In this document: one piece after another, positions 1-64,000 of the stretch
How the letters are laid out: each line of letters begins with the position of its first letter
Numbering within the stretch: the stretch's first letter is position 1
NCBI GenBank assembly: GCA_012729315.1
Contig: JAAYDI010000183.1
Span: 1 to 64,000 of the forward strand
Length of the DNA stretch: 64,000 nt
DNA from: Planctomycetaceae bacterium
GTDB lineage: Bacteria > Planctomycetota > Planctomycetia > Pirellulales > Pirellulaceae
Reading direction: 5' to 3'
Notes under the pieces: model-generated
Seen by the model: the letters and a program-made list of their open reading frames with translations, nothing else
Told to the model about the DNA's origin: nothing
Databases searched by the model: none
Made by a program: the position numbers and the translations under genes

Positions 1-121
1 ATTCGGGCTGACGCCAAACTACTGGAACGAATTCGTGTTCAAGGCGTACCACCACCATCAGCAGGATGCCGTCTTCCTGACCGGCATACCGGATATCGAA
101 AGCAGCCTGCCCCATGCGTAG
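1..121 (+). CDS. C-terminal fragment of an unidentified protein
   Basis: The reading frame is open from base 2 to a TAG at 119-121 and encodes 39 residues beginning FGLTPNYWNEFVF and ending ESSLPHA. Third codon positions are mostly G or C and the residue mix looks protein-like, so this is probably the end of a gene that starts outside the window. No family can be named from so short a tail. A second frame is open further, to about base 270, but its composition is Arg-rich and less convincing. Confidence 0.45.
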   Translation, partial: FGLTPNYWNEFVFKAYHHHQQDAVFLTGIPDIESSLPHA

Positions 122-545
122 AAAGGGAGAGTCAGCTTTTGTGGCGAAGAGGGCGACTGGACTTGACCGAACAGGTGGTGCGACGGCTTCAGCGGCATGA
201 ATTGCGGAGCCGTGTGGTCCAACTCAAAACGCGTTTCGCAGACTTTTCCACCATCACCCTGGCAAGGTGACGCGCCGGGAAAGAACACTCTCCAGTTGCA
301 ATACTTGCACCACATGCACGTGAAAAGCAACTGGCATCGTCGCGGCAATCGCGTTTTCTTCGTGTGTCGATAGAAGTCACGTTTCGTGACGTGACCTATT
401 CGCGCCACCCGAACTGCCGTCTTGAGCCGCAACGCGGCGCTACTACCACAGCCCGGGGTAAGCCGCGCCGCGCCACCCCGGGTATGCGTGCCCGAGAACA
501 TGTCGGTCGAGCCGCAAACGCTGCGCTGAACCGGCGGCCTCCGAG
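122..545. other. Intergenic region with inverted repeats
   Basis: No convincing gene is seen. A short hairpin lies at 376-390 (GTCACG, three-base loop, CGTGAC). A stronger inverted repeat lies at 452-482 (CCCGGGGT, 15-base loop, ACCCCGGG). The second is about 64 bases beyond the 3' end of the tRNA on the minus strand and could end that transcript, but no T-tract follows it. Confidence 0.4.
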
Positions 546-618
546 TACCCCCTAGGGGAGTCGAACCCCTGTCTTTGGACTGAGAATCCAATGTCCTGGG
601 CCACTAGACGAAGGGGGC
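546..618 (-). tRNA. tRNA-Glu (anticodon CTC)
   Basis: Read on the minus strand, this 73-base sequence folds as a tRNA. The acceptor arm is GCCCCCT with AGGGGGT (G-U at 1-72), and the D arm begins GTCTAGTGGCC and closes with GAC. The anticodon stem TTGGA/TCCAA encloses the loop TTCTCAG, giving anticodon CTC (codon GAG, glutamate). The T arm is AGGGG-TTCGACT-CCCCT. CCA is not encoded. The D arm matches the tRNA-Glu family. Confidence 0.95.
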
Positions 619-1424
619 CCACGTCAAGCAACATACAACAGCACATTTTAGCACAAGATCGCCACGTCACAAGCGGCGGGCAAAGGTGCAGAAACACACT
701 TTCTCGGGGGAGCGATCAGGGGAATTCGGGCATACGGAATTGACGACTGATGGCGAATAACCCAAAAGTTCACGGACCCGCCGGGGCGACGGCCCCGGGT
801 GCAGGAACGGGCCATTTTATGCCGCAGTGTCCGCAGCGGGTCGGTATATGGGTCCTGTTGCCGGGCTTGGGCAACGAGATCATGATCCACCCGAAAAAGC
901 CCCCTCCCAGAAACTGGCATCCCGAAACAAAACATGATACGAGTGCTCCGGAGTTGCTCATCTACTGGTTGCGACGGCGCCCTGAGAATACGCGTCAATG
1001 ATTGCTTTAATCCGCTATCGTTCTCTTGGGATCTGGACGCGAAGCGACGCATTTCACTTCTTGCAACAGACACTTATTCAGGTGTAGGTGTAGGGGGGAA
1101 GCTTGTCGCCAGTAAAAATACGAGGCATGCGGTGCCCTTTTGCATCACGGCAATTTGGACGATTGCAGAAGCTGGTGGGTTGACGAGGTCTACGTCGGGT
1201 TATAGGTTACATTAACCATCCGCGTTGGCGTCGGTTGGCATGCCGGTTATCGGTTGTGTTGATGGCGGTGCAGGCGACACCTGCGAAGCTGCGGCAATCA
1301 CACGGTGATGCGCACATGGTGACGCGAAATGGGACGTCGCGGCAGGCATTACGGAAGTACGATGGCAAATTCGCGATTCACAGCCCTCTCAGCTCTCATT
1401 AGTTCTCACGAAAGGAAGGAAACG
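619..1424. other. Long intergenic region before the YTV protein
   Basis: About 800 bases without a convincing gene; the short open frames here overlap one another on both strands and show no family features. A GC-rich hairpin is at 781-798 (CCGGGGC, GACG, GCCCCGG). A possible sigma70-like promoter for the next gene is TTGACG at 1180-1185 with TAGGTT at 1203-1208 (17-base spacer), which would give a leader of about 210 bases. I could not recognise SRP RNA, tmRNA or RNase P RNA in it. Confidence 0.4.
630..656 (-). promoter_or_regulatory. Possible promoter of tRNA-Glu
   Basis: On the minus strand TTGTGC (651-656) and TATGTT (630-635) are separated by 15 bases, and the second lies 11 bases before the mature tRNA end. 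The spacing is short and the match modest, so this is a weak prediction. Confidence 0.25.
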
Positions 1425-2708
1425 ATGTTGATTCGCCACTCGCTCCAAGCGCTATTTGCCGTGTGCCTGATGACCATGACGGCATCGGCCGACGACTCGT
1501 GCTGTGTGACCGCCGACGAAGCCGGCTGTGCAGCGCAACCGGTGATGGTGGAGAAGGTCGTGTGTGTACCCGAGTGGGTCACGGAAAAACGGATGGTCAC
1601 AACTACGGAATACGCGCAGGAGCAGCGTACGAAGACGGTCACGGTCTGCAAGCGTGTCGTCGAGACGAAGGACGTCACAGAGGAAGTCACCGTGATGGTG
1701 CCCGAAGTCCAGACGAAGACCGTCACGTACACGGTCTGCAAGCCCGTCTATGAGATGAAGACGTGCAACTATCAGGTGTGTGTGCCGACATACAGGGACG
1801 TTGAGCAGACCTACACCTGCCGGGTGCCGGTGTACAGTCTGGTCGACAAGACCTACACAGTAATGGTGCCGACGCCCGAGACGCGCACCGGCACGCGGAA
1901 GGTCTGCAAGGTGGTCCAGGAGACTCAAATGCGGACGGTCACGGTGGACGAGGGGCACTATGAGACCCAGATGATCGAAGTACCCTGTGCAGCCGCGACC
2001 GATTGTTGCAGCGAAGTGCGGGGGCGTCTGCGTGCCCGTCGATGTGCCGCCGACGCTTGCGATCCGCGTGCCGGCGCTTGTGGCGACTGTCCGACTGCCT
2101 GCGCCGCTGATTGCGGTGCGGGGGATGGTTGTGGTGCACCGCAGACCACGACTGTCTGCAAGAAGGTGTGGGTGCCGAACGTGGTCACGAAGGAAGTCCC
2201 CGTGACGGTCTGCAAGCAAGTGGTTGAGGAGCAGCCCTGCGTGTACACCGTGATGGTTTGCAAGCCCGTGACCCGCACCTGCAAGGTGCGCGTCTGCAAC
2301 TACGAGACGCAGACCAGGACCCGCATGGTGAAGGTGTGCGACTGGACGACGGAGATGCGTACGCGGACCTATCAGACCTGCCGGATGGTTCCGGAACAGC
2401 GGACGAAAGAGGTGCAGTACACGGTTTGCGTGCCCAAGAAGGAAGTCCGCACCCGCACCGTGACGGTCTGCAAAGTCGTGCCCGAGCAGAAGGAAGTCAC
2501 GTACACCGTCTGCGTGCCGCGCCAGGTTCAGAAGGAGGTGGACGTGTGTGTGTGCAAGATGGTCCAGAAGACCGTAACCGTACCGGCCTGTGGCGATGCC
2601 GGCTGTGCCAAGACACGCCGCTGCAGCCTCCTCGGCCAGCGTCGTGCCTGCAAGACGGCCTGCGCCACCCCCTGTGAGCCGGCTGCGGTTGCCGCCTGCT
2701 GCGAGTAA
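1425..2708 (+). CDS. Secreted Cys/Thr/Val-rich YTV-repeat protein, planctomycete cell-envelope type
   Basis: A 427-residue protein. The ATG at 1425 follows AAGGAAGGA and is preferred over an in-frame start at 1329, because it places a signal peptide (LFAVCLMTMTASADD) at the N terminus. The body is a series of imperfect repeats of roughly 25 residues built from VCK, RTRTV and YTV motifs; at least five YTV motifs occur, for example VTYTVCKPV and VTYTVCVP. Two Cys/Ala/Asp-rich segments (about residues 195-235 and the C-terminal 40) lack the repeat. YTV domains have been reported in planctomycete cell-wall proteins, so a disulphide-linked structural role outside the membrane is likely. This is inferred from repeat type and composition. 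It stands alone, with a convergent kinase gene 138 bases downstream. Confidence 0.8.
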   Translation: MLIRHSLQALFAVCLMTMTASADDSCCVTADEAGCAAQPVMVEKVVCVPEWVTEKRMVTTTEYAQEQRTKTVTVCKRVVETKDVTEEVTVMVPEVQTKTVTYTVCKPVYEMKTCNYQVCVPTYRDVEQTYTCRVPVYSLVDKTYTVMVPTPETRTGTRKVCKVVQETQMRTVTVDEGHYETQMIEVPCAAATDCCSEVRGRLRARRCAADACDPRAGACGDCPTACAADCGAGDGCGAPQTTTVCKKVWVPNVVTKEVPVTVCKQVVEEQPCVYTVMVCKPVTRTCKVRVCNYETQTRTRMVKVCDWTTEMRTRTYQTCRMVPEQRTKEVQYTVCVPKKEVRTRTVTVCKVVPEQKEVTYTVCVPRQVQKEVDVCVCKMVQKTVTVPACGDAGCAKTRRCSLLGQRRACKTACATPCEPAAVAACCE

Positions 2709-2846
2709 GCATCACCGCATCCGAACCGAACTCCAATGATCCCTGCGGGGTGGGCCGGTCGTGACCAGCCCGCCCCGCTTGCCGTAGGGGCTGGCGCTGG
2801 TATCGTCGGTGCGAGTACTGTTGAGCGTGAGCAGTCACTGCGGACT

Positions 2847-4442
2847 TCAGCGGTTCGGCGATTGCGGACGGCGGTAGTACATCCACAGTTCCAGTGGCAA
2901 CGTCTTGAGTCGCGCGTCCTCGGCAGCCAGGAACAGGAAGATCTCGTCGAGATCCGGATCGAGCCACTGCAGCACGCCGCTGATCTGCTCCTCCGGCAGC
3001 TGGCTGATCTGTTCGACTGCCTCTGCCAGTTCCGCGGTGGCCAGGTTCCGCTGCCCCTGTTGATCGAGCAGGCTGGCCCGGCCAAGCAGTCCGTACGCGG
3101 CATACTGCGGTTCGTCGGATCCGGCCAGCTGCGTGTAGACCTGCAGCGCGTGATCCAGCTGATTGTTCCTGCGGTACAGCTCGGCCAGCCGCTGCTTGGC
3201 CTGCCAGGCATACATGCGACTGACCGGGTCATCGGGGGGAAAGTAGCGTTCCACGGCCAGCCACGCCTCGGCGGTATTGAGCTTCATCGCGTGCCAGTAC
3301 TGCAGGGTGACAGTGTCCTTCTTCTCGATGCCGATGGCTACGGCATCGAGCAGGCTGGCGGGCCGATTGAGCCACGCGGCGCCGGCGCCGGCCAGCAAGC
3401 CGGCCACGATGGCAGCGGCCACCCACAGTCGGCGCGTGTGGCGGCGAGCAGCAAGCGACTGGGACCGCATGACGGCCGCCAGCTGCAGGGTGGCCGCCGA
3501 ACGCCCGGGGACAAACGACAGGCTTTCCGGCACGTCCCACTCGTCCGCTCCAGACGGCCATTGATCGAGTCCTTCGAGGTGCAGGTCGCGCAGGTCGCGC
3601 ATGACATCGGACGGCGTCTGGTAGCGGTCAGCCGGCTTCTTGGCCAGCAGGCGGTGCACGATCCGGCACAGTCCGTCGGGCAGGTCCGGACGCTGCTGCG
3701 CGAGCGGTGGTGGATCCGATCGCAGATGCTGCACAGCCACGCTCAGCGGCGTCTCGCCTTCAAAGGGCGGCCGCCCGGCCAGCATCTCGTAGCTGGTCAC
3801 GCCGAACGAATAGAGGTCGCTACGCGGGTCGACGGCGCGTCCTTCCACCTGCTCGGGGCTCATGTACAGCGGTGTCCCCATGGTCACACCCACCTGAGTG
3901 AGATTGACGGCCGGGCCGTGGGCGGCGATGCGTGCGAGCCCGAAATCCGCCACCTTCACCTCACCCGTTCGCGCCAGCATGATATTCTCGGGCTTGATGT
4001 CGCGGTGGATCGTCCCCTGTTGCGACGCGCGGCTCAGCGCCGCCACCACCTGCCGCATGATGTGGACAGCCGTCTGCGCGTCGGCCGTACGATGGCGCGC
4101 CAACCACTGCTTGAGGTTCTGCCCGGCCACATACTCCTGGGCGATGAAGTGAATGCCGTCGATGCAGCCGACTTCGTAGATCTGGACGATGTTCGCGTGG
4201 ACGAGCGAGGCCGCCGCGCGTGCTTCGTTGTGGAACCGATGCACGTACGCCTGATCGTCTGCCAGACTGCGTCTCAGAACCTTGAAGGCCACCTGCCGAT
4301 GCAGCGATATCTGTTCAGCCAGGTACACATCGGCCATGCCGCCGCGTCCCAGGCGGCGCAGCAGCTGGTAATTGCCCAGCCGCAGACCCGACAGATCGGG
4401 ATCGGCAACGGCCGGCTCTCGGGATGACGGCAGATCGGACAT
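2847..4442 (-). CDS. Membrane-anchored Ser/Thr protein kinase (Hanks type)
   Basis: A 531-residue protein from the ATG at 4442; an in-frame TTG at 4478 would add 12 residues. The kinase domain occupies about residues 20-295: Gly-rich loop GRGGMADVY (32-40), catalytic lysine in AFKVL (about 54), HRDIKPEN (146-153), DFGLA (166-170) and MSPEQ. All key residues are present, so it should be active. A single membrane helix (about 339-357, WVAAAIVAGLLAGAGAAWL) is followed by about 170 residues that look like TPR-type helical repeats, which would lie outside the cytoplasm and might sense or bind partners. The gene starts 55 bases after larE ends and probably shares its transcript. Planctomycetes have many such kinases; the substrate is unknown. 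Confidence 0.9.
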   Translation of the reverse strand: MSDLPSSREPAVADPDLSGLRLGNYQLLRRLGRGGMADVYLAEQISLHRQVAFKVLRRSLADDQAYVHRFHNEARAAASLVHANIVQIYEVGCIDGIHFIAQEYVAGQNLKQWLARHRTADAQTAVHIMRQVVAALSRASQQGTIHRDIKPENIMLARTGEVKVADFGLARIAAHGPAVNLTQVGVTMGTPLYMSPEQVEGRAVDPRSDLYSFGVTSYEMLAGRPPFEGETPLSVAVQHLRSDPPPLAQQRPDLPDGLCRIVHRLLAKKPADRYQTPSDVMRDLRDLHLEGLDQWPSGADEWDVPESLSFVPGRSAATLQLAAVMRSQSLAARRHTRRLWVAAAIVAGLLAGAGAAWLNRPASLLDAVAIGIEKKDTVTLQYWHAMKLNTAEAWLAVERYFPPDDPVSRMYAWQAKQRLAELYRRNNQLDHALQVYTQLAGSDEPQYAAYGLLGRASLLDQQGQRNLATAELAEAVEQISQLPEEQISGVLQWLDPDLDEIFLFLAAEDARLKTLPLELWMYYRRPQSPNR

Positions 4443-4497
4443 GGACGCTGGTTCCGCGTGCTGTGGGGACTCGTTCAAGTATGACCCGGACCCCCGC

Positions 4498-5325
4498 TTA
4501 AGACAACGCGCCGAGCGGAACGAGCACGTTGAGGCTGCCCGAGCGGAACCCCATCAGGTCGAGCGTCACGAAGTTGAAGCCGAGCTTCCGCAGATGCTGC
4601 GACACTGCCGACCGCAGATCGTCGTCGAGCAGCCGTGGCAGGTCGTCCAGCGGGACTTCGATTCGCGCCATATCCCCCTTGTGATACCGCACCCGCACGG
4701 TGGGAAAGCCTTGCGCCCGCAGGAACTGCTCCGCGTGATCGACCATGTTCAGGCGTTCCACCGTGATCCGCTCCCCGTAGGCAATGCGGCTCGAAAGGCA
4801 GGGGGTGGCCGGTTTATTCCAGATCGGCAACTGCCAGTCTTTAGCCAGCGCCCGCACGTCGGCCTTGGTCAGCCCACACTCGGCCAGCGGACTGCGCACG
4901 GCCTGTTCAGTGGCCGCCCGTGTGCCCGGGCGGTAGTCCAACAGGTCGTCGGCATTGGCTCCGTTGACGATCACCTCCACCTGCAGGGATGGCCGCAGAT
5001 CCTGGAGCTGCCGATACAGCTCGATCCTGCAGTGGTAGCACCGATCGGGGGCGTTTTCCGCATATTTCGGCAGCTCGAGCTCGCTGGTGTTGATTTCCAG
5101 GTGCCGAATGCCGATCAGCCGAGCCACTTCCCGCGCCTGCTGCAGCTCGCCCTCCGCCAGGCTCGGACTGACCCCCGTGACCGCTACGGTTTGCGGGCCG
5201 AGCGCCAAGGTGGCCGCTTTAGCCAGCACGGCGCTGTCTACGCCGGCCGAGAAAGCGACGGCACAACTTTCCAGGCGGCGCAACAGCCCGAGCAGCTGGT
5301 CGCGTTTCGTCGCCAAGTCGGACAT
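4498..5325 (-). CDS. larE: ATP-dependent sacrificial sulfur transferase LarE
   Basis: A 275-residue protein of the PP-loop ATPase family that adenylates a pyridinium dicarboxylate precursor and donates sulfur to make the nickel-pincer cofactor of lactate racemase and relatives. The ATP-binding loop is FSAGVDSAVL (usual SGGxDS, with Gly to Ala). The sulfur-donor cysteine lies in PCLSSR. A second Cys pair in CYHCRIEL suggests the cysteine-rich subclass reported to use an iron-sulfur cluster; this is inference. The ATG at 5325 follows GAGGG. LarB, LarC and LarA are not in the window, so the rest of the pathway must be elsewhere. The downstream neighbour is the Ser/Thr kinase. Confidence 0.88.
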   Translation of the reverse strand: MSDLATKRDQLLGLLRRLESCAVAFSAGVDSAVLAKAATLALGPQTVAVTGVSPSLAEGELQQAREVARLIGIRHLEINTSELELPKYAENAPDRCYHCRIELYRQLQDLRPSLQVEVIVNGANADDLLDYRPGTRAATEQAVRSPLAECGLTKADVRALAKDWQLPIWNKPATPCLSSRIAYGERITVERLNMVDHAEQFLRAQGFPTVRVRYHKGDMARIEVPLDDLPRLLDDDLRSAVSQHLRKLGFNFVTLDLMGFRSGSLNVLVPLGALS

Positions 5326-5748
5326 CGCAGGCCCTCGTGAGCGCGGTGAGGCGTGTCAGCAGCCGGGGAGCAGTGGCTGCGGGCCGACTCACGCCCGACA
5401 GGCAGGCACCTACCGACAAAAAAGGTAAACGCTCCACCGCAATGCCGTGGCGATGCGTTTTGTGAGAGCCCGCAGTACGAACGTGGGAACCTGAGCCTCG
5501 GGTTGTGTGATCCACATGAGGCGAACGGACCCGGAGGTGCGTTCGCTATGGCTGTACACGCGGCCAAGGCTGTAGTGAGCTCCCCGCGGACCTCTTATCG
5601 GCTCCCCAAAAAATCGTCATCGTCAGCACGCGCATGGCAGAGCAATTTACCCGCGATCCAACATGGGACCGCTATCGCATCGTAGACGACAGAGGGCGTT
5701 TGTGCAACGTTTTTCGCCCGGGAGATCAGCGCTGCGGGCCGAAACACA
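5326..5748. other. Intergenic region upstream of larE
   Basis: About 420 bases between two minus-strand genes. The open frames seen here are overlapping and low quality. It presumably holds the larE promoter and the end of the DUF4912 transcript; I see no clear hairpin terminator or -35/-10 pair. Confidence 0.35.
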
Positions 5749-6987
5749 TCAGGTGTGAGACTCGCGGATCATCGGCTCCATGACCTTGGTATTCCGCTCG
5801 ACCGCCAGCACAATCGTGCGTTGTTCGGCCCCATCGCGACTGTTGGCCACCACCGGCAACAGCTGGCGACGGTCCGGCATGCTCATCCGCACCGTGAATG
5901 TCCCGTCCGACCGCAGCTTGACCGGCTCGCCGGCTAACGTGACGTGGGATCCCACCTTGGTCTTGCCGTAGATGATCATTTCGGCGTCGACCGTGAAGTC
6001 AAAGTCCTTGTCACGGCGGAGCAGCTGTTCGCCCCCGCCGCCGGCGACCAGGGGAGTCCCCATCGGCCGGCGCAGCCGTTCTTCGAACAGCTCCTGCAGA
6101 TCTCCCCCAGCGGACGTTTCTTCGTAGCCGCCACTCAACGCGTAGATCTTCTCGTAGTTCTCGGCGATATCGGTCCAATTCTCGTCGATGGCATCGCTGC
6201 TGCCCGGCCGCGGCGTCGTGACCACATTGCTCCGCGCCAAGGCGTAGAAACGACCGTTTTCAGCCAGGTACCCCAGGTCCACTCGGTAGCTGTTGGGCGA
6301 ATCCTTGATGTCGATGTACCAGTTCTTGACGCCGCCATGGACCGGGATGTCGCGGACCATCGATTCGGCCGTGGCCGTGGTCGCTCCGGCGTCCACCTGC
6401 ATCAACCGCAGAATGGGCTGACACGTGTGCCAATGCTCGGCCAGCGCCGCCCGCGCCCGCACGACGCTCTGCCGCGTCACATCCCAGCAGGCCTGCAGCC
6501 AGTAGGGATCGCGCACCAGCAGCACCACGCGGTCCCGGCCCGGGACCGGCGCCGACGTGGAGCGCTTCCCCTTCTTCGACTTACCCACAATATGTGCCGA
6601 CAAAGTTGTGGCGTGCGACAGATCCTTGCGCTGTTCCCGAGTCTCGTTGATCTTCTGTATCTTGCGCACCACCCGCGCATCGGTGGCTCGCGGTGCCGCA
6701 GCGGGACGTGCCTTCTCCGCTGCCTTTACCTTACGGGCCGTCGCTCGACTCGATACCGCAGCACCCTCGGAAGCACCCCTGCTCTTCCTCTTGGACGCCG
6801 ACTTGCTTTCACCACGAGCAGGGCGAGTGGCACCGGCCGCCTTGGCCTTGGACGCCTTCACCAGCGCCCGCACCAACTCGTCCTTCTTCATCGAACGGAC
6901 GCCGGTCAACCCCATCTTCCGGGCAAGTGAAGAAAGATCCTTGACGGTCTGTGATCGAAGATCGGCTATGGTGATCAACGGTTTCAC
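5749..6987 (-). CDS. Rho N-terminal-like / DUF4912 domain protein
   Basis: A 412-residue protein using a GTG start at 6987. Residues 1-50 form a Rho_N/SAP-like helical domain (TIADLRSQTVKDLSSLARKM... KKDELVRAL), of the kind that binds nucleic acid. A Lys/Arg/Ala/Ser-rich linker follows to about residue 140. The DUF4912 domain begins near DRVVLLVRDPYWLQACWDV and continues through a segment with YIDIKDSPNSYRVDLGY. The C terminus is charged and has no membrane segment. The domain pair is known in bacteria but its function is not established; a cytoplasmic DNA- or RNA-associated role is a guess from the first domain and the basic linker. It is transcribed away from the ATP synthase operon. Confidence 0.8.
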   Translation of the reverse strand: MKPLITIADLRSQTVKDLSSLARKMGLTGVRSMKKDELVRALVKASKAKAAGATRPARGESKSASKRKSRGASEGAAVSSRATARKVKAAEKARPAAAPRATDARVVRKIQKINETREQRKDLSHATTLSAHIVGKSKKGKRSTSAPVPGRDRVVLLVRDPYWLQACWDVTRQSVVRARAALAEHWHTCQPILRLMQVDAGATTATAESMVRDIPVHGGVKNWYIDIKDSPNSYRVDLGYLAENGRFYALARSNVVTTPRPGSSDAIDENWTDIAENYEKIYALSGGYEETSAGGDLQELFEERLRRPMGTPLVAGGGGEQLLRRDKDFDFTVDAEMIIYGKTKVGSHVTLAGEPVKLRSDGTFTVRMSMPDRRQLLPVVANSRDGAEQRTIVLAVERNTKVMEPMIRESHT

Positions 6988-7418
6988 CTTAATCTCAACG
7001 GGTTTACAGCAAGTACCACGTCGTGTCAGTCATGCCGTGCGTCTTCCGTGAGCCAGCCATTGGCCAGTTCCCACCCTGCAGGCGTGGGGGCCAAAGGACG
7101 ATCGAAACCGGGTCAGCTTTCCGATTGTCCCGTCGCTTCCCGCGTTGGTTGCGGCGTCAACGCGCGCCGGGCACCCTGTGTGTCGTTACCCTCGGGAGTG
7201 AGCTCCCATGGTAGGTGGGCACTGGATAATACGTACAATTCTGAGTGTAACCAGAATGCGCAAAAACGCAACGCATGCCACCCAATATGGTAGCCATGAA
7301 ACCACAGCCGTAGCTATCCCGCAGCTACAAGGGCTGGTAAATTCTTCACTTATGTAATCACCGGAATTATTGGACCGGGGCGGTCGGTTCCCGGGCTGAG
7401 CCCCGCTGCATTGGGGCC

Positions 7419-7439
7419 AGAATCCCATCGATGGGTTCT
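7419..7439. promoter_or_regulatory. Palindrome, possible operator
   Basis: A 21-base dyad whose inner 12 bases CCCATCGATGGG are perfectly self-complementary and whose outer AGAA/TTCT arms also pair. It lies about 290 bases before atpZ and 430 bases before the divergent gene. A regulator-binding site is possible; no known consensus was recognised. Confidence 0.3.
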
Positions 7440-7629
7440 GAAAGGCTGCTGGGCGAGAAACCGAAGTGCGACCATAACCGCAAATACTGCACAGACTTAG
7501 GAATTTCAGCCGGGCGTGTAGAAATATGCTGCGGGGCAAGCGGCCGGTCCGTTGACCGCTGGGGATTAGTGGGATAAAGTTGTGAACTTTGGCAGTTGTC
7601 CAGCGTGGCAGTCTTGCGAACGCATCGCG

Positions 7630-7656
7630 TTGGATACCAATAAGTCGTTGTATAGT
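7630..7656 (+). promoter_or_regulatory. Possible promoter of the atp operon
   Basis: TTGGAT (7630-7635) and TATAGT (7651-7656) with a 15-base spacer, about 50 bases before atpZ. The -10 is good and the spacing is shorter than ideal. Confidence 0.3.
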
Positions 7657-7705
7657 TTAGCGTTGCAACGAACGAGCAGACGCGGATGGAGAACGGCGTC
7701 CCGAG

Positions 7706-8005
7706 GTGAAACCGCCCACTGACGATCGAGCGCCATTGGCACGCGCGTATGATCGCGCCACGCGTGGAATCACTGTGGCCATCGGCATGGTTGTACCGGG
7801 GCTCGTCGGTTACTACCTTGACGACCGCCTGGGCACACGGGCCCTGTTGACGATCGTGGGATTTGCCGTTGGGGTAGCGTATGGAGTCTGGCAGCTGTTG
7901 CGACTGACCAATGGTCCGCGTGGCGATGGTCCGCGTGACAGTGTTCTGCGTAGCGGTGGGGACGAACGTTGCAGCAAGACGTTGCAGCAAGACGTAGAGT
8001 GGTAA
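7706..8005 (+). CDS. atpZ: AtpZ/AtpI-family ATP synthase accessory protein
   Basis: A 99-residue protein from a GTG at 7706. It has two predicted membrane helices, about residues 18-34 (GITVAIGMVVPGLVGYYL) and 42-62 (ALLTIVGFAVGVAYGVWQLL), joined by the short charged loop DDRLGT. This is the hairpin layout of AtpZ (AtpQ-like) proteins, which sit at the head of many atp operons and are thought to help assemble the c-ring or handle Mg2+. The C-terminal 30 residues are polar and unconserved-looking. It is the first gene of the operon, 76 bases before the next. Confidence 0.75.
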   Translation: MKPPTDDRAPLARAYDRATRGITVAIGMVVPGLVGYYLDDRLGTRALLTIVGFAVGVAYGVWQLLRLTNGPRGDGPRDSVLRSGGDERCSKTLQQDVEW

Positions 8006-8081
8006 GTGTATTGGTACGAGGGCGGTGTGCGGTGCGTGGTGTATCGGGCGGTGGGGGCAGACGAACGAGCGATGGGATGGA

Positions 8082-8504
8082 ATGGGAGTGGTGTCAGTGC
8101 TGAGCCAGAGCCAAGCCCGCGGTGCCCTGCTCCTGTTCGCGTCGCTGCTGGCGGCGGCCACCCTGGTGGTGCCGTGGGCCTATGCCATGGAGTCTGTGTG
8201 GGGCGTGTACAGCGCGGGGGTCGCCTGCGGAGTCTGTGGTGGGAGCGGACTGGTGGCGTTGTGGCTGGCGCGGACCTGCCCGGGTCCGAGCGGGTTGCTG
8301 GTCCGGGTGACGGGGAGCCTGGTGGCGCGCACGGGGATTCCCTTGCTGGTATGCGGGTTGGTGTACGCGCACGGGGGACGACTGGCGGAGGCCGGTTTCG
8401 TCTACTATCTGTTGGTTTTTTACTTTGTGGGCCTGGTTGTCGAGACAGTGCTGCTGGTCGGCGATGTGTCGTCGCAGGTAGTAGCCGAGAAGACCACGGT
8501 GTAG
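8082..8504 (+). CDS. atpI: ATP synthase protein I-like membrane protein
   Basis: A 140-residue protein with four hydrophobic segments: ALLLFASLLAAATLVVPWAY, a Gly/Val-rich helix (YSAGVACGVCGGSGLVALWL), TGIPLLVCGLVYA and YYLLVFYFVGLVVETVLLV. Position and topology match the AtpI/AtpR-type accessory proteins between atpZ and atpB, which support assembly of the membrane sector. The ATG at 8082 is preferred to an upstream in-frame start (8025) that would add a poor, Trp/Cys-rich N terminus. It ends three bases before atpB, so the two are probably translationally linked. Family assignment rests on context more than sequence motifs. Confidence 0.65.
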   Translation: MGVVSVLSQSQARGALLLFASLLAAATLVVPWAYAMESVWGVYSAGVACGVCGGSGLVALWLARTCPGPSGLLVRVTGSLVARTGIPLLVCGLVYAHGGRLAEAGFVYYLLVFYFVGLVVETVLLVGDVSSQVVAEKTTV

Positions 8505-8507
8505 AGC

Positions 8508-9515
8508 ATGGCCACCGATAACGCACCACATCCGGAACTTGGAGCGCCCGTTGCGGAGTCCGTGTCTGCCGGAGCGCATGCGGCTGACGCGGGGCACCAC
8601 GAGGCCGCGGACGAAGCGCACGATCCGTTGGCTGCCGAGACGTTGATGCATCACGTGCAGGATGCGGACTACTTCCATCTGCCGCGGGCGTTCAGCCGGC
8701 AGACGGACGGCAAGATCTACATCCCGCAGATCCGCCCGTCGAAAGAGGCGATTATCGAGGTCAAGACGGGCTTCGCGCCGATCGACAATCTGATTGAGCC
8801 GCTGAACCTGCAGATCACCAAGTTCATGGTGTTGGAGGTGGTGGCGGCGCTGCTGTTGATGGCGCTGTTCATCCCGCTGGCTCAGCGTCTGAAATCCGGC
8901 GCGCGGCCGCGAGGGCGTCTGACGAACCTGCTCGAAGCGATGGTCCTGTTCATCCGCGACCAGGTGGCCCGCCCCACCATTGGCAGGCAGGACGGCGACC
9001 GATTCGCGCCGTTTCTGTTGAGTATTTTCTTCTTCGTGCTGGTCTGCAACCTGCTGGGGCTGGTGCCGTGGGCCGGTTCCCCGACGGCGTCGCTGGCCAC
9101 GACCGGGACGCTGGCATTGATCACCTTTCTGGCGGTGGTCGTATCCGGCTCGATCAAGCTGGGCCCGGTGGGGTTCTGGGTCGGGCAGGTACCGCACATG
9201 GATCTGCCCCTGCTGATCCACATCCCGATCTTTCTGCTGGTCTTCGTGCTGGAGGCCTTGGGGCTGGCGATCAAGCATTTCGTGCTGGCCATGCGTCTGC
9301 TGGCCAACATGGTGGCCGGGCACATTGTCCTGGCGGTGCTGGTGGCGTTTATCGGTGCGTCGGCGGGTTCGCTGGCGTTCTACGGCGTGGTGCCGGCCAG
9401 CGTGCTGGGTTCGGTGGCGCTGAACATGCTGGAGTTGTTCGTGGCCTTCCTGCAGGCATACATCTTCGCGTTTTTGTCGGGACTGTTCATAGGGATGGCA
9501 GTCCATCCTCACTGA
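8508..9515 (+). CDS. atpB: F-type ATP synthase subunit a
   Basis: A 335-residue membrane subunit forming the ion half-channels against the c-ring. The hallmark MRLLANMVAGH contains the essential arginine (R263). Helices run from about residue 105 (FMVLEVVAALLLMALFIPLA) to the C terminus, with a conserved FxLVCNLLGLVPW segment near 175-188. The N terminus is long for the family: about 100 residues rich in Ala, His, Asp and Glu before the first helix, with HHV and HH pairs, which would face the periplasmic side or fold as an extra domain. The gene follows atpI by three bases and precedes atpE by 62. Confidence 0.97.
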   Translation: MATDNAPHPELGAPVAESVSAGAHAADAGHHEAADEAHDPLAAETLMHHVQDADYFHLPRAFSRQTDGKIYIPQIRPSKEAIIEVKTGFAPIDNLIEPLNLQITKFMVLEVVAALLLMALFIPLAQRLKSGARPRGRLTNLLEAMVLFIRDQVARPTIGRQDGDRFAPFLLSIFFFVLVCNLLGLVPWAGSPTASLATTGTLALITFLAVVVSGSIKLGPVGFWVGQVPHMDLPLLIHIPIFLLVFVLEALGLAIKHFVLAMRLLANMVAGHIVLAVLVAFIGASAGSLAFYGVVPASVLGSVALNMLELFVAFLQAYIFAFLSGLFIGMAVHPH

Positions 9516-9577
9516 GAAGGTAGAGCATTCACTGCTACGTAGGCTGACTATAGTTTCTTTCAAGGGAGATTGAAGCG

Positions 9578-9922
9578 ATGTTCAAGTGGGTGAAGATTTC
9601 GGCGCTGCTGTTCGCCTTGACACTCGTGGCCACGCCTGTGCTGGCCCAGGAGCCTCAATCCGAACAACCTCAGAAGGCCATTACGCTGGCGGAGCAGGCC
9701 AAGGTGAATTCGGCGGTCTACCTGGGTGGTGCGTTCGGCGCCGGAATGGTGATTCTGGGCGCGGCCTACGGGATCGGCAGCATCGGGACGAAGGCGGTGG
9801 AGAGCATGGCGCGGCAGCCCGAGGTGGCGGGGAACATCCAGACGGCGATGTTGATTTCGGCCGCGTTGATCGAAGGAGCCACCTTCTTCGCGCTGGTGAT
9901 CTGCATGCTCTTTAATCAATAG
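9578..9922 (+). CDS. atpE: F-type ATP synthase subunit c
   Basis: A 114-residue proteolipid; the mature part resembles the usual 75-80 residues and is preceded by a signal-like N terminus ending near PVLAQ (residues 20-24). Two helices are joined by the conserved polar loop ARQPE (78-82). The ion-binding carboxylate is E99 in ALIEGATFF. The residue after it is Gly rather than the Ser/Thr of sodium-type rings, so proton coupling is more likely; this is inferred from the motif. The ATG at 9578 follows AAGGGAG. A cleavable N terminus on subunit c is unusual outside a few phyla. Confidence 0.96.
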   Translation: MFKWVKISALLFALTLVATPVLAQEPQSEQPQKAITLAEQAKVNSAVYLGGAFGAGMVILGAAYGIGSIGTKAVESMARQPEVAGNIQTAMLISAALIEGATFFALVICMLFNQ

Positions 9923-9995
9923 AGCGGTAATCACTTGAGCGGTGTGGCGTGTGACTGCGGACCCGATTCGACACCTTGCTAGGCGGCGTATCGCT

Positions 9996-10598
9996 ATGAA
10001 GATCCTGAACATCGTATCGCGCGCGATCGTCCTGGCCGGCGTCTGGCACGCTGCGGTCCTGTCGGCGGCGGCAGCCGAGGGGGGGGCAGCCGGTGCCGGT
10101 GCCCCCAACCCGCTGATAATCGACCCCGACCTGGCGTGGTTCACGCTCGTCGTGTTTGTGGTGCTGTTGCTGGTGCTAACCAAGTTCGCCTGGAAACCGC
10201 TGCTGGCCGGACTGGACCGGCGGGAGCGGACGATCGCCCAGATGATCGACGAGGCGAAGCGGAACCATGACGCGGCGGCCGAGCAGCTGCAGGCCTACGA
10301 GCAGAAGCTGGCCTCGGCGACCGTGGAAGCGCAGAACGTCCTGGCCCAGGCCCGGCGGGATGCCACCGCCGCCGGCGAGCAGTTGATCAATGCAGCGCGG
10401 GAGCAGGCGCACCGGGAGCGTCAGCGGGCACTGGACGACATTACGGTGGCCAAAAACGCCGCGGTCCAGGAGCTGGCGGACCAGAGTGCCAAGCTGGCGT
10501 TCATGTTGGCCCGCAAGCTGATCCACAAGGAACTCAAGCCGGAGGATCACACGGCGCTGATTCGTGAATCTCTTGACCAGTTCCCTAGTGAGAACTGA
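9996..10598 (+). CDS. atpF: F-type ATP synthase subunit b
   Basis: A 200-residue stalk subunit. The N terminus carries a signal-like hydrophobic stretch (IVLAGVWHAAVLSAAAAEG), then the membrane helix WFTLVVFVVLLLVLTKFAWKPL, then a long charged coiled coil rich in Ala, Glu, Arg and Gln that would reach F1. The ATG at 9996 is preferred to an in-frame GTG at 9942. It lies 73 bases after atpE and 5 bases before atpH. The extra N-terminal signal-like segment parallels that of subunit c. Confidence 0.94.
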   Translation: MKILNIVSRAIVLAGVWHAAVLSAAAAEGGAAGAGAPNPLIIDPDLAWFTLVVFVVLLLVLTKFAWKPLLAGLDRRERTIAQMIDEAKRNHDAAAEQLQAYEQKLASATVEAQNVLAQARRDATAAGEQLINAAREQAHRERQRALDDITVAKNAAVQELADQSAKLAFMLARKLIHKELKPEDHTALIRESLDQFPSEN

Positions 10599-10603
10599 AG
10601 ACC

Positions 10604-11227
10604 ATGGCGCAGTCGTCATCAGGCAGATCGTTTGACAGTTTCCGCGAACGGCTGGGGGCCGTCTACGCTAAGGGACTCCTCGGCGCCGCCGAGGGGCAGC
10701 GGCAGACGGACCGCGTCCTGGCGGAGCTCGATTCGCTGGTGGACGACGTGCTCGAGCGGCTGGCGCAGTTCGAGCTCTTCCTGGCATCGCCCCGGGTGCG
10801 GCTGGAGGACAAGCTCCGCGTCCTGGACACCGCGTTCGCCTCCCGGATGGCCCCGCTGCTGTTGAACTTCCTGAAGGTCGTGGCGCGCCACGGGCGGCTC
10901 GATTGCCTGCGTGAGATCCGCCACTCGGCCCGGCGGCAGTACAGCGAGCTGCTGGGCCGGGTCGAAGTAATGGTCAAGTCCGCGGTGCCGGTTGACGTGC
11001 CGCTGCGGCGGCACATCGAGCAGCGTCTGGTGGCCGCGTTGGGCCGGCCTGTCGACATGCAGTGGCAGGTCGATCCGGCGCTGCTGGGCGGCCTGCAGGT
11101 GCGGGTAGGGGATACGGTGTATGACGGGAGCCTCGACAGCCGGCTAGATACCCTGCAGGCCGAGATGCGCCGGCGCACCACCGAGTTGATTCGTGATTCG
11201 CTGCAACGGTTCCTGACTACAGAGTAG
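10604..11227 (+). CDS. atpH: F-type ATP synthase subunit delta
   Basis: A 207-residue subunit that fastens the top of F1 to the b stalk. The N-terminal helical bundle (residues 10-115) includes LLNFLKVVARHGRLDCLREI, matching the family's LxxFLxxLxxxxRLxxL pattern. The C-terminal part has the typical segment ending DPALLGGLQVRVGDTVYDGSL and then LDTLQ. Length is slightly above the usual 175-185. It sits 5 bases after atpF and 21 bases before atpA. Confidence 0.95.
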   Translation: MAQSSSGRSFDSFRERLGAVYAKGLLGAAEGQRQTDRVLAELDSLVDDVLERLAQFELFLASPRVRLEDKLRVLDTAFASRMAPLLLNFLKVVARHGRLDCLREIRHSARRQYSELLGRVEVMVKSAVPVDVPLRRHIEQRLVAALGRPVDMQWQVDPALLGGLQVRVGDTVYDGSLDSRLDTLQAEMRRRTTELIRDSLQRFLTTE

Positions 11228-11248
11228 CGACCCTGGGAGAGGGCCTCG

Positions 11249-12781
11249 ATGAAATTCAATGCTGACGAAATTGCCTCGGTCATCCAGAAGGAAATCGAGC
11301 AATATGAAAGCGAGCTGGATGTCCGGGAGGTGGGCACGGTCCTGGACGTGGGCGACGGGATCGCGCACGTGTACGGGTTGTCCAACGTCATGTCGGGCGA
11401 GATGGTGGCGTTCCCCAGCGGCGTCAACGGCCTGGCGTTCAACCTGGAAGAGAACAGCGTCGGCATCATCATTCTCGGTAACTACCTCGACATCAACGAA
11501 GGAGACGAAGTCCGGGCTCTGGGCAAGTTGCTGTCGGTCCCGGTGGGGGACGCCGTCGTGGGACGCGTACTCGACCCGCTGGGCAATCCCCTGGATGGCA
11601 AGGGGCCGGTGGCCACGACCGACCGCCGACCGGTGGAGTTTCTGGCACCGGGGGTGGCGGAGCGGCAGCCGGTGTGCGAGCCGCTGCAGACCGGCATCAA
11701 AGCCATCGACTCGATGACGCCGATCGGGCGTGGCCAGCGCGAGCTGATCATCGGCGACCGCAAGACGGGCAAGACGGCGATCGCCATCGATACGATCCTG
11801 AATCAGAAAGACTCCGGCGTGAAGTGTTTTTACGTCGCGATCGGCCAGAAGGATTCATCGGTGGCCGGCGTGGTCAAGACGTTGCAGGACCACGGGGCCA
11901 TGGACTACACGACGGTGATCTTGTCGGGCGCCGCCAGCCCGGCCCCGATGCAGTACATCGCCCCTTATGCGGGCACGGCGATGGCCGAACATTTCATGTT
12001 CCAGGGGCAGCACGCCTTGATCATCTACGACGACCTGTCGAAGCAGGCCGTGGCGTACCGGCAGCTCTCGCTGCTCATGCGGCGGCCTCCCGGCCGCGAG
12101 GCGTATCCGGGCGACGTGTTCTACTGCCACAGCCGGCTGTTGGAACGCTCGGCCAAACTCAGCGACGAGCTGGGGGGCGGGTCGCTCACGTCGCTGCCGA
12201 TCATCGAGACGCTCGAAGGCGAAGTGTCGGCGTACATTCCGACGAACGTGATCTCCATCACCGACGGCCAGATCTACCTGCAGCCCGACCTGTTCTTCGC
12301 CGGCGTCCGGCCGGCCATGAACCCGGGCATTTCCGTGTCCCGCGTGGGCGGGGCCGCCCAGGTCAAGGCCATGAAGAAAGTGGCCGGTGGCCTGCGACTC
12401 GACCTGGCCGCCTTCCGCGAACTGGAGGCCTTCGCCCAGATGGGCACCGAACTGGACAAGGCGACGCAGTCGCGACTTGACCGCGGGTACCGGATGGTCG
12501 AGCTGCTGAAGCAGCCGCAGTACCAGCCGCTGCACGTGATGGACCAGGTCATGAGCATCTTCGCGGGGACCCACGGCCACCTGGACGCCGTACCGGTCGA
12601 GGATGTCCGCAACTGGGAAGGGGCATTCCTGAAGTTCATGCACGACCAGCAGCGCGAGGTGGTGGACGAACTGGCCCGCGCGCAGGACATGAACGATGCG
12701 ATTGCCGCCCAGCTCACGGCGGCGATCAAGGCTTTCAACGCCACTTACCTGCCGGCTGCCGGCAGCGTGGTGACCGCGTAA
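11249..12781 (+). CDS. atpA: F-type ATP synthase subunit alpha
   Basis: A 510-residue non-catalytic nucleotide-binding subunit of the F1 hexamer. The N-terminal beta-barrel, the P-loop [11 protein letters not shown] (usual GDRQTGKTA) near residue 170, the [20 protein letters not shown] stretch and the [12 protein letters not shown] signature are all present. Length matches the family. The ATG at 11249 is preceded by GGGAGAGG. It is followed 18 bases later by atpG. Confidence 0.98.
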
Positions 12782-12799
12782 ACGGACGGCAACAACGCC

Positions 12800-13684
12800 A
12801 TGGCAAAAGCTCGAACACTCGACAAGCGGCGCGGCTCGATCCGCAACATCCGCAAGATCACGCGGACGATGGAGCTGATCGCCAACGCGCGGTTCAAGAA
12901 GGCCATGGACCGCGCCACCTCCGCCACCGCCTACACCCGGCGGATCACGCAGCTCGTGGCGGACCTGGCCCATAGCGGGCTGGAGGTCCAACATCCGCTG
13001 CTGGAGGAGCGTCCCGAGACGCACCAGGCGGTGCTGCTCGTCCTGACCGCCAACCGCGGCATGTGCGGCGGCTTCAACTCCGGCGTCCTGCGTCTGGCCT
13101 TCGAGCACTACAAGCGGCTCACCGAGGAGGCCCGGACCGTGCGGACCGAAGTGTCCGGCAAACGCGGCATCGCCGCCATGAAGTTCCGCCAGATCGTGCC
13201 AGACCAGTCCTTCACGCACTTCGAGGACCGCCCGGCGTATGGCGACGTCGAGGTGCTGGCCAACCGCTACATGGACGAATTCACGACACGCAAGATCGAT
13301 CGCGTCGACGTGGTCTACACCCGCTTTATCTCCAGCTCCAAACAGGAGCCGGTGATCGAGACACTGCTGCCGCTGAGCTCCGTCGAAGGGCTCGGCGCGG
13401 CGGAGTCGCAGCCCCACACGGAATCCCAGTACGAGTTTCTCCCGTCGGCCGAGAGCATCCTGCAGGAGGTGGTACCGACCAGCTTCCGGGTCAAACTCTT
13501 CAAGTGCTTCCTGGATGCGGCGGTCAGCGAGCACATCGCGCGGATGGTCGCCATGAAGGCCGCCACGGAGAATGCCGACGAAATCATCCGCCAGCTGTCG
13601 ATGACCTACAACCGGGCACGCCAGGCACAGATTACCGGCGAGATCATGGAAATTATCGGTGGCGTCGAGGCGCTACAGTCGTAA
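12800..13684 (+). CDS. atpG: F-type ATP synthase subunit gamma
   Basis: A 294-residue central-shaft subunit. The N-terminal coiled-coil helix (RRGSIRNIRKITRTMELIA) and the C-terminal helix (NADEIIRQLSMTYNRARQAQ ending in EIMEIIGG) are characteristic, as is LTANRGMCGGFNS near residue 85. Length is normal. It is placed between atpA and atpD as in most bacteria, and starts 18 bases after atpA. Confidence 0.97.
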   Translation: MAKARTLDKRRGSIRNIRKITRTMELIANARFKKAMDRATSATAYTRRITQLVADLAHSGLEVQHPLLEERPETHQAVLLVLTANRGMCGGFNSGVLRLAFEHYKRLTEEARTVRTEVSGKRGIAAMKFRQIVPDQSFTHFEDRPAYGDVEVLANRYMDEFTTRKIDRVDVVYTRFISSSKQEPVIETLLPLSSVEGLGAAESQPHTESQYEFLPSAESILQEVVPTSFRVKLFKCFLDAAVSEHIARMVAMKAATENADEIIRQLSMTYNRARQAQITGEIMEIIGGVEALQS

Positions 13685-15172
<1,488 letters not shown>

Positions 15173-15253
15173 CAATCACTGGGCGCGTGCGACCGGCGGC
15201 GCGCGGCGTGCCTGTGCGAGACTGTCGGGCAATTGTTGTGGGTGACATCGGCT

Positions 15254-15664
15254 ATGGCGCAACTGACCTGCATCGTCGTGACTCCTGAAGCAACGGCCGT
15301 TGAGACGAAGGCGGACTTCGTCGTGCTGCCGCTCTACGACGGGGAGATCGGAATCGCTCCCGGCCGCGCTCCGCTGATGGGCCGGCTCGGGTTCGGGGAG
15401 CTGCGCATTAAAGTCGCCGGTCTCGTCACGCGCTACTATCTGGACGGCGGTTTTGTCCAGGTCTCGGGCAACATCGTGTCGGTGCTCACAAACCGCGCCG
15501 TGCCTGCCGCAGAGATGGACGTGGCGGCGGCCACGCAGCAATGGCAGGACGCGCGGCAGATGCCCATCCTGACCTCCGAGCAGGAGGCGATCCGCGACCG
15601 CTTGCTGGCACAGGCGCGGGGTCAGTTGCAGGTGGCCCGGCGCGCGAAATCCGCGCGGACCTGA
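15254..15664 (+). CDS. atpC: F-type ATP synthase subunit epsilon
   Basis: A 136-residue subunit; the N-terminal beta-sandwich contains LTCIVVTPEATAVETKADFV, PLYDGEIGIAPGRAPLMGRL and GELRIKV, matching the family's PxG..GIlPgHapl pattern. The C-terminal 45 residues form the helical hairpin that can inhibit ATP hydrolysis. The ATG at 15254 is chosen over one at 15233 because it begins directly at the conserved strand. It is the last gene of the operon; no terminator with a T-tract is visible downstream. Confidence 0.95.
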   Translation: MAQLTCIVVTPEATAVETKADFVVLPLYDGEIGIAPGRAPLMGRLGFGELRIKVAGLVTRYYLDGGFVQVSGNIVSVLTNRAVPAAEMDVAAATQQWQDARQMPILTSEQEAIRDRLLAQARGQLQVARRAKSART

Positions 15665-16003
15665 CGCCCGTCTGCCAAACGCAGTGCCCAGGCCGTCATC
15701 CGTGGCGCACAGCGCCGGCCGGGGGCGGGCGCCAGCACGTCCAGCTTCCCCAATCCGCTTCACCCGCACCGGGCATGCCGGCTGGTGCCGCGCGCTGTCG
15801 AGTGATCTGCATTTTGTGCTCACGCCGTGCCGAACAGTACAAGGACAAAGGCGTCGCCGAGCAGGTCATAGTGGCTGGGCGACAATCACGACCACTCCAA
15901 GGACGTGGCGAACCTCGCCCACTGACACGCAAGACAAGTGATGCGCGAGCCGTACTTACCTCACAATCGACAGACTCACCGCCAGTCGCGTGCCTTGCCA
16001 CAC
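15665..16003. other. Intergenic region after the atp operon
   Basis: About 340 bases with no supported gene. Several overlapping short frames are open because of the high GC content. Small GC-rich inverted repeats occur near 15700-15730 but none is followed by a run of T. Confidence 0.35.
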
Positions 16004-16429
16004 ATGCCCAGCATGGAATTGGTGATTACGTGCGGCCGGGCTCGGAAGCGGGTCCGGAAGGTCGCTGGGCCGGTGTTTCTCATCGGGTCGTCCATGGATT
16101 GCGATTTGATCCTGGGTGATCCGCTCATGCCCGCAGTCCACTCCTACGTGCTGATCACCGCCTACGGTGTGCGTCTCCGGCACCTGGGAGAGCTGCCGGC
16201 CATCCGGGTCAATGGCCAAACGTGGGAGGTCACCCAACTGGTGGATCAGGACCGCATCGACATCGGGTCCTTCGCGTTCCTCGTGCGTCTGGCATGGCCT
16301 GTCGAGGGGCGGGATCTGCTGCCGCTGGCCACCGCGGAACCCGTGTCCGGCTTCCCGGAACCGTACTCCGCAAGCCAGCGTTTCGACGCGCATCAGGAGG
16401 CTGCTCAAATCCGCCGGCGACACATTTAG
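16004..16429 (+). CDS. Small FHA-like domain protein
   Basis: A 141-residue protein from the ATG at 16004 (ATG at 16013 is an alternative). Residues 15-95 look like a forkhead-associated fold: a strand ending PVFLIGSSMDCDLIL, then MPAVHSYVLITAYGVRLRHLG, then IRVNGQ and IDIGSFAFLVRL. The usual core is GR/GS near strand 3, SxxH, and NG; here GSS, VHS and VNG occupy those places, so phosphothreonine binding is plausible though the SxxH motif is altered. The C-terminal 40 residues are polar. It lies just after the atp operon and 19 bases before a small partner gene. Confidence 0.6.
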   Translation: MPSMELVITCGRARKRVRKVAGPVFLIGSSMDCDLILGDPLMPAVHSYVLITAYGVRLRHLGELPAIRVNGQTWEVTQLVDQDRIDIGSFAFLVRLAWPVEGRDLLPLATAEPVSGFPEPYSASQRFDAHQEAAQIRRRHI

Positions 16430-16448
16430 GTCACAGGAACCAGCCCCC

Positions 16449-16730
16449 ATGCCCGCCTCATGTGAACTCATCGGGATCATCGAAATCGACGCCGATCCGC
16501 ACGTACGCCTCCGCCGGGATGAAACTATCGGCGCGCTGTTGTGGAGTCTGGGCAGCGCATGTGGGCTACCGGCCGCAGAGTCACTGGCAGATGATATCAT
16601 GGTGGACAGCTGCGAAACCTACGGGGCGGCCGAGTCGATTCACGTGTTGCACGCGAATCTGCCACAGCTGGAGTCCGACCTCGAGTATGAGCTCCGCCAG
16701 CTGATCCAGCGATTGCTGGCGGTGATGTAG
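16449..16730 (+). CDS. Small hypothetical protein
   Basis: A 93-residue acidic protein from the ATG at 16449. It begins with a possible beta segment (CELIGIIEIDADPHVRLR), and the C terminus is a predicted amphipathic helix (LESDLEYELRQLIQRLLAVM). No family is recognised. It follows the FHA-like gene by 19 bases and precedes the YfhO-type gene by 16, so the three are probably cotranscribed. Third positions are GC-rich as in its neighbours, which supports it being a real gene despite its size. Confidence 0.5.
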   Translation: MPASCELIGIIEIDADPHVRLRRDETIGALLWSLGSACGLPAAESLADDIMVDSCETYGAAESIHVLHANLPQLESDLEYELRQLIQRLLAVM

Positions 16731-16746
16731 CCAGAAATACCTGCGG

Positions 16747-19470
16747 ATGCGTGCGCGTTGGCTCAACCTGGTCGTGATCCTCGGGATCGCGATACCACTG
16801 GTGTGGTGCTTTGGCCCGTCCTTCACGGGTCACCGGGTTTTTGCCTACCGGGACTCGGCCCATTTCTACTATCCGCTGGAGTCCTGGATCTGCCGGCAGT
16901 GGGCTCACGGCCATCCGCCTCTCTGGAACGCGCAGGACGGCAACGGCATGCCCGTGGTCGCCGATGCCACGTCCACAGTCTGGTACCCGGGCAAGCTCCT
17001 GTTCGCACTGCCGCTGGAGTTCTCGCAGCGGTACGCGTGGTACACTATCGCCCACGTGCTGCTGGCAGCAAGCGGCGCCTACACCCTGGCGCGACGCGGG
17101 TGTCCGGGAGCGGACGAGCGGGGGAATGAGCCGGACGGGGCGCTCGTGGCCCGGGCAGGGCCGCACCGGCCGGGCGTGAGCCGACCGGGCGCGACGCTGT
17201 GTGCCGTGGCTTACGCATTCAGTGGGGCCGTTCTGTTCCAGTACTGCAACGTGGTGTTCCTCATCGGGGCAGCGTGGCTCCCCTGGGCACTGCTGGCCAC
17301 ACACCGCCTGCTCACCATCCGCCGGATGCGGTGGGCCTTGACCCTCGGGGCCTGCCTGGCGCTGATGGTGCTCGGGGGGGACCCGCAGGCTGCCTACCAT
17401 ACGGGACTGCTGGCCGCGCTTTACGCCCTGATTACACATCGAGCGAAGCGGTCGGGCGCGGCGCCACACGTCGGCCGGACGTCGCATCACGTGCGGCTTG
17501 CGGCAGGCACCTTCGGCTGGCTGGCCTGCGCGGCCGGCAGCGGCGTGCTGCTCTCTGCCGTGCAGATTGTCCCGAGCTGGTCGTGGATCGCCCACAGCGA
17601 CCGCCTGGTGTTCAGCCATCCGCGCAGCATCTACGAGATCCCGGCCTACCTGTGCCGCCAGGACGCGGCGGCGCCCGGCGGCACAGGGCCCGCAGCGCAT
17701 GCGGCTCGCTGGACAGGCGTCGCTCAGGGCCTGTGGGGCAGCCCAGCCGAGTCGGAACACCATCGCCAGACGTACCGATTCAGCGTGGCCCCGTGGCGGC
17801 TGGCGGAGATGCTGTGGCCCAACGTCTCCGGACGCACATTCCCCCAGAACCACCGTTGGCTGATCGCCGCCGGCGGCGAGGATGTCATCTGGACTCCGTC
17901 ATTGTACCTCGGCACGCTGCCACTACTGCTGGCGCTCGGCACGTGGCGTCTGCGCCGCGCTGACCCGCGCGTCCAATGGCTCTCCTGGATCGCTCTGCTT
18001 GCGGTGCTGGCCAGCTTCGGCTGCTACGGACTTGGGCTCCTGGGGCAGTCGCTGCAGCGTGTGTTCACGGCGGAGCCGGTGCAGCCGGCGGTGGCCGGAC
18101 CGGTCGGCGGGCTGTACTGGTTGATGACCGTGCTGCTGCCCGGCTACGTCGCCTTCCGCTACCCTGCCAAGCTGCTGGTCATGGCCAGCCTGGCGCTGGC
18201 GGCGCTGGCGGGGATCGGATTCGATCGCATGCTGGCATCCGGCGGCGACCGGCTGGTCCGGCACCTGCAGATCCTCGGGGCGGCCAGTCTGCTGGCGGCC
18301 CTCGTGGTGGCCGGCTCGCAGCCCTGGTGGGCGAGCTGGTTGGCGGATGCGCCGCCTGACGAGCTCTACGGTCCGCTGGTGGTGAGCGGCGCGTGGCAGG
18401 ATGCCTTGATTGCCTGCGGGCACACTGTCGTGGTCTGCGGCGCGGGCTGGTGGCTGCTGCGCCGCGGAACGTTGCCACCCGTCGGCCGAGCCGCGCTGCT
18501 CGTGCTGCTGACGGCTGGCGATATCGCCTGGGCCAACGGCTGGCTGGTGCTCACGGCACCCGCATCTGCGATGCACACGCCGACAGTGCTGGCCGCGGTG
18601 CCCAGCGCGTCGTCGCCGTGCACGGTCTACCGCTGGCCCGCGCGGACCTGGGTGCCGTGCCAGTGGCCGGCGACATCGTCCCCCGACCGCCCCGCAGCGA
18701 ATGTGCGCTGGGATACGGCCACCCTGTATGCCAAGCTGCATCTGCTCGGACCGCACCGTTCCCTGCTGCCGCAGACCACGATCTCCGCGCGCGATTTTCG
18801 CGCGTTCGTCAAAGCCGGCGGCGACCAGCTGCCAGCCCCCACCACGCTCGATGTGCTGGGTGTTGAGTACCTCATCCTGCCCGACGCGGGCGTGGCCCCG
18901 GCCCCCGCCTGGCAGAAGGTGGCCCAGCAGCCATCGCTGCCAGGTGTCCACGTGTGGAAGAACCCGCATGCGTTTCCACGCGCATGGGTCGTGCACGACG
19001 TGGAGGTGTGGCCGACCTGGGAGTCGACCGATCCGCAGTCGATCGCGGCCTATTACCGCACCCTCCTGTTTCCCCAGGGGCAGCCCCGCGACCTGCGCCA
19101 CACGGCGATCGTGGAACAGACGCCACCGGCGCTTTTCGCCCCCGCCAGTTCCACCGCTGCGGAGCCGGTGCGGGTGCGCGCCGCGGGGGCCCAGCACGTC
19201 GAACTTGAAGCGACGTTGGCCGCGCCAGGCCTGCTCGTGCTCAACCAGTTCTACGATCCGCGCTGGGTGGTCGACGTCAACGCGGACTCGGCCGCTCCGG
19301 TCCGGACACACCCGGTGCGCGTCAACCGCATCATGCAGGGGGTCTATCTCCCGGCCGGGACACACCGTCTGACATTTTCCTATGTGCCGCGCGACCTCTA
19401 CTGCGCCGGTGCCGTCAGCGCGCTAAGCTGGCTGGCACTGCTCCTCGGCCTAAGAAACCGGAGGGAATGA
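16747..19470 (+). CDS. YfhO-family multi-spanning membrane protein
   Basis: A 907-residue protein with about a dozen hydrophobic helices in the first two thirds, and a large soluble C-terminal domain (about residues 600-875) before a final helix (LYCAGAVSALSWLALLLGL). Conserved-looking landmarks are FAYRDSAHFYYPLESWI near the start, GNGMPVVAD, GGDPQAAYHTGL and PGYVAFRYPAKLLVMASLAL, typical of YfhO/GT-C-like proteins. YfhO of Gram-positives helps glycosylate lipoteichoic acid; in planctomycetes the substrate is unknown, and transfer of a lipid-linked sugar to envelope polymers is inference. The stop codon lies inside the first unit of a 33-bp repeat array. Confidence 0.8.
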   Translation: MRARWLNLVVILGIAIPLVWCFGPSFTGHRVFAYRDSAHFYYPLESWICRQWAHGHPPLWNAQDGNGMPVVADATSTVWYPGKLLFALPLEFSQRYAWYTIAHVLLAASGAYTLARRGCPGADERGNEPDGALVARAGPHRPGVSRPGATLCAVAYAFSGAVLFQYCNVVFLIGAAWLPWALLATHRLLTIRRMRWALTLGACLALMVLGGDPQAAYHTGLLAALYALITHRAKRSGAAPHVGRTSHHVRLAAGTFGWLACAAGSGVLLSAVQIVPSWSWIAHSDRLVFSHPRSIYEIPAYLCRQDAAAPGGTGPAAHAARWTGVAQGLWGSPAESEHHRQTYRFSVAPWRLAEMLWPNVSGRTFPQNHRWLIAAGGEDVIWTPSLYLGTLPLLLALGTWRLRRADPRVQWLSWIALLAVLASFGCYGLGLLGQSLQRVFTAEPVQPAVAGPVGGLYWLMTVLLPGYVAFRYPAKLLVMASLALAALAGIGFDRMLASGGDRLVRHLQILGAASLLAALVVAGSQPWWASWLADAPPDELYGPLVVSGAWQDALIACGHTVVVCGAGWWLLRRGTLPPVGRAALLVLLTAGDIAWANGWLVLTAPASAMHTPTVLAAVPSASSPCTVYRWPARTWVPCQWPATSSPDRPAANVRWDTATLYAKLHLLGPHRSLLPQTTISARDFRAFVKAGGDQLPAPTTLDVLGVEYLILPDAGVAPAPAWQKVAQQPSLPGVHVWKNPHAFPRAWVVHDVEVWPTWESTDPQSIAAYYRTLLFPQGQPRDLRHTAIVEQTPPALFAPASSTAAEPVRVRAAGAQHVELEATLAAPGLLVLNQFYDPRWVVDVNADSAAPVRTHPVRVNRIMQGVYLPAGTHRLTFSYVPRDLYCAGAVSALSWLALLLGLRNRRE

Positions 19471-19529
19471 CGGATGACGAAATACCCAAGCACGAGGGAA
19501 TGATGGATGACGAAATACCCAAGCACGAG
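19464..19529 (+). repeat. Two tandem copies of a 33-bp repeat (left array)
   Basis: The unit starts GGAATGACGGATGACGAAAT and ends CAAGCACGAG. Copies are at 19464-19496 and 19497-19529, followed by the first 13 bases or so of a third. The first copy overlaps the last codons and the TGA of the YfhO gene. The same unit recurs inverted at 19656-19889. Confidence 0.95.
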
Positions 19530-19655
19530 GGAATGATGAATGCGAATTCGGGATGACGAAGGAGATCTCCGAAGATCTCGGCATTCGAGGGTGTGGCGAG
19601 CAGTGCATCAGCTCACCTGATCCTGGCCCCTTCGACCTTCGACATTAGCCCTCCC
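19530..19655. other. Spacer between inverted repeat arrays
   Basis: 126 bases separating the two arrays. It includes GGAGATCTCC and GAAGATCTC, and no gene. In RNA it would be the loop of a long hairpin formed by the flanking arrays. Confidence 0.5.
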
Positions 19656-19889
19656 TTCGTGCTTGGGTATTTCGTCATCCATCATTCCCTCGTGCTTGGG
19701 TATTTCGTCATCCATCATTCCCTCGTGCTTGGGTATTTCGTCATCCGTCATTCCTTCGTGCTTGGGTATTTCGTCATCCATCATTCCTTCGTGCTTGGGT
19801 ATTTCGTCATCCATCATTCCTTCGTGCTTGGGTATTTCGTCATCCGTCATTCCTTACGTGCTTGGGTATTTCGTCATCCGTCATTCCCT
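19656..19889 (-). repeat. Seven tandem copies of the 33-bp repeat, inverted (right array)
   Basis: CGTGCTTGGGTATTTCGTCA recurs at 19658, 19691, 19724, 19757, 19790, 19823 and 19857. The period is 33 except for one 34 (an inserted A near 19856). Units differ mainly at one base (CCATCATTCC or CCGTCATTCC). It is the reverse complement of the array at 19464-19529. The last unit encodes the C terminus and stop codon of cysE on the minus strand. There are no unique spacers, so it is not a CRISPR. Confidence 0.95.
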
Positions 19890-20827
19890 CCGGCTTCGTT
19901 GCCGGCGCGGATCCGGAGTCGCGGCATCTCGATGGTGACCGTGGCATACGGCTCCACACTGCTGGTCACCCACACACTCGACCCGATCACCGAGTCGTGG
20001 CCGATCACTGTGGAACCGCCCAGGATCGTAGCGCTGGCGTAGATCACGACATTGTCTTCGATCGTCGGGTGCCGCTTCTTCCCCCGGATCAGGTTCCCTT
20101 CCGCGTCGGTGGGGAAGCTCAACGCCCCGAGCGTGACCCCCTGATACAACTTGACATGTTCACCGATCTCCGTTGTCTCGCCAATTACGACGCCGGTGCC
20201 GTGATCGATGAAGAAGTGGTTGCCGATGCGCGCCCCCGGATGGATGTCGATGCCGGTCTCCTTGTGCGCCCACTCGGTCATCATGCGGGGGATAAGCGGC
20301 ACGCCCAGTTCCCACAGCACGTGTGCCAGCCGATAGACGGTCACGGCATCCAGACCGGGGTAGCAGAAGATCACTTCATCGAGACTCTGGCAGGCGGGAT
20401 CCCCGTCGTATGCCGCGCGCACGTCGGTGGCAAGCACGTGCCGCAGATCAGGAATGCGTTCCAGGAACTCAATCGCGATCGCCTGCCCTTTCGCCTCGTA
20501 GTCATCCAGTCCCGGCAGGCACGCTGCACCGCGCCGGACACGTGCCTCGTGCTGCAGCGCACGACCGATCTGCACCGTCAGCCTGTCGTGCAGCCTGTCG
20601 ATCAGGTCCCCGGCATGGTACATGACGTTGCCGCTGTGGAGTCCCACCCGGCGCCGGTAGCCCGGATAAATCACTTCCTTCAGGTCATCCAGGATCTCGA
20701 TCACGGCTTCATATTGCGGCAGCGGACAGTGCCCGATGTGGTTGATAGACCCCTCTTCAAAATAGGTGGCCACAATGCGATTCGTGAGGTTCGGCAGCTG
20801 CTCTTTGAGCCGGAAATCGGACGCCAT
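19874..20827 (-). CDS. cysE: Serine O-acetyltransferase (EpsC/CysE type)
   Basis: A 317-residue enzyme that makes O-acetylserine from serine and acetyl-CoA, the first step of cysteine synthesis. The N-terminal helical domain runs to about residue 175; the catalytic region contains [20 protein letters not shown] with the active-site His and Asp, then left-handed hexapeptide repeats ([35 protein letters not shown]). The length and N-terminal domain fit the longer EpsC-like subgroup. The ATG at 20827 is preferred over one at 20959, whose extra sequence is unlike the family. The last residues, GGNDG, and the stop codon come from the 33-bp repeat. Confidence 0.92.
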
Positions 20828-21204
20828 GACAGCGGACCCTGATATAACTCGGTAGCACCACGTGCGCATAACGCTGCGCGTGTGGAAGACAGGAAAGGAA
20901 CGGCGCAGGGTGTGGAAGGGAAGAGTGTGTCCGGTCAAGCCGGACAACAGCAGCAGCACCGGGTGAGACAGAGCGTGTGCGAGTCACACATGGATCCGAA
21001 CCCGCATCAGACAACACGACGAAATCCACTGCCCAGATCGTATACCGCAGCCGCGGAACGATCAAGCCACTGAACGTGTGATCGGTCCGCGCCGACCGCC
21101 CGGTTGAGAATCTTTGCCGAATTCGCTGCTAAAGCAGGGGCGCAGCGTCGACGCGCCCGGCGCGCCGGCCGATACACGCCACGTCAGCATGCTGCGCCAC
21201 CTCG
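20828..21204. other. Intergenic region upstream of cysE
   Basis: About 380 bases between the EF-G-like gene and cysE, both on the minus strand. It presumably contains the cysE promoter. I see no supported gene, T-box or SAM riboswitch-like structure. Confidence 0.35.
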
Positions 21205-23301
21205 TCAGTCTTCCTCTTCTTCCTCGAGCTTCGACTTGGCGATGATTTCCTGCTGCACGTTGGCCGGCATCACATCGTAGTGGCTGAAATCCATCGTGTA
21301 GCTTCCCTGCCCCCCCGTCATGCTCGAGAGCGTGCGGGCGTAGGTGGTGACGCTGCGCAGCGGCACTTCGCACCGCACGGTCTGCAGCCCCCCGCCAGCG
21401 GAGTCGCTGCCGGACACACGCCCGCCGCGGCTCGACATGTCGCTGTACACGTCCCCGACGTTCGCCTCGGGGACCGTGATTTCCAACTTGACGATCGGTT
21501 CGAGCAGCGCCGGCTTGGCCTGCTGGAAGACGTTGCGGAACACCATGGAGGCCGCAGTCTTGAAGGCGGCTTCCGAGCTGTCGACAGGATGGTGCTTGCC
21601 GAAGTGCACCTCCACGCCGACGTCCTGCACCCGATAGCCGGCGATCACACCACGACCGAGCCGATCCCGGAACCCCTTCTCGATGGCCGGCATGAAGTTG
21701 CCGGGGATCACACCACCGACGACTGAATCGACCCACAGGAAGTTGTTGGCTTCGTCGTAGTGATATTCCTTGAGCTGCGGGAAATTCGTCTTCGTGGCGA
21801 ACTCTTCGATGTTCGTGCCGCGCGGCAACGGGAACATGCGAATGTGCACTTCGCCGAACTGCCCACGCCCCCCCGACTGCTTCTTGTGCCGGTAGCTGCC
21901 TTCCGCCTTGACCTGAATGGTTTCGCGGAACGGGATCTTCGGCTCTTTCGTGTCCACCTCCAGCTTGTCGCGCCGCGCCAGCCGTTCGCGGATGACCGTC
22001 AGGTGCAGCTCACTCATGCCGGTGATCACCAGTTCCTTGGTCTGGACGTCGCGGTCGAGCCGGAAGGTGGGGTCCTCTTCGACCACTTTGTGCAGCGCGC
22101 CGGAGAGCTTGGTTTCATCCCCGCGGCTCTTGGGGGTCACGGCCAGTCCGACCATGGGTGTTGGAAAGGCGATGGTGGGGAAGCTCCAGTCGCCGAGCGT
22201 GGCGCCGGTCGGCAGTTCATCCATTTTGGCGATGGCCACGATCTCGCCCGGCCCCGCCTGGTCGACCGACTCGGTATCGGCCGCCTGTACGCGGAGCAAC
22301 GGTCCCAGCTTGACCGGCTTGCGCGCCGTGCTGACCGGCACGACGTCGTCGCGTTGAATGGTGCCGGAGTGGATGCGGATAAAACTCAGCTTCTGGACGA
22401 ACGGGTCGATGCGGGTCTTGAAGACGTGCGCCACCAGCGGCCCGTTGGGATCGGCTTTCACCTGCATCTGTTCATCACCCTTGCTGACCGTGCGTGGCCG
22501 CGTATCGGGGGTCAAGCCGTAGGTGGCGACCGTGTCGAGGAGTTCTTTCACTCCTACCCCCGTCTTGCCGGAACAGCAGACGATGGGGACCAGCGTGCCT
22601 TCGGCAATCGCCCGCACAATCAGCCCGGAGAGCTCCTCGTCGGTCGGCGGCGTGCCGTCGAAGTAGCGTTCCATGACCCCTTCGTCGACTTCGATAATCG
22701 ATTCCAGCAGCGGATCGTGGATTTCGTGCGGATTGAGCAGCGCGCCGGTGGTGTCGTCGGGCACGTGAAGCGTGCTAACCACGCCGTTAAACGTCGCACC
22801 GTGTCCGAGCGGGACGTTCCACAGCACACAGGCGCCCCCCCATATTTCGCGGATGCTGCCCACCAGGGCCGGGAAGTTGACGTTCTCGGCATCCATCTTG
22901 TTAATCACGATCATGCGGCCCAGACCCGCCTTGCCCGCCTCCGCAAAGACGCGCCGGGTGTTGACCTCAATGCCGGCCTGGGCATTGACCACAATGGCCG
23001 CCATGTCCACCCCCTGCATGGCTCCAATCGTCTGGCCGATGAAGTCGGGATACCCGGGCGTGTCGAGCAACTGGAAATAGCGGCCACCGTGCTTGAAATG
23101 AACAACCTTCGCCTCGATCGTGTACTTGTGGTGCTTCTCTTCCGGGTCGAAGTCGCAGATGCTGGTGCCCTCATCCACGCTCGGATGCGCATTGACCGCC
23201 CCGGTACTGGTCAGAATATGGTCGACGAGCGTCGTCTTACCAGATCCGCCGTGCCCACAGACCACGAGATTGCGAATATCTTGAATGTTCACTTTCGCCA
23301 T
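21205..23301 (-). CDS. EF-G-like translational GTPase
   Basis: A 698-residue translational GTPase. G1 is GHGGSGKTT (residues 16-24), where canonical EF-G has AHIDAGKTT; G3 is DTPGYPDF, G4 is NKMD. Domain II, III, IV and V sequences follow, including VDSVVGGVIPGNFMPAIEKG and GYRVQDVGVEVHFGKHHPVD, then SDMSSRGGRVSG. The substitutions in G1 and the GYPDF motif mark the EF-G2-like subgroup rather than the main elongation factor. It probably acts on the ribosome, but whether in translocation or recycling is not shown. The ATG at 23301 is chosen because conserved sequence begins there. The C terminus is acidic (KLEEEEED). Confidence 0.88.
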   Translation of the reverse strand: MAKVNIQDIRNLVVCGHGGSGKTTLVDHILTSTGAVNAHPSVDEGTSICDFDPEEKHHKYTIEAKVVHFKHGGRYFQLLDTPGYPDFIGQTIGAMQGVDMAAIVVNAQAGIEVNTRRVFAEAGKAGLGRMIVINKMDAENVNFPALVGSIREIWGGACVLWNVPLGHGATFNGVVSTLHVPDDTTGALLNPHEIHDPLLESIIEVDEGVMERYFDGTPPTDEELSGLIVRAIAEGTLVPIVCCSGKTGVGVKELLDTVATYGLTPDTRPRTVSKGDEQMQVKADPNGPLVAHVFKTRIDPFVQKLSFIRIHSGTIQRDDVVPVSTARKPVKLGPLLRVQAADTESVDQAGPGEIVAIAKMDELPTGATLGDWSFPTIAFPTPMVGLAVTPKSRGDETKLSGALHKVVEEDPTFRLDRDVQTKELVITGMSELHLTVIRERLARRDKLEVDTKEPKIPFRETIQVKAEGSYRHKKQSGGRGQFGEVHIRMFPLPRGTNIEEFATKTNFPQLKEYHYDEANNFLWVDSVVGGVIPGNFMPAIEKGFRDRLGRGVIAGYRVQDVGVEVHFGKHHPVDSSEAAFKTAASMVFRNVFQQAKPALLEPIVKLEITVPEANVGDVYSDMSSRGGRVSGSDSAGGGLQTVRCEVPLRSVTTYARTLSSMTGGQGSYTMDFSHYDVMPANVQQEIIAKSKLEEEEED

Positions 23302-23400
23302 TGCTGGAATCCTTCTTGTGTCCCTTGTCGCAGTAGTTGAGTTGTATGTTTTCGGTGCGTGCGGTGCGTGCGGCACAGACTACGGGGTGCTCCGTCGGCA

Positions 23401-23436
23401 ATGCGTCCCCAGTCCCGAATGCGTCCCCAGTCCCAC
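23401..23436. repeat. 18-bp tandem duplication
   Basis: ATGCGTCCCCAGTCCC occurs at 23401-23416 and again at 23419-23434, within the gap between hisA and the EF-G-like gene. A shorter GGTGCGTGC duplication lies just before, near 23354-23372. Confidence 0.85.
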
Positions 23437-23456
23437 GCGCCTCCTCACCCGGCGCG

Positions 23457-24179
23457 TCATGGCACCTGCCTTGCCGCCGCCAGGGCGTCACTCAAGGTCA
23501 GGCTGCCTTCGTACAGCGCTCTGCCGATGATGCATCCGGCCACCCCCGTCGTCGCCAGACGCCGGACGTCGTCGGCCGTCGTCACCCCTCCCGACGCGAT
23601 GACCGGGACCGCGACGGCAGCGGCCATCTCGGCCATTGCAGTCACGTTCGGGCCCTCCATCATCCCGTCCTTGGCGATGTCCGTGTAGATGATCCCCGCA
23701 ATCGGCTCCTCCGCCAATTCCCGGGCCAACGTCGCCGCCTCCACGTTGCTCGTCTCCAGCCAACCGTCGGTCGCCACACGCCCGTTCCGCGCGTCGATGC
23801 CGACGACCAGCCGTCCGGGGAACTGTTGGCACATCGCGCGAAACCAGGCCGGCCGCTTCAGCGCTTGTGTCCCGATCACCAGCCGCTGCAAACCCATCTC
23901 GAGCAGGTCGACGATCGTCGCCTCATCGCGAATCCCACCCCCGAGCTCGCAGGGGATCCGCACCGCCTCGAGAATCGCGCCAATCGCCGCACGGTTGGCC
24001 AGACTCCCCCCCCGCGCTCCATCGAGGTCGACCAGGTGCAACTGGCCCGCCCCCTCGTTCATCCAGCGGATCGCCATGGCGGCCGGGTCTTCGCCAAACA
24101 CGGTCTCCTGGCCGTAGTCGCCTTGCCGCAAACGAACGCACTTGCCACCACGCAAGTCAATGGCCGGCCAAATCTGCAT
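23457..24179 (-). CDS. hisA: Phosphoribosylformimino-AICAR isomerase HisA
   Basis: A 240-residue TIM barrel for the fourth step of histidine synthesis, an Amadori rearrangement of ProFAR. The two catalytic aspartates are in PAIDLRGGKCVRLRQGD (D8) and VVGIDARNG. Phosphate-binding glycines are in GGIRD and ASGGV. Length is typical. No other his genes are in the window. It lies upstream of the EF-G-like gene on the same strand with a 155-base gap. Confidence 0.96.
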   Translation of the reverse strand: MQIWPAIDLRGGKCVRLRQGDYGQETVFGEDPAAMAIRWMNEGAGQLHLVDLDGARGGSLANRAAIGAILEAVRIPCELGGGIRDEATIVDLLEMGLQRLVIGTQALKRPAWFRAMCQQFPGRLVVGIDARNGRVATDGWLETSNVEAATLARELAEEPIAGIIYTDIAKDGMMEGPNVTAMAEMAAAVAVPVIASGGVTTADDVRRLATTGVAGCIIGRALYEGSLTLSDALAAARQVP

Positions 24180-24349
24180 CAGGAGAATGCCCTTGTCTTT
24201 GCCCTAGCAGGTTTTACGAAAACTGGCAATATGCCACACGGCAGGCAAATTGACAAGTCCGGGCGCACCCGCCCCCCAGGTGCCACACGCTCCTGCTCAA
24301 CCGCTCGGGCACCGGCAGGGGCGGTCCGCTCTGCCCCGCGCACGACCGG

Positions 24350-25477
24350 TCAGCGGGGCGGAGCCTCCCCACGTCCAGCCTCCTGCGGCGTCAGCACCGC
24401 GTCGATGAACTGGTAGGCCTGCTCGCGCTGGGCGTCGGGGAAATCGTGGTCACAGTCGGGATGCTCGACCCGCAACCGGCCGCTGCCACCCAACAGCGCG
24501 TACACCGGCTGGGCGGAAGCCACACACCGATCCACACTGGCCGCCTGGAAATTGTCGTCGTGCAGTGGCGCGTTCACGTAGACAGGCCGCGGGGCCAGCG
24601 CTCCAAGCAGCTCCGGGAAGTCGAACGGGATCTGTTCGAGTCGGCCGCGGTAGTTGGACAGCCGCGGCATGTAGCGGACCTGGCACCAGCCCTGACCGAA
24701 GTACCAGTTCCGTTCAGCGCCCGCATAGTAGTCGCGGAACGAGTCGAACCCGCAGCTGGTCACCACCACGGTGATGCGCGGGTCGAACACGGCCGTGAAG
24801 ATCGCGTTGTGGCCACCGAGCGAGTGGCCGATCGCCGCCACGCCACGCGACAGATCCACGCCGGGGAGCGATGCCAGCAGATCGACGGCACGCAGGTTGT
24901 CCCAGATGGCCTTCATGGTGCCGCTGTCGAAACCCAGTTCCGCGAGGTTGGGCCAGTAGTTGGCCAGATGCGGATACGACGGAGCGATCGTCACGTAGCC
25001 GCGTTCGGCGAGCTCCGCCGCATACTGCCGGTGAGCCCGCCCGCCCAGCCCGACCACCACGCGGTGCCCTACCTGGTTGTCCGTGGGATGCAGACACAGG
25101 ACGGCTGCAGCCCGCCGAGTGCCATCCGCCACGTCCTTGGGGACACACAGGTAGGCCGGGGTGCGTGCGCCCGCCGCAGACTGGTAGGTGATCAGACGCC
25201 GCACATAGCGCCCCGCATCCGCCTCCTCCACCACGAGCGGCTCGAGCGGCACCAGCGCGTCGCGATCGGGCAGCTCGCCCATCACCGCCTGCATTCCGGC
25301 GACCACCTCCGCCCGGCGCTGGTGCCAATCGTCGGCCGTGGCCACCGGCCGTACCACGCCGTCCGCATCGCGAAATTCCAGCAGGTGAAAGGGGTCCAGG
25401 CGAGCGGGCTCATCAGCCACCGCGCACAGACAGACCCACGTGGCCAGGACAGCAGCACCCATGCGACATGCCAACAT
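24350..25477 (-). CDS. Secreted alpha/beta hydrolase (dienelactone hydrolase/acetyl xylan esterase-like)
   Basis: A 375-residue protein with an N-terminal signal peptide (MGAAVLATWVCLCAVADEP). The hydrolase fold includes AAAVLCLHPTD, the nucleophile elbow GHSLGGHNA and a late His in DCDHDFPDAQRE, which would complete a Ser-Asp-His triad. The family includes esterases and glucuronoyl or acetyl xylan esterases; exact substrate unknown. Export and the abundance of such enzymes in planctomycetes suggest carbohydrate or ester degradation. It has no co-directional close neighbour. Confidence 0.82.
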   Translation of the reverse strand: MLACRMGAAVLATWVCLCAVADEPARLDPFHLLEFRDADGVVRPVATADDWHQRRAEVVAGMQAVMGELPDRDALVPLEPLVVEEADAGRYVRRLITYQSAAGARTPAYLCVPKDVADGTRRAAAVLCLHPTDNQVGHRVVVGLGGRAHRQYAAELAERGYVTIAPSYPHLANYWPNLAELGFDSGTMKAIWDNLRAVDLLASLPGVDLSRGVAAIGHSLGGHNAIFTAVFDPRITVVVTSCGFDSFRDYYAGAERNWYFGQGWCQVRYMPRLSNYRGRLEQIPFDFPELLGALAPRPVYVNAPLHDDNFQAASVDRCVASAQPVYALLGGSGRLRVEHPDCDHDFPDAQREQAYQFIDAVLTPQEAGRGEAPPR

Positions 25478-25884
25478 GATCGGATCTCCCGTGTCAGAGG
25501 TGGGCGAAATTCTCCAGGACGCGCAGGCTCGCGACCTGACTCATCCTCCGGATGAAACTGCGTAGCCATCAGATTATCGCGCCAGATCATCGAGCAAAAC
25601 GGGGTGCCGTAGTCGGCGATGACGATCTTCTGTGTCAGCAGCGCTCTGCGGACGTAGCACAAGCGGTCGAAAGCCCGAGGGGGGGGACACGCGTGCCGTG
25701 TGATTGTAGTCCACGGCAGATAGTCCACGGCGGACACGCCCGAAAGACGCCCGAAAGACAATCTCCTCAACCGCTGCCAGGGACCGACCGCGGCCCGGCC
25801 CGATGGCCCGATGGTCCGACGGTCCGACGGTCCGACGGTCCGATCGGATCGTCCGCCCTGCGACCGCCGAAGGCGGCTGCGCGA
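25478..25884. other. Intergenic region with several short tandem duplications
   Basis: About 400 bases between the OmpA-like and hydrolase genes, both on the minus strand. It contains TAGTCCACGGC twice (near 25707 and 25722), ACGCCCGAAAG twice (near 25736 and 25747), and the 8-bp array at 25813-25844. No gene is supported. Confidence 0.5.
25813..25844. repeat. Four copies of an 8-bp repeat
   Basis: GGTCCGAC is repeated at 25813, 25821 and 25829, with GGTCCGAT at 25837; related GGCCCGAT units precede it from about 25798. It lies about 40 bases past the OmpA-like stop codon. Confidence 0.9.
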
Positions 25885-26712
25885 CTAATCCAACGTCTGC
25901 GGATAGATCACGATTTCGATGCGGCGGTTCTTCGCGCGCCCGGCATCGGTGGCGTTGGAAGCCCGCGGATGGTTGGCACCGAGCCCCATGACGAACAGCT
26001 GGCGCGCGGGCAGGTGGTTACGCCGCGTGAGGATGTCAAACACCGCCAATGCCTGCAGCGACGACAATTGGTGATTGGTCGTCGCCGCACCGTTGAACGT
26101 GGGCGCACTGTCCGTGTGCCCTTCGATCGCGATGCGCTGCCGTGGGTAGTTCCGCGTGATCGCCTCCGCCACTTTGTCCAGATAGGCGTAGGCTGTTGCC
26201 ACGAGCTGGACCGTCCCCGGCTGAAACAGCTCGTCCGCCGGCATCTCGATCCGAATCACATCCTGGTCCTGACGCACGTCGACCCCTGGAATATCGATCG
26301 TCGCCAGGGCCTGCCGGACGCTGTTGTTCGCAGTGATCATCGCGCCCCCCTGCTTGCGAGAAGACGCCTGCAGCATCTGCACACTCTTCTCCGCGTCCTG
26401 CCGGGCCAGCTGCGTCTCTTTGAGCTGATTGGCCGTGTCGCGCAGTTGCTGCTGCAGCAACTGCGTCTGATCGAGATACAGCTTCTGCTGCTGCTCGGAT
26501 TGGGCCAGCCGTGTGTGCAGGTCCCGATTGCTGACATCCAGCTCCCCCACACGCCGCTGCAACTCCTGCATCTGGGACTGGGACTGGTAGCTGATCTGCT
26601 GCTGCTGTGCCGCCATCTGCTGCTGCGGCGTCAAGAACGGGTTGCGATTGCACCCGCCGAGCGTAAGTCCAGCCAAGGCCAGCAACCACGCGCATCGCGT
26701 TGTGGATAGCAT
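25885..26712 (-). CDS. OmpA-family lipoprotein
   Basis: A 275-residue envelope protein. The ATG at 26712, preceded by AAGGAGAG, gives a lipoprotein signal LLALAGLTLGGC with the lipid-bearing Cys at about 21. Residues 28-125 are Gln-rich and predicted coiled coil. The C-terminal OmpA domain has IAIEGHTDSAPTFNG, LSSLQALAVFDIL and AKNRRIEIVIYP, the peptidoglycan-binding signature. It should tether the outer membrane or cell surface to the wall, as in Pal-like proteins. The coiled coil may multimerise it. Confidence 0.9.
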   Translation of the reverse strand: MLSTTRCAWLLALAGLTLGGCNRNPFLTPQQQMAAQQQQISYQSQSQMQELQRRVGELDVSNRDLHTRLAQSEQQQKLYLDQTQLLQQQLRDTANQLKETQLARQDAEKSVQMLQASSRKQGGAMITANNSVRQALATIDIPGVDVRQDQDVIRIEMPADELFQPGTVQLVATAYAYLDKVAEAITRNYPRQRIAIEGHTDSAPTFNGAATTNHQLSSLQALAVFDILTRRNHLPARQLFVMGLGANHPRASNATDAGRAKNRRIEIVIYPQTLD

Positions 26713-27032
26713 GGCAGGGCTCTCCTTGAGCATGTAACACATCCCTGTGGCCCGCATCTGCCGGGGTGGCGAACCTGCCGCACTCTACCTCGCCCGACCG
26801 CATCGTGCGCACACTCCCCCCCTCGATAAGCGGTGCGGATCGTACCACTCTCGCCAGACAGCCACAAGAGCGAAAAGACGAAGCGGCAGACCACCAGACC
26901 ACGGGACAACCTAAACAACCCAGTCTGCGAAAACGGGCCCGGCACACCGGGAGCACACAGCTCAACCTGTAGTTCGCCTGGTTCGCCTTCCTTCGCCTGG
27001 TTCGCCTTCCACCGAGAATCAGGCGCCAGGAG
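26713..27032. other. Intergenic region upstream of the OmpA-like gene
   Basis: About 320 bases, presumably including the promoter of the OmpA-like gene. It carries a perfect 19-bp direct tandem duplication at 26973-27010. No gene supported. Confidence 0.4.
26973..27010. repeat. Perfect 19-bp tandem duplication
   Basis: TTCGCCTGGTTCGCCTTCC at 26973-26991 is repeated without a spacer at 26992-27010. It lies about 20 bases past the stop codon of the next minus-strand gene. Confidence 0.93.
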
Positions 27033-27539
27033 TCACGGCCGTGGCCCACTCATCAGCGCCCACGCGGCCTGGGGATCCGGGTAGGAGCCATAGAACCGCT
27101 TGATGAAGTGACGCCGGCGACTGGTCGGCATGTGCGATTCCCAACCCCAGCGGGCCAACAACCGGTCCGAAATGCGCAGGTTGCGCACTTCGGCCACAAT
27201 CGCGTCGGTTCTCTTCAGCCGCGCGATCTCGTCCAGGATGATCAGCGCGCTGCGGAATGTGCGAAACGTCGCCCCGTACCCCGAAATGATGTACTTCAGA
27301 GCCAGAAAACGGCGGTGCCGGCAGGGCTGGTTGTAGTACAACCGGCAGTAGTTGCCCGACGTGCGTCCGCTCAGCCAGCCCCCCAGTCCCCACACATCGG
27401 ATGCGGCGATGATCTTGGGCCACGGACGCAGCTGGATCCCCTGCAGGTAGCCGTCCTCGATGACGATTACCCCGTACGGACGCTGGCACAGTAGTGCCGC
27501 CTGCGACCGGAGATCATGTACGGTTGGGAGAAGGGACAT
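27033..27539 (-). CDS. Conserved-looking hypothetical protein, possibly GNAT-like
   Basis: A 168-residue soluble protein from the ATG at 27539. Landmarks are PYGVIVIEDGYLQGIQLRPW, then YYNQPCRHRRFLALKYIISG, then ILDEIARLKRTDAIVAEVRN and LLARWGWESHMP. The last two resemble the end of an acetyltransferase fold, where a helix precedes a strand naming a ranked position (RLLxRWGFE). No acetyl-CoA-binding Q/RxxGxG/A motif is visible, so the assignment is weak. It follows the prepilin peptidase by 35 bases, which consist largely of a 7-bp microsatellite, with no clear ribosome-binding site. Confidence 0.55.
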   Translation of the reverse strand: MSLLPTVHDLRSQAALLCQRPYGVIVIEDGYLQGIQLRPWPKIIAASDVWGLGGWLSGRTSGNYCRLYYNQPCRHRRFLALKYIISGYGATFRTFRSALIILDEIARLKRTDAIVAEVRNLRISDRLLARWGWESHMPTSRRRHFIKRFYGSYPDPQAAWALMSGPRP

Positions 27540-27549
27540 GCGGTTTTCA

Positions 27550-27577
27550 GGGTTGAGGGTTGAGGGTTGAGGGTTCA
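27550..27577. repeat. 7-bp microsatellite
   Basis: GGGTTGA is present three times in a row from 27550, then GGGTTCA at 27571-27577. On the minus strand the last unit includes the stop codon of the prepilin peptidase, and the array fills most of the leader of the next gene. Confidence 0.95.
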
Positions 27578-28861
27578 GTCGTAGGTGAATGCGTCACGGA
27601 TGAGGCGCCAGAGGTGGAGCATTCCGCCCATGAGCACCAGGCAGCAGATCAACAGGACCGGAATGAACCAGCCGAGCGAGAACATCAGGCGGGCCCATTC
27701 GATCCAGACCGCGTGCCAGTAGAGGAGGATGATCAGCGTGGCCAGGCAGAGATAGGGTCCGAACGCGATGTGGCGCTGGCCGGTGAGCAGTCGCTGGGCG
27801 GCGGCGATCAGCAGTGCGGTGAAGGGTGCCAGGAAGAAGATCAGGAAGGCCGATTGCCAGCCGAGAAAGGCACCGATCATGGCCATCAGCGTGACGTCGC
27901 CGAACCCCATGGCTTCGACGCGCAGGGCGTGCCCGCCGACAATCCGCACGCTCCAGATCAAACCTCCTCCGAAGCACATCCCCACCAGCGACGACAGCAG
28001 ACTCTCCCACCACACGGCACCGCGCAACCAGGTCAGCACGACCACAGCGGACAAGCACGCGCCGAGCGCCGCCGGCACGCGCCAGGTGCGGCCGCGCACC
28101 ACGCTGGCCACCGCGTACTGGACCGCCTTCCAGACACCACGCCGCAAGGTCCAGGTCTTGTGGAGGATGGCGAAGCACCAGGTCCAGACAACCAGGAGTC
28201 CGCAGCCCAGGCCGGCACCACCGTCCAGGACAGGCGGCCAGGAATCCGGACCGCCCAGACCGTCGCGCCACATCAGCGGAGACGTGGTGGACGAAGTCAA
28301 CACGATCTGGTGCACGCTGGTCGCTCCGTCAAACGGCTCGTAGATGGTCGGCAGCGCGACGGCCGGAAACAAAGCCGCCAGGATCACTCCAACGGCGGTA
28401 CCAGTCAGCGTGATTTCATCCGGTATGGTCTGTTCGTCGAAGTCGATGAAGGTGGCCACCAGCATCAGCGACACCAGGACCAGATGGCTCAGGTACTGCA
28501 GGTGCAGTGCGGCCATGCCCGGCGCGCCGCCGGCAGGCCACAGCGAGCGCTGGCCCACTTCCCACCAGTAGAGCCCGGCGAAGCCGGCCCCCGTGGCCAG
28601 CTCAATGAGTAACGGGCGGATCCAGTAGCCGGCGCCGTGCCACGCGGACTCGCGGCGCAGGCCCCACCAACCCACCACCGGGAGTCGATCCAGCGTACGG
28701 CGCGGCGGCGCGCCGGGTGGCGGCGGCGACCAGGGTCCCAGCACGCGCGGAAACCACGCCAGCGAGTAGATACCGCGATTGACCTGCCGGCCGACCAGCA
28801 GGCCGACCACAAACAGCAGGATCAGTCGCAGTTCCAGAGGGACGTTCGCGATGCCGGCCAC
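27575..28861 (-). CDS. Prepilin peptidase (type IV leader peptidase, A24 family)
   Basis: A 428-residue membrane aspartyl protease that cleaves, and in some families methylates, type IV pilin-like precursors. The two catalytic aspartates are in FIDFDEQTIPDE and GFGDVTLM, in their usual contexts. It is longer than the common 220-290 residues because of an insertion between the catalytic segments that contains further hydrophobic helices. The N-terminal Cys-x-x-Cys zinc motifs of the PilD type are absent. The start is GTG at 28861 after GGGGAG. It lies 62 bases after aroDE on the same strand; no pilin gene is in the window. Confidence 0.9.
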   Translation of the reverse strand: MAGIANVPLELRLILLFVVGLLVGRQVNRGIYSLAWFPRVLGPWSPPPPGAPPRRTLDRLPVVGWWGLRRESAWHGAGYWIRPLLIELATGAGFAGLYWWEVGQRSLWPAGGAPGMAALHLQYLSHLVLVSLMLVATFIDFDEQTIPDEITLTGTAVGVILAALFPAVALPTIYEPFDGATSVHQIVLTSSTTSPLMWRDGLGGPDSWPPVLDGGAGLGCGLLVVWTWCFAILHKTWTLRRGVWKAVQYAVASVVRGRTWRVPAALGACLSAVVVLTWLRGAVWWESLLSSLVGMCFGGGLIWSVRIVGGHALRVEAMGFGDVTLMAMIGAFLGWQSAFLIFFLAPFTALLIAAAQRLLTGQRHIAFGPYLCLATLIILLYWHAVWIEWARLMFSLGWFIPVLLICCLVLMGGMLHLWRLIRDAFTYD

Positions 28862-28923
28862 AACTAGCTCCCCTCAATTCCCGCCAGGGTCGTCTCGTTC
28901 CGTGCCATGCCCGCCACTGGAGC

Positions 28924-30408
28924 TCAGAACTTCGCCGCACCAATCGCCCGCTTGATGGCCAGCCGCATGACATCGACCGGCGGCTCCTGCTCCGTGAAGA
29001 CCTTGAACTGCAGCGCCACCTGGCGGATGAACAGGTCGACGCCCGTCACGACCCGGCATCCCCTGACGCGGGCTTCCTTGATCAGCAGCGTCTGTTCCGG
29101 GTTATAGACGGCGTCGAACACCAGCCACGAGCGGCGCAGCTGGCCGATGGCGTACGGACTGTCGTCCACGTTCGGGTGCATCCCCACCGGCGTGCAGTTG
29201 CACAGTATGTCGATCTTCACCGAATAGCGGCTGTCCCATTCCACCGCCCGGCTATCGGTCGCGTCTGCCAGCCGCCTGGCGCTGTCCAGCGAGCGGGAGG
29301 TGATCACGACGTCGACATTGAGCTGCCGCAAGCCGTACACGACGGCTTTGGCCACCGTCCCCGCGCCGAGCACGAGCGCCCGCTTGCCGCCGAGCGGATT
29401 CTCTTCGCGCGGACCGGCGGCCCGGACCAGCGCGGACATGGCCGCCCGGTAATCGGTGTTGTATCCGTAGGTCGTCCGATCGTCGTGGAAGGACACCGTG
29501 TTGATCGCCCCGATGCCGCAAGCCGCCTTGTCCAGTTTGCTGAGGGAACGCAGCAGCGCGTTGCGGTGCGGGACGCCCACGCTCAGCCCGTGCAGATCCA
29601 GCTCGCGAGTGTCCTGCAGGAAATCAGTCAGGTATTCACGCGGAACGCGAAACGGCACGCACACACTGTTGATGCCCAGCGCCCGGAAGGCCGCATTGTG
29701 CACGATCGGCACGATGCTCTGCCCGATCGGGTCGGCAATGTAGCCGTACACACGCGTCTCGGCGTTGATCGCATCGTAGTGGTAGGTATCCCGCATCTGC
29801 CAGTAATCCAACTGGCCGGGGGCCAATGTCCGCTCGTGATGGAAGGTCGCGTACGTGAACGGCGCGCCGAACTTGCCCGCCAGAATGCGGGAGGGGATGC
29901 CGATTTCGCCCATGCAGATTCCGACGGTCGGGATCTTGCTGTTACGCACCAGCTGCAGCATCCGCACGTTGTCGTGCGGCTCGTTGGCCATCGTGGCGAT
30001 CTTCACCACGTCAGCATCGAGCTGGGCCAGCCGCGCGTGGATCTCTTCCAGGTTCTCCGGAGTGTCGCGGAAGTTGTGCAGACTGATGATCCGCTTCGTC
30101 TTCCCGTAGATCGGGATCTGGTCCGCCACGTCGGCCTCCAGGTCGACATACTCCACACCTTCGGCGATCGCGGCGCGCAGCAGCATCAGCCGCGACTCTT
30201 CACTCCCCTCCCACTTGCCCTGGTCCTCCAACCGCCGGCATGTGACAATCACCGGGCACCCGCGATCGCGAAACAACCGCTTCAAATTGACCTGCCGGCG
30301 GATGTAGTCGAGGCGGATTTCGACCAGCTGGGCACCCTGCTCCACCAGATGTCGATGCTCCGCCATCACCTGCCGGTGACGACCTCGCGCAATACTCACG
30401 CAAATCAT
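28924..30408 (-). CDS. aroDE: Fused 3-dehydroquinate dehydratase / shikimate dehydrogenase
   Basis: A 494-residue fusion covering steps three and four of the shikimate pathway. Residues 1-215 are a type I dehydroquinase with catalytic His in ISLHNF (H111) and the Schiff-base Lys in VVKIATMA (K136), plus APGQLDYW. Residues 218-494 are shikimate dehydrogenase: YIADPIGQSIVPIVHNAAF, GAINTV, YGYNTD (D319) and the NADP fold GAGTVAKAV. The usual catalytic Lys (VTIPHK context) is Arg here (SVGVPHRNAL, R282). The fusion is known in planctomycetes, chlamydiae and plants. The ATG at 30408 is favoured over a GTG at 30420. Confidence 0.93.
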   Translation of the reverse strand: MICVSIARGRHRQVMAEHRHLVEQGAQLVEIRLDYIRRQVNLKRLFRDRGCPVIVTCRRLEDQGKWEGSEESRLMLLRAAIAEGVEYVDLEADVADQIPIYGKTKRIISLHNFRDTPENLEEIHARLAQLDADVVKIATMANEPHDNVRMLQLVRNSKIPTVGICMGEIGIPSRILAGKFGAPFTYATFHHERTLAPGQLDYWQMRDTYHYDAINAETRVYGYIADPIGQSIVPIVHNAAFRALGINSVCVPFRVPREYLTDFLQDTRELDLHGLSVGVPHRNALLRSLSKLDKAACGIGAINTVSFHDDRTTYGYNTDYRAAMSALVRAAGPREENPLGGKRALVLGAGTVAKAVVYGLRQLNVDVVITSRSLDSARRLADATDSRAVEWDSRYSVKIDILCNCTPVGMHPNVDDSPYAIGQLRRSWLVFDAVYNPEQTLLIKEARVRGCRVVTGVDLFIRQVALQFKVFTEQEPPVDVMRLAIKRAIGAAKF

Positions 30409-30561
30409 CGGTGAATCCACCTACCATCCTGACGGTACGTTCAACCAACCCGTGCCTGACGCCACGCTCGAGAAGCCGCCGTCCATTCTACTCACAATCG
30501 GCTGCCGCTGCACCAATCCGGGTGGCCTACTCTCGGCCCAGCCGGCCCGGCCACAGCCGCC

Positions 30562-32442
30562 TCAGATCCGCTTGAACCGCTTGTCCAGTTCCGCGCTGGT
30601 GAACACCAGGGCCGTCGGGCGCCCGTGCGGGCAATGGTGTGCGTCCTGGTAGTACTGCCGCTGCTCCAACAGCGTCTGGACCTCCTCCCGGGACAGGCGG
30701 TCGCCGGCTTTGACGGCCGCCTTGCAGGCGATCATGTGCAGCAGCTCGTCCACCAGGTCGCGGCGGTCGAGCGGCTTGTCCGACCCCAACAGCTGCTCCA
30801 CAATCTGCCGCAGCACCTCGACCGGATTGAAGTTGGCCAACATTGCCGGATAGGACGACACCAGCAGCGTATCGCCGCCGAACGGCTCCACGTCCAATCC
30901 CAGCCGTGCCAGGACGTCGCGTGCTTCGAGCGCTGCGGCGATTTCGGTGGGGGTCAACGACACCGGCTCCGGCACCAGCAGCCGCTGGGATTCCAGCGTG
31001 CCGGCGAGCACGCGCTGGCGCAACTGCTCGTAAAGGATCCGCTCGTGCAGCGCATGCTGATCGATCACGACCAGCCCCTCCTCGGTCTCCGTCACCAGGT
31101 ATCGGTTGTGGACCTGCAGCCCTGCAGCCACCGGCGGCGGCCAGGCATGCGGCGCATCCGCCCGCGCCGACGGCAATTCCCCCATGCCGTCCGGAGCCAA
31201 CGGCCCAGTGGACGCGCGCGGCCCGTCGGGCACGGGCCGATCTGCTCCAAACGGCCGGAACTCGGGGACGGCCGGGAACGGCGGCAGGCGCGCCGGCTGC
31301 GACGCTGCCTCCTCGCCTGCCGACCCGCGTGCCCAGCGGATCGTCGCCTGGCGGTGCGACTCCGCCTGGCGGCGATCGAGTCCGTGATTGAGCTCCGTGT
31401 CATCGGCCGGAGGCAGTTGCGCGCGGGCGGTCAGATCGGTCGTGAGGAACTTGTTGCGGAGCGTGCCCAGCAGCTGGCTGTAGAGCCGCCGCCCGTCGGC
31501 GAAACGCACCTCCAGCTTCGCCGGATGCACGTTCACGTCGACCAGTTCGGGCGGCATCTCAAGCCGCAGGAAGGCGACCGGGAAACGCCCGGTCAGCAGC
31601 AGACCACGATACGCCTCGCTCAACGCGTGCTGCAGCGACCGGTCGCGGATGTGCCGGCCGTTGAGCAACAGGTACTGCATGCGATTACTGCCACGGCTGA
31701 CACCCGGCTCGGCCACGTAGCCGGTCAGGTGGACCTCTTCCACGCGACTCTCGACCCAGATCAGGCTCTCCCCCAATTCCGCGCCGAAGAGCGTCCGGAT
31801 GCGTTCCACCCAGCGGTCGACCGCTGGCAGATCGTAGAGCACGCGGTCGTTGTGCCGCAGGGTCATGTGAATACCGGGACAGGCCAGCGCGATGCGTGTG
31901 AAGGCCTCGACCGTATGCCCGTTTTCCGTCTGGGTCGTACGGAGGAACTTGCGGCGTACGGGGGTGTTGAAGAACAGCTGGCGCACTTCCAGCGTCGTGC
32001 CGACCGGGCAGCCGCAGGGGCGCACGGTGCCGGCGCGGCCGCCGATCACCTCCAGTTCCGCACCGGCCGGCTCGTCCGCCACGCGGCTGCGCACCAACAA
32101 CTGGCTCACTTCCGCCATGGAGGCCAGCGCTTCCCCGCGGAACCCCAGCGACCGCACTTGAAACAGATCGTCCGCCTGACTGATCTTGCTCGTCGCATGA
32201 CTCGCCACGGCCAGCGGCAACTGGTCGGCCCGGATGCCGCAGCCGTTGTCGCTCACCCGCACCAGCGCGCTGCCCCCCTGCTCCACCGTGACGTCAATGT
32301 GGGTGGCGCCGGCATCGACGGCGTTTTCCAGCAGCTCTTTCACCACGCTGGCCGGGCGCTCAATCACTTCGCCCGCCGCGATCTTATTGACGACGCTGGC
32401 CGGCAACGTGCGAATCTCAGGAGCTGCCCGATCCCTGTTCAT
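30562..32442 (-). CDS. mutL: DNA mismatch repair protein MutL
   Basis: A 626-residue GHKL ATPase that couples mismatch recognition to strand incision. The N-terminal half has IAAGEVIERPASVVKELLEN, DNGCGI and GFRGEALASM. The C-terminal half has the endonuclease motif DQHALHERILYE, followed by ACKAAVKAG and CPHGRPT, so it is the nicking type found in bacteria without MutH. The linker (about 345-440) is Pro/Ala/Arg-rich. The ATG at 32442 lies 11 bases after the response-regulator gene, so they are probably cotranscribed. Confidence 0.96.
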   Translation of the reverse strand: MNRDRAAPEIRTLPASVVNKIAAGEVIERPASVVKELLENAVDAGATHIDVTVEQGGSALVRVSDNGCGIRADQLPLAVASHATSKISQADDLFQVRSLGFRGEALASMAEVSQLLVRSRVADEPAGAELEVIGGRAGTVRPCGCPVGTTLEVRQLFFNTPVRRKFLRTTQTENGHTVEAFTRIALACPGIHMTLRHNDRVLYDLPAVDRWVERIRTLFGAELGESLIWVESRVEEVHLTGYVAEPGVSRGSNRMQYLLLNGRHIRDRSLQHALSEAYRGLLLTGRFPVAFLRLEMPPELVDVNVHPAKLEVRFADGRRLYSQLLGTLRNKFLTTDLTARAQLPPADDTELNHGLDRRQAESHRQATIRWARGSAGEEAASQPARLPPFPAVPEFRPFGADRPVPDGPRASTGPLAPDGMGELPSARADAPHAWPPPVAAGLQVHNRYLVTETEEGLVVIDQHALHERILYEQLRQRVLAGTLESQRLLVPEPVSLTPTEIAAALEARDVLARLGLDVEPFGGDTLLVSSYPAMLANFNPVEVLRQIVEQLLGSDKPLDRRDLVDELLHMIACKAAVKAGDRLSREEVQTLLEQRQYYQDAHHCPHGRPTALVFTSAELDKRFKRI

Positions 32443-32453
32443 GCCACAGCCAC

Positions 32454-33842
32454 TCAATTGATTCCGTACTTCTCGAGCTTGCGGTACAGCGTCCGGGCAC
32501 CGATGCCCAGCATGCGGGCCGCCTCTTCCCGATTGCCGTTGGTCAGCTTGAGCGTCACCTCGATCGCGTGCCGTTCGTACGCGTCCATGGGCTGCCCCAC
32601 CAGATGGTCCAGCCCCGAGGAGGCCACAGCGCACGGAGGCTCGGGCCCCGCCAGTTCCGGCGGCAGGTCATCCACCCCCAGGATCCCGTCGGCGTCCAGG
32701 ACGACCATCGTTTCGACCGCATTGCGGAGCTGGCGGACGTTGCCCGGCCAGGGGAACTCGTAGAACCGCCGCCGCACGTCGGACGAAAACCGCTCCACGT
32801 TCTTGCGATGATGCTTGGCAAACTGCCGCCGGAAGTGCTCCATCAACGGCACCACGTCCTCCCGCCGGTCAGCCAGCGGCGGCAGGGCCACCGTGACCAC
32901 CTTGAGCCGGTAGTACAGGTCCTCGCGGAAGTCGCCGCTGGCAATCGCCTCCTCCAGGCTGCGATTGGTCGCCGACAGCACCCGCACATTCACGTCAACC
33001 GGCTTGTTGTCCCCCACCCGCGAGATGCGGTTCTCTTCGAGCACGCGGAGCAGCTTGGTCTGCGTGGAGCGCGGCATTTCCCCCACTTCGTCCAGAAACA
33101 ATGTTCCGCCGTTGGCGTACTCGAAAGCGCCCACCCGGTCGGTCCGCGCGTCGGTGTAGGCCCCCTTCACATGCCCGAACAACTCGCTCTCCACCAGGTT
33201 CCCGGCCACCGCGGCGCAGTTGAGCGGGAGGAGGCGTTTGCCCTTGCGGGGACTGTTCTGGTGAATGGCCTGCGCGATCAGTTCCTTGCCGGTGCCGCTG
33301 TCACCCGTGATGAGCACCGTGGCGTCGGTCGGCGCGATCCGTTTGACCCGATCCATCACCTGCTTCATGCTGTCACTGGTGTAGATGATCCCGTCGAACC
33401 CGAAACGCTCATCAAGCCGTTTGTTGAGTTCGAAGTTGTCGCGCCGCAGCCGCACGGCATCTGCCGCCCGCTCGGTCACAGCCCGCAGCCGGTTGGGGGT
33501 GATCGGCTTCTCCAGGAAGTTGAAAGCCCCCTGTTGCATGGCCTCCACCGCCTTGGGCACCGACGCGTGGCCGGTCACCATGATCACCTCGGCGTCGGGC
33601 AGGTACTCCTTGGCGCGGGCCAGCACCTCCATACCATCCACCTGGTTCATCACCAGATCGGTGATCACAACATCGAAGGCGTCCTGCTCGATGTGCCGCA
33701 CGCCCTCCGGTCCGGACGTGGCGACCTGGCAGGGATACCCAACCCGTTCCAGGCTCTCGGCCATCGCTTGGGCCAGCGCCGGGTCGTTGTCGACGATCAG
33801 TACGCGAATCGTGGTCGCGGAAGCAGCAGGAGACTCGGACAT
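32454..33842 (-). CDS. Sigma54-dependent NtrC-type response regulator
   Basis: A 462-residue regulator. The receiver domain (10-125) has the phosphorylation site D62 in VVITDLVMN. The AAA+ domain has Walker A GDSGTGKELIA, Walker B GGTLFLDEVGEM and the sigma54 contact loop written GAYTDA instead of GAFTGA. The C terminus is a Fis-type helix-turn-helix (REEAARMLGIGARTLYRKLEKYGI). It should activate promoters of the sigma54 class when phosphorylated by the upstream histidine kinase. The start at 33842 matches the beginning of the receiver. Its gene lies between the kinase and mutL. Confidence 0.94.
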   Translation of the reverse strand: MSESPAASATTIRVLIVDNDPALAQAMAESLERVGYPCQVATSGPEGVRHIEQDAFDVVITDLVMNQVDGMEVLARAKEYLPDAEVIMVTGHASVPKAVEAMQQGAFNFLEKPITPNRLRAVTERAADAVRLRRDNFELNKRLDERFGFDGIIYTSDSMKQVMDRVKRIAPTDATVLITGDSGTGKELIAQAIHQNSPRKGKRLLPLNCAAVAGNLVESELFGHVKGAYTDARTDRVGAFEYANGGTLFLDEVGEMPRSTQTKLLRVLEENRISRVGDNKPVDVNVRVLSATNRSLEEAIASGDFREDLYYRLKVVTVALPPLADRREDVVPLMEHFRRQFAKHHRKNVERFSSDVRRRFYEFPWPGNVRQLRNAVETMVVLDADGILGVDDLPPELAGPEPPCAVASSGLDHLVGQPMDAYERHAIEVTLKLTNGNREEAARMLGIGARTLYRKLEKYGIN

Positions 33843-33918
33843 GCCTTCGATGATACAAGATCCCGCGATTTGTCTGTAGGTCCACTCGGCGGGAATGAAC
33901 CGGGTGGGCGATCGGGCG

Positions 33919-34662
33919 TCAGATGCGGCGTGGCGTGACGAATTCGAGAGTGAATTTCGTCCCCCGCCCCACGTCGCTCTGTACACTGATCCGCCCGCCA
34001 TGCGCCTCGATGATCTTGCGCGCCGTGGGCAGCCCCAGACCGGAGCCGCCGTCCTTGGTGGAATAGAACGCGTCGAACATGTGCAGCGCCGTCGGCTCGT
34101 CCATCCCGGTCCCGGTATCGATCAGGTCGAGCGCGACGCCGTTGCGTGTAATCCGCGTGATGACTGTCAGCGAACCGCCGTCCGGCATCGCCTCCAGGGA
34201 GTTCTTGACCAGGTTCATCAACGCGGCACGGATGGTCTCCCGGTCCAGCATCACACTGGGCAGTTCGTTATCCAGATGCGGCAGGACGCGAATGCCGCAC
34301 TCGCGCGACTGGACGTCGAACAGCCGCAGCACCGACAAGACCTGTTCATTCAGATTGGCGGGCGCCAGGTCCAGTGACCGCACCCGCGCGAATTTCAGGA
34401 AGTCGTTGAGCAGATTCTCCAGACGCGTGCACTGATCGTGCACCACGTCAATCTTCGCCCGGGCACGGCGCTCGCGCGGCGTCTCCGCGTCCGCCAGGTC
34501 TTCCGCCAGCAGATCCATGTTCATGCGGATCACGGCCAGCGGGTTCTTGATCTCGTGCGCCAACGAACCGGCCAGTTCCGCCAGTTCGTTGTAGTGCGAC
34601 ACCAGATGCTCGTGCTCCGCGACCAGGTCGCGGTCGAGGTCAGCGTCCGACGCAGCACGCAT
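33919..34662 (-). CDS. Soluble histidine kinase
   Basis: A 247-residue cytoplasmic kinase. The phosphoacceptor is H36 in LAHEIKNPLAVI. The catalytic domain has NLVKNSLEAM, the ADP-binding DTGTGM, a FYSTKDGGSGLGL block and LEFVTP at the end. Only about 30 residues precede the histidine motif, with no membrane segment or sensor domain, so its signal must come through another protein or the coiled N-terminal helix. The ATG at 34662 is 25 bases after pnp ends and follows GGAGAG. It is the likely partner of the NtrC-type regulator 76 bases downstream. Confidence 0.92.
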   Translation of the reverse strand: MRAASDADLDRDLVAEHEHLVSHYNELAELAGSLAHEIKNPLAVIRMNMDLLAEDLADAETPRERRARAKIDVVHDQCTRLENLLNDFLKFARVRSLDLAPANLNEQVLSVLRLFDVQSRECGIRVLPHLDNELPSVMLDRETIRAALMNLVKNSLEAMPDGGSLTVITRITRNGVALDLIDTGTGMDEPTALHMFDAFYSTKDGGSGLGLPTARKIIEAHGGRISVQSDVGRGTKFTLEFVTPRRI

Positions 34663-34687
34663 CACGGCAAGGTCTCTCCACCCGGCC

Positions 34688-36919
34688 CTAGTCGCGCCGG
34701 CGACCGCGATCACCCCTGTCACCGCGATCGCCCCGGTCACCGCGATCGCCCCGATCACCGCCCCGCGAACGGCGAGGTCGGTCCCGGTCACCCCGGTCGC
34801 CCCCTTCCGCGACCGGCAACTCGTCCTTCAACCCGAGTTCTTCCATCGCGCGCCGGCGGCTCAACTTGACGCGATCGTGGTCGTCGACGCCGATCACCAT
34901 GACCTTCATCTCGTCCCCTTCGCTGCAGACGTCGGTCACGCTGCTGACGTAGCCATCCGACAGTTCGCTGATGTGGCACAGCCCATCGCGCCCCGGCAGG
35001 ATTTCCACGAAGGCGCCGAAATCCTTGATGCTGCTGACACGCCCGGTGTAGATCTTGCCGATCTGCACGGTGGCGGTGCAGGCCTCAATCTGCGCCAACG
35101 CCTGTTCGACATACTCCTTGCTGTTGCCCGCCACGGTCACGGTCCCGTCGTCCTCCACTTCGATGACCGTTCCCGTCGTCTCCTGGATCATCCGGATATT
35201 CTTGCCGCCCGGCCCGATCAGGGCACCGATCTTGTCCGGATCGATCTTGGTGCGGATCAGCCGCGGTGCCCACGGCGAGATGTTGTCCTTGGGACGCGAG
35301 ATCGTGCTGAGCATGGCGCGCAGAATCTCGATCCGCGCTTCGCGCGACTGCGCCATGGTGGCCCGAATGATGTCCGGGCTGATGCCGCTGATCTTCAGAT
35401 CAAGTTGGATCCCGGTGATCCCGTTCTGGGTGCCGGCGATCTTGAAGTCCATGTCGCCGTAATGGTCTTCGTCTCCGATGATGTCGGTGAGCAACACCCA
35501 CTTGTCGGACGACTCCTGCACCAGCCCCACGGAGATGCCGGCCACCGGATTGCTGATCGGCACGCCGGCCGACATCAGGCCCAGGGTGGCACCGCAGACC
35601 GAGGCCATCGACGACGAGCCGTTGGATTCCAGGATGTCGGAGATCACGCGCACGGTGTACGGGAACTCTTCCGGATCCGGCAGCACCGGGTTGACACTCC
35701 GCTCCGCCAGCGCCCCGTGGCCGATCTCGCGGCGGCCCGGACCCCGGATCGGCCGGCATTCCCCCACCGAAAACGGCGGGAAATTGTAGTCGAGCATGAA
35801 CTTCTTCGAGTACTCGTCGACCAGCCCGTCAACCCGCTGTTCATCTCGCGCCGTGCCGAGCGTGACGGTGACCATCGCCTGGGTCTCTCCACGCTGGAAC
35901 ACGGCCGAGCCGTGCGTGCGCGGCAGGACGTCGACCAGGCACTGGATCTGGCGGAGGTCCTTGTATCCGCGGCCGTCGGGACGCGTGCCCGCCAGAATCA
36001 GATCGCGGACCACCGCGGATTCCAGGCGATGCCAGGCCGCGTCGAAGGCGAGCTGCGTCACCGCTCCTTCCGCCTCCGGATCCGGAATCACTTCGGCCAG
36101 CACCCGGGTGCGCAGCGCCAACACGGCTTCCGCCCGGGCCTGCTTGCCCTCCGTCCGCTTGACGGTCTTGAATTCCTCGTAGTACTGGCCCTTCAGCCGA
36201 TCGAAGAGCCCGTCGTCGGGCGGCGGCACGAACTCGATCTTCTGCACGTTCACCTGTGCGGCCAGTTCGCGCTGCAGCGCAATGATCTCCTTGATCACGC
36301 CATGCGCATAGTCGATGGCCGCCGCCATCGTGTCTTCCGGCAGCTCGCGGGCAAACCCCTCAATCATGGCCACCGCCTGCTCGGTCCCCGAAACCACCAG
36401 GTCCAGCTCGCTCTCCTCCAACTCCTCGTGCGTCGGGAACGGCAAGAACTGCCCATCCAGACGCCCAACGCGCACCGACGCGATCGGTCCCAGGAACGGG
36501 ATGGGGGAAATCAGCAGCGCCGTGGCGGTGCCGTTCATCGCCAGCACGTCGGCATCGTTCTGCCGGTCACTCGAGAGCACTACGCTCTGGCACTGGACCT
36601 CGTCCATGTACCCTTCGGGGAACAGCGGGCGGATCGGGCGATCGATCAGCCGCGCGGTGAGCGTCTCCTTGGTGCTGGGACGCCCCTCACGTTTGAGAAA
36701 CCCGCCGGGAAACTTCCCGGCCGCCGCATACCGCTCACGATAGTCGCACATCAGCGGAAAGAAATCGATGCCGGGCCGGGGAGGGCCGGACGTGACGGCG
36801 TTGAGCACCACCGTCCCGCCATACTGGACAACTACCGCCGCCGATGCCTGACGGGCCAGCTGGCCCGTTTCCATAGAGAGAATGTGCTTGCCGATCTGCT
36901 TTTCTACTCGTACCTTCAC
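34688..36919 (-). CDS. pnp: Polyribonucleotide nucleotidyltransferase (PNPase)
   Basis: A 743-residue phosphorolytic 3'-5' exoribonuclease. It has two RNase PH domains (FxLxYNFPPFSVGE-type motif and MASVCGATLGLM), a KH domain with IGPGGKNIRMIQ, and an S1 domain with YTGRVSSIKDFGAFVEILPG. The C terminus is a 35-residue tail rich in RGD repeats and ending RRRD, longer and more repetitive than usual. It uses a GTG start at 36919 after AAGAAGGAA. Position after rpsO is the common arrangement. Confidence 0.97.
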   Translation of the reverse strand: MKVRVEKQIGKHILSMETGQLARQASAAVVVQYGGTVVLNAVTSGPPRPGIDFFPLMCDYRERYAAAGKFPGGFLKREGRPSTKETLTARLIDRPIRPLFPEGYMDEVQCQSVVLSSDRQNDADVLAMNGTATALLISPIPFLGPIASVRVGRLDGQFLPFPTHEELEESELDLVVSGTEQAVAMIEGFARELPEDTMAAAIDYAHGVIKEIIALQRELAAQVNVQKIEFVPPPDDGLFDRLKGQYYEEFKTVKRTEGKQARAEAVLALRTRVLAEVIPDPEAEGAVTQLAFDAAWHRLESAVVRDLILAGTRPDGRGYKDLRQIQCLVDVLPRTHGSAVFQRGETQAMVTVTLGTARDEQRVDGLVDEYSKKFMLDYNFPPFSVGECRPIRGPGRREIGHGALAERSVNPVLPDPEEFPYTVRVISDILESNGSSSMASVCGATLGLMSAGVPISNPVAGISVGLVQESSDKWVLLTDIIGDEDHYGDMDFKIAGTQNGITGIQLDLKISGISPDIIRATMAQSREARIEILRAMLSTISRPKDNISPWAPRLIRTKIDPDKIGALIGPGGKNIRMIQETTGTVIEVEDDGTVTVAGNSKEYVEQALAQIEACTATVQIGKIYTGRVSSIKDFGAFVEILPGRDGLCHISELSDGYVSSVTDVCSEGDEMKVMVIGVDDHDRVKLSRRRAMEELGLKDELPVAEGGDRGDRDRPRRSRGGDRGDRGDRGDRGDRGDRGRRRD

Positions 36920-37117
36920 TTCCTTCTTCCTAACATTGCTTGCGTCCCAATGCGGACACGGACATCAACCGGGGAGGGCCCTTAACATACGATCGGTCGG
37001 CGCGCCACAGAGCGGCGTGCCGCCTCGCGCACACCGCGAACGGCGACCGAAGAAGAGTAAGGCGTGAACCGAGGCGCCGACGAGCCGCGCCTCAACCGCA
37101 TGGGTGTGCGAACAGCA

Positions 37118-37387
37118 CTACTTGCGGATGCCAAGCCGCTTGATGACGTCCAAGTACCGGCCCGGTTCGATGCGGCGCAGATAGTCCAGAAGACGTCGGC
37201 GGCGACTGACTAACGCCAGGAGTCCACGCCGACTCGCATAGTCCTTCGAGTGGGTGCGCATGTGCTCCGTCAGGCCATTGATCCGCGTCGTGAGGATCGC
37301 AATCTGCACCTCCGGCGAACCCGTATCCTGCTCGTTGTGCCTAAAGTCCTGGATGATTTCTTGCTTCCGCTCTTTCGTGATCGTCAT
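37118..37387 (-). CDS. rpsO: 30S ribosomal protein S15
   Basis: An 89-residue small-subunit protein that binds 16S rRNA early in assembly. The conserved stretch is [17 protein letters not shown], then [15 protein letters not shown], then [20 protein letters not shown]. Length matches the family exactly. It precedes pnp by 198 bases on the same strand. In other bacteria S15 represses its own translation by binding its leader; I do not see enough here to confirm that. Confidence 0.98.
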
Positions 37388-37493
37388 GTGCTACCGTCAT
37401 TCCTCTGCTGCGTTCGGCTGGCCTTGCTCACCTGTCACCCGCCAAATCCCAATACTCCTTGACCCGGTGTCCGTCAGGACTGTCCCTACGTAC

Positions 37494-37521
37494 AACATAT
37501 TCACAACTTAACGTAAAACAA
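37494..37521 (-). promoter_or_regulatory. rpsO: Possible promoter of rpsO
   Basis: On the minus strand TTGTTT (37516-37521) and TATGTT (37494-37499) are 16 bases apart in an AT-rich stretch that stands out from its surroundings, about 107 bases before the rpsO start. Confidence 0.4.
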
Positions 37522-37541
37522 TTTAGCGACGTCGCGGCTTT

Positions 37542-37898
37542 TTGCAACGGCAAATAGCCAGCATTTGGACGATTGTCCGCCATTTTGGTGCCGACCGGCG
37601 CCAAGCCGTCTGTCGATGGCAGCCGGGCCCAACCCGTCCCGTGGCCCACCGCCGTGCACTCAGCCCTCCTCCTGTCCCATCGGCCAGGCCGTCAAGGCTG
37701 CACTCAGAGGCTGCACACAGACACTCTGGCCGGCAGCACCTCGCTCATACCCAACTTGCCATCTGCCAGTTACTGGAGGCCGCCGATGCCCGGCTCCGGA
37801 CCGCCTGGGCCGATTTGACAACCCACGCCATGCACGGGAAGATGAAAGAGCTCCTACAGCTTGTCTTGCAGCGCAGGACCGCTCGTCACGCGGGATGA
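37542..37898 (+). CDS. Possible small protein upstream of the sigma factor
   Basis: A TTG-initiated frame of 118 residues (a shorter version from an internal GTG near 37638 is possible). Its TGA overlaps the ATG of the sigma factor as ATGA, the arrangement of translationally coupled genes. The second half (AICQLLEAADARLRTAWADL... GKMKELLQLVLQRR) would form two amphipathic helices and has GC-rich third positions; the first half is Pro/Arg/His-rich and unconvincing. No family recognised. An antisigma or coupling role is only a guess from position. Confidence 0.3.
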   Translation: MQRQIASIWTIVRHFGADRRQAVCRWQPGPTRPVAHRRALSPPPVPSARPSRLHSEAAHRHSGRQHLAHTQLAICQLLEAADARLRTAWADLTTHAMHGKMKELLQLVLQRRTARHAG

Positions 37899-38530
37899 CG
37901 TGTGAGGCGTTCCGGACTGACCGTGCAGTGCTTTCTCCAGCCCCCCTCTACTGGTTGCCTCTGGTGAGCGACGACGAACAGTTGATCGACCAGGCCCTCA
38001 GTGGCGATTCCGACGCCTTCGGTCAGCTCGTGCGCCGCTATCAGGACCGGCTGTTCAGCAGTCTGGTCCATATCGCCTCCAGCCGGGAGGAGGCAGAAGA
38101 TGTGGCCCAGGACACATTTGTCCAGGCCATGCAGAAGCTCTCCACGTTCCACCGCCGCAGTTCGTTCTACACGTGGCTCTACCGGATCGCGGTCAACACG
38201 GCGCTGTACCGCCAACGCCGTCACCGCCCCACCGCATCGGTCGACTCTACCCGGGCAGCAACCGGTAATGACCCGGTCGATCAGACGGCCGACCCGGCCG
38301 ATCGCCTGGTCCGCGAGGAGCGTGCGGCAGCCGTCCAGCGGGCGCTCGGCCAACTGTCGGAGGAATTCCGGCTGGTGCTGGTGCTGCGCGACATCGAGGG
38401 GTTCAACTATCAAGCCATTGCCGAGATCCTGGACGTGTCGATCGGCACCGTCCGCAGCCGGCTCCACCGGGCCCGATCCCTGATGCGGCACCACTTAAGC
38501 GAGCATCAGTCGGGGCTCCGCAAAGAGTAG
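37895..38530 (+). CDS. ECF-type RNA polymerase sigma factor
   Basis: A 211-residue sigma70-family factor of the RpoE/SigW kind. Region 2 has DAFGQLVRRYQDRLFSSLVH, EAEDVAQDTFVQAMQKL and FYTWLYRIAVN; region 4 has LGQLSEEFRLVLVLRDIEG, then YQAIAEILDVSIGTVRSRLH. The ATG at 37895 overlaps the stop of the small upstream frame; a GTG at 37964 would remove 23 poorly conserved residues. No antisigma gene is recognisable nearby. Its last 25 bases overlap the end of comEC on the other strand. Confidence 0.92.
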   Translation: MTCEAFRTDRAVLSPAPLYWLPLVSDDEQLIDQALSGDSDAFGQLVRRYQDRLFSSLVHIASSREEAEDVAQDTFVQAMQKLSTFHRRSSFYTWLYRIAVNTALYRQRRHRPTASVDSTRAATGNDPVDQTADPADRLVREERAAAVQRALGQLSEEFRLVLVLRDIEGFNYQAIAEILDVSIGTVRSRLHRARSLMRHHLSEHQSGLRKE

Positions 38531-41082
38531 CCGGCCGCCGGGAGCGGGCCGGTCCGCCATCCGCCCACGCGTGCCGGCACCGTCTCTCCCGCAACCGGCG
38601 TCTCCCACACAACCTGGATCATGCCATCGCGGTGCGTCCAGCAGGCCTGGGCGCCATCCGCCTGGTAATCCGCCAGGAGCTGGTGCGCATTGGCCACCGC
38701 GCCCTCGCTGACGACGACCCACGCGGGCGCTGCCCAGGCGACCACCTCGCCCGGCCGACTGCGGCGACTGCCATGGTGCGGCGCTAGCAGGACGTCGCAG
38801 CTCCACGGCAGTTCGGCCAGCAGTTCCTCGAGCCCCTCCTCTTCCAGATCGCCCGTCAACAGGACGCTGTGGCCGTCGCAGCACACGTGCAGCACAATGC
38901 TGTTGCTGTTGTCTCCGCCGTGGCAGCCGCCCGGCGGCGGGTGCAGGACCTGCACGGTACCGCCCAGTTCGGTCACCAGGCGGGCCCCCTCGTACAACGG
39001 CTCGACCGGCACTCCTGCGGCACGGATCGAAGCGCGCAACGCGTCCAGCGCCGCCGCCTGGTTCTGGAACATCAGGGGCGACACATACACCGCACCGACC
39101 GAGAACCGATTGAGCAGTTCGGGCACCGCGTTGAAATGATCCGCATCGGCGTGTGACAGAACGATCGCGTCAAGGTGCGTGATGCGGCGCCACCACAACA
39201 CCGCCGAAATCGGCTGGACGGCCGCCTGCGGACTGCCCATCCGGCCGGCGTCGTAGAGCAGCGTCTGCCCGCCCGGCAACTCGACCAGCACACTCGTGCC
39301 ATGCCCCACCGCGACAAACGAGCAGCGCAGCCCCTGGGGCCACAGCATGCGCTGCATCCGCGCCGCCGTGGACCCGGTGGCGATGCACAGACTCAACCAT
39401 CCGGCCAGCAACGCACACCACCAGCGCGCCGGCAGGCGGCACGCGCCGCACTGAAACGCAGCTAACAGGCTGTAGAACACGAGCACCAGCCAGAGCGGCG
39501 GACCGGCCACCCACGCATGCCCCCAGCGGGGCGCCGCCGCCACCTCCATGAGCCACTGCGTCAGCACCAGCGACTGCTGGCAGACCCAGCCGCACCCGGC
39601 GGCCAGCGGCGGCACTGGAGCGCATACCAGGACCGCCAGCCCGGAAAAGAGCGCCACCGGGATCGGCAGCCAGAGCCACAGGTTCGCCAGGACGCTGATG
39701 AACGGCACCAGGTGAAAGCGGTACGCCACCAGCGGCATGCCGACCAGCCAGATCATCGTCGAGGCGAGCGTCAGCTGCCACACTCCCCACCGGACGCTCC
39801 GCATCGCGCGCCACCATCCCGGGCGACCGCGCTCCACCAGCTTGCGCAGCGGGTCCGGATCGCACGGGGCGTACACCAACGGCCGGTGGGCCACCAGCGT
39901 GGCCACCGCCAGGTACGACAACTGCGTGCCGATGTCGTACAGCCCACCCGGGCTCAACCCCAACGTCACCAGTCCGGCCGCCGCGAGCGAATTCCAGGCC
40001 ACGGCGCGCCGGCCGGTCCAGCGGGCCAGGCAGTACACGACGATCAGGATCGTAGCGCGCACCACGGGCGGTTGAGCGCCGGTCAGCAGTGCATAGGCAA
40101 CCGCCAGGACGCAGGTGAGCAGCAGCATCCTCCGGCGTGGAAACCAGTCGAGGCGGATCACGACCCACATGATGGAGGCCAGGATCGCGACGTGCGAACC
40201 GGAGATGGACAGCAGGTGCACCGTGCCACTGACGAAAAACGTCTCCACGGTCGATCGGTCCAGACGCTCGCGGGTTCCCAGCAGCAGAGCGGCGGCCAGC
40301 GCGGACTGGGGCGCCGCGAGGTGCCGGTCCAGCACCCGCTCGGCCCACACACGGACCCGTCCCAGTTGGCGCAGTACGCTCCCTTCCGACCCGCGGGCCA
40401 GCCGCTGCACACAGGCGGCATGGCCGCAGTGCACCAGCGCCAGCTGCCGCTGGCGGCGCCACGTGGCCGCCGCGTTCGGCTCGTTCGGATTGGCAGCCAA
40501 CCGCGCCCGGACCAGCATCCCGGCGACTTCCAGCGTGTCGCCACGCAGCACGCCAGCCATGGCGTCATCGACCAGCAAGCCATCGACCAGCAACATGACG
40601 CGGCCCGAGACGGGCTGCCAGCAATCGCCTTGGCGCAGAGCGACGACCCGCACGGCCAGCCGCGTCAGCTCCCCCTGCGCCATGGTGGACAGCGCCGATG
40701 GCCGCTCCGCCGGACTCCAGCGCGGCGGCTCAAGCGCCACCACCCGCGCGCAGACCGGCACCGGCTGATCGCCCGCATAGCGGCCAATCTCGTCCGCGGG
40801 AAAGAGCCGCCAGCGATCGTGATGCCAGAGCCCAGCCAGGGCCGCCACACTGGCCAGCACGCAGATGGCCGCACCGCGCTGCCAGCCCTGGCGGAGCACA
40901 ACCCAGAGAGCCAGCAGCGTCACCAGCACGACACTCCAGCACCGCGGCGAGAACGCCAGCTGCCGATCCACCACGATGCCACAACACGCCGCCGCCAGCA
41001 CCAATCCCAGCGGATGGTCACTCCCCCGCTCAGGCCGGTCAACAGAAACGTCCCGCCACACGCGCGCCCCCCTGCCCGGCAC
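38506..41082 (-). CDS. comEC: ComEC/Rec2-family DNA uptake channel protein
   Basis: An 858-residue membrane protein. An N-terminal soluble domain (DUF4131-like) contains VCARVVALEPPRW and a VLRGDTLEV strand; the competence domain has LLLGTRERLDRSTVETFFVSG and HLLSISGSHVAIL; the C-terminal metallo-beta-lactamase-like domain has VLSHADADHFNAV and LLAPHHGSRRS. It should carry single-stranded DNA across the inner membrane during transformation. The proposed start is a GTG at 41082. No other competence genes are in the window except the prepilin peptidase. Confidence 0.93.
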   Translation of the reverse strand: MPGRGARVWRDVSVDRPERGSDHPLGLVLAAACCGIVVDRQLAFSPRCWSVVLVTLLALWVVLRQGWQRGAAICVLASVAALAGLWHHDRWRLFPADEIGRYAGDQPVPVCARVVALEPPRWSPAERPSALSTMAQGELTRLAVRVVALRQGDCWQPVSGRVMLLVDGLLVDDAMAGVLRGDTLEVAGMLVRARLAANPNEPNAAATWRRQRQLALVHCGHAACVQRLARGSEGSVLRQLGRVRVWAERVLDRHLAAPQSALAAALLLGTRERLDRSTVETFFVSGTVHLLSISGSHVAILASIMWVVIRLDWFPRRRMLLLTCVLAVAYALLTGAQPPVVRATILIVVYCLARWTGRRAVAWNSLAAAGLVTLGLSPGGLYDIGTQLSYLAVATLVAHRPLVYAPCDPDPLRKLVERGRPGWWRAMRSVRWGVWQLTLASTMIWLVGMPLVAYRFHLVPFISVLANLWLWLPIPVALFSGLAVLVCAPVPPLAAGCGWVCQQSLVLTQWLMEVAAAPRWGHAWVAGPPLWLVLVFYSLLAAFQCGACRLPARWWCALLAGWLSLCIATGSTAARMQRMLWPQGLRCSFVAVGHGTSVLVELPGGQTLLYDAGRMGSPQAAVQPISAVLWWRRITHLDAIVLSHADADHFNAVPELLNRFSVGAVYVSPLMFQNQAAALDALRASIRAAGVPVEPLYEGARLVTELGGTVQVLHPPPGGCHGGDNSNSIVLHVCCDGHSVLLTGDLEEEGLEELLAELPWSCDVLLAPHHGSRRSRPGEVVAWAAPAWVVVSEGAVANAHQLLADYQADGAQACWTHRDGMIQVVWETPVAGETVPARVGGWRTGPLPAAGYSLRSPD

Positions 41083-41316
41083 ACATCATGCCGGGGCTGA
41101 ACCAGGTGCGCCCGCGTCGCGTTGCTCTGTTACTCAATAATATTACGCCGACCCGGCGACCCGGAAAACAGTCGCCCACCCCGGGAACGCGGCATCCGGC
41201 GAATTGCGGTGGCCAGAGGCAGGACGTTATCCTGGACACACTGATGCGACCTCACCTGGCAGCGCGGCGCGCGACGGCAGAGGGCACACCCACACAGGAC
41301 AGGCAAGAGTGTTCCG

Positions 41317-42123
41317 ATGAGTTACTGGCACGGCAAGGTGGTCTTGATCACGGGCGGTGGCGCCGGACTGGGTGCGAAGCTGGCGACACATTTCGCGACG
41401 GCCGGCGCGAACCTGCTCCTGGCCGATATCGACGCGGCGGCGCTCGAGCAGGTCCAGGCCACGCTGACCCCGCTCGGCACACGGATCGCGTGCCACATGA
41501 CCGACATCACCGACCAGGAATCGGTCGACGACCTGTTTCGGGAACTCGACTCCCAGTTCGGCCAGCTCGACGTGCTGGTCAACTGCGCCGGGCGTTCGGC
41601 GCGCGGAGCGATTCTGGATACGGACCCTGCCCAGTTCCAGGCGCTGCTGGACCTCAACTTTCTCGGCACCGTGCGGTGTACGCGGGCGGCCGCACCCCGG
41701 CTGCTTGAGACGCGTGGGCACCTGGTGAACATCGGTTCCCTGGCGGCCAAGATGGCGTCCCGGTACCTGGGTGCCTATCCGGTGAGCAAGTTTGCCGTCG
41801 CCGCGTACACTCACCAACTGCGACTGGAACTGGGTCCCGCAGGGCTGCACGTGCTGTTGGTCTGCCCCAGTCCGATCGCCCGCCCGGACGCCGGGCAGCG
41901 CTACCGCGCACAGTCAGCTCACCTGCCGGCTTCGGCCCAGAAGCCGGGTGGTGGCGTACACGTCAAGGGACTCGATCCGGACGCCCTGGCGCAGCGCATC
42001 TTGCGCGCGTGCGAGCAGCGTGTGCCGGAACTGGTGCTCCCCGCTAAAGCCCGTCTACTGGCTGCCATCCTCCAGCTGTGGCCGACCTGGGGCGATCGCA
42101 TCATCGCCCACATGACGCGCTAG
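41317..42123 (+). CDS. Short-chain dehydrogenase/reductase
   Basis: A 268-residue Rossmann-fold oxidoreductase. The cofactor loop is TGGGAGLGAKLA, then a D in LLLADID that favours NAD(H), VLVNCAG, and the catalytic set with S in NIGSLAAKM and YxxxK in YPVSK. The last 60 residues are less conserved (PGGGVHVKGLDPDALAQRIL), as in the DltE/DHRS-like membrane-proximal SDRs. Substrate unknown. It is divergent from comEC across 234 bases. Confidence 0.9.
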   Translation: MSYWHGKVVLITGGGAGLGAKLATHFATAGANLLLADIDAAALEQVQATLTPLGTRIACHMTDITDQESVDDLFRELDSQFGQLDVLVNCAGRSARGAILDTDPAQFQALLDLNFLGTVRCTRAAAPRLLETRGHLVNIGSLAAKMASRYLGAYPVSKFAVAAYTHQLRLELGPAGLHVLLVCPSPIARPDAGQRYRAQSAHLPASAQKPGGGVHVKGLDPDALAQRILRACEQRVPELVLPAKARLLAAILQLWPTWGDRIIAHMTR

Positions 42124-42239
42124 CAATCCGCCGCTCCGGCCAACCCCGCGCGCCCGTTGCGACCGGACGGCGAATGTGGCACGATAATGTGGCATGACAT
42201 AGCCAAATCCCGTGGTCTCCGCACAGAAAGAGCCAACCC

Positions 42240-43550
42240 ATGTCCGCATTCCCCGACGTCCCGCAAATCGTGTATGAAGGCCCCGATTCAAAGAACCCGC
42301 TGGCCTTTCGCTGGTACAACCCCGACGAGGTGGTCGAAGGCCAGACCATGCGCGACCATTTCCGGTTCAGCGTGGCCTACTGGCACACATTCCGCGGGAC
42401 TGGCGCGGACCCGTTTGGACCCGGCACCATGGTGCGTCCCTGGGAGGATGGCAGCGACAGCGTGGACAACGCCATCCGCCGCGCGCGGGTCGCCTTCGAA
42501 TTCATGGAGAAGCTCGGCGCCCCCTTCTATGCCTTCCACGATCGGGATCTGGCGCCGGAAGGCAAGTCGCTCGCCGATACGAACAAGAACCTCGATGCCG
42601 TCGTGCGGGTACTCAAAGAGGAACAGCAGCGCACCGGCATCCAGCTGCTCTGGGGCACGGCCAACCTGTTCGCGAATCCGCGCTACGTGCACGGCGCATC
42701 CACCAGCTGCAACGCCGATGCCTTCGCGTATGCCGCCGCCCAGGTCAAGAAGTGCCTTGAAGTAACCCTGGAACTCGGCGGCTCCAACTATGTGTTCTGG
42801 GGTGGACGGGAAGGCTACCAGAACCTCTACAACACCGACATGCGGCGCGAGCTGGATCACATGGCCCGGTTCATGCACCTGGCCGTGGATTACGCCCGGT
42901 CGATCGGGTTCCACGGACAGTTCCTCATCGAACCCAAACCGAAAGAACCCACCAAACACCAGTACGACTTCGACGCCGCCGCCTGCATTAACTTCCTGCG
43001 CGCTTACGACCTGCTGGATGCCTTCAAGCTCAACCTCGAAACCAACCACGCCACGTTGGCCGGACACACGATGATGCACGAGCTGGAATACGCCGGCATG
43101 CAGGGGGCCCTGGGCTCGATCGACGCCAACACCGGCGACCTGCTCCTCGGTTGGGACACAGACCAGTTCCCGACGGATTACTACCTGACGACCCAGTGCA
43201 TGCTGTCGATCCTCAAGTTCGGCGGGCTCGCGCCCGGCGGCGTCAACTTCGATGCCAAGGTGCGCCGCGAAAGCTTCGAGCCCGTGGATCTGTTCCACGC
43301 CCATATCGGCGGTATGGATGCGTTCGCCCGCGGACTGAAGATCGCGGCCGCCATCCGCGCCGACGGTGAACTGCAGTCCCTGCTGACCAAACGATACGCC
43401 AGCTGGGACGAAGGCATCGGCGCCGACATCGAGGCCGGAAAGGCCGATTTCCAGACGCTCGAACGCTATATGCTGGCCAAGGGCGAGATCACACCCAACG
43501 CCAGCGGCCGCCAGGAAATGCTCGAAAACCTCATCAACCGGTACCTGTAA
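42240..43550 (+). CDS. xylA: Xylose isomerase
   Basis: A 436-residue TIM-barrel enzyme converting D-xylose to D-xylulose (and glucose to fructose). Catalytic His is in [13 protein letters not shown], the metal-binding block is [16 protein letters not shown], then [17 protein letters not shown] and [20 protein letters not shown]. All metal ligands are present and length matches the class II enzymes. There is no xylB or transporter nearby. Confidence 0.97.
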
Positions 43551-43829
43551 CGACCGCCACGGCCTCCTCTCTACTTTCTCCTCTCTTGCACCACCCCCCC
43601 ACAAGGGCTGAAAGTCGTATTGTGGCTGGTGACGGCTTTCCTCTATACTCCCTGCTCGACATTGTGCGTGGGTGGTGCGCGCCGGGCGGCGTTGCCGGGC
43701 GCGTCACGGGAGACGCACGACCGGAAGGAAGAAAGAAGAGAGACGTTCGGAGAGCGTTCTGTGTGGGGCGGCCTTCTGGTCTGGTGACGAAGCTGGCCGC
43801 AGCCAGGAGTGGCAGGGAGGCGGAGCGGG

Positions 43830-45080
43830 ATGGCACGAAGTGTGACCGGCGTAGTGGTATGGCTGGCGATCAATCTGGTCGCGGCAGCGCAGACGGTTCC
43901 GGTGCAGACTCCGGCGTCACCGCCTGTGGTGGCGGGCGCGTCGGCGGACGCCAATTGGCGGGCTGCGGACGCCGACAGGCCGCGGGCCACGGCGAGTCTG
44001 GACTCGTCGGACACCTCGCTTGACGCGCATCGCGTGCAGCCGGCGTCTCCGGCGGTGCCGGTGCGGTCCGGGGGCAAGGACATGCTGCCCAACGACCAGG
44101 GGCAGATCTGGCAGCAGTATGACATCAGTGTCTACACGTCGCGTGTCCAGGGCGTGGAGCAGCCGGAGCAGGCCATCATCGACTGGATTCTGCGCGAGAC
44201 GGGGACGGAGGTCTGGTTCAAACCGCCGCTGGGCCTGTTGAACGCCAATGCGACGACGTTGAGCGTCTATCACACGCCGGAAATGCAGCAGGTGGTAGCG
44301 GACGTGGTCGGCCGGTTCGTCAATGGGACTCAGGATCCGCATGTGCTGGGCGTGCGAGTGGCGGCGGTGGACAATCCAAACTGGCGTGCCGGATTCCTGC
44401 ACCGACTCCACCCCGTCACGGTGCAGTCGGTGGGCATTGAAGCCTGGCTGCTTTCGAAAGAGGACGCGGCGCTGCTACTGGCGGACTTGCGGCGGCGCGC
44501 GGACTTTCGAGAGTACTCGTCGCCGAATCTCGTGTTTTTCAACGGCCAGTCACAGACTGTGACGAGTCTGCGGCCGCGCGTCTATATCCGCGCGTATCAC
44601 ACGCGGATGCAGGACAACGTCTGGATGGGGTACGACGTGGAGCGCGGCCAGATCCAGGAAGGGTTCGCGCTGCAGGTCAGTCCGCTCTTGTCGCAGGACG
44701 AACGGACCATCGACGCGGTGCTCAAGTACAACGTGGACCAGGTCGAGAAGCTGGTGTCGGTGGGGATCGATCTGCCGGGGCTCACCGGGCAGGTGCAGCG
44801 GGCGGAAATCCAGGTTCCCCAGCTGGTCAGCTGGCGGCTGCACGAGCGGTTTCGCTGGCCGACGAACCAGGTGCTGTTGCTCAGCTGCGGCGTGATCGCC
44901 TCGCCAGGCCCCGACCGCCAGACGCCGCTGGGCATCCCCAATCTGTTTGCCCGCGGGGGCAGCCGTGCAGATGCCCTTCTGTTTGTCGAGAGCCTCGGCA
45001 AGGCCAGCCAGGCGCTGGTCACCGGCTCCACCAACGCGATCGGCAGTGCCGGGCTCCAGCAACAGGGTGCGCGCTACTAG
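43830..45080 (+). CDS. Secreted protein with a secretin-like C-terminal region
   Basis: A 416-residue exported protein; the ATG at 43830 follows GGGAGG, and the N terminus is a signal peptide (VVVWLAINLVAAAQ). Residues 15-75 are Ala/Pro/Asp-rich. The middle (GTEVWFKPPLGLLNANATTL..., TPEMQQVVADVVGRF) looks like a secretin N-type domain. The last third (GFALQVSPLLSQDERTIDAV and AEIQVPQLVSWRLHERFRWP, then NQVLLLSCGVI) has the strand pattern of the secretin pore region, but lacks the long barrel length of real outer-membrane secretins. It may be a related beta-rich envelope protein; function not known. The TAG stop is the first of three tandem TAGs. Confidence 0.7.
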   Translation: MARSVTGVVVWLAINLVAAAQTVPVQTPASPPVVAGASADANWRAADADRPRATASLDSSDTSLDAHRVQPASPAVPVRSGGKDMLPNDQGQIWQQYDISVYTSRVQGVEQPEQAIIDWILRETGTEVWFKPPLGLLNANATTLSVYHTPEMQQVVADVVGRFVNGTQDPHVLGVRVAAVDNPNWRAGFLHRLHPVTVQSVGIEAWLLSKEDAALLLADLRRRADFREYSSPNLVFFNGQSQTVTSLRPRVYIRAYHTRMQDNVWMGYDVERGQIQEGFALQVSPLLSQDERTIDAVLKYNVDQVEKLVSVGIDLPGLTGQVQRAEIQVPQLVSWRLHERFRWPTNQVLLLSCGVIASPGPDRQTPLGIPNLFARGGSRADALLFVESLGKASQALVTGSTNAIGSAGLQQQGARY

Positions 45081-45100
45081 CCGCTACTAGCCGCTACTAG
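45073..45100. repeat. Triplicated stop codon element
   Basis: GCTACTAG is repeated at 45073, 45083 and 45093 with a 10-base period. TAG falls at 45078, 45088 and 45098, so all three forward frames are closed. Confidence 0.95.
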
Positions 45101-45105
45101 CCGCG

Positions 45106-46272
45106 TTATTCGACGACGGCGAAACGGACCCGGATGTCCACCTGGGGCAGTACCGGTGGCAGCGTCTGAATCGAGATGTGGCCAGGTTCGCCACGTTCGT
45201 TCCCCCAGTGCGGCGACGGTGGGCTACCTGGTCGGACGCGGACCTTCAACCGGGTCAGGCTGAGTTCCTTGGCGGCGATGAACTGGGTCGGCTCCATTTC
45301 GACGGACAGGGAATCGGGGGTGCAGCGGAGCAATTGCAGCCGGATGTCCTTCGCATGCGGTCCGCGGACCATGACCAGCAACGGCCAGTCGGCTCCCGTC
45401 TCACGTGGGATGTCGCCCATGGTGAGAACGCCTGCCTGGGCGTTCCAGCCCTGGCCGGCGATCGAGAGATCACTCACCACCGTCCCCTGCACCGGCACGT
45501 CGATGCGCGGCACCGATCGGGAGGTGGTCTTGAGCGCGAGACCCTGCTGGAATGCACCGACGGGGAGCCCGGGGCGCACCGCAATCCGCACCAGATAGCC
45601 GCCGCGGGCCTCCCCTTCCTCCCGCAGCTGCGCCGCCGTGAGCGGTTCCCAGTCAACCGAAAAACACTCGGCCGTGCGTGGATCGGACCACTCGCAGCTC
45701 GTGATATCGAATGCTTCCGGCGTGTAGTTGTAGAGGTGCACGGCCCAGGTCGTGGCCTGCCCCACGCGCAGCGATCCGCAGGACACCTGCGACGGCACGA
45801 CGCCGACCGGCCCGGTGAACCGGCCGGTGACCGACAGGGTCACGTCGGGGCGGTCCGGATCGTTCGTCAGAATTGTCGCCGTTTGCCGAAAGGATCCGAC
45901 GAACAGCTTCGATTGCCACTCGAGCGTCACCGCGGCCGCTGCGCCGGGGGGCACGGTGGTCTCCGGGAGCCGCACCGTGCAGACGCAGGTGCAGCAGCCA
46001 CAGGTGGACTTGCCGCGCGTGAGCACCAGGGGCGACTGACCGGTGTTGTGGAACACGAACGCGTGCTGTCCGCCCACGCCCACGTCCGACTTGCCGAAGT
46101 CGTGCTGCGTCGTGTCCACGCGCACCTGCGGCGGCGTCTGCGCTGCCGGCCCGCTGCCATCGGCAGTCGCACTGGCCCACGCCGCGAGCGCCGCCAGCAG
46201 CGCCGCGGCCGCTGACCAACGCTGCGCGATCCGGAGTCTGCTACCCATCATGGTCCGTGCCGGTCGCTGCAT
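45106..46272 (-). CDS. DUF1573 secreted protein with a Cys cluster
   Basis: A 388-residue exported protein with signal peptide (AAALLAALAAWASATADG). The DUF1573 domain begins with DTTQHDFGKSDVG, FVFHNTGQSPLVL and STCGCCTCVCTVRLPE; the standard domain has one or two Cys here (TSCGCT), while this one has five. IPPG appears as VPPGAAAAVTLEW. A second region (FDITSCEWSDPRTAECFSVD) carries two more Cys. The family is beta-sandwich, outside the cytoplasm, with unclear function; the extra Cys suggest disulphide or metal binding, which is inference. The ATG at 46272 follows GGGGGA. Confidence 0.8.
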   Translation of the reverse strand: MQRPARTMMGSRLRIAQRWSAAAALLAALAAWASATADGSGPAAQTPPQVRVDTTQHDFGKSDVGVGGQHAFVFHNTGQSPLVLTRGKSTCGCCTCVCTVRLPETTVPPGAAAAVTLEWQSKLFVGSFRQTATILTNDPDRPDVTLSVTGRFTGPVGVVPSQVSCGSLRVGQATTWAVHLYNYTPEAFDITSCEWSDPRTAECFSVDWEPLTAAQLREEGEARGGYLVRIAVRPGLPVGAFQQGLALKTTSRSVPRIDVPVQGTVVSDLSIAGQGWNAQAGVLTMGDIPRETGADWPLLVMVRGPHAKDIRLQLLRCTPDSLSVEMEPTQFIAAKELSLTRLKVRVRPGSPPSPHWGNERGEPGHISIQTLPPVLPQVDIRVRFAVVE

Positions 46273-46289
46273 CTGGTGTCCCCCAAGGC

Positions 46290-47450
46290 TCACTTGTCGG
46301 TCACCACTTCGAATCCCGCGGCGGCGGCGAATTCCCGCAGGGGCCCGGTCAGGTCACCGTAGAAGACCACCTGATGGCAGCCCCAGCTGCCCCACCACTC
46401 GCGAAAGTCACCTTCGTTCGGATCGGAGGGCAACAGGTAACACTTGTCGGGATGGTCGATCTGGACCACCATCTTGTTGCGGCAGATGCAGTTGGCGAAG
46501 TCCTCGTAGAGCGTATCGCCGTCCAACACGCGGGCCGTGAAACAGGAGAGGCGTTGCCGGCCGACGTCGAACTTCACGACCGTCGCCGGCTCGTCCGAGG
46601 GCCAGGAGACCGTGATCCCGGTGGGCACATCGTCCGCGCCGAACCATTCCTTGTCGCTGTGGATATGGTCGCGGATCAGATACGGAATCCGCCGGTTCGG
46701 CAGGGGGGTGATCGGCGCGCCACAGTGCCCGATCACAATCACGTTCTGGGGTCGCTCGGCGATGGGGGCAAAAGCCCAGTCGTTCAACACGTCGCCGACG
46801 AACCCCTGCCGGCCGTCGGTCAGCAGGCTGCCAATCGTCTGCGTGACCAGACAGTCCACGTGGCTCTGGCAGCAACACGGAATGTTCTCCTTGCTCAGCT
46901 CCAGAATGGCCAGGGGGGTCCACGCTTTCACCTTCTGAGGCCGCAGCGTAAGCGTCGCGCTGTCGTAGGTGATCGCCGCCGCATTGTATTTCTGCAGCAG
47001 TTGTTTGAAGGCATAATACAGGCGCGCCGGCCGGATGATGTCGCTGCGCTTCACGTGCTTCACCTCCGTCGCCTCGCGAATCCACAGATCGGCCAGCCGC
47101 TCGGCATCCGCATCGGTCACCCGCGCCATTTCGGCCAGCAGTTCATCGGAGCGGACAACGATCAGTTCGATGCCCAGCGACTGCTTGAGTTGCGCGCGGT
47201 AATTCCGGTCGTACTCGTTGACCGGTGAGTCACCCCACACGCCGGCCATGCCTTCCTGGTCGATGGCGTTGAACTTATCATGGTCCTGGATACTGATAAT
47301 GCGTGTTTGCTTGAGTCGCTCGAGCACGGCGCGCGGCTGGTCGGCAGCCGCCGGTTCGGCCGCCGATCCGCACACGGCGAGCATCTGCCAGAGCACGAGC
47401 ACGAGCACGTGGACCACCAGCGCAATCGGACCTCGTTGTGAACACATCAT
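46290..47450 (-). CDS. Secreted protein resembling L-fucose/L-arabinose isomerases
   Basis: A 386-residue protein with a signal peptide (VHVLVLVLWQMLAVCGSAAEP). The body resembles the C-terminal half of the FucI/AraA fold: CCCQSHVDCLVTQTIGSLLT, then FVGDVLNDWAF, then VIVIGHCGAPITPL, HIHSDKEWFG and VVKFDVGRQRL. Cytoplasmic sugar isomerases are not exported, so it may be a binding or sensor protein, or an enzyme acting outside. Strong ribosome-binding site (AAGGGGAAT) supports the start at 47450. It is 17 bases upstream of the DUF1573 gene on the same strand, likely cotranscribed. Confidence 0.65.
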   Translation of the reverse strand: MMCSQRGPIALVVHVLVLVLWQMLAVCGSAAEPAAADQPRAVLERLKQTRIISIQDHDKFNAIDQEGMAGVWGDSPVNEYDRNYRAQLKQSLGIELIVVRSDELLAEMARVTDADAERLADLWIREATEVKHVKRSDIIRPARLYYAFKQLLQKYNAAAITYDSATLTLRPQKVKAWTPLAILELSKENIPCCCQSHVDCLVTQTIGSLLTDGRQGFVGDVLNDWAFAPIAERPQNVIVIGHCGAPITPLPNRRIPYLIRDHIHSDKEWFGADDVPTGITVSWPSDEPATVVKFDVGRQRLSCFTARVLDGDTLYEDFANCICRNKMVVQIDHPDKCYLLPSDPNEGDFREWWGSWGCHQVVFYGDLTGPLREFAAAAGFEVVTDK

Positions 47451-47605
47451 ATTCCCCTTCGTTTTCCCGCCGCCGGCACCCGGTCACCCATTATCCCACT
47501 CGCGCCTCCCGCGAGGCGTTTGCCCGTACAGTCTGGATTTTCCCCACGTTAACAGGTGGCGTCAACGACGGCTTCTGAGGACGAGGACACTGAGGACCTG
47601 CGGCC

Positions 47606-49795
<2,190 letters not shown>

Positions 49796-49989
49796 GCCCG
49801 AGCGATCAACCCGAGCGGCCGATCAGCGGCCGTGTCTGGGCACCCGGCTACCTCGACTTGGCAGCCGGGGGGCTTTACAATGCGCCAAGTTCGGGCATTT
49901 CCGGGACGCAGGCGTCGCGACGGGCGTGTGCGTAGCGGACTGCCTGCCGTGCCACTCATCCCTCACTTTGTTGCTGTTGTTCGCCTCCT

Positions 49990-51309
49990 ATGCCGATCGC
50001 TACACCGCGCCGCGTCGTCATCACGGGACTCGGTCTGATTAGTCCTCTGGGGAACACTGTCGAGTCATTCTGGGACGCGCTCACCACAGGGCGTTCCGGG
50101 GTCCGGGCTACGGAGACGCTGCCCGCCGATCTGCTGCAGATGCCCTGGGCGGCAGAGGCTCGCGAGTTCACCGGCGATATCGCCGACTTCGGTCCACTGG
50201 ACAAAGACCAGACGCGGGCGATCCGCAAGGGCATCAAGGTGATGTGCCGCGAGATCCAGATGGGGGTGGCAGCAGCCCAGCGTGCGTTGGCCGATGCCGG
50301 CCTGCGCGCCGGCGCGTTCGATGTGGAGCGGACGGGGGTCGTGTTCGGATGCGACTATGTGCTGTCTGGTCCGGACGAGTTCGTGGATGCGATGGCCAAC
50401 TGCCTGGACGACAAGCGGCAGTTCGATTTTCAGCGGTGGGCGAGGGAAGGTATCCCGCGAATCACCCCGCTGTGGCTGCTCAAGTATCTGCCGAACATGC
50501 CGGCCAGCCACATCGCGATCTACAACGATCTGCGGGGGCCCAGCAACTCGCTGACCATGCGTGAGGCCTCGTCCTTGCTGGCCCTTGCCGAGGCCAGCCG
50601 GCTGATAGCGCGGAGGGCAGCCGATGTGATTGTGGCGGGGGCCACGGGCACGCGTGTGCACCCGCTGCGGACGCTGCATGTGGTGTTGCAGGAGGAAATC
50701 GCCCGGACGGGTGACGATCCAAGCCGGGTGTGCCGGCCGTTCGACCTGCACCGCACGGGCATGGTGCTCGGTGAAGGAGCTGGTGCCGTGGTGCTCGAGT
50801 CGCTGGAAACAGCGCAGGCGCGCGGTGCGCAAATTCTGGCAGAGGTGGTCGGCAGCGGTTCGTCGGCGGCCATGGACACACACGGGGTGGGCGATTTGCG
50901 GGCCGCCATTCGCAGCGCCCTGCGCCAGACGCTCCGCAGCGCGGGCATGGATCCGGCGGATGTCGGTCACGTCCATGCCCACGGCCTTTCCACCCGCCGA
51001 TCGGATGCGGCCGAGTCCCAGGCCATCCAGGAAGTCCTGGGAGCGAGATCAACCCCCGTTCCGGTCACGGCCGCCAAGAGCTATCTGGGAAACCCCGGAG
51101 CTGCCGGGGGCGTCATCGAGCTGATCGCCAGCGTCCTCGCGCTGCAGCACAACCGGCTGTTCCCCGTGCTCAACTACGAAACCCCCGACCCGCAGTGCCC
51201 GGTCCATGTGGTCGCCTCGGCCGACGTCCCGCCGGGCGATGCATTCCTATCGATCAGCGTGACCCCAACTGGACAGGCCAGTTCGTTGGCCGTTCGGCGA
51301 TTCATCTGA
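49990..51309 (+). CDS. Ketosynthase-fold protein with substituted active site
   Basis: A 439-residue thiolase-fold protein of the FabF/KAS II type: VVITGLGLISPLGNTVESFW at the start, GEGAGAVVLESLETAQARGA in the middle, then HAHGLSTRRSDAAES with the first catalytic His (H331). The position of the active-site Cys (TACATS in FabF) reads MREASS, so Cys is Glu192. The second catalytic His (KSxxGH) reads KSYLGN, so His is Asn368. It therefore should not condense acyl chains by the usual chemistry and resembles chain-length-factor-like partners. No acyl carrier protein or active ketosynthase is next to it. Family and substitutions are direct observations; partner role is inference. Confidence 0.88.
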   Translation: MPIATPRRVVITGLGLISPLGNTVESFWDALTTGRSGVRATETLPADLLQMPWAAEAREFTGDIADFGPLDKDQTRAIRKGIKVMCREIQMGVAAAQRALADAGLRAGAFDVERTGVVFGCDYVLSGPDEFVDAMANCLDDKRQFDFQRWAREGIPRITPLWLLKYLPNMPASHIAIYNDLRGPSNSLTMREASSLLALAEASRLIARRAADVIVAGATGTRVHPLRTLHVVLQEEIARTGDDPSRVCRPFDLHRTGMVLGEGAGAVVLESLETAQARGAQILAEVVGSGSSAAMDTHGVGDLRAAIRSALRQTLRSAGMDPADVGHVHAHGLSTRRSDAAESQAIQEVLGARSTPVPVTAAKSYLGNPGAAGGVIELIASVLALQHNRLFPVLNYETPDPQCPVHVVASADVPPGDAFLSISVTPTGQASSLAVRRFI

Positions 51310-51318
51310 CACCGCAGC

Positions 51319-51347
51319 TTGACACCTTTGAGGGATACTTGTATCCT
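51319..51347 (+). promoter_or_regulatory. Sigma70-like promoter of the ABC ATPase gene
   Basis: TTGACA (51319-51324) and TATCCT (51342-51347) with a 17-base spacer. The transcript would start near 51354, giving a leader of about 115 bases before the start codon at 51470. Confidence 0.6.
51333..51346. promoter_or_regulatory. Palindromic operator candidate overlapping the -10
   Basis: GGATACTTGTATCC is a 14-base dyad (six-base arms, two-base centre) placed over the -10 element of the promoter above. A repressor bound there would block RNA polymerase. Confidence 0.4.
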
Positions 51348-51469
51348 AGCGGCACTAATTATCACACTAAGTTGTGATGTTAGAAGGTGTTTGAACGATT
51401 GTCCGTCGCAGCACCCGCTCCCCTCCGGAGTGGGTCGTTTTCTTGACGCTCCGCGTGGGACTATCGGAC

Positions 51470-52759
51470 ATGGCCGAGTTGGTATTGCAGGGCGTGTCCA
51501 AGATGTTCGGCGGGTCGGTGATCGCGGTCCAGGACTTGAATCTGGAGGTTCGAGATCAGGAACTGGTCGTGTTGGTCGGTCCCAGCGGTTGCGGCAAGAC
51601 GACGACGCTGCGGCTGATCGCCGGTCTCGAACGTCCCGATCAGGGTATGATCTGGATAGACGGCCGGCCGGTGAATCGGGTGGCACCGCGAGATCGTAAC
51701 ATTGCCATGGTGTTCCAGCACAGTGTCTTGTACCCGCACATGACGGTGTTCAAGAACATGGCGGTAGGACTGACGTGGCGCGGCGATGGTGACAGGATCC
51801 GGCGTGGCTGGATGCGTTGGCGGCAGCCGGCGGCAGCCGAGCGGCGGGCGGCCCAGCGGCGGGCGATTGCCCGGCAGGTGCAGGAGGCGGCGCGGGTCCT
51901 CGGCATCGAGCACCTGTTGGAACGGTGGCCTCGGCAGTTGTCCGGGGGCGAGTGCCAACGAGTTGCTTTGGGCCGAGCCATCGTCCGCCAACCGGCGGCG
52001 TTTTTGTTGGACGAACCGTTATCACATCTCGACGCCCAGTTACGGGTCGAGATGCGACGTGAGATCAGACGTTTGCGTCAGCGTGTACGAGGTTGCCTGG
52101 TGTACGTCACGCACGACCAGGCGGAAGCGTTGGCGCTGGGCGACCGAGTTGTAGTAATGCATCGCGGGCGGATTCAGCAGACGGGACCGCCGCGGGAGGT
52201 GTACGACCAACCTGCCAACGTGTTCGTGGCCGGGTTCCTCGGCGCACCGGGCATGAACCTGTTGCCCGGCCGCTGGATGGACACGGGGGACCGCCCCTGC
52301 TTTGCCAGTGGCGGCCTGAGAGTGTCGCTGCCGGCGAGCGTCTGGGGGTGTCGCCCGGCGCGGGAGGACGGCGGCGTGACGCTGGGCATCCGCCCCGAAC
52401 ACCTTTGGCTGGAAGTGAGAAACGAGGTGAGAAACGACGGTTCAGGACGTGCCGGCGTCGACCGGACCGCGCAGGTGGTGGGATCCGGTCGCGTGGTCAT
52501 GACCGAACTGTGCGGCCCGATGGTCCTGGCCACGGTGGCTGTGGACGGTGGGCTCGACTGCGACGGATCTTGCCGTGGTCGAACCACCAGTGGCTCAGCG
52601 CAGCGGCCGGAAATAGTGGTGGCGCTGTCACCAGGACAGACGGTGGAGGCAGGACACGAGGTCTCGGTGGGATTGGACTCATCGCGGATCCAATTGTTTG
52701 ATGCACGCACAGGTGCGAACCTGCGGGCGATGCGTCCCAGGGACAAAAAACCGGAGTGA
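51470..52759 (+). CDS. ABC transporter ATPase, MalK/UgpC type, orphan
   Basis: A 429-residue ATPase: Walker A GPSGCGKTT, Q-loop FQHSVLYPHM, signature LSGGECQRVALGRA, Walker B FLLDEPLSHLD and H-loop VTHDQAEAL. An Arg/Trp-rich insertion (WMRWRQPAAAERRAAQRRA) lies between the Q-loop and signature. The C-terminal 150 residues are a TOBE-like domain with LGIRPEHLWLEV. It should energise sugar or glycerol-phosphate import, but no permease or binding protein is nearby, so it must serve distant transporters. It starts at the ATG 51470. Confidence 0.9.
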   Translation: MAELVLQGVSKMFGGSVIAVQDLNLEVRDQELVVLVGPSGCGKTTTLRLIAGLERPDQGMIWIDGRPVNRVAPRDRNIAMVFQHSVLYPHMTVFKNMAVGLTWRGDGDRIRRGWMRWRQPAAAERRAAQRRAIARQVQEAARVLGIEHLLERWPRQLSGGECQRVALGRAIVRQPAAFLLDEPLSHLDAQLRVEMRREIRRLRQRVRGCLVYVTHDQAEALALGDRVVVMHRGRIQQTGPPREVYDQPANVFVAGFLGAPGMNLLPGRWMDTGDRPCFASGGLRVSLPASVWGCRPAREDGGVTLGIRPEHLWLEVRNEVRNDGSGRAGVDRTAQVVGSGRVVMTELCGPMVLATVAVDGGLDCDGSCRGRTTSGSAQRPEIVVALSPGQTVEAGHEVSVGLDSSRIQLFDARTGANLRAMRPRDKKPE

Positions 52760-52804
52760 CGGTCCAGGGTGGGCGGCGAGCCCCATACAGAAAACTAGGT
52801 CACC

Positions 52805-54139
52805 ATGAATCCAAGTGAGTTGTTGCGCATCGTCGACTCGTTGCACCGGGACAAGAACATCGACCCGGAGATCGTTTTCCAGGCCATCGAAGCGGCGCTG
52901 GTGACCGCGGCGAGGCGGCAGTATGGCGAGGAATCGAACATCGTCGTGCGGATCGCCCGTGAAAACGGCGCGATCGATGCGTCGTGCAATGGCGAGCCGC
53001 TGGATATCGGCCGGATCGGGGCTCAGACGGCCAAGCAGGTGATCATCCAGAAGATCCGCGAAGCCGAGCGCGACGCGTTGATCGAAGAGTACCAGGAACA
53101 GATCGGTCAGATGGTCTCCGGCGTGATCCAACGATCGGAGGGGGGGGCGGCCACGGTGTCGCTCGGCAGCGTCGAGGCCATCCTGCCGCGGAGCGAACAG
53201 ATCCCGGGCGAGTCGCACCATCCGAACGAACGAATCCGCGCCGTGATCTTCGAGGTCAAGCCGCAGGGCACTCGCGTCAAGGTGGTGCTCAGCCGCACCC
53301 GCCCGCAACTGGTACAGCGCCTGTTCGAACAGGAGATCCCCGAGATCGCCGAAGGGGTCATCAAGATCAACGCCATGGCGCGCGAGCCGGGCTACCGCAG
53401 CAAAGTGGCGGTCAGCAGCAGCGATCAGCGGGTGGACTGCGTGGGGGCCTGTGTCGGCGTCCGTGGCAACCGCATCAAGAACATCGTCGATGAACTGGCC
53501 GGGGAACGGATCGACATCGTGCGGTGGAGCGACGACCCGGAAGTACTGATTCCCAATGCGCTCCAGCCGGCCGAGGTCGACCAGGTGCTGCTGTGCGACA
53601 TGATCGGCCGAGCCATCGTGCTGGTGCGCGAGGACCAGTTGTCGCTGGCCATCGGCCGGCGGGGGCAGAACGTGCGGCTGGCCAGCAAACTGTGCGGCTG
53701 GGACATCGAGATAATGACGGCCGAGGAACTCGAAGAGCAGATCGAGCGGGCCGTGGGCGGCTTCAGCAAACTGGAAGGGGTCAACGAAGAGTTGGCGCAA
53801 GCCCTGGTAGAACAGGGTTATTTGTCTTACGATGATCTGTCCGTCATCGAACCAGACGCGCTGATGGAAATGGGCGGCCTGACGGCGGAGCAGATGGACC
53901 GGATCGTGGAGCAGGCCGAACAGTGGGCGGAAGAGGCTGAGCAGGCGGCGGCGGTCGAGCGGCGGCGGCAACGCGAATTGCAGGTCTCCGAGGAGAATGC
54001 GGCACCCGGGGTCGCGTCGCCTGAGGAGGACGAGACGTCCCCCGCCCAGACGCTGCCGGAGTCCGTTCCGGGCGACACGGAGCTACATCGCAGCGAGAAT
54101 CCGGCTGCCGGGTCCGGCGCCGACGTCGCGCCGGGCTAG
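52805..54139 (+). CDS. nusA: Transcription termination/antitermination protein NusA
   Basis: A 444-residue RNA polymerase-binding protein. Domains: N-terminal ([20 protein letters not shown]), S1 ([18 protein letters not shown]), two KH domains ([20 protein letters not shown] and [19 protein letters not shown]), then a helix-hairpin-helix segment and an acidic C-terminal tail from about 375. It starts the nusA-infB-rbfA translation/transcription cluster and lies 45 bases after the ABC ATPase. Confidence 0.96.
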
Positions 54140-54262
54140 GATGACGGGCGCGGGGAGTTTGGGAGATAGGAGAACGCGGACATGAGATGAGCTGGTGGTT
54201 ACGGTCGTGCGAGCGATGAAAAACTCAGCCTCAGTTCGCTCGCTCATCACAGGAGGGCGCAC

Positions 54263-57211
54263 GTGCCCATTCGTATTTACGCGTTAGCAAAAGAGCTGCA
54301 AATCGACAGCAAGGAGCTAGTGGATATCTGCACGAAGGCGGGTATCTCGGGCAAAGGTTCTGCGCTGGCCAGTCTCAACGACGATGAAGTGGTCAAGATC
54401 AAGGCGTTCCTGGCCAGCTCCAGCCCGGCGCAAGCGGGTGGCAGCATGAGCGACGCGGGCCGCGCCAGCACCGGGATCAAGGTCGGCCGCGGCGGTGGAC
54501 TGTTCCAGCGGCATCGCGTGGGAGACGCCCCTGCGCCGGCAGCGCCGTTCAAACGCGAGGACTACATCAGTCCCAGCGGCCTGGGCGGTAAGATCAAGGT
54601 CATCACGACCCGCCGCGCCACACCGAAGCAGCCGTCGGCAGTACCGGAACCGGCGACGGAACTGCCCTCCCCGGCCCAGCCGCCTGCCGTGCCCTCTGAC
54701 GCGCCCCCCGCGGTTCCCCCCGTGGTTCCCTCTGAGAGCGAGCCGGCCGCGCCCGCAGCTCCGGCGCCGGCTCCGACTGAGATCGCCGCCGAGACGCCCG
54801 CTGTAACACCACCGCCAACCGCGATCCAGCGCGAGCCACCTTTGCTACGCCCCTTCGAACGCGCCGACTCCAGTTCCATCAAGATCATTGGCGGACCGAA
54901 GAAACGAGCCGCCGGCGGCGAACGGAAACCCAGACGTCGCACGCCCGTGATCAATGTGGCACCGGCACCGATGCCGGAGGCCAAACAGCCATCCCTGACG
55001 GCGAAGCCGGACGAGCCCAAGACGCAGAAGCCCGAACTCCGACTGCCCAAGGAGGCGATGACGATCCGCAAGGGTCAGCGGCGTCCTCCGCTCGAACACC
55101 TGACCGAAAAGAAGCCGAAAAAGGAATCCAAACGGCCATCGCACACGCCCGCATTCGACGACGACAGCGAGGGGGCGGCAGCGCGGCGGGGCGGATCCGG
55201 CATTGGCGCCCGGCGCGGCGGCAAAGCCGACAAGCAGCTGGAACCGTCGGACGCCGGGATGGTCGGCATGGCCAGTGCCCGAGCCGATCGCAAGGCGCGG
55301 CGGGCGACCCGCAAAGTCAAGTCCACTACCATGATCAACCCGCGGGAGATGGAAGTCCAGGCACCGCGCAAGCGCAGGACGCTGATCCACAAGGGTACCA
55401 ACACCGCCGCTCCTCGGAAAGGAAAAGTCGCTCTGGAACTTCCCTGTACTGTCCGCAGTTTCTCGGAGGCCACCGGTGTGAGCGCCATACAGGTCCAGAA
55501 GGTGCTCATGGGCATGGGACTCATGCTCACGATCAACTCCGTGATCAATGACGAATATGTCGAAGTGCTGGCCGCCGAGCTGGGTGTGGATCTGGAGTTC
55601 AAAGCACAAGAGACGCTGGAAGACGCGTTGATCACCAAGATCCACGAGACTACAGACGCGTCCGAAGAACTCCAGCCGCGTCCCCCGGTCGTCACGTTCC
55701 TCGGACACGTCGACCACGGCAAGACCTCTTTGCTCGACTACCTGATCGGCACCAATGTGGTCGCCGGCGAGGCTGGAGGGATCACGCAGCACATCCGCGC
55801 CTACCAGATCAAGAAGGGGGACCGCGCGATCGCCTTTGTCGACACCCCGGGACACGAAGCCTTTACGGAAATGCGTGCCCGCGGAGCACAGGTGACCGAC
55901 ATCGCCGTGCTGGTCATCGCGGCGGATGACGGCATCATGCCGCAGACGGAAGAGGCGATCAGTCACGCCAAGGCGGCCGAAATCCCCATCGTCGTGGCCC
56001 TCAACAAGATCGATCTCCCGGGGACCGACACCACCCGCATTCTCACGCAGATGACCGAACACGGGCTGACGCCCAGCCAGTGGGGCGGCGAGACGGAAGT
56101 CGTGCCGACCAGCGCGCTGACGGGACAAGGGATGGACGAACTGCTCGAGACGATCCTGACGATCGCCGACATGAACGAGTACCAGGCCAATCCGAACCGC
56201 CCGGCGCTGGGTTCGTGCCTGGAGGCGGAGCAGGAAGGGGGGCGCGGCGTGATCGCCAAGCTGATCGTCAAGAACGGCACGCTGCGGGTCGGGGACGTGG
56301 TCCTCTGCGGCTCCGCCTTCGGCCGTGTGAAAGCGATGTACGACACGCTCCGCCGAGGCGTCCGCGTCAAGGCGGCCGGGCCGTCCATGCCGGTCAATGT
56401 CACCGGTTTCGACGCGGCGCCGGAAGCCGGTGACCCGTTCTATGTGCTGCCGGATATCGCGCAAGCGCGGGCCATTGCCGACCAGCGCCATTCGCAGTCC
56501 CGCCAGCGGTCGCTGGCCGGCACGTCGGTCAAGGTGTCGTTCGACGAGTTCCAGCGGCGGCTGGCGGCCGGGCGGCTGAGCGACGCGACAGAAGAACGCG
56601 TGCTGCTGAACCTGATCATCCGCGCCGACGTGCGGGGCTCGATCGAAGCCATCCAGAAGGAACTCGGCAAGCTGGAGCATCCGGAGGTGCAGATCAAGGT
56701 GCTGCAGGCATCCGTCGGCGGCGTCACCGTGGCAGACGTCACGCTGGCCCATGCCTCGCAGGCCGTCATCATCGGTTTCAACGTGATCCCGGACGAGGCG
56801 GCCCGCACAATGGCCGAGGAACGACAGGTCGAGATCCGCCGCTACGACGTCATCTACAAGGTGACCGACGACATCCGAGCGCTGCTGGAAGGGAAGCTCA
56901 AACCCGAAGAGAAGATCGTCGAACTCGGCCAGGCGCTGGTCAAGCAGGTCTTCGCCATCAGCCGCGTCGGGGCCATCGCCGGATGCTACGTGGTGCGCGG
57001 CGCCATCGAACGCGGCTGCCGCATCCGCGTCAACCGCGACGGCCGCACGATCGGCGACTACGAACTGGAGTCGCTGCGGCGGGAGAAGGACGACGTGAAG
57101 GAAGTAAGCCGCGGCCTGGAATGCGGCATCAAACTGTCCGGCTTCAATGACGTCAAAAAGGACGACGTGCTGGAAGCGTACAAGATCGAGGAAGTGGCCC
57201 GAACACTGTAA
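54263..57211 (+). CDS. infB: Translation initiation factor IF-2
   Basis: A 982-residue GTPase that brings initiator tRNA to the ribosome. The start is GTG at 54263, with AGGAGG seven bases upstream. Residues 1-50 are the IF2N helical domain; 60-400 are a Pro/Ala/Lys/Arg-rich low-complexity linker, longer than in E. coli. The G domain has [19 protein letters not shown] and NKIDLP. Domains II to IV follow, ending EEVARTL. It lies 123 bases after nusA. Confidence 0.97.
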
Positions 57212-57284
57212 GTGGCCCGCGCCAGGCGCACCACCGCCTGCGAGATCTGTGAAACTCGCGAGCGTCCCCCCCAGCAATGTACCC

Positions 57285-57755
57285 ATGACATCACGACGCG
57301 TTCTCAAAGCTGCCGAGGCGATCCGGGAAGTGGTCAGCATGGCCATCCTGACCGAGCTGCGCGATCCGCGGATTGCCGACGTGACCGTCACGCTCGTCGA
57401 GGTTTCGCCCGACATGCGGCACGCCAAGATCCACGTCTCGGTGATGGGCGACGAGGCGAAACAGAAGCTCACCCTCCGCGGCCTGCAGAACGCCGCTGGT
57501 TTCCTGCAGCAGAAAATCGCCCGCCGTATCGACACCCGCTACACTCCCCGCGTGCGGTTCGTGCTCGATCAAGGTGTCAAACGCTCCATCGAAGTCTGCC
57601 GCATCCTGAACGAAGTGCTGCCGCGGCCGCCACTGGTCGACGAGGACGAGGACCTGTCCGATTCCGAGCTGGACGGAGTCGACACCGCCGAAACGCTCGA
57701 CGATCTCTGGAACAACCCGGATCCGCCCGAACACGATGCCAACGAGAGCCGTTGA
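57285..57755 (+). CDS. rbfA: Ribosome-binding factor A
   Basis: A 156-residue small-subunit maturation factor. The KH-like core runs from SRRVLKAAEAIREVVSMAI through LRDPRIADVTVTLVEVSPDM and YTPRVRFVLDQGVKRSIEV. The C-terminal 35 residues are acidic, a common extension. The start at 57285 is preferred to upstream in-frame codons because conserved sequence begins there. It is 73 bases after infB and 2 bases before the next gene. Confidence 0.94.
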   Translation: MTSRRVLKAAEAIREVVSMAILTELRDPRIADVTVTLVEVSPDMRHAKIHVSVMGDEAKQKLTLRGLQNAAGFLQQKIARRIDTRYTPRVRFVLDQGVKRSIEVCRILNEVLPRPPLVDEDEDLSDSELDGVDTAETLDDLWNNPDPPEHDANESR

Positions 57756-57757
57756 GT

Positions 57758-58660
57758 ATGAGCACCCCCAACCGCGCATCGAAAATCACCAAAATGCACA
57801 AGGTGCTGAAGAAGCACTACAAACCCTACGTTGTTGCCGATCGGCCCCTCCTCGAACACCTGCTGTACGCCTGCTGCCTGCAGGCCGCCACGCACGAGGC
57901 GGCGGATGAGGCCTTTGCCAAGCTGCAACAGGCATACTACGACTGGAACGAAGTCCGAGTCACCACGATTTCGGAACTGGCCGAAGTGATGAATTGCCTG
58001 CCACAGCCTGCCGAGACCGCGTCGCGACTCAAGCGGACTCTGCAATCGGTCTTCGAGGCCTACTACTCGTTCGACCTGGACGGGCTGAAGAAGGACAACA
58101 TCGGGAAGGCGGTCAAACAGCTGGAACGACTCAACGGCATCACCGACTTTACGCTGGCGTTCGTCGTCCAGAACGGCCTGGGTGGGCACGCGATTGCGGT
58201 GAGCGACGGGGCGTTTGAGGTCCTGCGTGTGCTCGGCATCGTGTCCGACGACGAAGTGGCCAAACGCCGCGTGCCGGGCTTGGAACGCGCGATCCCCAAG
58301 AGCAAAGGGGCCGAATTCGGTGCTCTGTTGCACCAGGCGGGCGCCGATTACGTGGCCGCCCCCTTCTCGTCACGGGTCCGGGCCGTGCTGCTGGAGATCG
58401 CCCCCGACGCTAAGCAGCGTTTCCCGAAACGGGTGGGCAAGAAGGGCACGGACGAGACCGCGCCAGCAGCGGCACCGCCAGAAAAAGACGCAGACAAGCC
58501 GCGGGAAGACGCCGACAAGAAAGACGAACCCAAGAAGCCCCCCCGAAAGAAAGCGGCATCCAAGCTCGAATCGGGCAAGAATAAGAAGAAGCAGCTCCCT
58601 GAGACTTCCAATCCCAAGAAGTCCCCCACCAAGAAGCTGTCGAAGCGGAAGCCGCGGTAG
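57758..58660 (+). CDS. Degenerate endonuclease III-fold protein with Lys-rich tail
   Basis: A 300-residue protein. Residues 15-200 follow the helix-hairpin-helix glycosylase fold of endonuclease III: HLLYACCLQAATHEAADEAF, VTTISELAEVMN, then LNGITDFTLAFVVQNGLGGH and AIAVSDGAFEVLRVLG. The catalytic Lys (LPGVGRKTA in Nth) is replaced (F131 at that place) and the catalytic Asp of VDTH is displaced (VSDG). No iron-sulfur Cys cluster follows. The C-terminal 75 residues are rich in Lys and Pro (KKDEPKKPPRKKAAS), like a histone-H1 tail. It likely binds DNA without glycosylase activity; this is inference. It starts 2 bases after rbfA. Confidence 0.8.
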   Translation: MSTPNRASKITKMHKVLKKHYKPYVVADRPLLEHLLYACCLQAATHEAADEAFAKLQQAYYDWNEVRVTTISELAEVMNCLPQPAETASRLKRTLQSVFEAYYSFDLDGLKKDNIGKAVKQLERLNGITDFTLAFVVQNGLGGHAIAVSDGAFEVLRVLGIVSDDEVAKRRVPGLERAIPKSKGAEFGALLHQAGADYVAAPFSSRVRAVLLEIAPDAKQRFPKRVGKKGTDETAPAAAPPEKDADKPREDADKKDEPKKPPRKKAASKLESGKNKKKQLPETSNPKKSPTKKLSKRKPR

Positions 58661-58690
58661 GTGGTTGGGCGGTTAAAATGGAGAACTGCC

Positions 58691-61051
58691 ATGCGCCCTC
58701 TCGCCGCTGGGTTGTTGAACACCTCCAGGACGGATGTCCCGCCGTCACACACCCGACAGGGGACCGATTGTCGGCAGGCGCGATCCCACCGCCGCCGACG
58801 TCCGGCGGATCGGAGTGGCAGCGGCTCCCGCGGCCTGCCGCGTCTGGTGGCCGCCCTGCTGCTGGCCATCGCCACTCCCGGCAGTTTCTGTCAGGCTCAG
58901 CTGCTGGACGATCCGCCACGCCCACTGGCTCCGGAGGCAGCGCTCACGGAACAGCAGCAAGATCACGCGGAAGCGGTGGCCTTGTACACGCATGGCCGGG
59001 TACTGTTGCAGCGTGGTGTGCAGCAGGGGGACGATGTCGATGCCCAAAACCCAGTGATCGCCGAGGCGCTGCGGTGCATGCAGCGTGCGTGGCGGTATGA
59101 TCCCCAGCTCGTCTCCATCATGGAGGACATCTTTCCGCTGGCCTACGCGCTCAATCGCAGCGGCGAAGCCACGCGCTACGCGATGCTCGCAGCCCAACGG
59201 GAAGAGCTCCCGACGGAATTGCTCCAGCGTGTCGCGATGGTGCTGACCGACCAGGGGGAGTTCGAGCAGGCTTTGGCGCTGTACCGCAAGATCGCGGCGC
59301 GCAGCGATGGACCACCGGACGCGATCACCCAGTTCGAGCTGGGGCGGCTGGCGCTGCTGGCCGGCCAGTTCGAGGAGTCCGCCGCGGCGTTCGCGGTGAC
59401 GCGTGACGCGCTCGAGGGGCGATCCGCGGAGGTGTCGTTGTCGGAGGACGAACGGGCCCGCCTGTTGCGCAATCCGGACGTCATCTACGCCCTGCTGGGC
59501 GAGAGTTTCCTGCGCGCCCAACGGCTGGACGAGGCGGAGGCCATGTTCCTCCGGGCGGACGAGGCCAAGCCCAATCCGGCAGCGCTGGGATTGCGGTTGG
59601 CGCTGATCGAGAAGGAACGGGACAACCGCGTGGAGGCCCTGCAGCAGCTCGACCAGTACTTCACGTCGAAGATCACGTCGGCCGGGATGGCCCCCTACCG
59701 GCTGCTGGAGGAACTGCTGACCGAACCCGACGCCGACGGGGCAGCGGCAGATCCCGCGCCGCCACCCGCAGCCGCACTGCTGGACCGGCTTCGCGCCCTG
59801 GCGGCCGACGACCCGCACAACATGTTCCTGGGCTACTACCTGGCAGATCGCCTGCGGGCCGCCGCGCGCGACGAAGAGGCCATCGCCCAGTACCGGGCCA
59901 TGCTGGCCGTGGAATCGACCGCCGACGGGTACCAGGGGCTGGTCGAGATCTTCACGGACCGGCAGGAATGTGCCCCGTTGCTCGAGCAGCTGGGGGCGGT
60001 CGTCGCACAAACCGGCTCGCTGACGCCGCTGGGCGGCAGCCTCGATCGTCTGGTCGCGGACGCCAGCCTGCGCAGCCGGCTGGCGGACCTTGCACTGGCC
60101 CAACACGCCGATCCCCAGGCGACTCCGGCGCCGGGCGGGTTGATGGCGATGGCCCTGCTGGAAGCCAAGGCGGGCAACGTGGAGCAGGCAGAGCGGTTCT
60201 GGCAGGAAGCGCTGCACAAGCCCGCACCGGTGGCGGGCCAGTTCTCGGTGAACTACGCGTTTCTGTTGATGGACCAGAACGAGCCGGTCCGCATGGCCCA
60301 GGCGCTGCAGCGGACGCTCGATTTGAAGCTGTTGCCCGAGCAGACGGCGGAGTTGCACTTCTACCTGTCCGGCGCCTGGGCGCTGGCCAAGGATTTTGAC
60401 AAAGCGCTGGCGGCAGCGCGCGAGGCTGCCAAGCTGGAGCCCAACGCGGTGCACATGGTCGCCCGCGAAGCCTGGGTCCAGTACCAGGCCCGGCGGCTGG
60501 ACGAAGCCGAACAGGCCTACCGGGCGATCGTCGAGCGGTTCGACGCCGATCGCGACTCGGACGAGACGCGGGCAGCGCTCCGCGACGTCCGGTTCGTCCT
60601 GTCGGCCATCCACGTGGAACAGAACCGGCTGGCGGACGCCGAGGAGTGGCTGCAGCAGGTACTCGACGAGTTCCCGGAGGACATTGGGGCGTACAATGAC
60701 CTGGGCTACCTGTGGTGCGACCAGGGCAAACACCTGGAGCGCTCCCTGGACATGGTCCAGAGGGCGGTGCAGGCCGAGCCCGACAATGTGGCGTACCGGG
60801 ACAGTCTCGGCTGGGCGCTGTTTCGGCTCGGCCGGTATGCGGAAGCGGTGGTGGAACTGCAGCGCGCTGCCGCGACAGACCAGGCGGATGGCGTCATCCT
60901 GGATCACCTGGGGGATGCCTGCCTGAAACTCAATCAGCTGCCGTCTGCATTGGATGCCTGGCATAAGGCCGCAGCGGCTTTCGAACGGCAGGACGATGCC
61001 AGACGGCTGGAACAGGTACGGGACAAAATCGGACAGCACGCTCCGCAGTAA
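58691..61051 (+). CDS. Large TPR-repeat protein
   Basis: A 786-residue protein from the ATG at 58691, preceded by GGAGA. The first 55 residues are Arg-rich and then hydrophobic (LPRLVAALLLAIATPGSFCQA), suggesting a signal anchor after a basic stretch. The rest is TPR-like helices, with clear repeats such as EQALALYRKIAARSD, RLDEAEQAYRAIVER and GAYNDLGYLWCDQGKHLERS near the end. It is probably periplasmic and serves as a scaffold. It lies 30 bases after the Lys-tailed protein and 43 before yebC. Confidence 0.85.
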   Translation: MRPLAAGLLNTSRTDVPPSHTRQGTDCRQARSHRRRRPADRSGSGSRGLPRLVAALLLAIATPGSFCQAQLLDDPPRPLAPEAALTEQQQDHAEAVALYTHGRVLLQRGVQQGDDVDAQNPVIAEALRCMQRAWRYDPQLVSIMEDIFPLAYALNRSGEATRYAMLAAQREELPTELLQRVAMVLTDQGEFEQALALYRKIAARSDGPPDAITQFELGRLALLAGQFEESAAAFAVTRDALEGRSAEVSLSEDERARLLRNPDVIYALLGESFLRAQRLDEAEAMFLRADEAKPNPAALGLRLALIEKERDNRVEALQQLDQYFTSKITSAGMAPYRLLEELLTEPDADGAAADPAPPPAAALLDRLRALAADDPHNMFLGYYLADRLRAAARDEEAIAQYRAMLAVESTADGYQGLVEIFTDRQECAPLLEQLGAVVAQTGSLTPLGGSLDRLVADASLRSRLADLALAQHADPQATPAPGGLMAMALLEAKAGNVEQAERFWQEALHKPAPVAGQFSVNYAFLLMDQNEPVRMAQALQRTLDLKLLPEQTAELHFYLSGAWALAKDFDKALAAAREAAKLEPNAVHMVAREAWVQYQARRLDEAEQAYRAIVERFDADRDSDETRAALRDVRFVLSAIHVEQNRLADAEEWLQQVLDEFPEDIGAYNDLGYLWCDQGKHLERSLDMVQRAVQAEPDNVAYRDSLGWALFRLGRYAEAVVELQRAAATDQADGVILDHLGDACLKLNQLPSALDAWHKAAAAFERQDDARRLEQVRDKIGQHAPQ

Positions 61052-61094
61052 TGCAGACTGTGTCACGTGTTCGTCTCTTGGGAAACACACTGAT

Positions 61095-61853
61095 ATGGCA
61101 GGCCACTCTCACTGGGCAGGAATCAAACACAAGAAAGCGCTGGTGGACAACAAGCGCGGGAAGTTGTGGAGCAAGCTATCCAAAGCGATTATCATCGCGG
61201 CGAAGCTGGGAGGCGGCGATCCGGCCGCCAACGTGCGGCTCCGCACGGCCATCCTGGACGCCAAAGCCGGTAGCATGCCCAAGGACACGATCGAACGTGC
61301 GATCAAGAAGGGCACCGGCGAACTCGACGGTGGCAACATCGAGGAGGTTCTGTACGAAGGATACGGTGCCGGCGGGGTGGCCGTCCTGTGCGAAATCATG
61401 ACGGACAACCGCAATCGTACGGCCCCGGAAATCCGCAAGATCTTCGATGTCCACAACGGCAAGCTCGGCAGCACCAACTGCGTCGCCTGGATGTTCGAAC
61501 GCAAAGGGTTGTTCGTCGTCCCGGTGGCGAATACCACTGAGGAGCAGCTGATGGAAGTCGCGCTCGAAGCCGGAGCCGACGATGTCAAGGAAGCGGGTGA
61601 CAGCTTCGAAGTGACGTGCGACCCCGAGAACTATGCGTCGGTCGGCGATGCCCTGGAAAAGGCAGAGATCGCCATCAACGCCAAGATGGTCACCCGCATT
61701 CCGATGACCACCGTCGACCTGCAGCTGGAGGATGCCCGCAAGGTGATCAAGCTGCTCGAAGCGCTTGATGACCATGACGATGTCCAGAACGTGTCGTCCA
61801 ACTTCAGCGTGTCGGACGAGGTCATGGCCGCCATGGAGGCGGCAGACAGCTGA
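61095..61853 (+). CDS. YebC/PmpR-family transcriptional regulator
   Basis: A 252-residue protein beginning MAGHSHWAGIKHKKALVDNK, the family signature (usually HSKWxNIKHRK). Other marks are SMPKDTIERAIKKGTGE, EEVLYEGYGAGGVAVLCE and DNRNRTAPEIRKIF. The family includes DNA-binding regulators and, more recently recognised, factors that relieve ribosome stalling. It ends the plus-strand cluster and is convergent with the haem lipoprotein gene. Confidence 0.95.
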   Translation: MAGHSHWAGIKHKKALVDNKRGKLWSKLSKAIIIAAKLGGGDPAANVRLRTAILDAKAGSMPKDTIERAIKKGTGELDGGNIEEVLYEGYGAGGVAVLCEIMTDNRNRTAPEIRKIFDVHNGKLGSTNCVAWMFERKGLFVVPVANTTEEQLMEVALEAGADDVKEAGDSFEVTCDPENYASVGDALEKAEIAINAKMVTRIPMTTVDLQLEDARKVIKLLEALDDHDDVQNVSSNFSVSDEVMAAMEAADS

Positions 61854-61930
61854 TGCCACACGGCACGTCGTATCCCTGCCGGAGCCTGGTCGATCGCGCG
61901 CTGGCGGCAGCGTCTGCTCGGGAGGTCTCC

Positions 61931-64000
61931 TCAAGACCCCCGCTTCTTCGGCAGCGCCGACTTCCCGTGCTTGACCTTCTCCCAGTAGCGCGCGAATGCG
62001 CCTTCCTCCTGAAACGCCGGACTGTTGTCCAGGTCGTGGCATTCCAGACACTTCTGCTCCGCGTCCTTCAATTCAAGCACCATCTGCTGCCGGCGCTGGG
62101 CAATCTGGGACTCCGTCAGGTCCACCACACCATTCTCGGCGTCGACATGGTCCGACCCCGGACCGTGGCAGTTCTCGCAGCCGACACCGATCAGTTCCGG
62201 TGTGGCCTCCAGACTCACGAACCCCGACTCATACGGAAAAAACTTCTGCGGATTCCAGCCCACCACGTGACAACTGATGCACTCCGGATCGTGGATCCGC
62301 GGAATGCCGCTGCGTTTGGGCGGCTTCTGCAGCGTCGCGTAGGCAAGTGCGTGCTTCGGAGGATGGTTGTCCACCCCCTCCTTCCAGACCTCCCACACAG
62401 CGGCGTGGCAATCGGCGCAGGCCGCTGATCCGACGAACTTCCGCCCGCTCGGATGCGGCTGCGGCTTGTCGATCCCCAGCCCCTCGAAACCGAGCTCCCG
62501 CAGCCGGTCCTGGTATTCCGCCAGCAACTGCAGCATCGCTTCCGAGTCTTTGAACCGCGCGTCGAGCGGTACCCGCTGGTAGCGCAGCGGCCGCGCCGCG
62601 TCGTCGAAGAGCCCGACAACACAGGCATACATGCCCTTGGTGCCGATCTGGATCAGCTGCGAACGCGTCCCCGCGATCGGATCGGGCTGCAGTGTCGGCT
62701 CGCCGGCACCGCCCGTCGACACCACCAGCGAAAACTGCGGGTACTTCTTGCCCAACGCCATCGACTCTTCGATCGTGGCCTGCGCGATCAGCACATGGAG
62801 ATCACAGCGTTCCCGCTGCAACTCGGGCCAGACCTCGTCCAGGCCCTCTTCCATCCCGCAGAACTCGATGTCTTCGTTGTTGACCAACTTCTGGTTGCGC
62901 TCGCCCACCACCGACGTAACGCCAATCTTCTTGCCCCCCTGCTCGATCACCAGAAACCGGGAGGTGAAGTCGGGCGACATCAGCGTCAGGTTCGCACATA
63001 CAAACAGACTCGGCTCGGTCCCCACCGGGGCGGCCACCAGCAGCTCGCCACCAGGCAGTCGCAAGTCGTCCGGCCCGAACGCGATCGCTCGGTACCCCAT
63101 CTGGCACAGGCCTTCAATAGTGATTTGGAATTTGACCTCCGCCTGCCGGCCAAATCGCCGCACCTGGTTGCCCGCATCAATGGGCACAACCGGCCACCCC
63201 CGACTCTTCAAATCGTCCAGCAGCGCGCTGCGCCGGACGAGCCCTCCCTTCTGATTCTCCAGCCCGGAGCAGCCACACGGCTCAAGAAAGCCCCACTGCC
63301 GGCCCGTCAACACCAGCGCCACGGCCGGCTTCGGCCAGCCTTCGTACAACGGTCCTTCATCCCCCGGCGATACACTCCTACCCGCGGCGGGACCAGCCGT
63401 CGCAGAGCTATCCTGCCGGGGCGTCTCGGCGATGCGGACCGGCGCATCGTGCAGCGCGGGCGGCGGATCATCCTCGGCGATCGGCACGCTCGCCACAATG
63501 TCTGTTCCGGACGCGTCTGTTCCGGACGCGCCTGTTCCGGACGTGCCGGGCGGTGTCAACGCGCCGCGCGATGGAGCGGCCAAGGAGGGTCCGTCCAGGA
63601 ACGGTCCGTCCAGGGACGGTTCGTGTTGAGTCACGGCCGGTGCTGACGGAACTGCACCCGCCGGCGATAGTTCGGATGGTTCCGCGCCGGCCGGTGCCTG
63701 CGCCGCACCAGTGACCGGGTCGGAACCGCTCAGCTCGGGCAGCAGTTCATATTGGCTGTGTTCGTCCTGCAGCACCGCGGCCGGATCACCGGCAACCGGC
63801 TGCTCCAGGCCGGCGGCGGCGACCACCGCAGGCTGGCGCGGCGCCTCCGCAGCAGGTCCCGCAGCGAATGTTGCGTCCTCTGAAGCTGCGTCCTCTGAAA
63901 ACGGGTCATCTGAAGGCACCTGCTGGGACTGGCGAGTGAGTTGCGGGGGGGCATTCGGCCCCGGCGCCCCCTGCGGAGTCGATTGCTCCCCGCAGCCGCT
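61931..64000 (-). CDS. Tetrahaem lipoprotein with a 5'-nucleotidase-like domain (5' end outside window)
   Basis: At least 689 residues; the frame is open to the window edge and includes SGCGEQSTPQ, which looks like the end of a lipobox, so the start must lie just beyond 64000. An Ala/Pro/Gly/Ser-rich region of about 200 residues follows. A UshA/5'-nucleotidase-like region comes next (GFLEPCGCSGLENQKGGLVR, VPIDAGNQ), but without the DxH and GNHD metal motifs. The C terminus has four haem sites: CADCH, CISCH, CENCH and CLECH. It is probably surface or periplasmic and could carry electrons, with the nucleotidase part as a binding module. The pairing is the main evidence; role is inference. Confidence 0.85.
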   Translation of the reverse strand, partial: SGCGEQSTPQGAPGPNAPPQLTRQSQQVPSDDPFSEDAASEDATFAAGPAAEAPRQPAVVAAAGLEQPVAGDPAAVLQDEHSQYELLPELSGSDPVTGAAQAPAGAEPSELSPAGAVPSAPAVTQHEPSLDGPFLDGPSLAAPSRGALTPPGTSGTGASGTDASGTDIVASVPIAEDDPPPALHDAPVRIAETPRQDSSATAGPAAGRSVSPGDEGPLYEGWPKPAVALVLTGRQWGFLEPCGCSGLENQKGGLVRRSALLDDLKSRGWPVVPIDAGNQVRRFGRQAEVKFQITIEGLCQMGYRAIAFGPDDLRLPGGELLVAAPVGTEPSLFVCANLTLMSPDFTSRFLVIEQGGKKIGVTSVVGERNQKLVNNEDIEFCGMEEGLDEVWPELQRERCDLHVLIAQATIEESMALGKKYPQFSLVVSTGGAGEPTLQPDPIAGTRSQLIQIGTKGMYACVVGLFDDAARPLRYQRVPLDARFKDSEAMLQLLAEYQDRLRELGFEGLGIDKPQPHPSGRKFVGSAACADCHAAVWEVWKEGVDNHPPKHALAYATLQKPPKRSGIPRIHDPECISCHVVGWNPQKFFPYESGFVSLEATPELIGVGCENCHGPGSDHVDAENGVVDLTESQIAQRRQQMVLELKDAEQKCLECHDLDNSPAFQEEGAFARYWEKVKHGKSALPKKRGS

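Follow-up and report, generated by a model that had tools for sequence, protein, structure and literature searches.

A degenerate endonuclease III-fold protein encoded beside rbfA and other translation genes in Planctomycetota

Within the HhH-GPD superfamily, the catalytic Lys is not required by monofunctional members. Among the endonuclease III (EndoIII) homologs of D. radiodurans, DrEndoIII1 acts chiefly as a monofunctional glycosylase, EndoIII activity of DrEndoIII3 has so far gone undetected, and the homologs bind undamaged DNA, according to the accessible part of PMC10523315. Sis-HhH-GPD of Saccharolobus islandicus, as described in the available portion of PMC11754123, possesses no catalytic Lys and carries Ser at the Asp position, and is nevertheless an active alkyl-base glycosylase, acting through Glu134. 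On the side of ribosome biogenesis, 30S assembly is described as involving RimM, Era, and RbfA at an early stage; RimM consists of two beta-barrel domains, and loss of rimM is not rescued by overexpression of Era (PMC9032327, accessible part). A large survey of ribosome biogenesis reports rimM and rimP as conserved in >90% of non-CPR bacteria (PMC12641178); its searched text contains no word with the stem 'planctomycet'. The legend of a review figure records era as present in some Planctomycetota and absent in others (PMC10582724).

Here, we describe a gene in a window of 64,000 nucleotides, the whole stretch of DNA analyzed, from a Planctomycetaceae bacterium. It lies at 57758..58660 on the plus strand and encodes a protein of 300 amino acids. 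Its ATG at 57758 follows the rbfA stop codon (57753-57755) after 2 bases, in agreement with the operon arrangement given in the original prediction. The upstream rbfA gene itself (57285..57755, plus strand) was recognized by TIGR00082 with 88.8 bits at G000:C174:57291-57617. The gene order on the plus strand is nusA (52805..54139), infB (54263..57211), rbfA, the EndoIII-like gene, a gene for a TPR protein (58661..61051), and yebC (61095..61853). Of these, nusA, infB, and yebC were identified from sequence and synteny; the TPR protein was named by eye, and its coordinates are open reading frame limits, so that the real start may lie a few codons further down. An ABC transporter ATPase gene at 51443-52804 precedes nusA, in place of rimP, which usually stands ahead of nusA in E. 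coli. A literature search, which did not extend to bioRxiv preprints or to the majority of subscription papers, returned no paper that we recognized as treating this gene. As far as sequence and structure model go, it is settled that the product has an EndoIII fold but lacks the catalytic residues and that its wider family is encoded mostly beside translation genes. A non-enzymatic role in translation is likely, and 30S assembly together with RbfA is our best guess.

The AlphaFold model, based on 80 sequences, is all-helical and has pLDDT values of 96-98 for residues 11-220 and of 54-61 from residue 231 on. The folded core, residues 1-226 (57758..58435, plus strand), forms the two helical lobes of the HhH-GPD fold. 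EndoIII structures ranked first for this model in comparisons with the PDB by both Foldseek and VIA-align, which bears out the EndoIII-like fold originally proposed. Foldseek placed D. radiodurans EndoIII-1 at an E value of 4.6e-7, and the best VIA match was D. radiodurans EndoIII-3 (4uob; Z 18.6, rmsd 4.0, 223 aligned residues), followed by canonical EndoIII (1orn; Z 16.9, rmsd 4.0, 211 aligned) and D. radiodurans EndoIII-1 (Z 16.1, rmsd 5.3, 219 aligned). Sequence comparisons led to the same group of proteins. NF053634, the model for the monofunctional DNA glycosylase DR2438, matched the window protein with an E value of 1.3e-6 and 28.1 bits, below its cut-off of 400 bits, and TIGR01083 (nth) did so with an E value of 0.016 and 14.9 bits, below its cut-off of 211.7 bits. 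Phmmer retrieved D. radiodurans EndoIII-1 from the PDB chains at an E value of 8.7e-4, and a profile built on 20 relatives found EndoIII-1 chains at 7.4e-10. A distant family member (L111) matched NF053634 at 3.7e-25, and distant members, judged by their sequences, bridge the gap between the window protein and EndoIII. The EndoIII fold and the descent of the window protein from the EndoIII branch are thus well supported. Matches to the Pfam models ARM_FBXO47 (E value 0.0022) and Rubi_NSP_C lay under the cut-offs and were taken as chance.

D. radiodurans EndoIII-1 (DR2438; NF053634; structures 4unf, 8a5f, and 8a5c) belongs to the nearest named sequence relatives and shares the core fold. However, in the window protein the catalytic Lys and Asp are replaced, the Fe-S loop is missing, and a Lys-rich tail is added. 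The two-lobed helical HhH-GPD fold is likewise common to the window protein and canonical Nth (TIGR01083), of which the same genome encodes a distinct true copy (L131) with the motifs GVGRKTA and VVDTH, four Cys residues, and a TIGR01083 score of 261.5 bits. In the alignment with this Nth, the window protein has Phe131 (58148..58150, plus strand) in the column of the catalytic Lys and Ser149 (58202..58204, plus strand) in the column of the catalytic Asp, and the alignment with D. radiodurans EndoIII-1 gave the same register for both. The Fe-S cysteine pattern C-x6-C-x2-C-x5-C is absent from the window protein, whose only Cys residues are at positions 39, 40, and 80. Replacement of the catalytic residues and lack of an Fe-S cluster had both been anticipated in the original prediction.

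These features were followed through the family in three sets of sequences. In the order-level set of 80 sequences, the column of the catalytic Lys contains Phe (76), Tyr (3), or Ser (1) and never Lys, and the Asp column varies between Asp (35), Asn (24), Ser (16), Cys (4), and Gly (1); the second Gly of the hairpin (position 129) is replaced by Thr (64), Ser (13), or Asn (3). In 74 members from the order and class together, the Lys column shows 71 Phe, 2 Tyr, and one gap, and the Asp column 51 Asp, 11 Asn, 6 Ser, 3 Gly, 2 Cys, and one gap. The third set comprised 80 distant members from the same phylum but outside the class, taken from protein-similarity matches and chosen by score and family spread. 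A variety of residues occupies their Lys column (Gly 13, Ala 9, Tyr 8, His 8, Phe 7, Trp 7, Ser 7, Glu 6, Asp 5, and further ones, with Lys in one), and Asp is retained in the Asp column of 27. The Fe-S cysteines were found in 42 of the 80 distant members and in 0/74 members of order and class. The catalytic-Lys pattern GxGxK[TA] was absent from the 80 distant cores, and a looser version, applied to whole open reading frames plus tails, occurred in 3/80 distant and 1/74 order and class members. Taken together, the pattern of residues and cysteines across the family looks like a stepwise decay from a glycosylase.

We infer that the window protein is catalytically inactive, and go no further than inference because Sis-HhH-GPD acts through a Glu although it resembles the window protein in having no Lys and in the Ser at the Asp position. 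This likeness was drawn from the published description, and the Lys column of the window protein is occupied by Phe. Some family members could be active, since Asp is kept in those 51 of 74 order and class members and the Lys column of the distant set includes the six Glu and the single Lys. It is conceivable, though quite unlikely, that the protein is an atypical glycosylase or a damage sensor that is still active. The example of Sis-HhH-GPD, the mostly monofunctional character of DrEndoIII1, the retained Asp, and the Fe-S cysteines of many distant members all speak for such an activity. However, the Lys position is occupied by Phe or Tyr in the order and class, with no acid, the Asp position drifts between five residues inside one order, and the hairpin Gly has mostly become Thr or Ser. 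Moreover, the best VIA match is to DrEndoIII3, the homolog reported without detectable EndoIII activity so far (PMC10523315, accessible part), the genome already possesses a canonical Nth and a MutY-like protein, and most distant members adjoin translation genes, which canonical nth does not.

A match was present in 60/60 genomes searched within the order, including the genome of the window, which is more than chance; 80 loci were kept as relatives of 446 confirmed. Family membership was judged from the fetched sequences, as the profile also recognizes catalytic paralogs. Profile E values were rejected as proof of membership: profile A4 gives 181 bits to such paralogs in two relatives (L089 and L090) and 56 bits to true Nth, and the 294/294 profile matches are therefore no count of the family. 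These DR2438-like paralogs (L089:3936-4628, plus strand; L090:1615-2349, minus strand) have Lys, Asp, and the Fe-S cysteines intact and are the closest active-looking kin of the degenerate family found here. A 99/95 branch of a careful 57-row tree splits 5 catalytic from 52 degenerate sequences, and a quick tree of 74 rows gave the same split with a support of 99. The family is a group of Planctomycetota proteins, set apart from its catalytic relatives and kept in many members of the phylum. This does not agree with the earlier suggestion of a protein peculiar to this lineage, as many families of the phylum besides this one have degenerate relatives, and 42/80 distant members even keep the Fe-S cysteines.

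Apart from the lost active site, the family has conserved features of its own. All 80 order-level sequences share, without exception, the residues D62, N64, E65, R67, V68, E73, L95, F105, Q138, G143, H144, G174, E176, R177, and K181. Five of them form the signature D62-W-N-E-V-R-V68 (57941..57961, plus strand), of which D62, N64, R67, and V68 are still conserved to >=90% in a phylum-wide alignment of 50 rows. The motif D-x-N-[E/D]-x-R-[V/I/L] was found in 71/80 distant and 71/74 order and class members, the version ending in V alone (D-x-N-[E/D]-x-R-V) in 62/80 and 71/74, and the version with D, S, N, or G allowed at the start in 75/80 and 72/74, respectively. The corresponding residues of the two catalytic paralogs are TWDGVRR and DWDAVRR; thus, N64, E65, and V68 look like traits of the family.

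The tail of the window protein, residues 227-300 (58436..58657, plus strand), matches the Lys/Pro-rich extension of about 75 residues noticed at the outset. It comprises about 74 residues, is predicted to be disordered, and has a pI of about 10.1 and a charge of about +13. Tails measured in 69 order-level sequences are 27-173 amino acids long with a median pI of 10.8, and in 52 of the 80 distant members at least 25% of the last 40 residues are Lys or Arg. The window protein ends in K-P-R (58649..58657, plus strand). KPR or KPK forms the C terminus in 73/80 order-level sequences, and the longer C-terminal peptide [K/R]-x-K-P-R/K is present in 72/80; the tail is thus not merely generic. Among the seven sequences ending otherwise, four run off the contig, one stops at residue 223, and two end in KRKK. 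In 72 relatives with the KPR/KPK end, each of the four Pro codons occurs, as do five of the Arg codons, which indicates that the constraint acts on the protein. The DNA pattern for K-x-K-P-R-stop occurs twice in the same genome, which equals its frequency in the reversed control and gives no hint of a second carrier of this peptide.

Such a basic, disordered tail on a core derived from DNA-binding enzymes raises the possibility of a nucleoid or chromatin protein, whose HhH-GPD core would bind DNA without cutting it while the Lys-rich tail condenses it, comparable to histone H1-like bacterial proteins. The core pI of the window protein of about 9.0 and the binding of undamaged DNA by the DrEndoIII homologs (PMC10523315, accessible part) fit this possibility, and an H1-like model and HC2 both match the tail of a distant member (L129), under their cut-offs. 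However, the window protein itself (P0001) matched no histone H1-like or HC1/HC2 model in Pfam or NCBIfam with E values up to 10 and HMMER filters on, and the cores of the 80 order-level sequences are not strongly basic (median pI 7.8, range 6.0-9.4). Furthermore, the tail varies in length while its last residues are mostly fixed, which is more reminiscent of a tethered recognition peptide than of bulk charge, and the neighbors of distant members are mostly translation genes. We therefore consider a nucleoid function unlikely. The histone-like half of the earlier idea of a DNA- or rRNA-binding architectural protein is less favored than its ribosome/RNA half, to which the neighborhoods with rbfA, rpsP, and yebC point.

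The conservation of the gene next to rbfA across planctomycetes, left as a check by the original prediction, was found in all 74 order and class loci fetched. In each of them rbfA lies upstream on the same strand, at a distance within 500 bp in 73 and of 511 bp in one. Within the same distance of 500 bp, the 80 distant members have rpsP upstream in 29 cases, rbfA upstream in 17, and yebC downstream in 17, and 62/80 have at least one of the three, one of them with both rbfA and yebC. The remaining 18 have none of these genes within 500 bp, with rpsP or yebC farther away in some. In a control of 30 canonical nth loci from the phylum with flanks of up to 1.5 kb, both of full length in 24, neither rbfA, rpsP, yebC, infB, nusA, ffh, nor prfA was found. 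Among 20 further rbfA regions, mostly from genomes with weaker profile matches, a family member directly followed rbfA in 3 only (L283-L285), all of family f23. In these three loci rbfA, the gene for the degenerate protein, and yebC stand in a row.

When mapped on the trees, the three neighbor labels require at least 6 changes in the careful tree and 7 in the quick tree. Relocation from one translation operon to another thus seems to have occurred several times, the gene remaining in the company of translation genes. Such a shared neighborhood can mean co-expression instead of a common function. In many distant members (L113, L129, and others) the gene comes after ffh-rpsP. The locus L113 has the order ffh-rpsP-degenerate gene-maf-rpmE-prfA, in which maf and rpmE (L31) were named by eye. 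We considered whether the gene occupies the place of rimM in E. coli, where the operon order is rpsP-rimM-trmD-rplS. This was rejected, as maf, rpmE, and prfA come next in L113 and the rpsP side alone agrees.

The gene order of L113 and the downstream yebC of 17/80 distant members would also fit a translation-linked factor outside 30S assembly, for instance a protein acting together with YebC or with release factor 1, or a regulator of its operon that binds tRNA or mRNA. We regard this as clearly improbable, considering that rbfA and rpsP, both small-subunit genes, are the commoner neighbors, one or the other lying upstream within 500 bp in 46/80 distant members.

A survey of assembly factors showed that the sampled Planctomycetota are short of those acting on the 30S subunit, with RimM nearly absent and RimP and full-length Era rare. 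RimM was detected in 1/294 phylum genomes with TIGR02273 and in 0/149 with PF01782, and 10/10 bacterial controls were positive with either model. The sole match in the 294 genomes (L271; G156:C21:452-736) is situated near the start of contig C21 in a genome of 86% completeness. RimP (PF02576) was matched in 11/99 genomes, in 10 of them over the cut-off. For Era (TIGR00436), all 99 genomes gave a match, which was over the cut-off in 74 by the tally of the tool; by reading of the listing, a single match spanning the whole model (188-289 bits) occurs in 8/99, the next best single match has about 91 bits, and many others consist of two matches in one frame. Most of these other matches probably derive from double GTPases such as Der. 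RbfA exceeded its cut-off in 95/99 genomes, and RsgA did so in 71/99, being below the cut-off or missing in 28/99. The genome of the window gave no match for RimM or RimP and only Era matches of 72-78 bits, and it contains RbfA and RsgA.

RimM was probably lost early. A straight replacement of RimM by the degenerate protein was marked down on the evidence of family f62 (15 genomes), whose profile scores reach the level of Nth only, with E values of 1e-14 to 1e-20. In three regions read from this family (L272-L274), no member was found beside rbfA. The family also has no RimM, and full-length Era was present in 3/3 of its genomes tested. As f62 thus appears to have neither RimM nor, as far as seen, the degenerate protein, the latter is no strict requirement for life without RimM. 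We also rejected a straight exchange with Era, since a fetched family member and full-length Era occur together in five genomes (G064, G065, G117, G120, and G143).

The explanation we prefer, which we judge to be about evenly poised between right and wrong, is that the window protein is a non-catalytic descendant of an EndoIII-type glycosylase recruited to translation in Planctomycetota, most likely to 30S assembly. Base excision would have been lost from the two-lobed helical core with the change of the active-site Lys to an aromatic residue. The core might then dock on a structured nucleic acid, with rRNA or pre-30S particles as the probable target, via a conserved face built around D-x-N-E-x-R-V, with the long flexible Lys-rich tail raising affinity and the conserved C-terminal K-P-R peptide serving as a specific anchor. 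Its partner in action would be RbfA, encoded alongside, in a phylum that has no RimM and, for the most part, neither RimP nor Era. Binding of RNA or the ribosome, docking through this face, and the functions of the tail and in assembly are all putative. With RimM, RimP, Era, and RbfA, the likeness concerns the proposed role only and comes from the gene adjoining rbfA or rpsP; by description of their folds these proteins differ from the all-helical window protein, RimM being built of beta-barrels. It is tempting to speculate further that this dead glycosylase became a phylum-specific assembly factor, which took on part of the small-subunit rRNA folding otherwise carried out by RimM, RimP, and Era, which are missing here, with the former DNA-binding fold now binding RNA and the Lys-rich tether with its Lys-Pro-Arg end as an anchor; this bolder version we consider doubtful, and its RimM part is weakened by family f62.

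If the preferred explanation is true, much of a bacterial phylum has turned a base-excision DNA repair fold into a translation factor. This would help to account for the building of 30S subunits in Planctomycetota, which have no RimM and mostly no RimP or Era. For annotation, it is of note that family members may be labeled endonuclease III even though the catalytic residues are lost. The MutY-like protein encoded in the same genome (L132:925-2091, minus strand) reads ILEANTVRLL at a site where canonical MutY has Asp-Gly-Asn, and its catalytic acid is possibly Glu.
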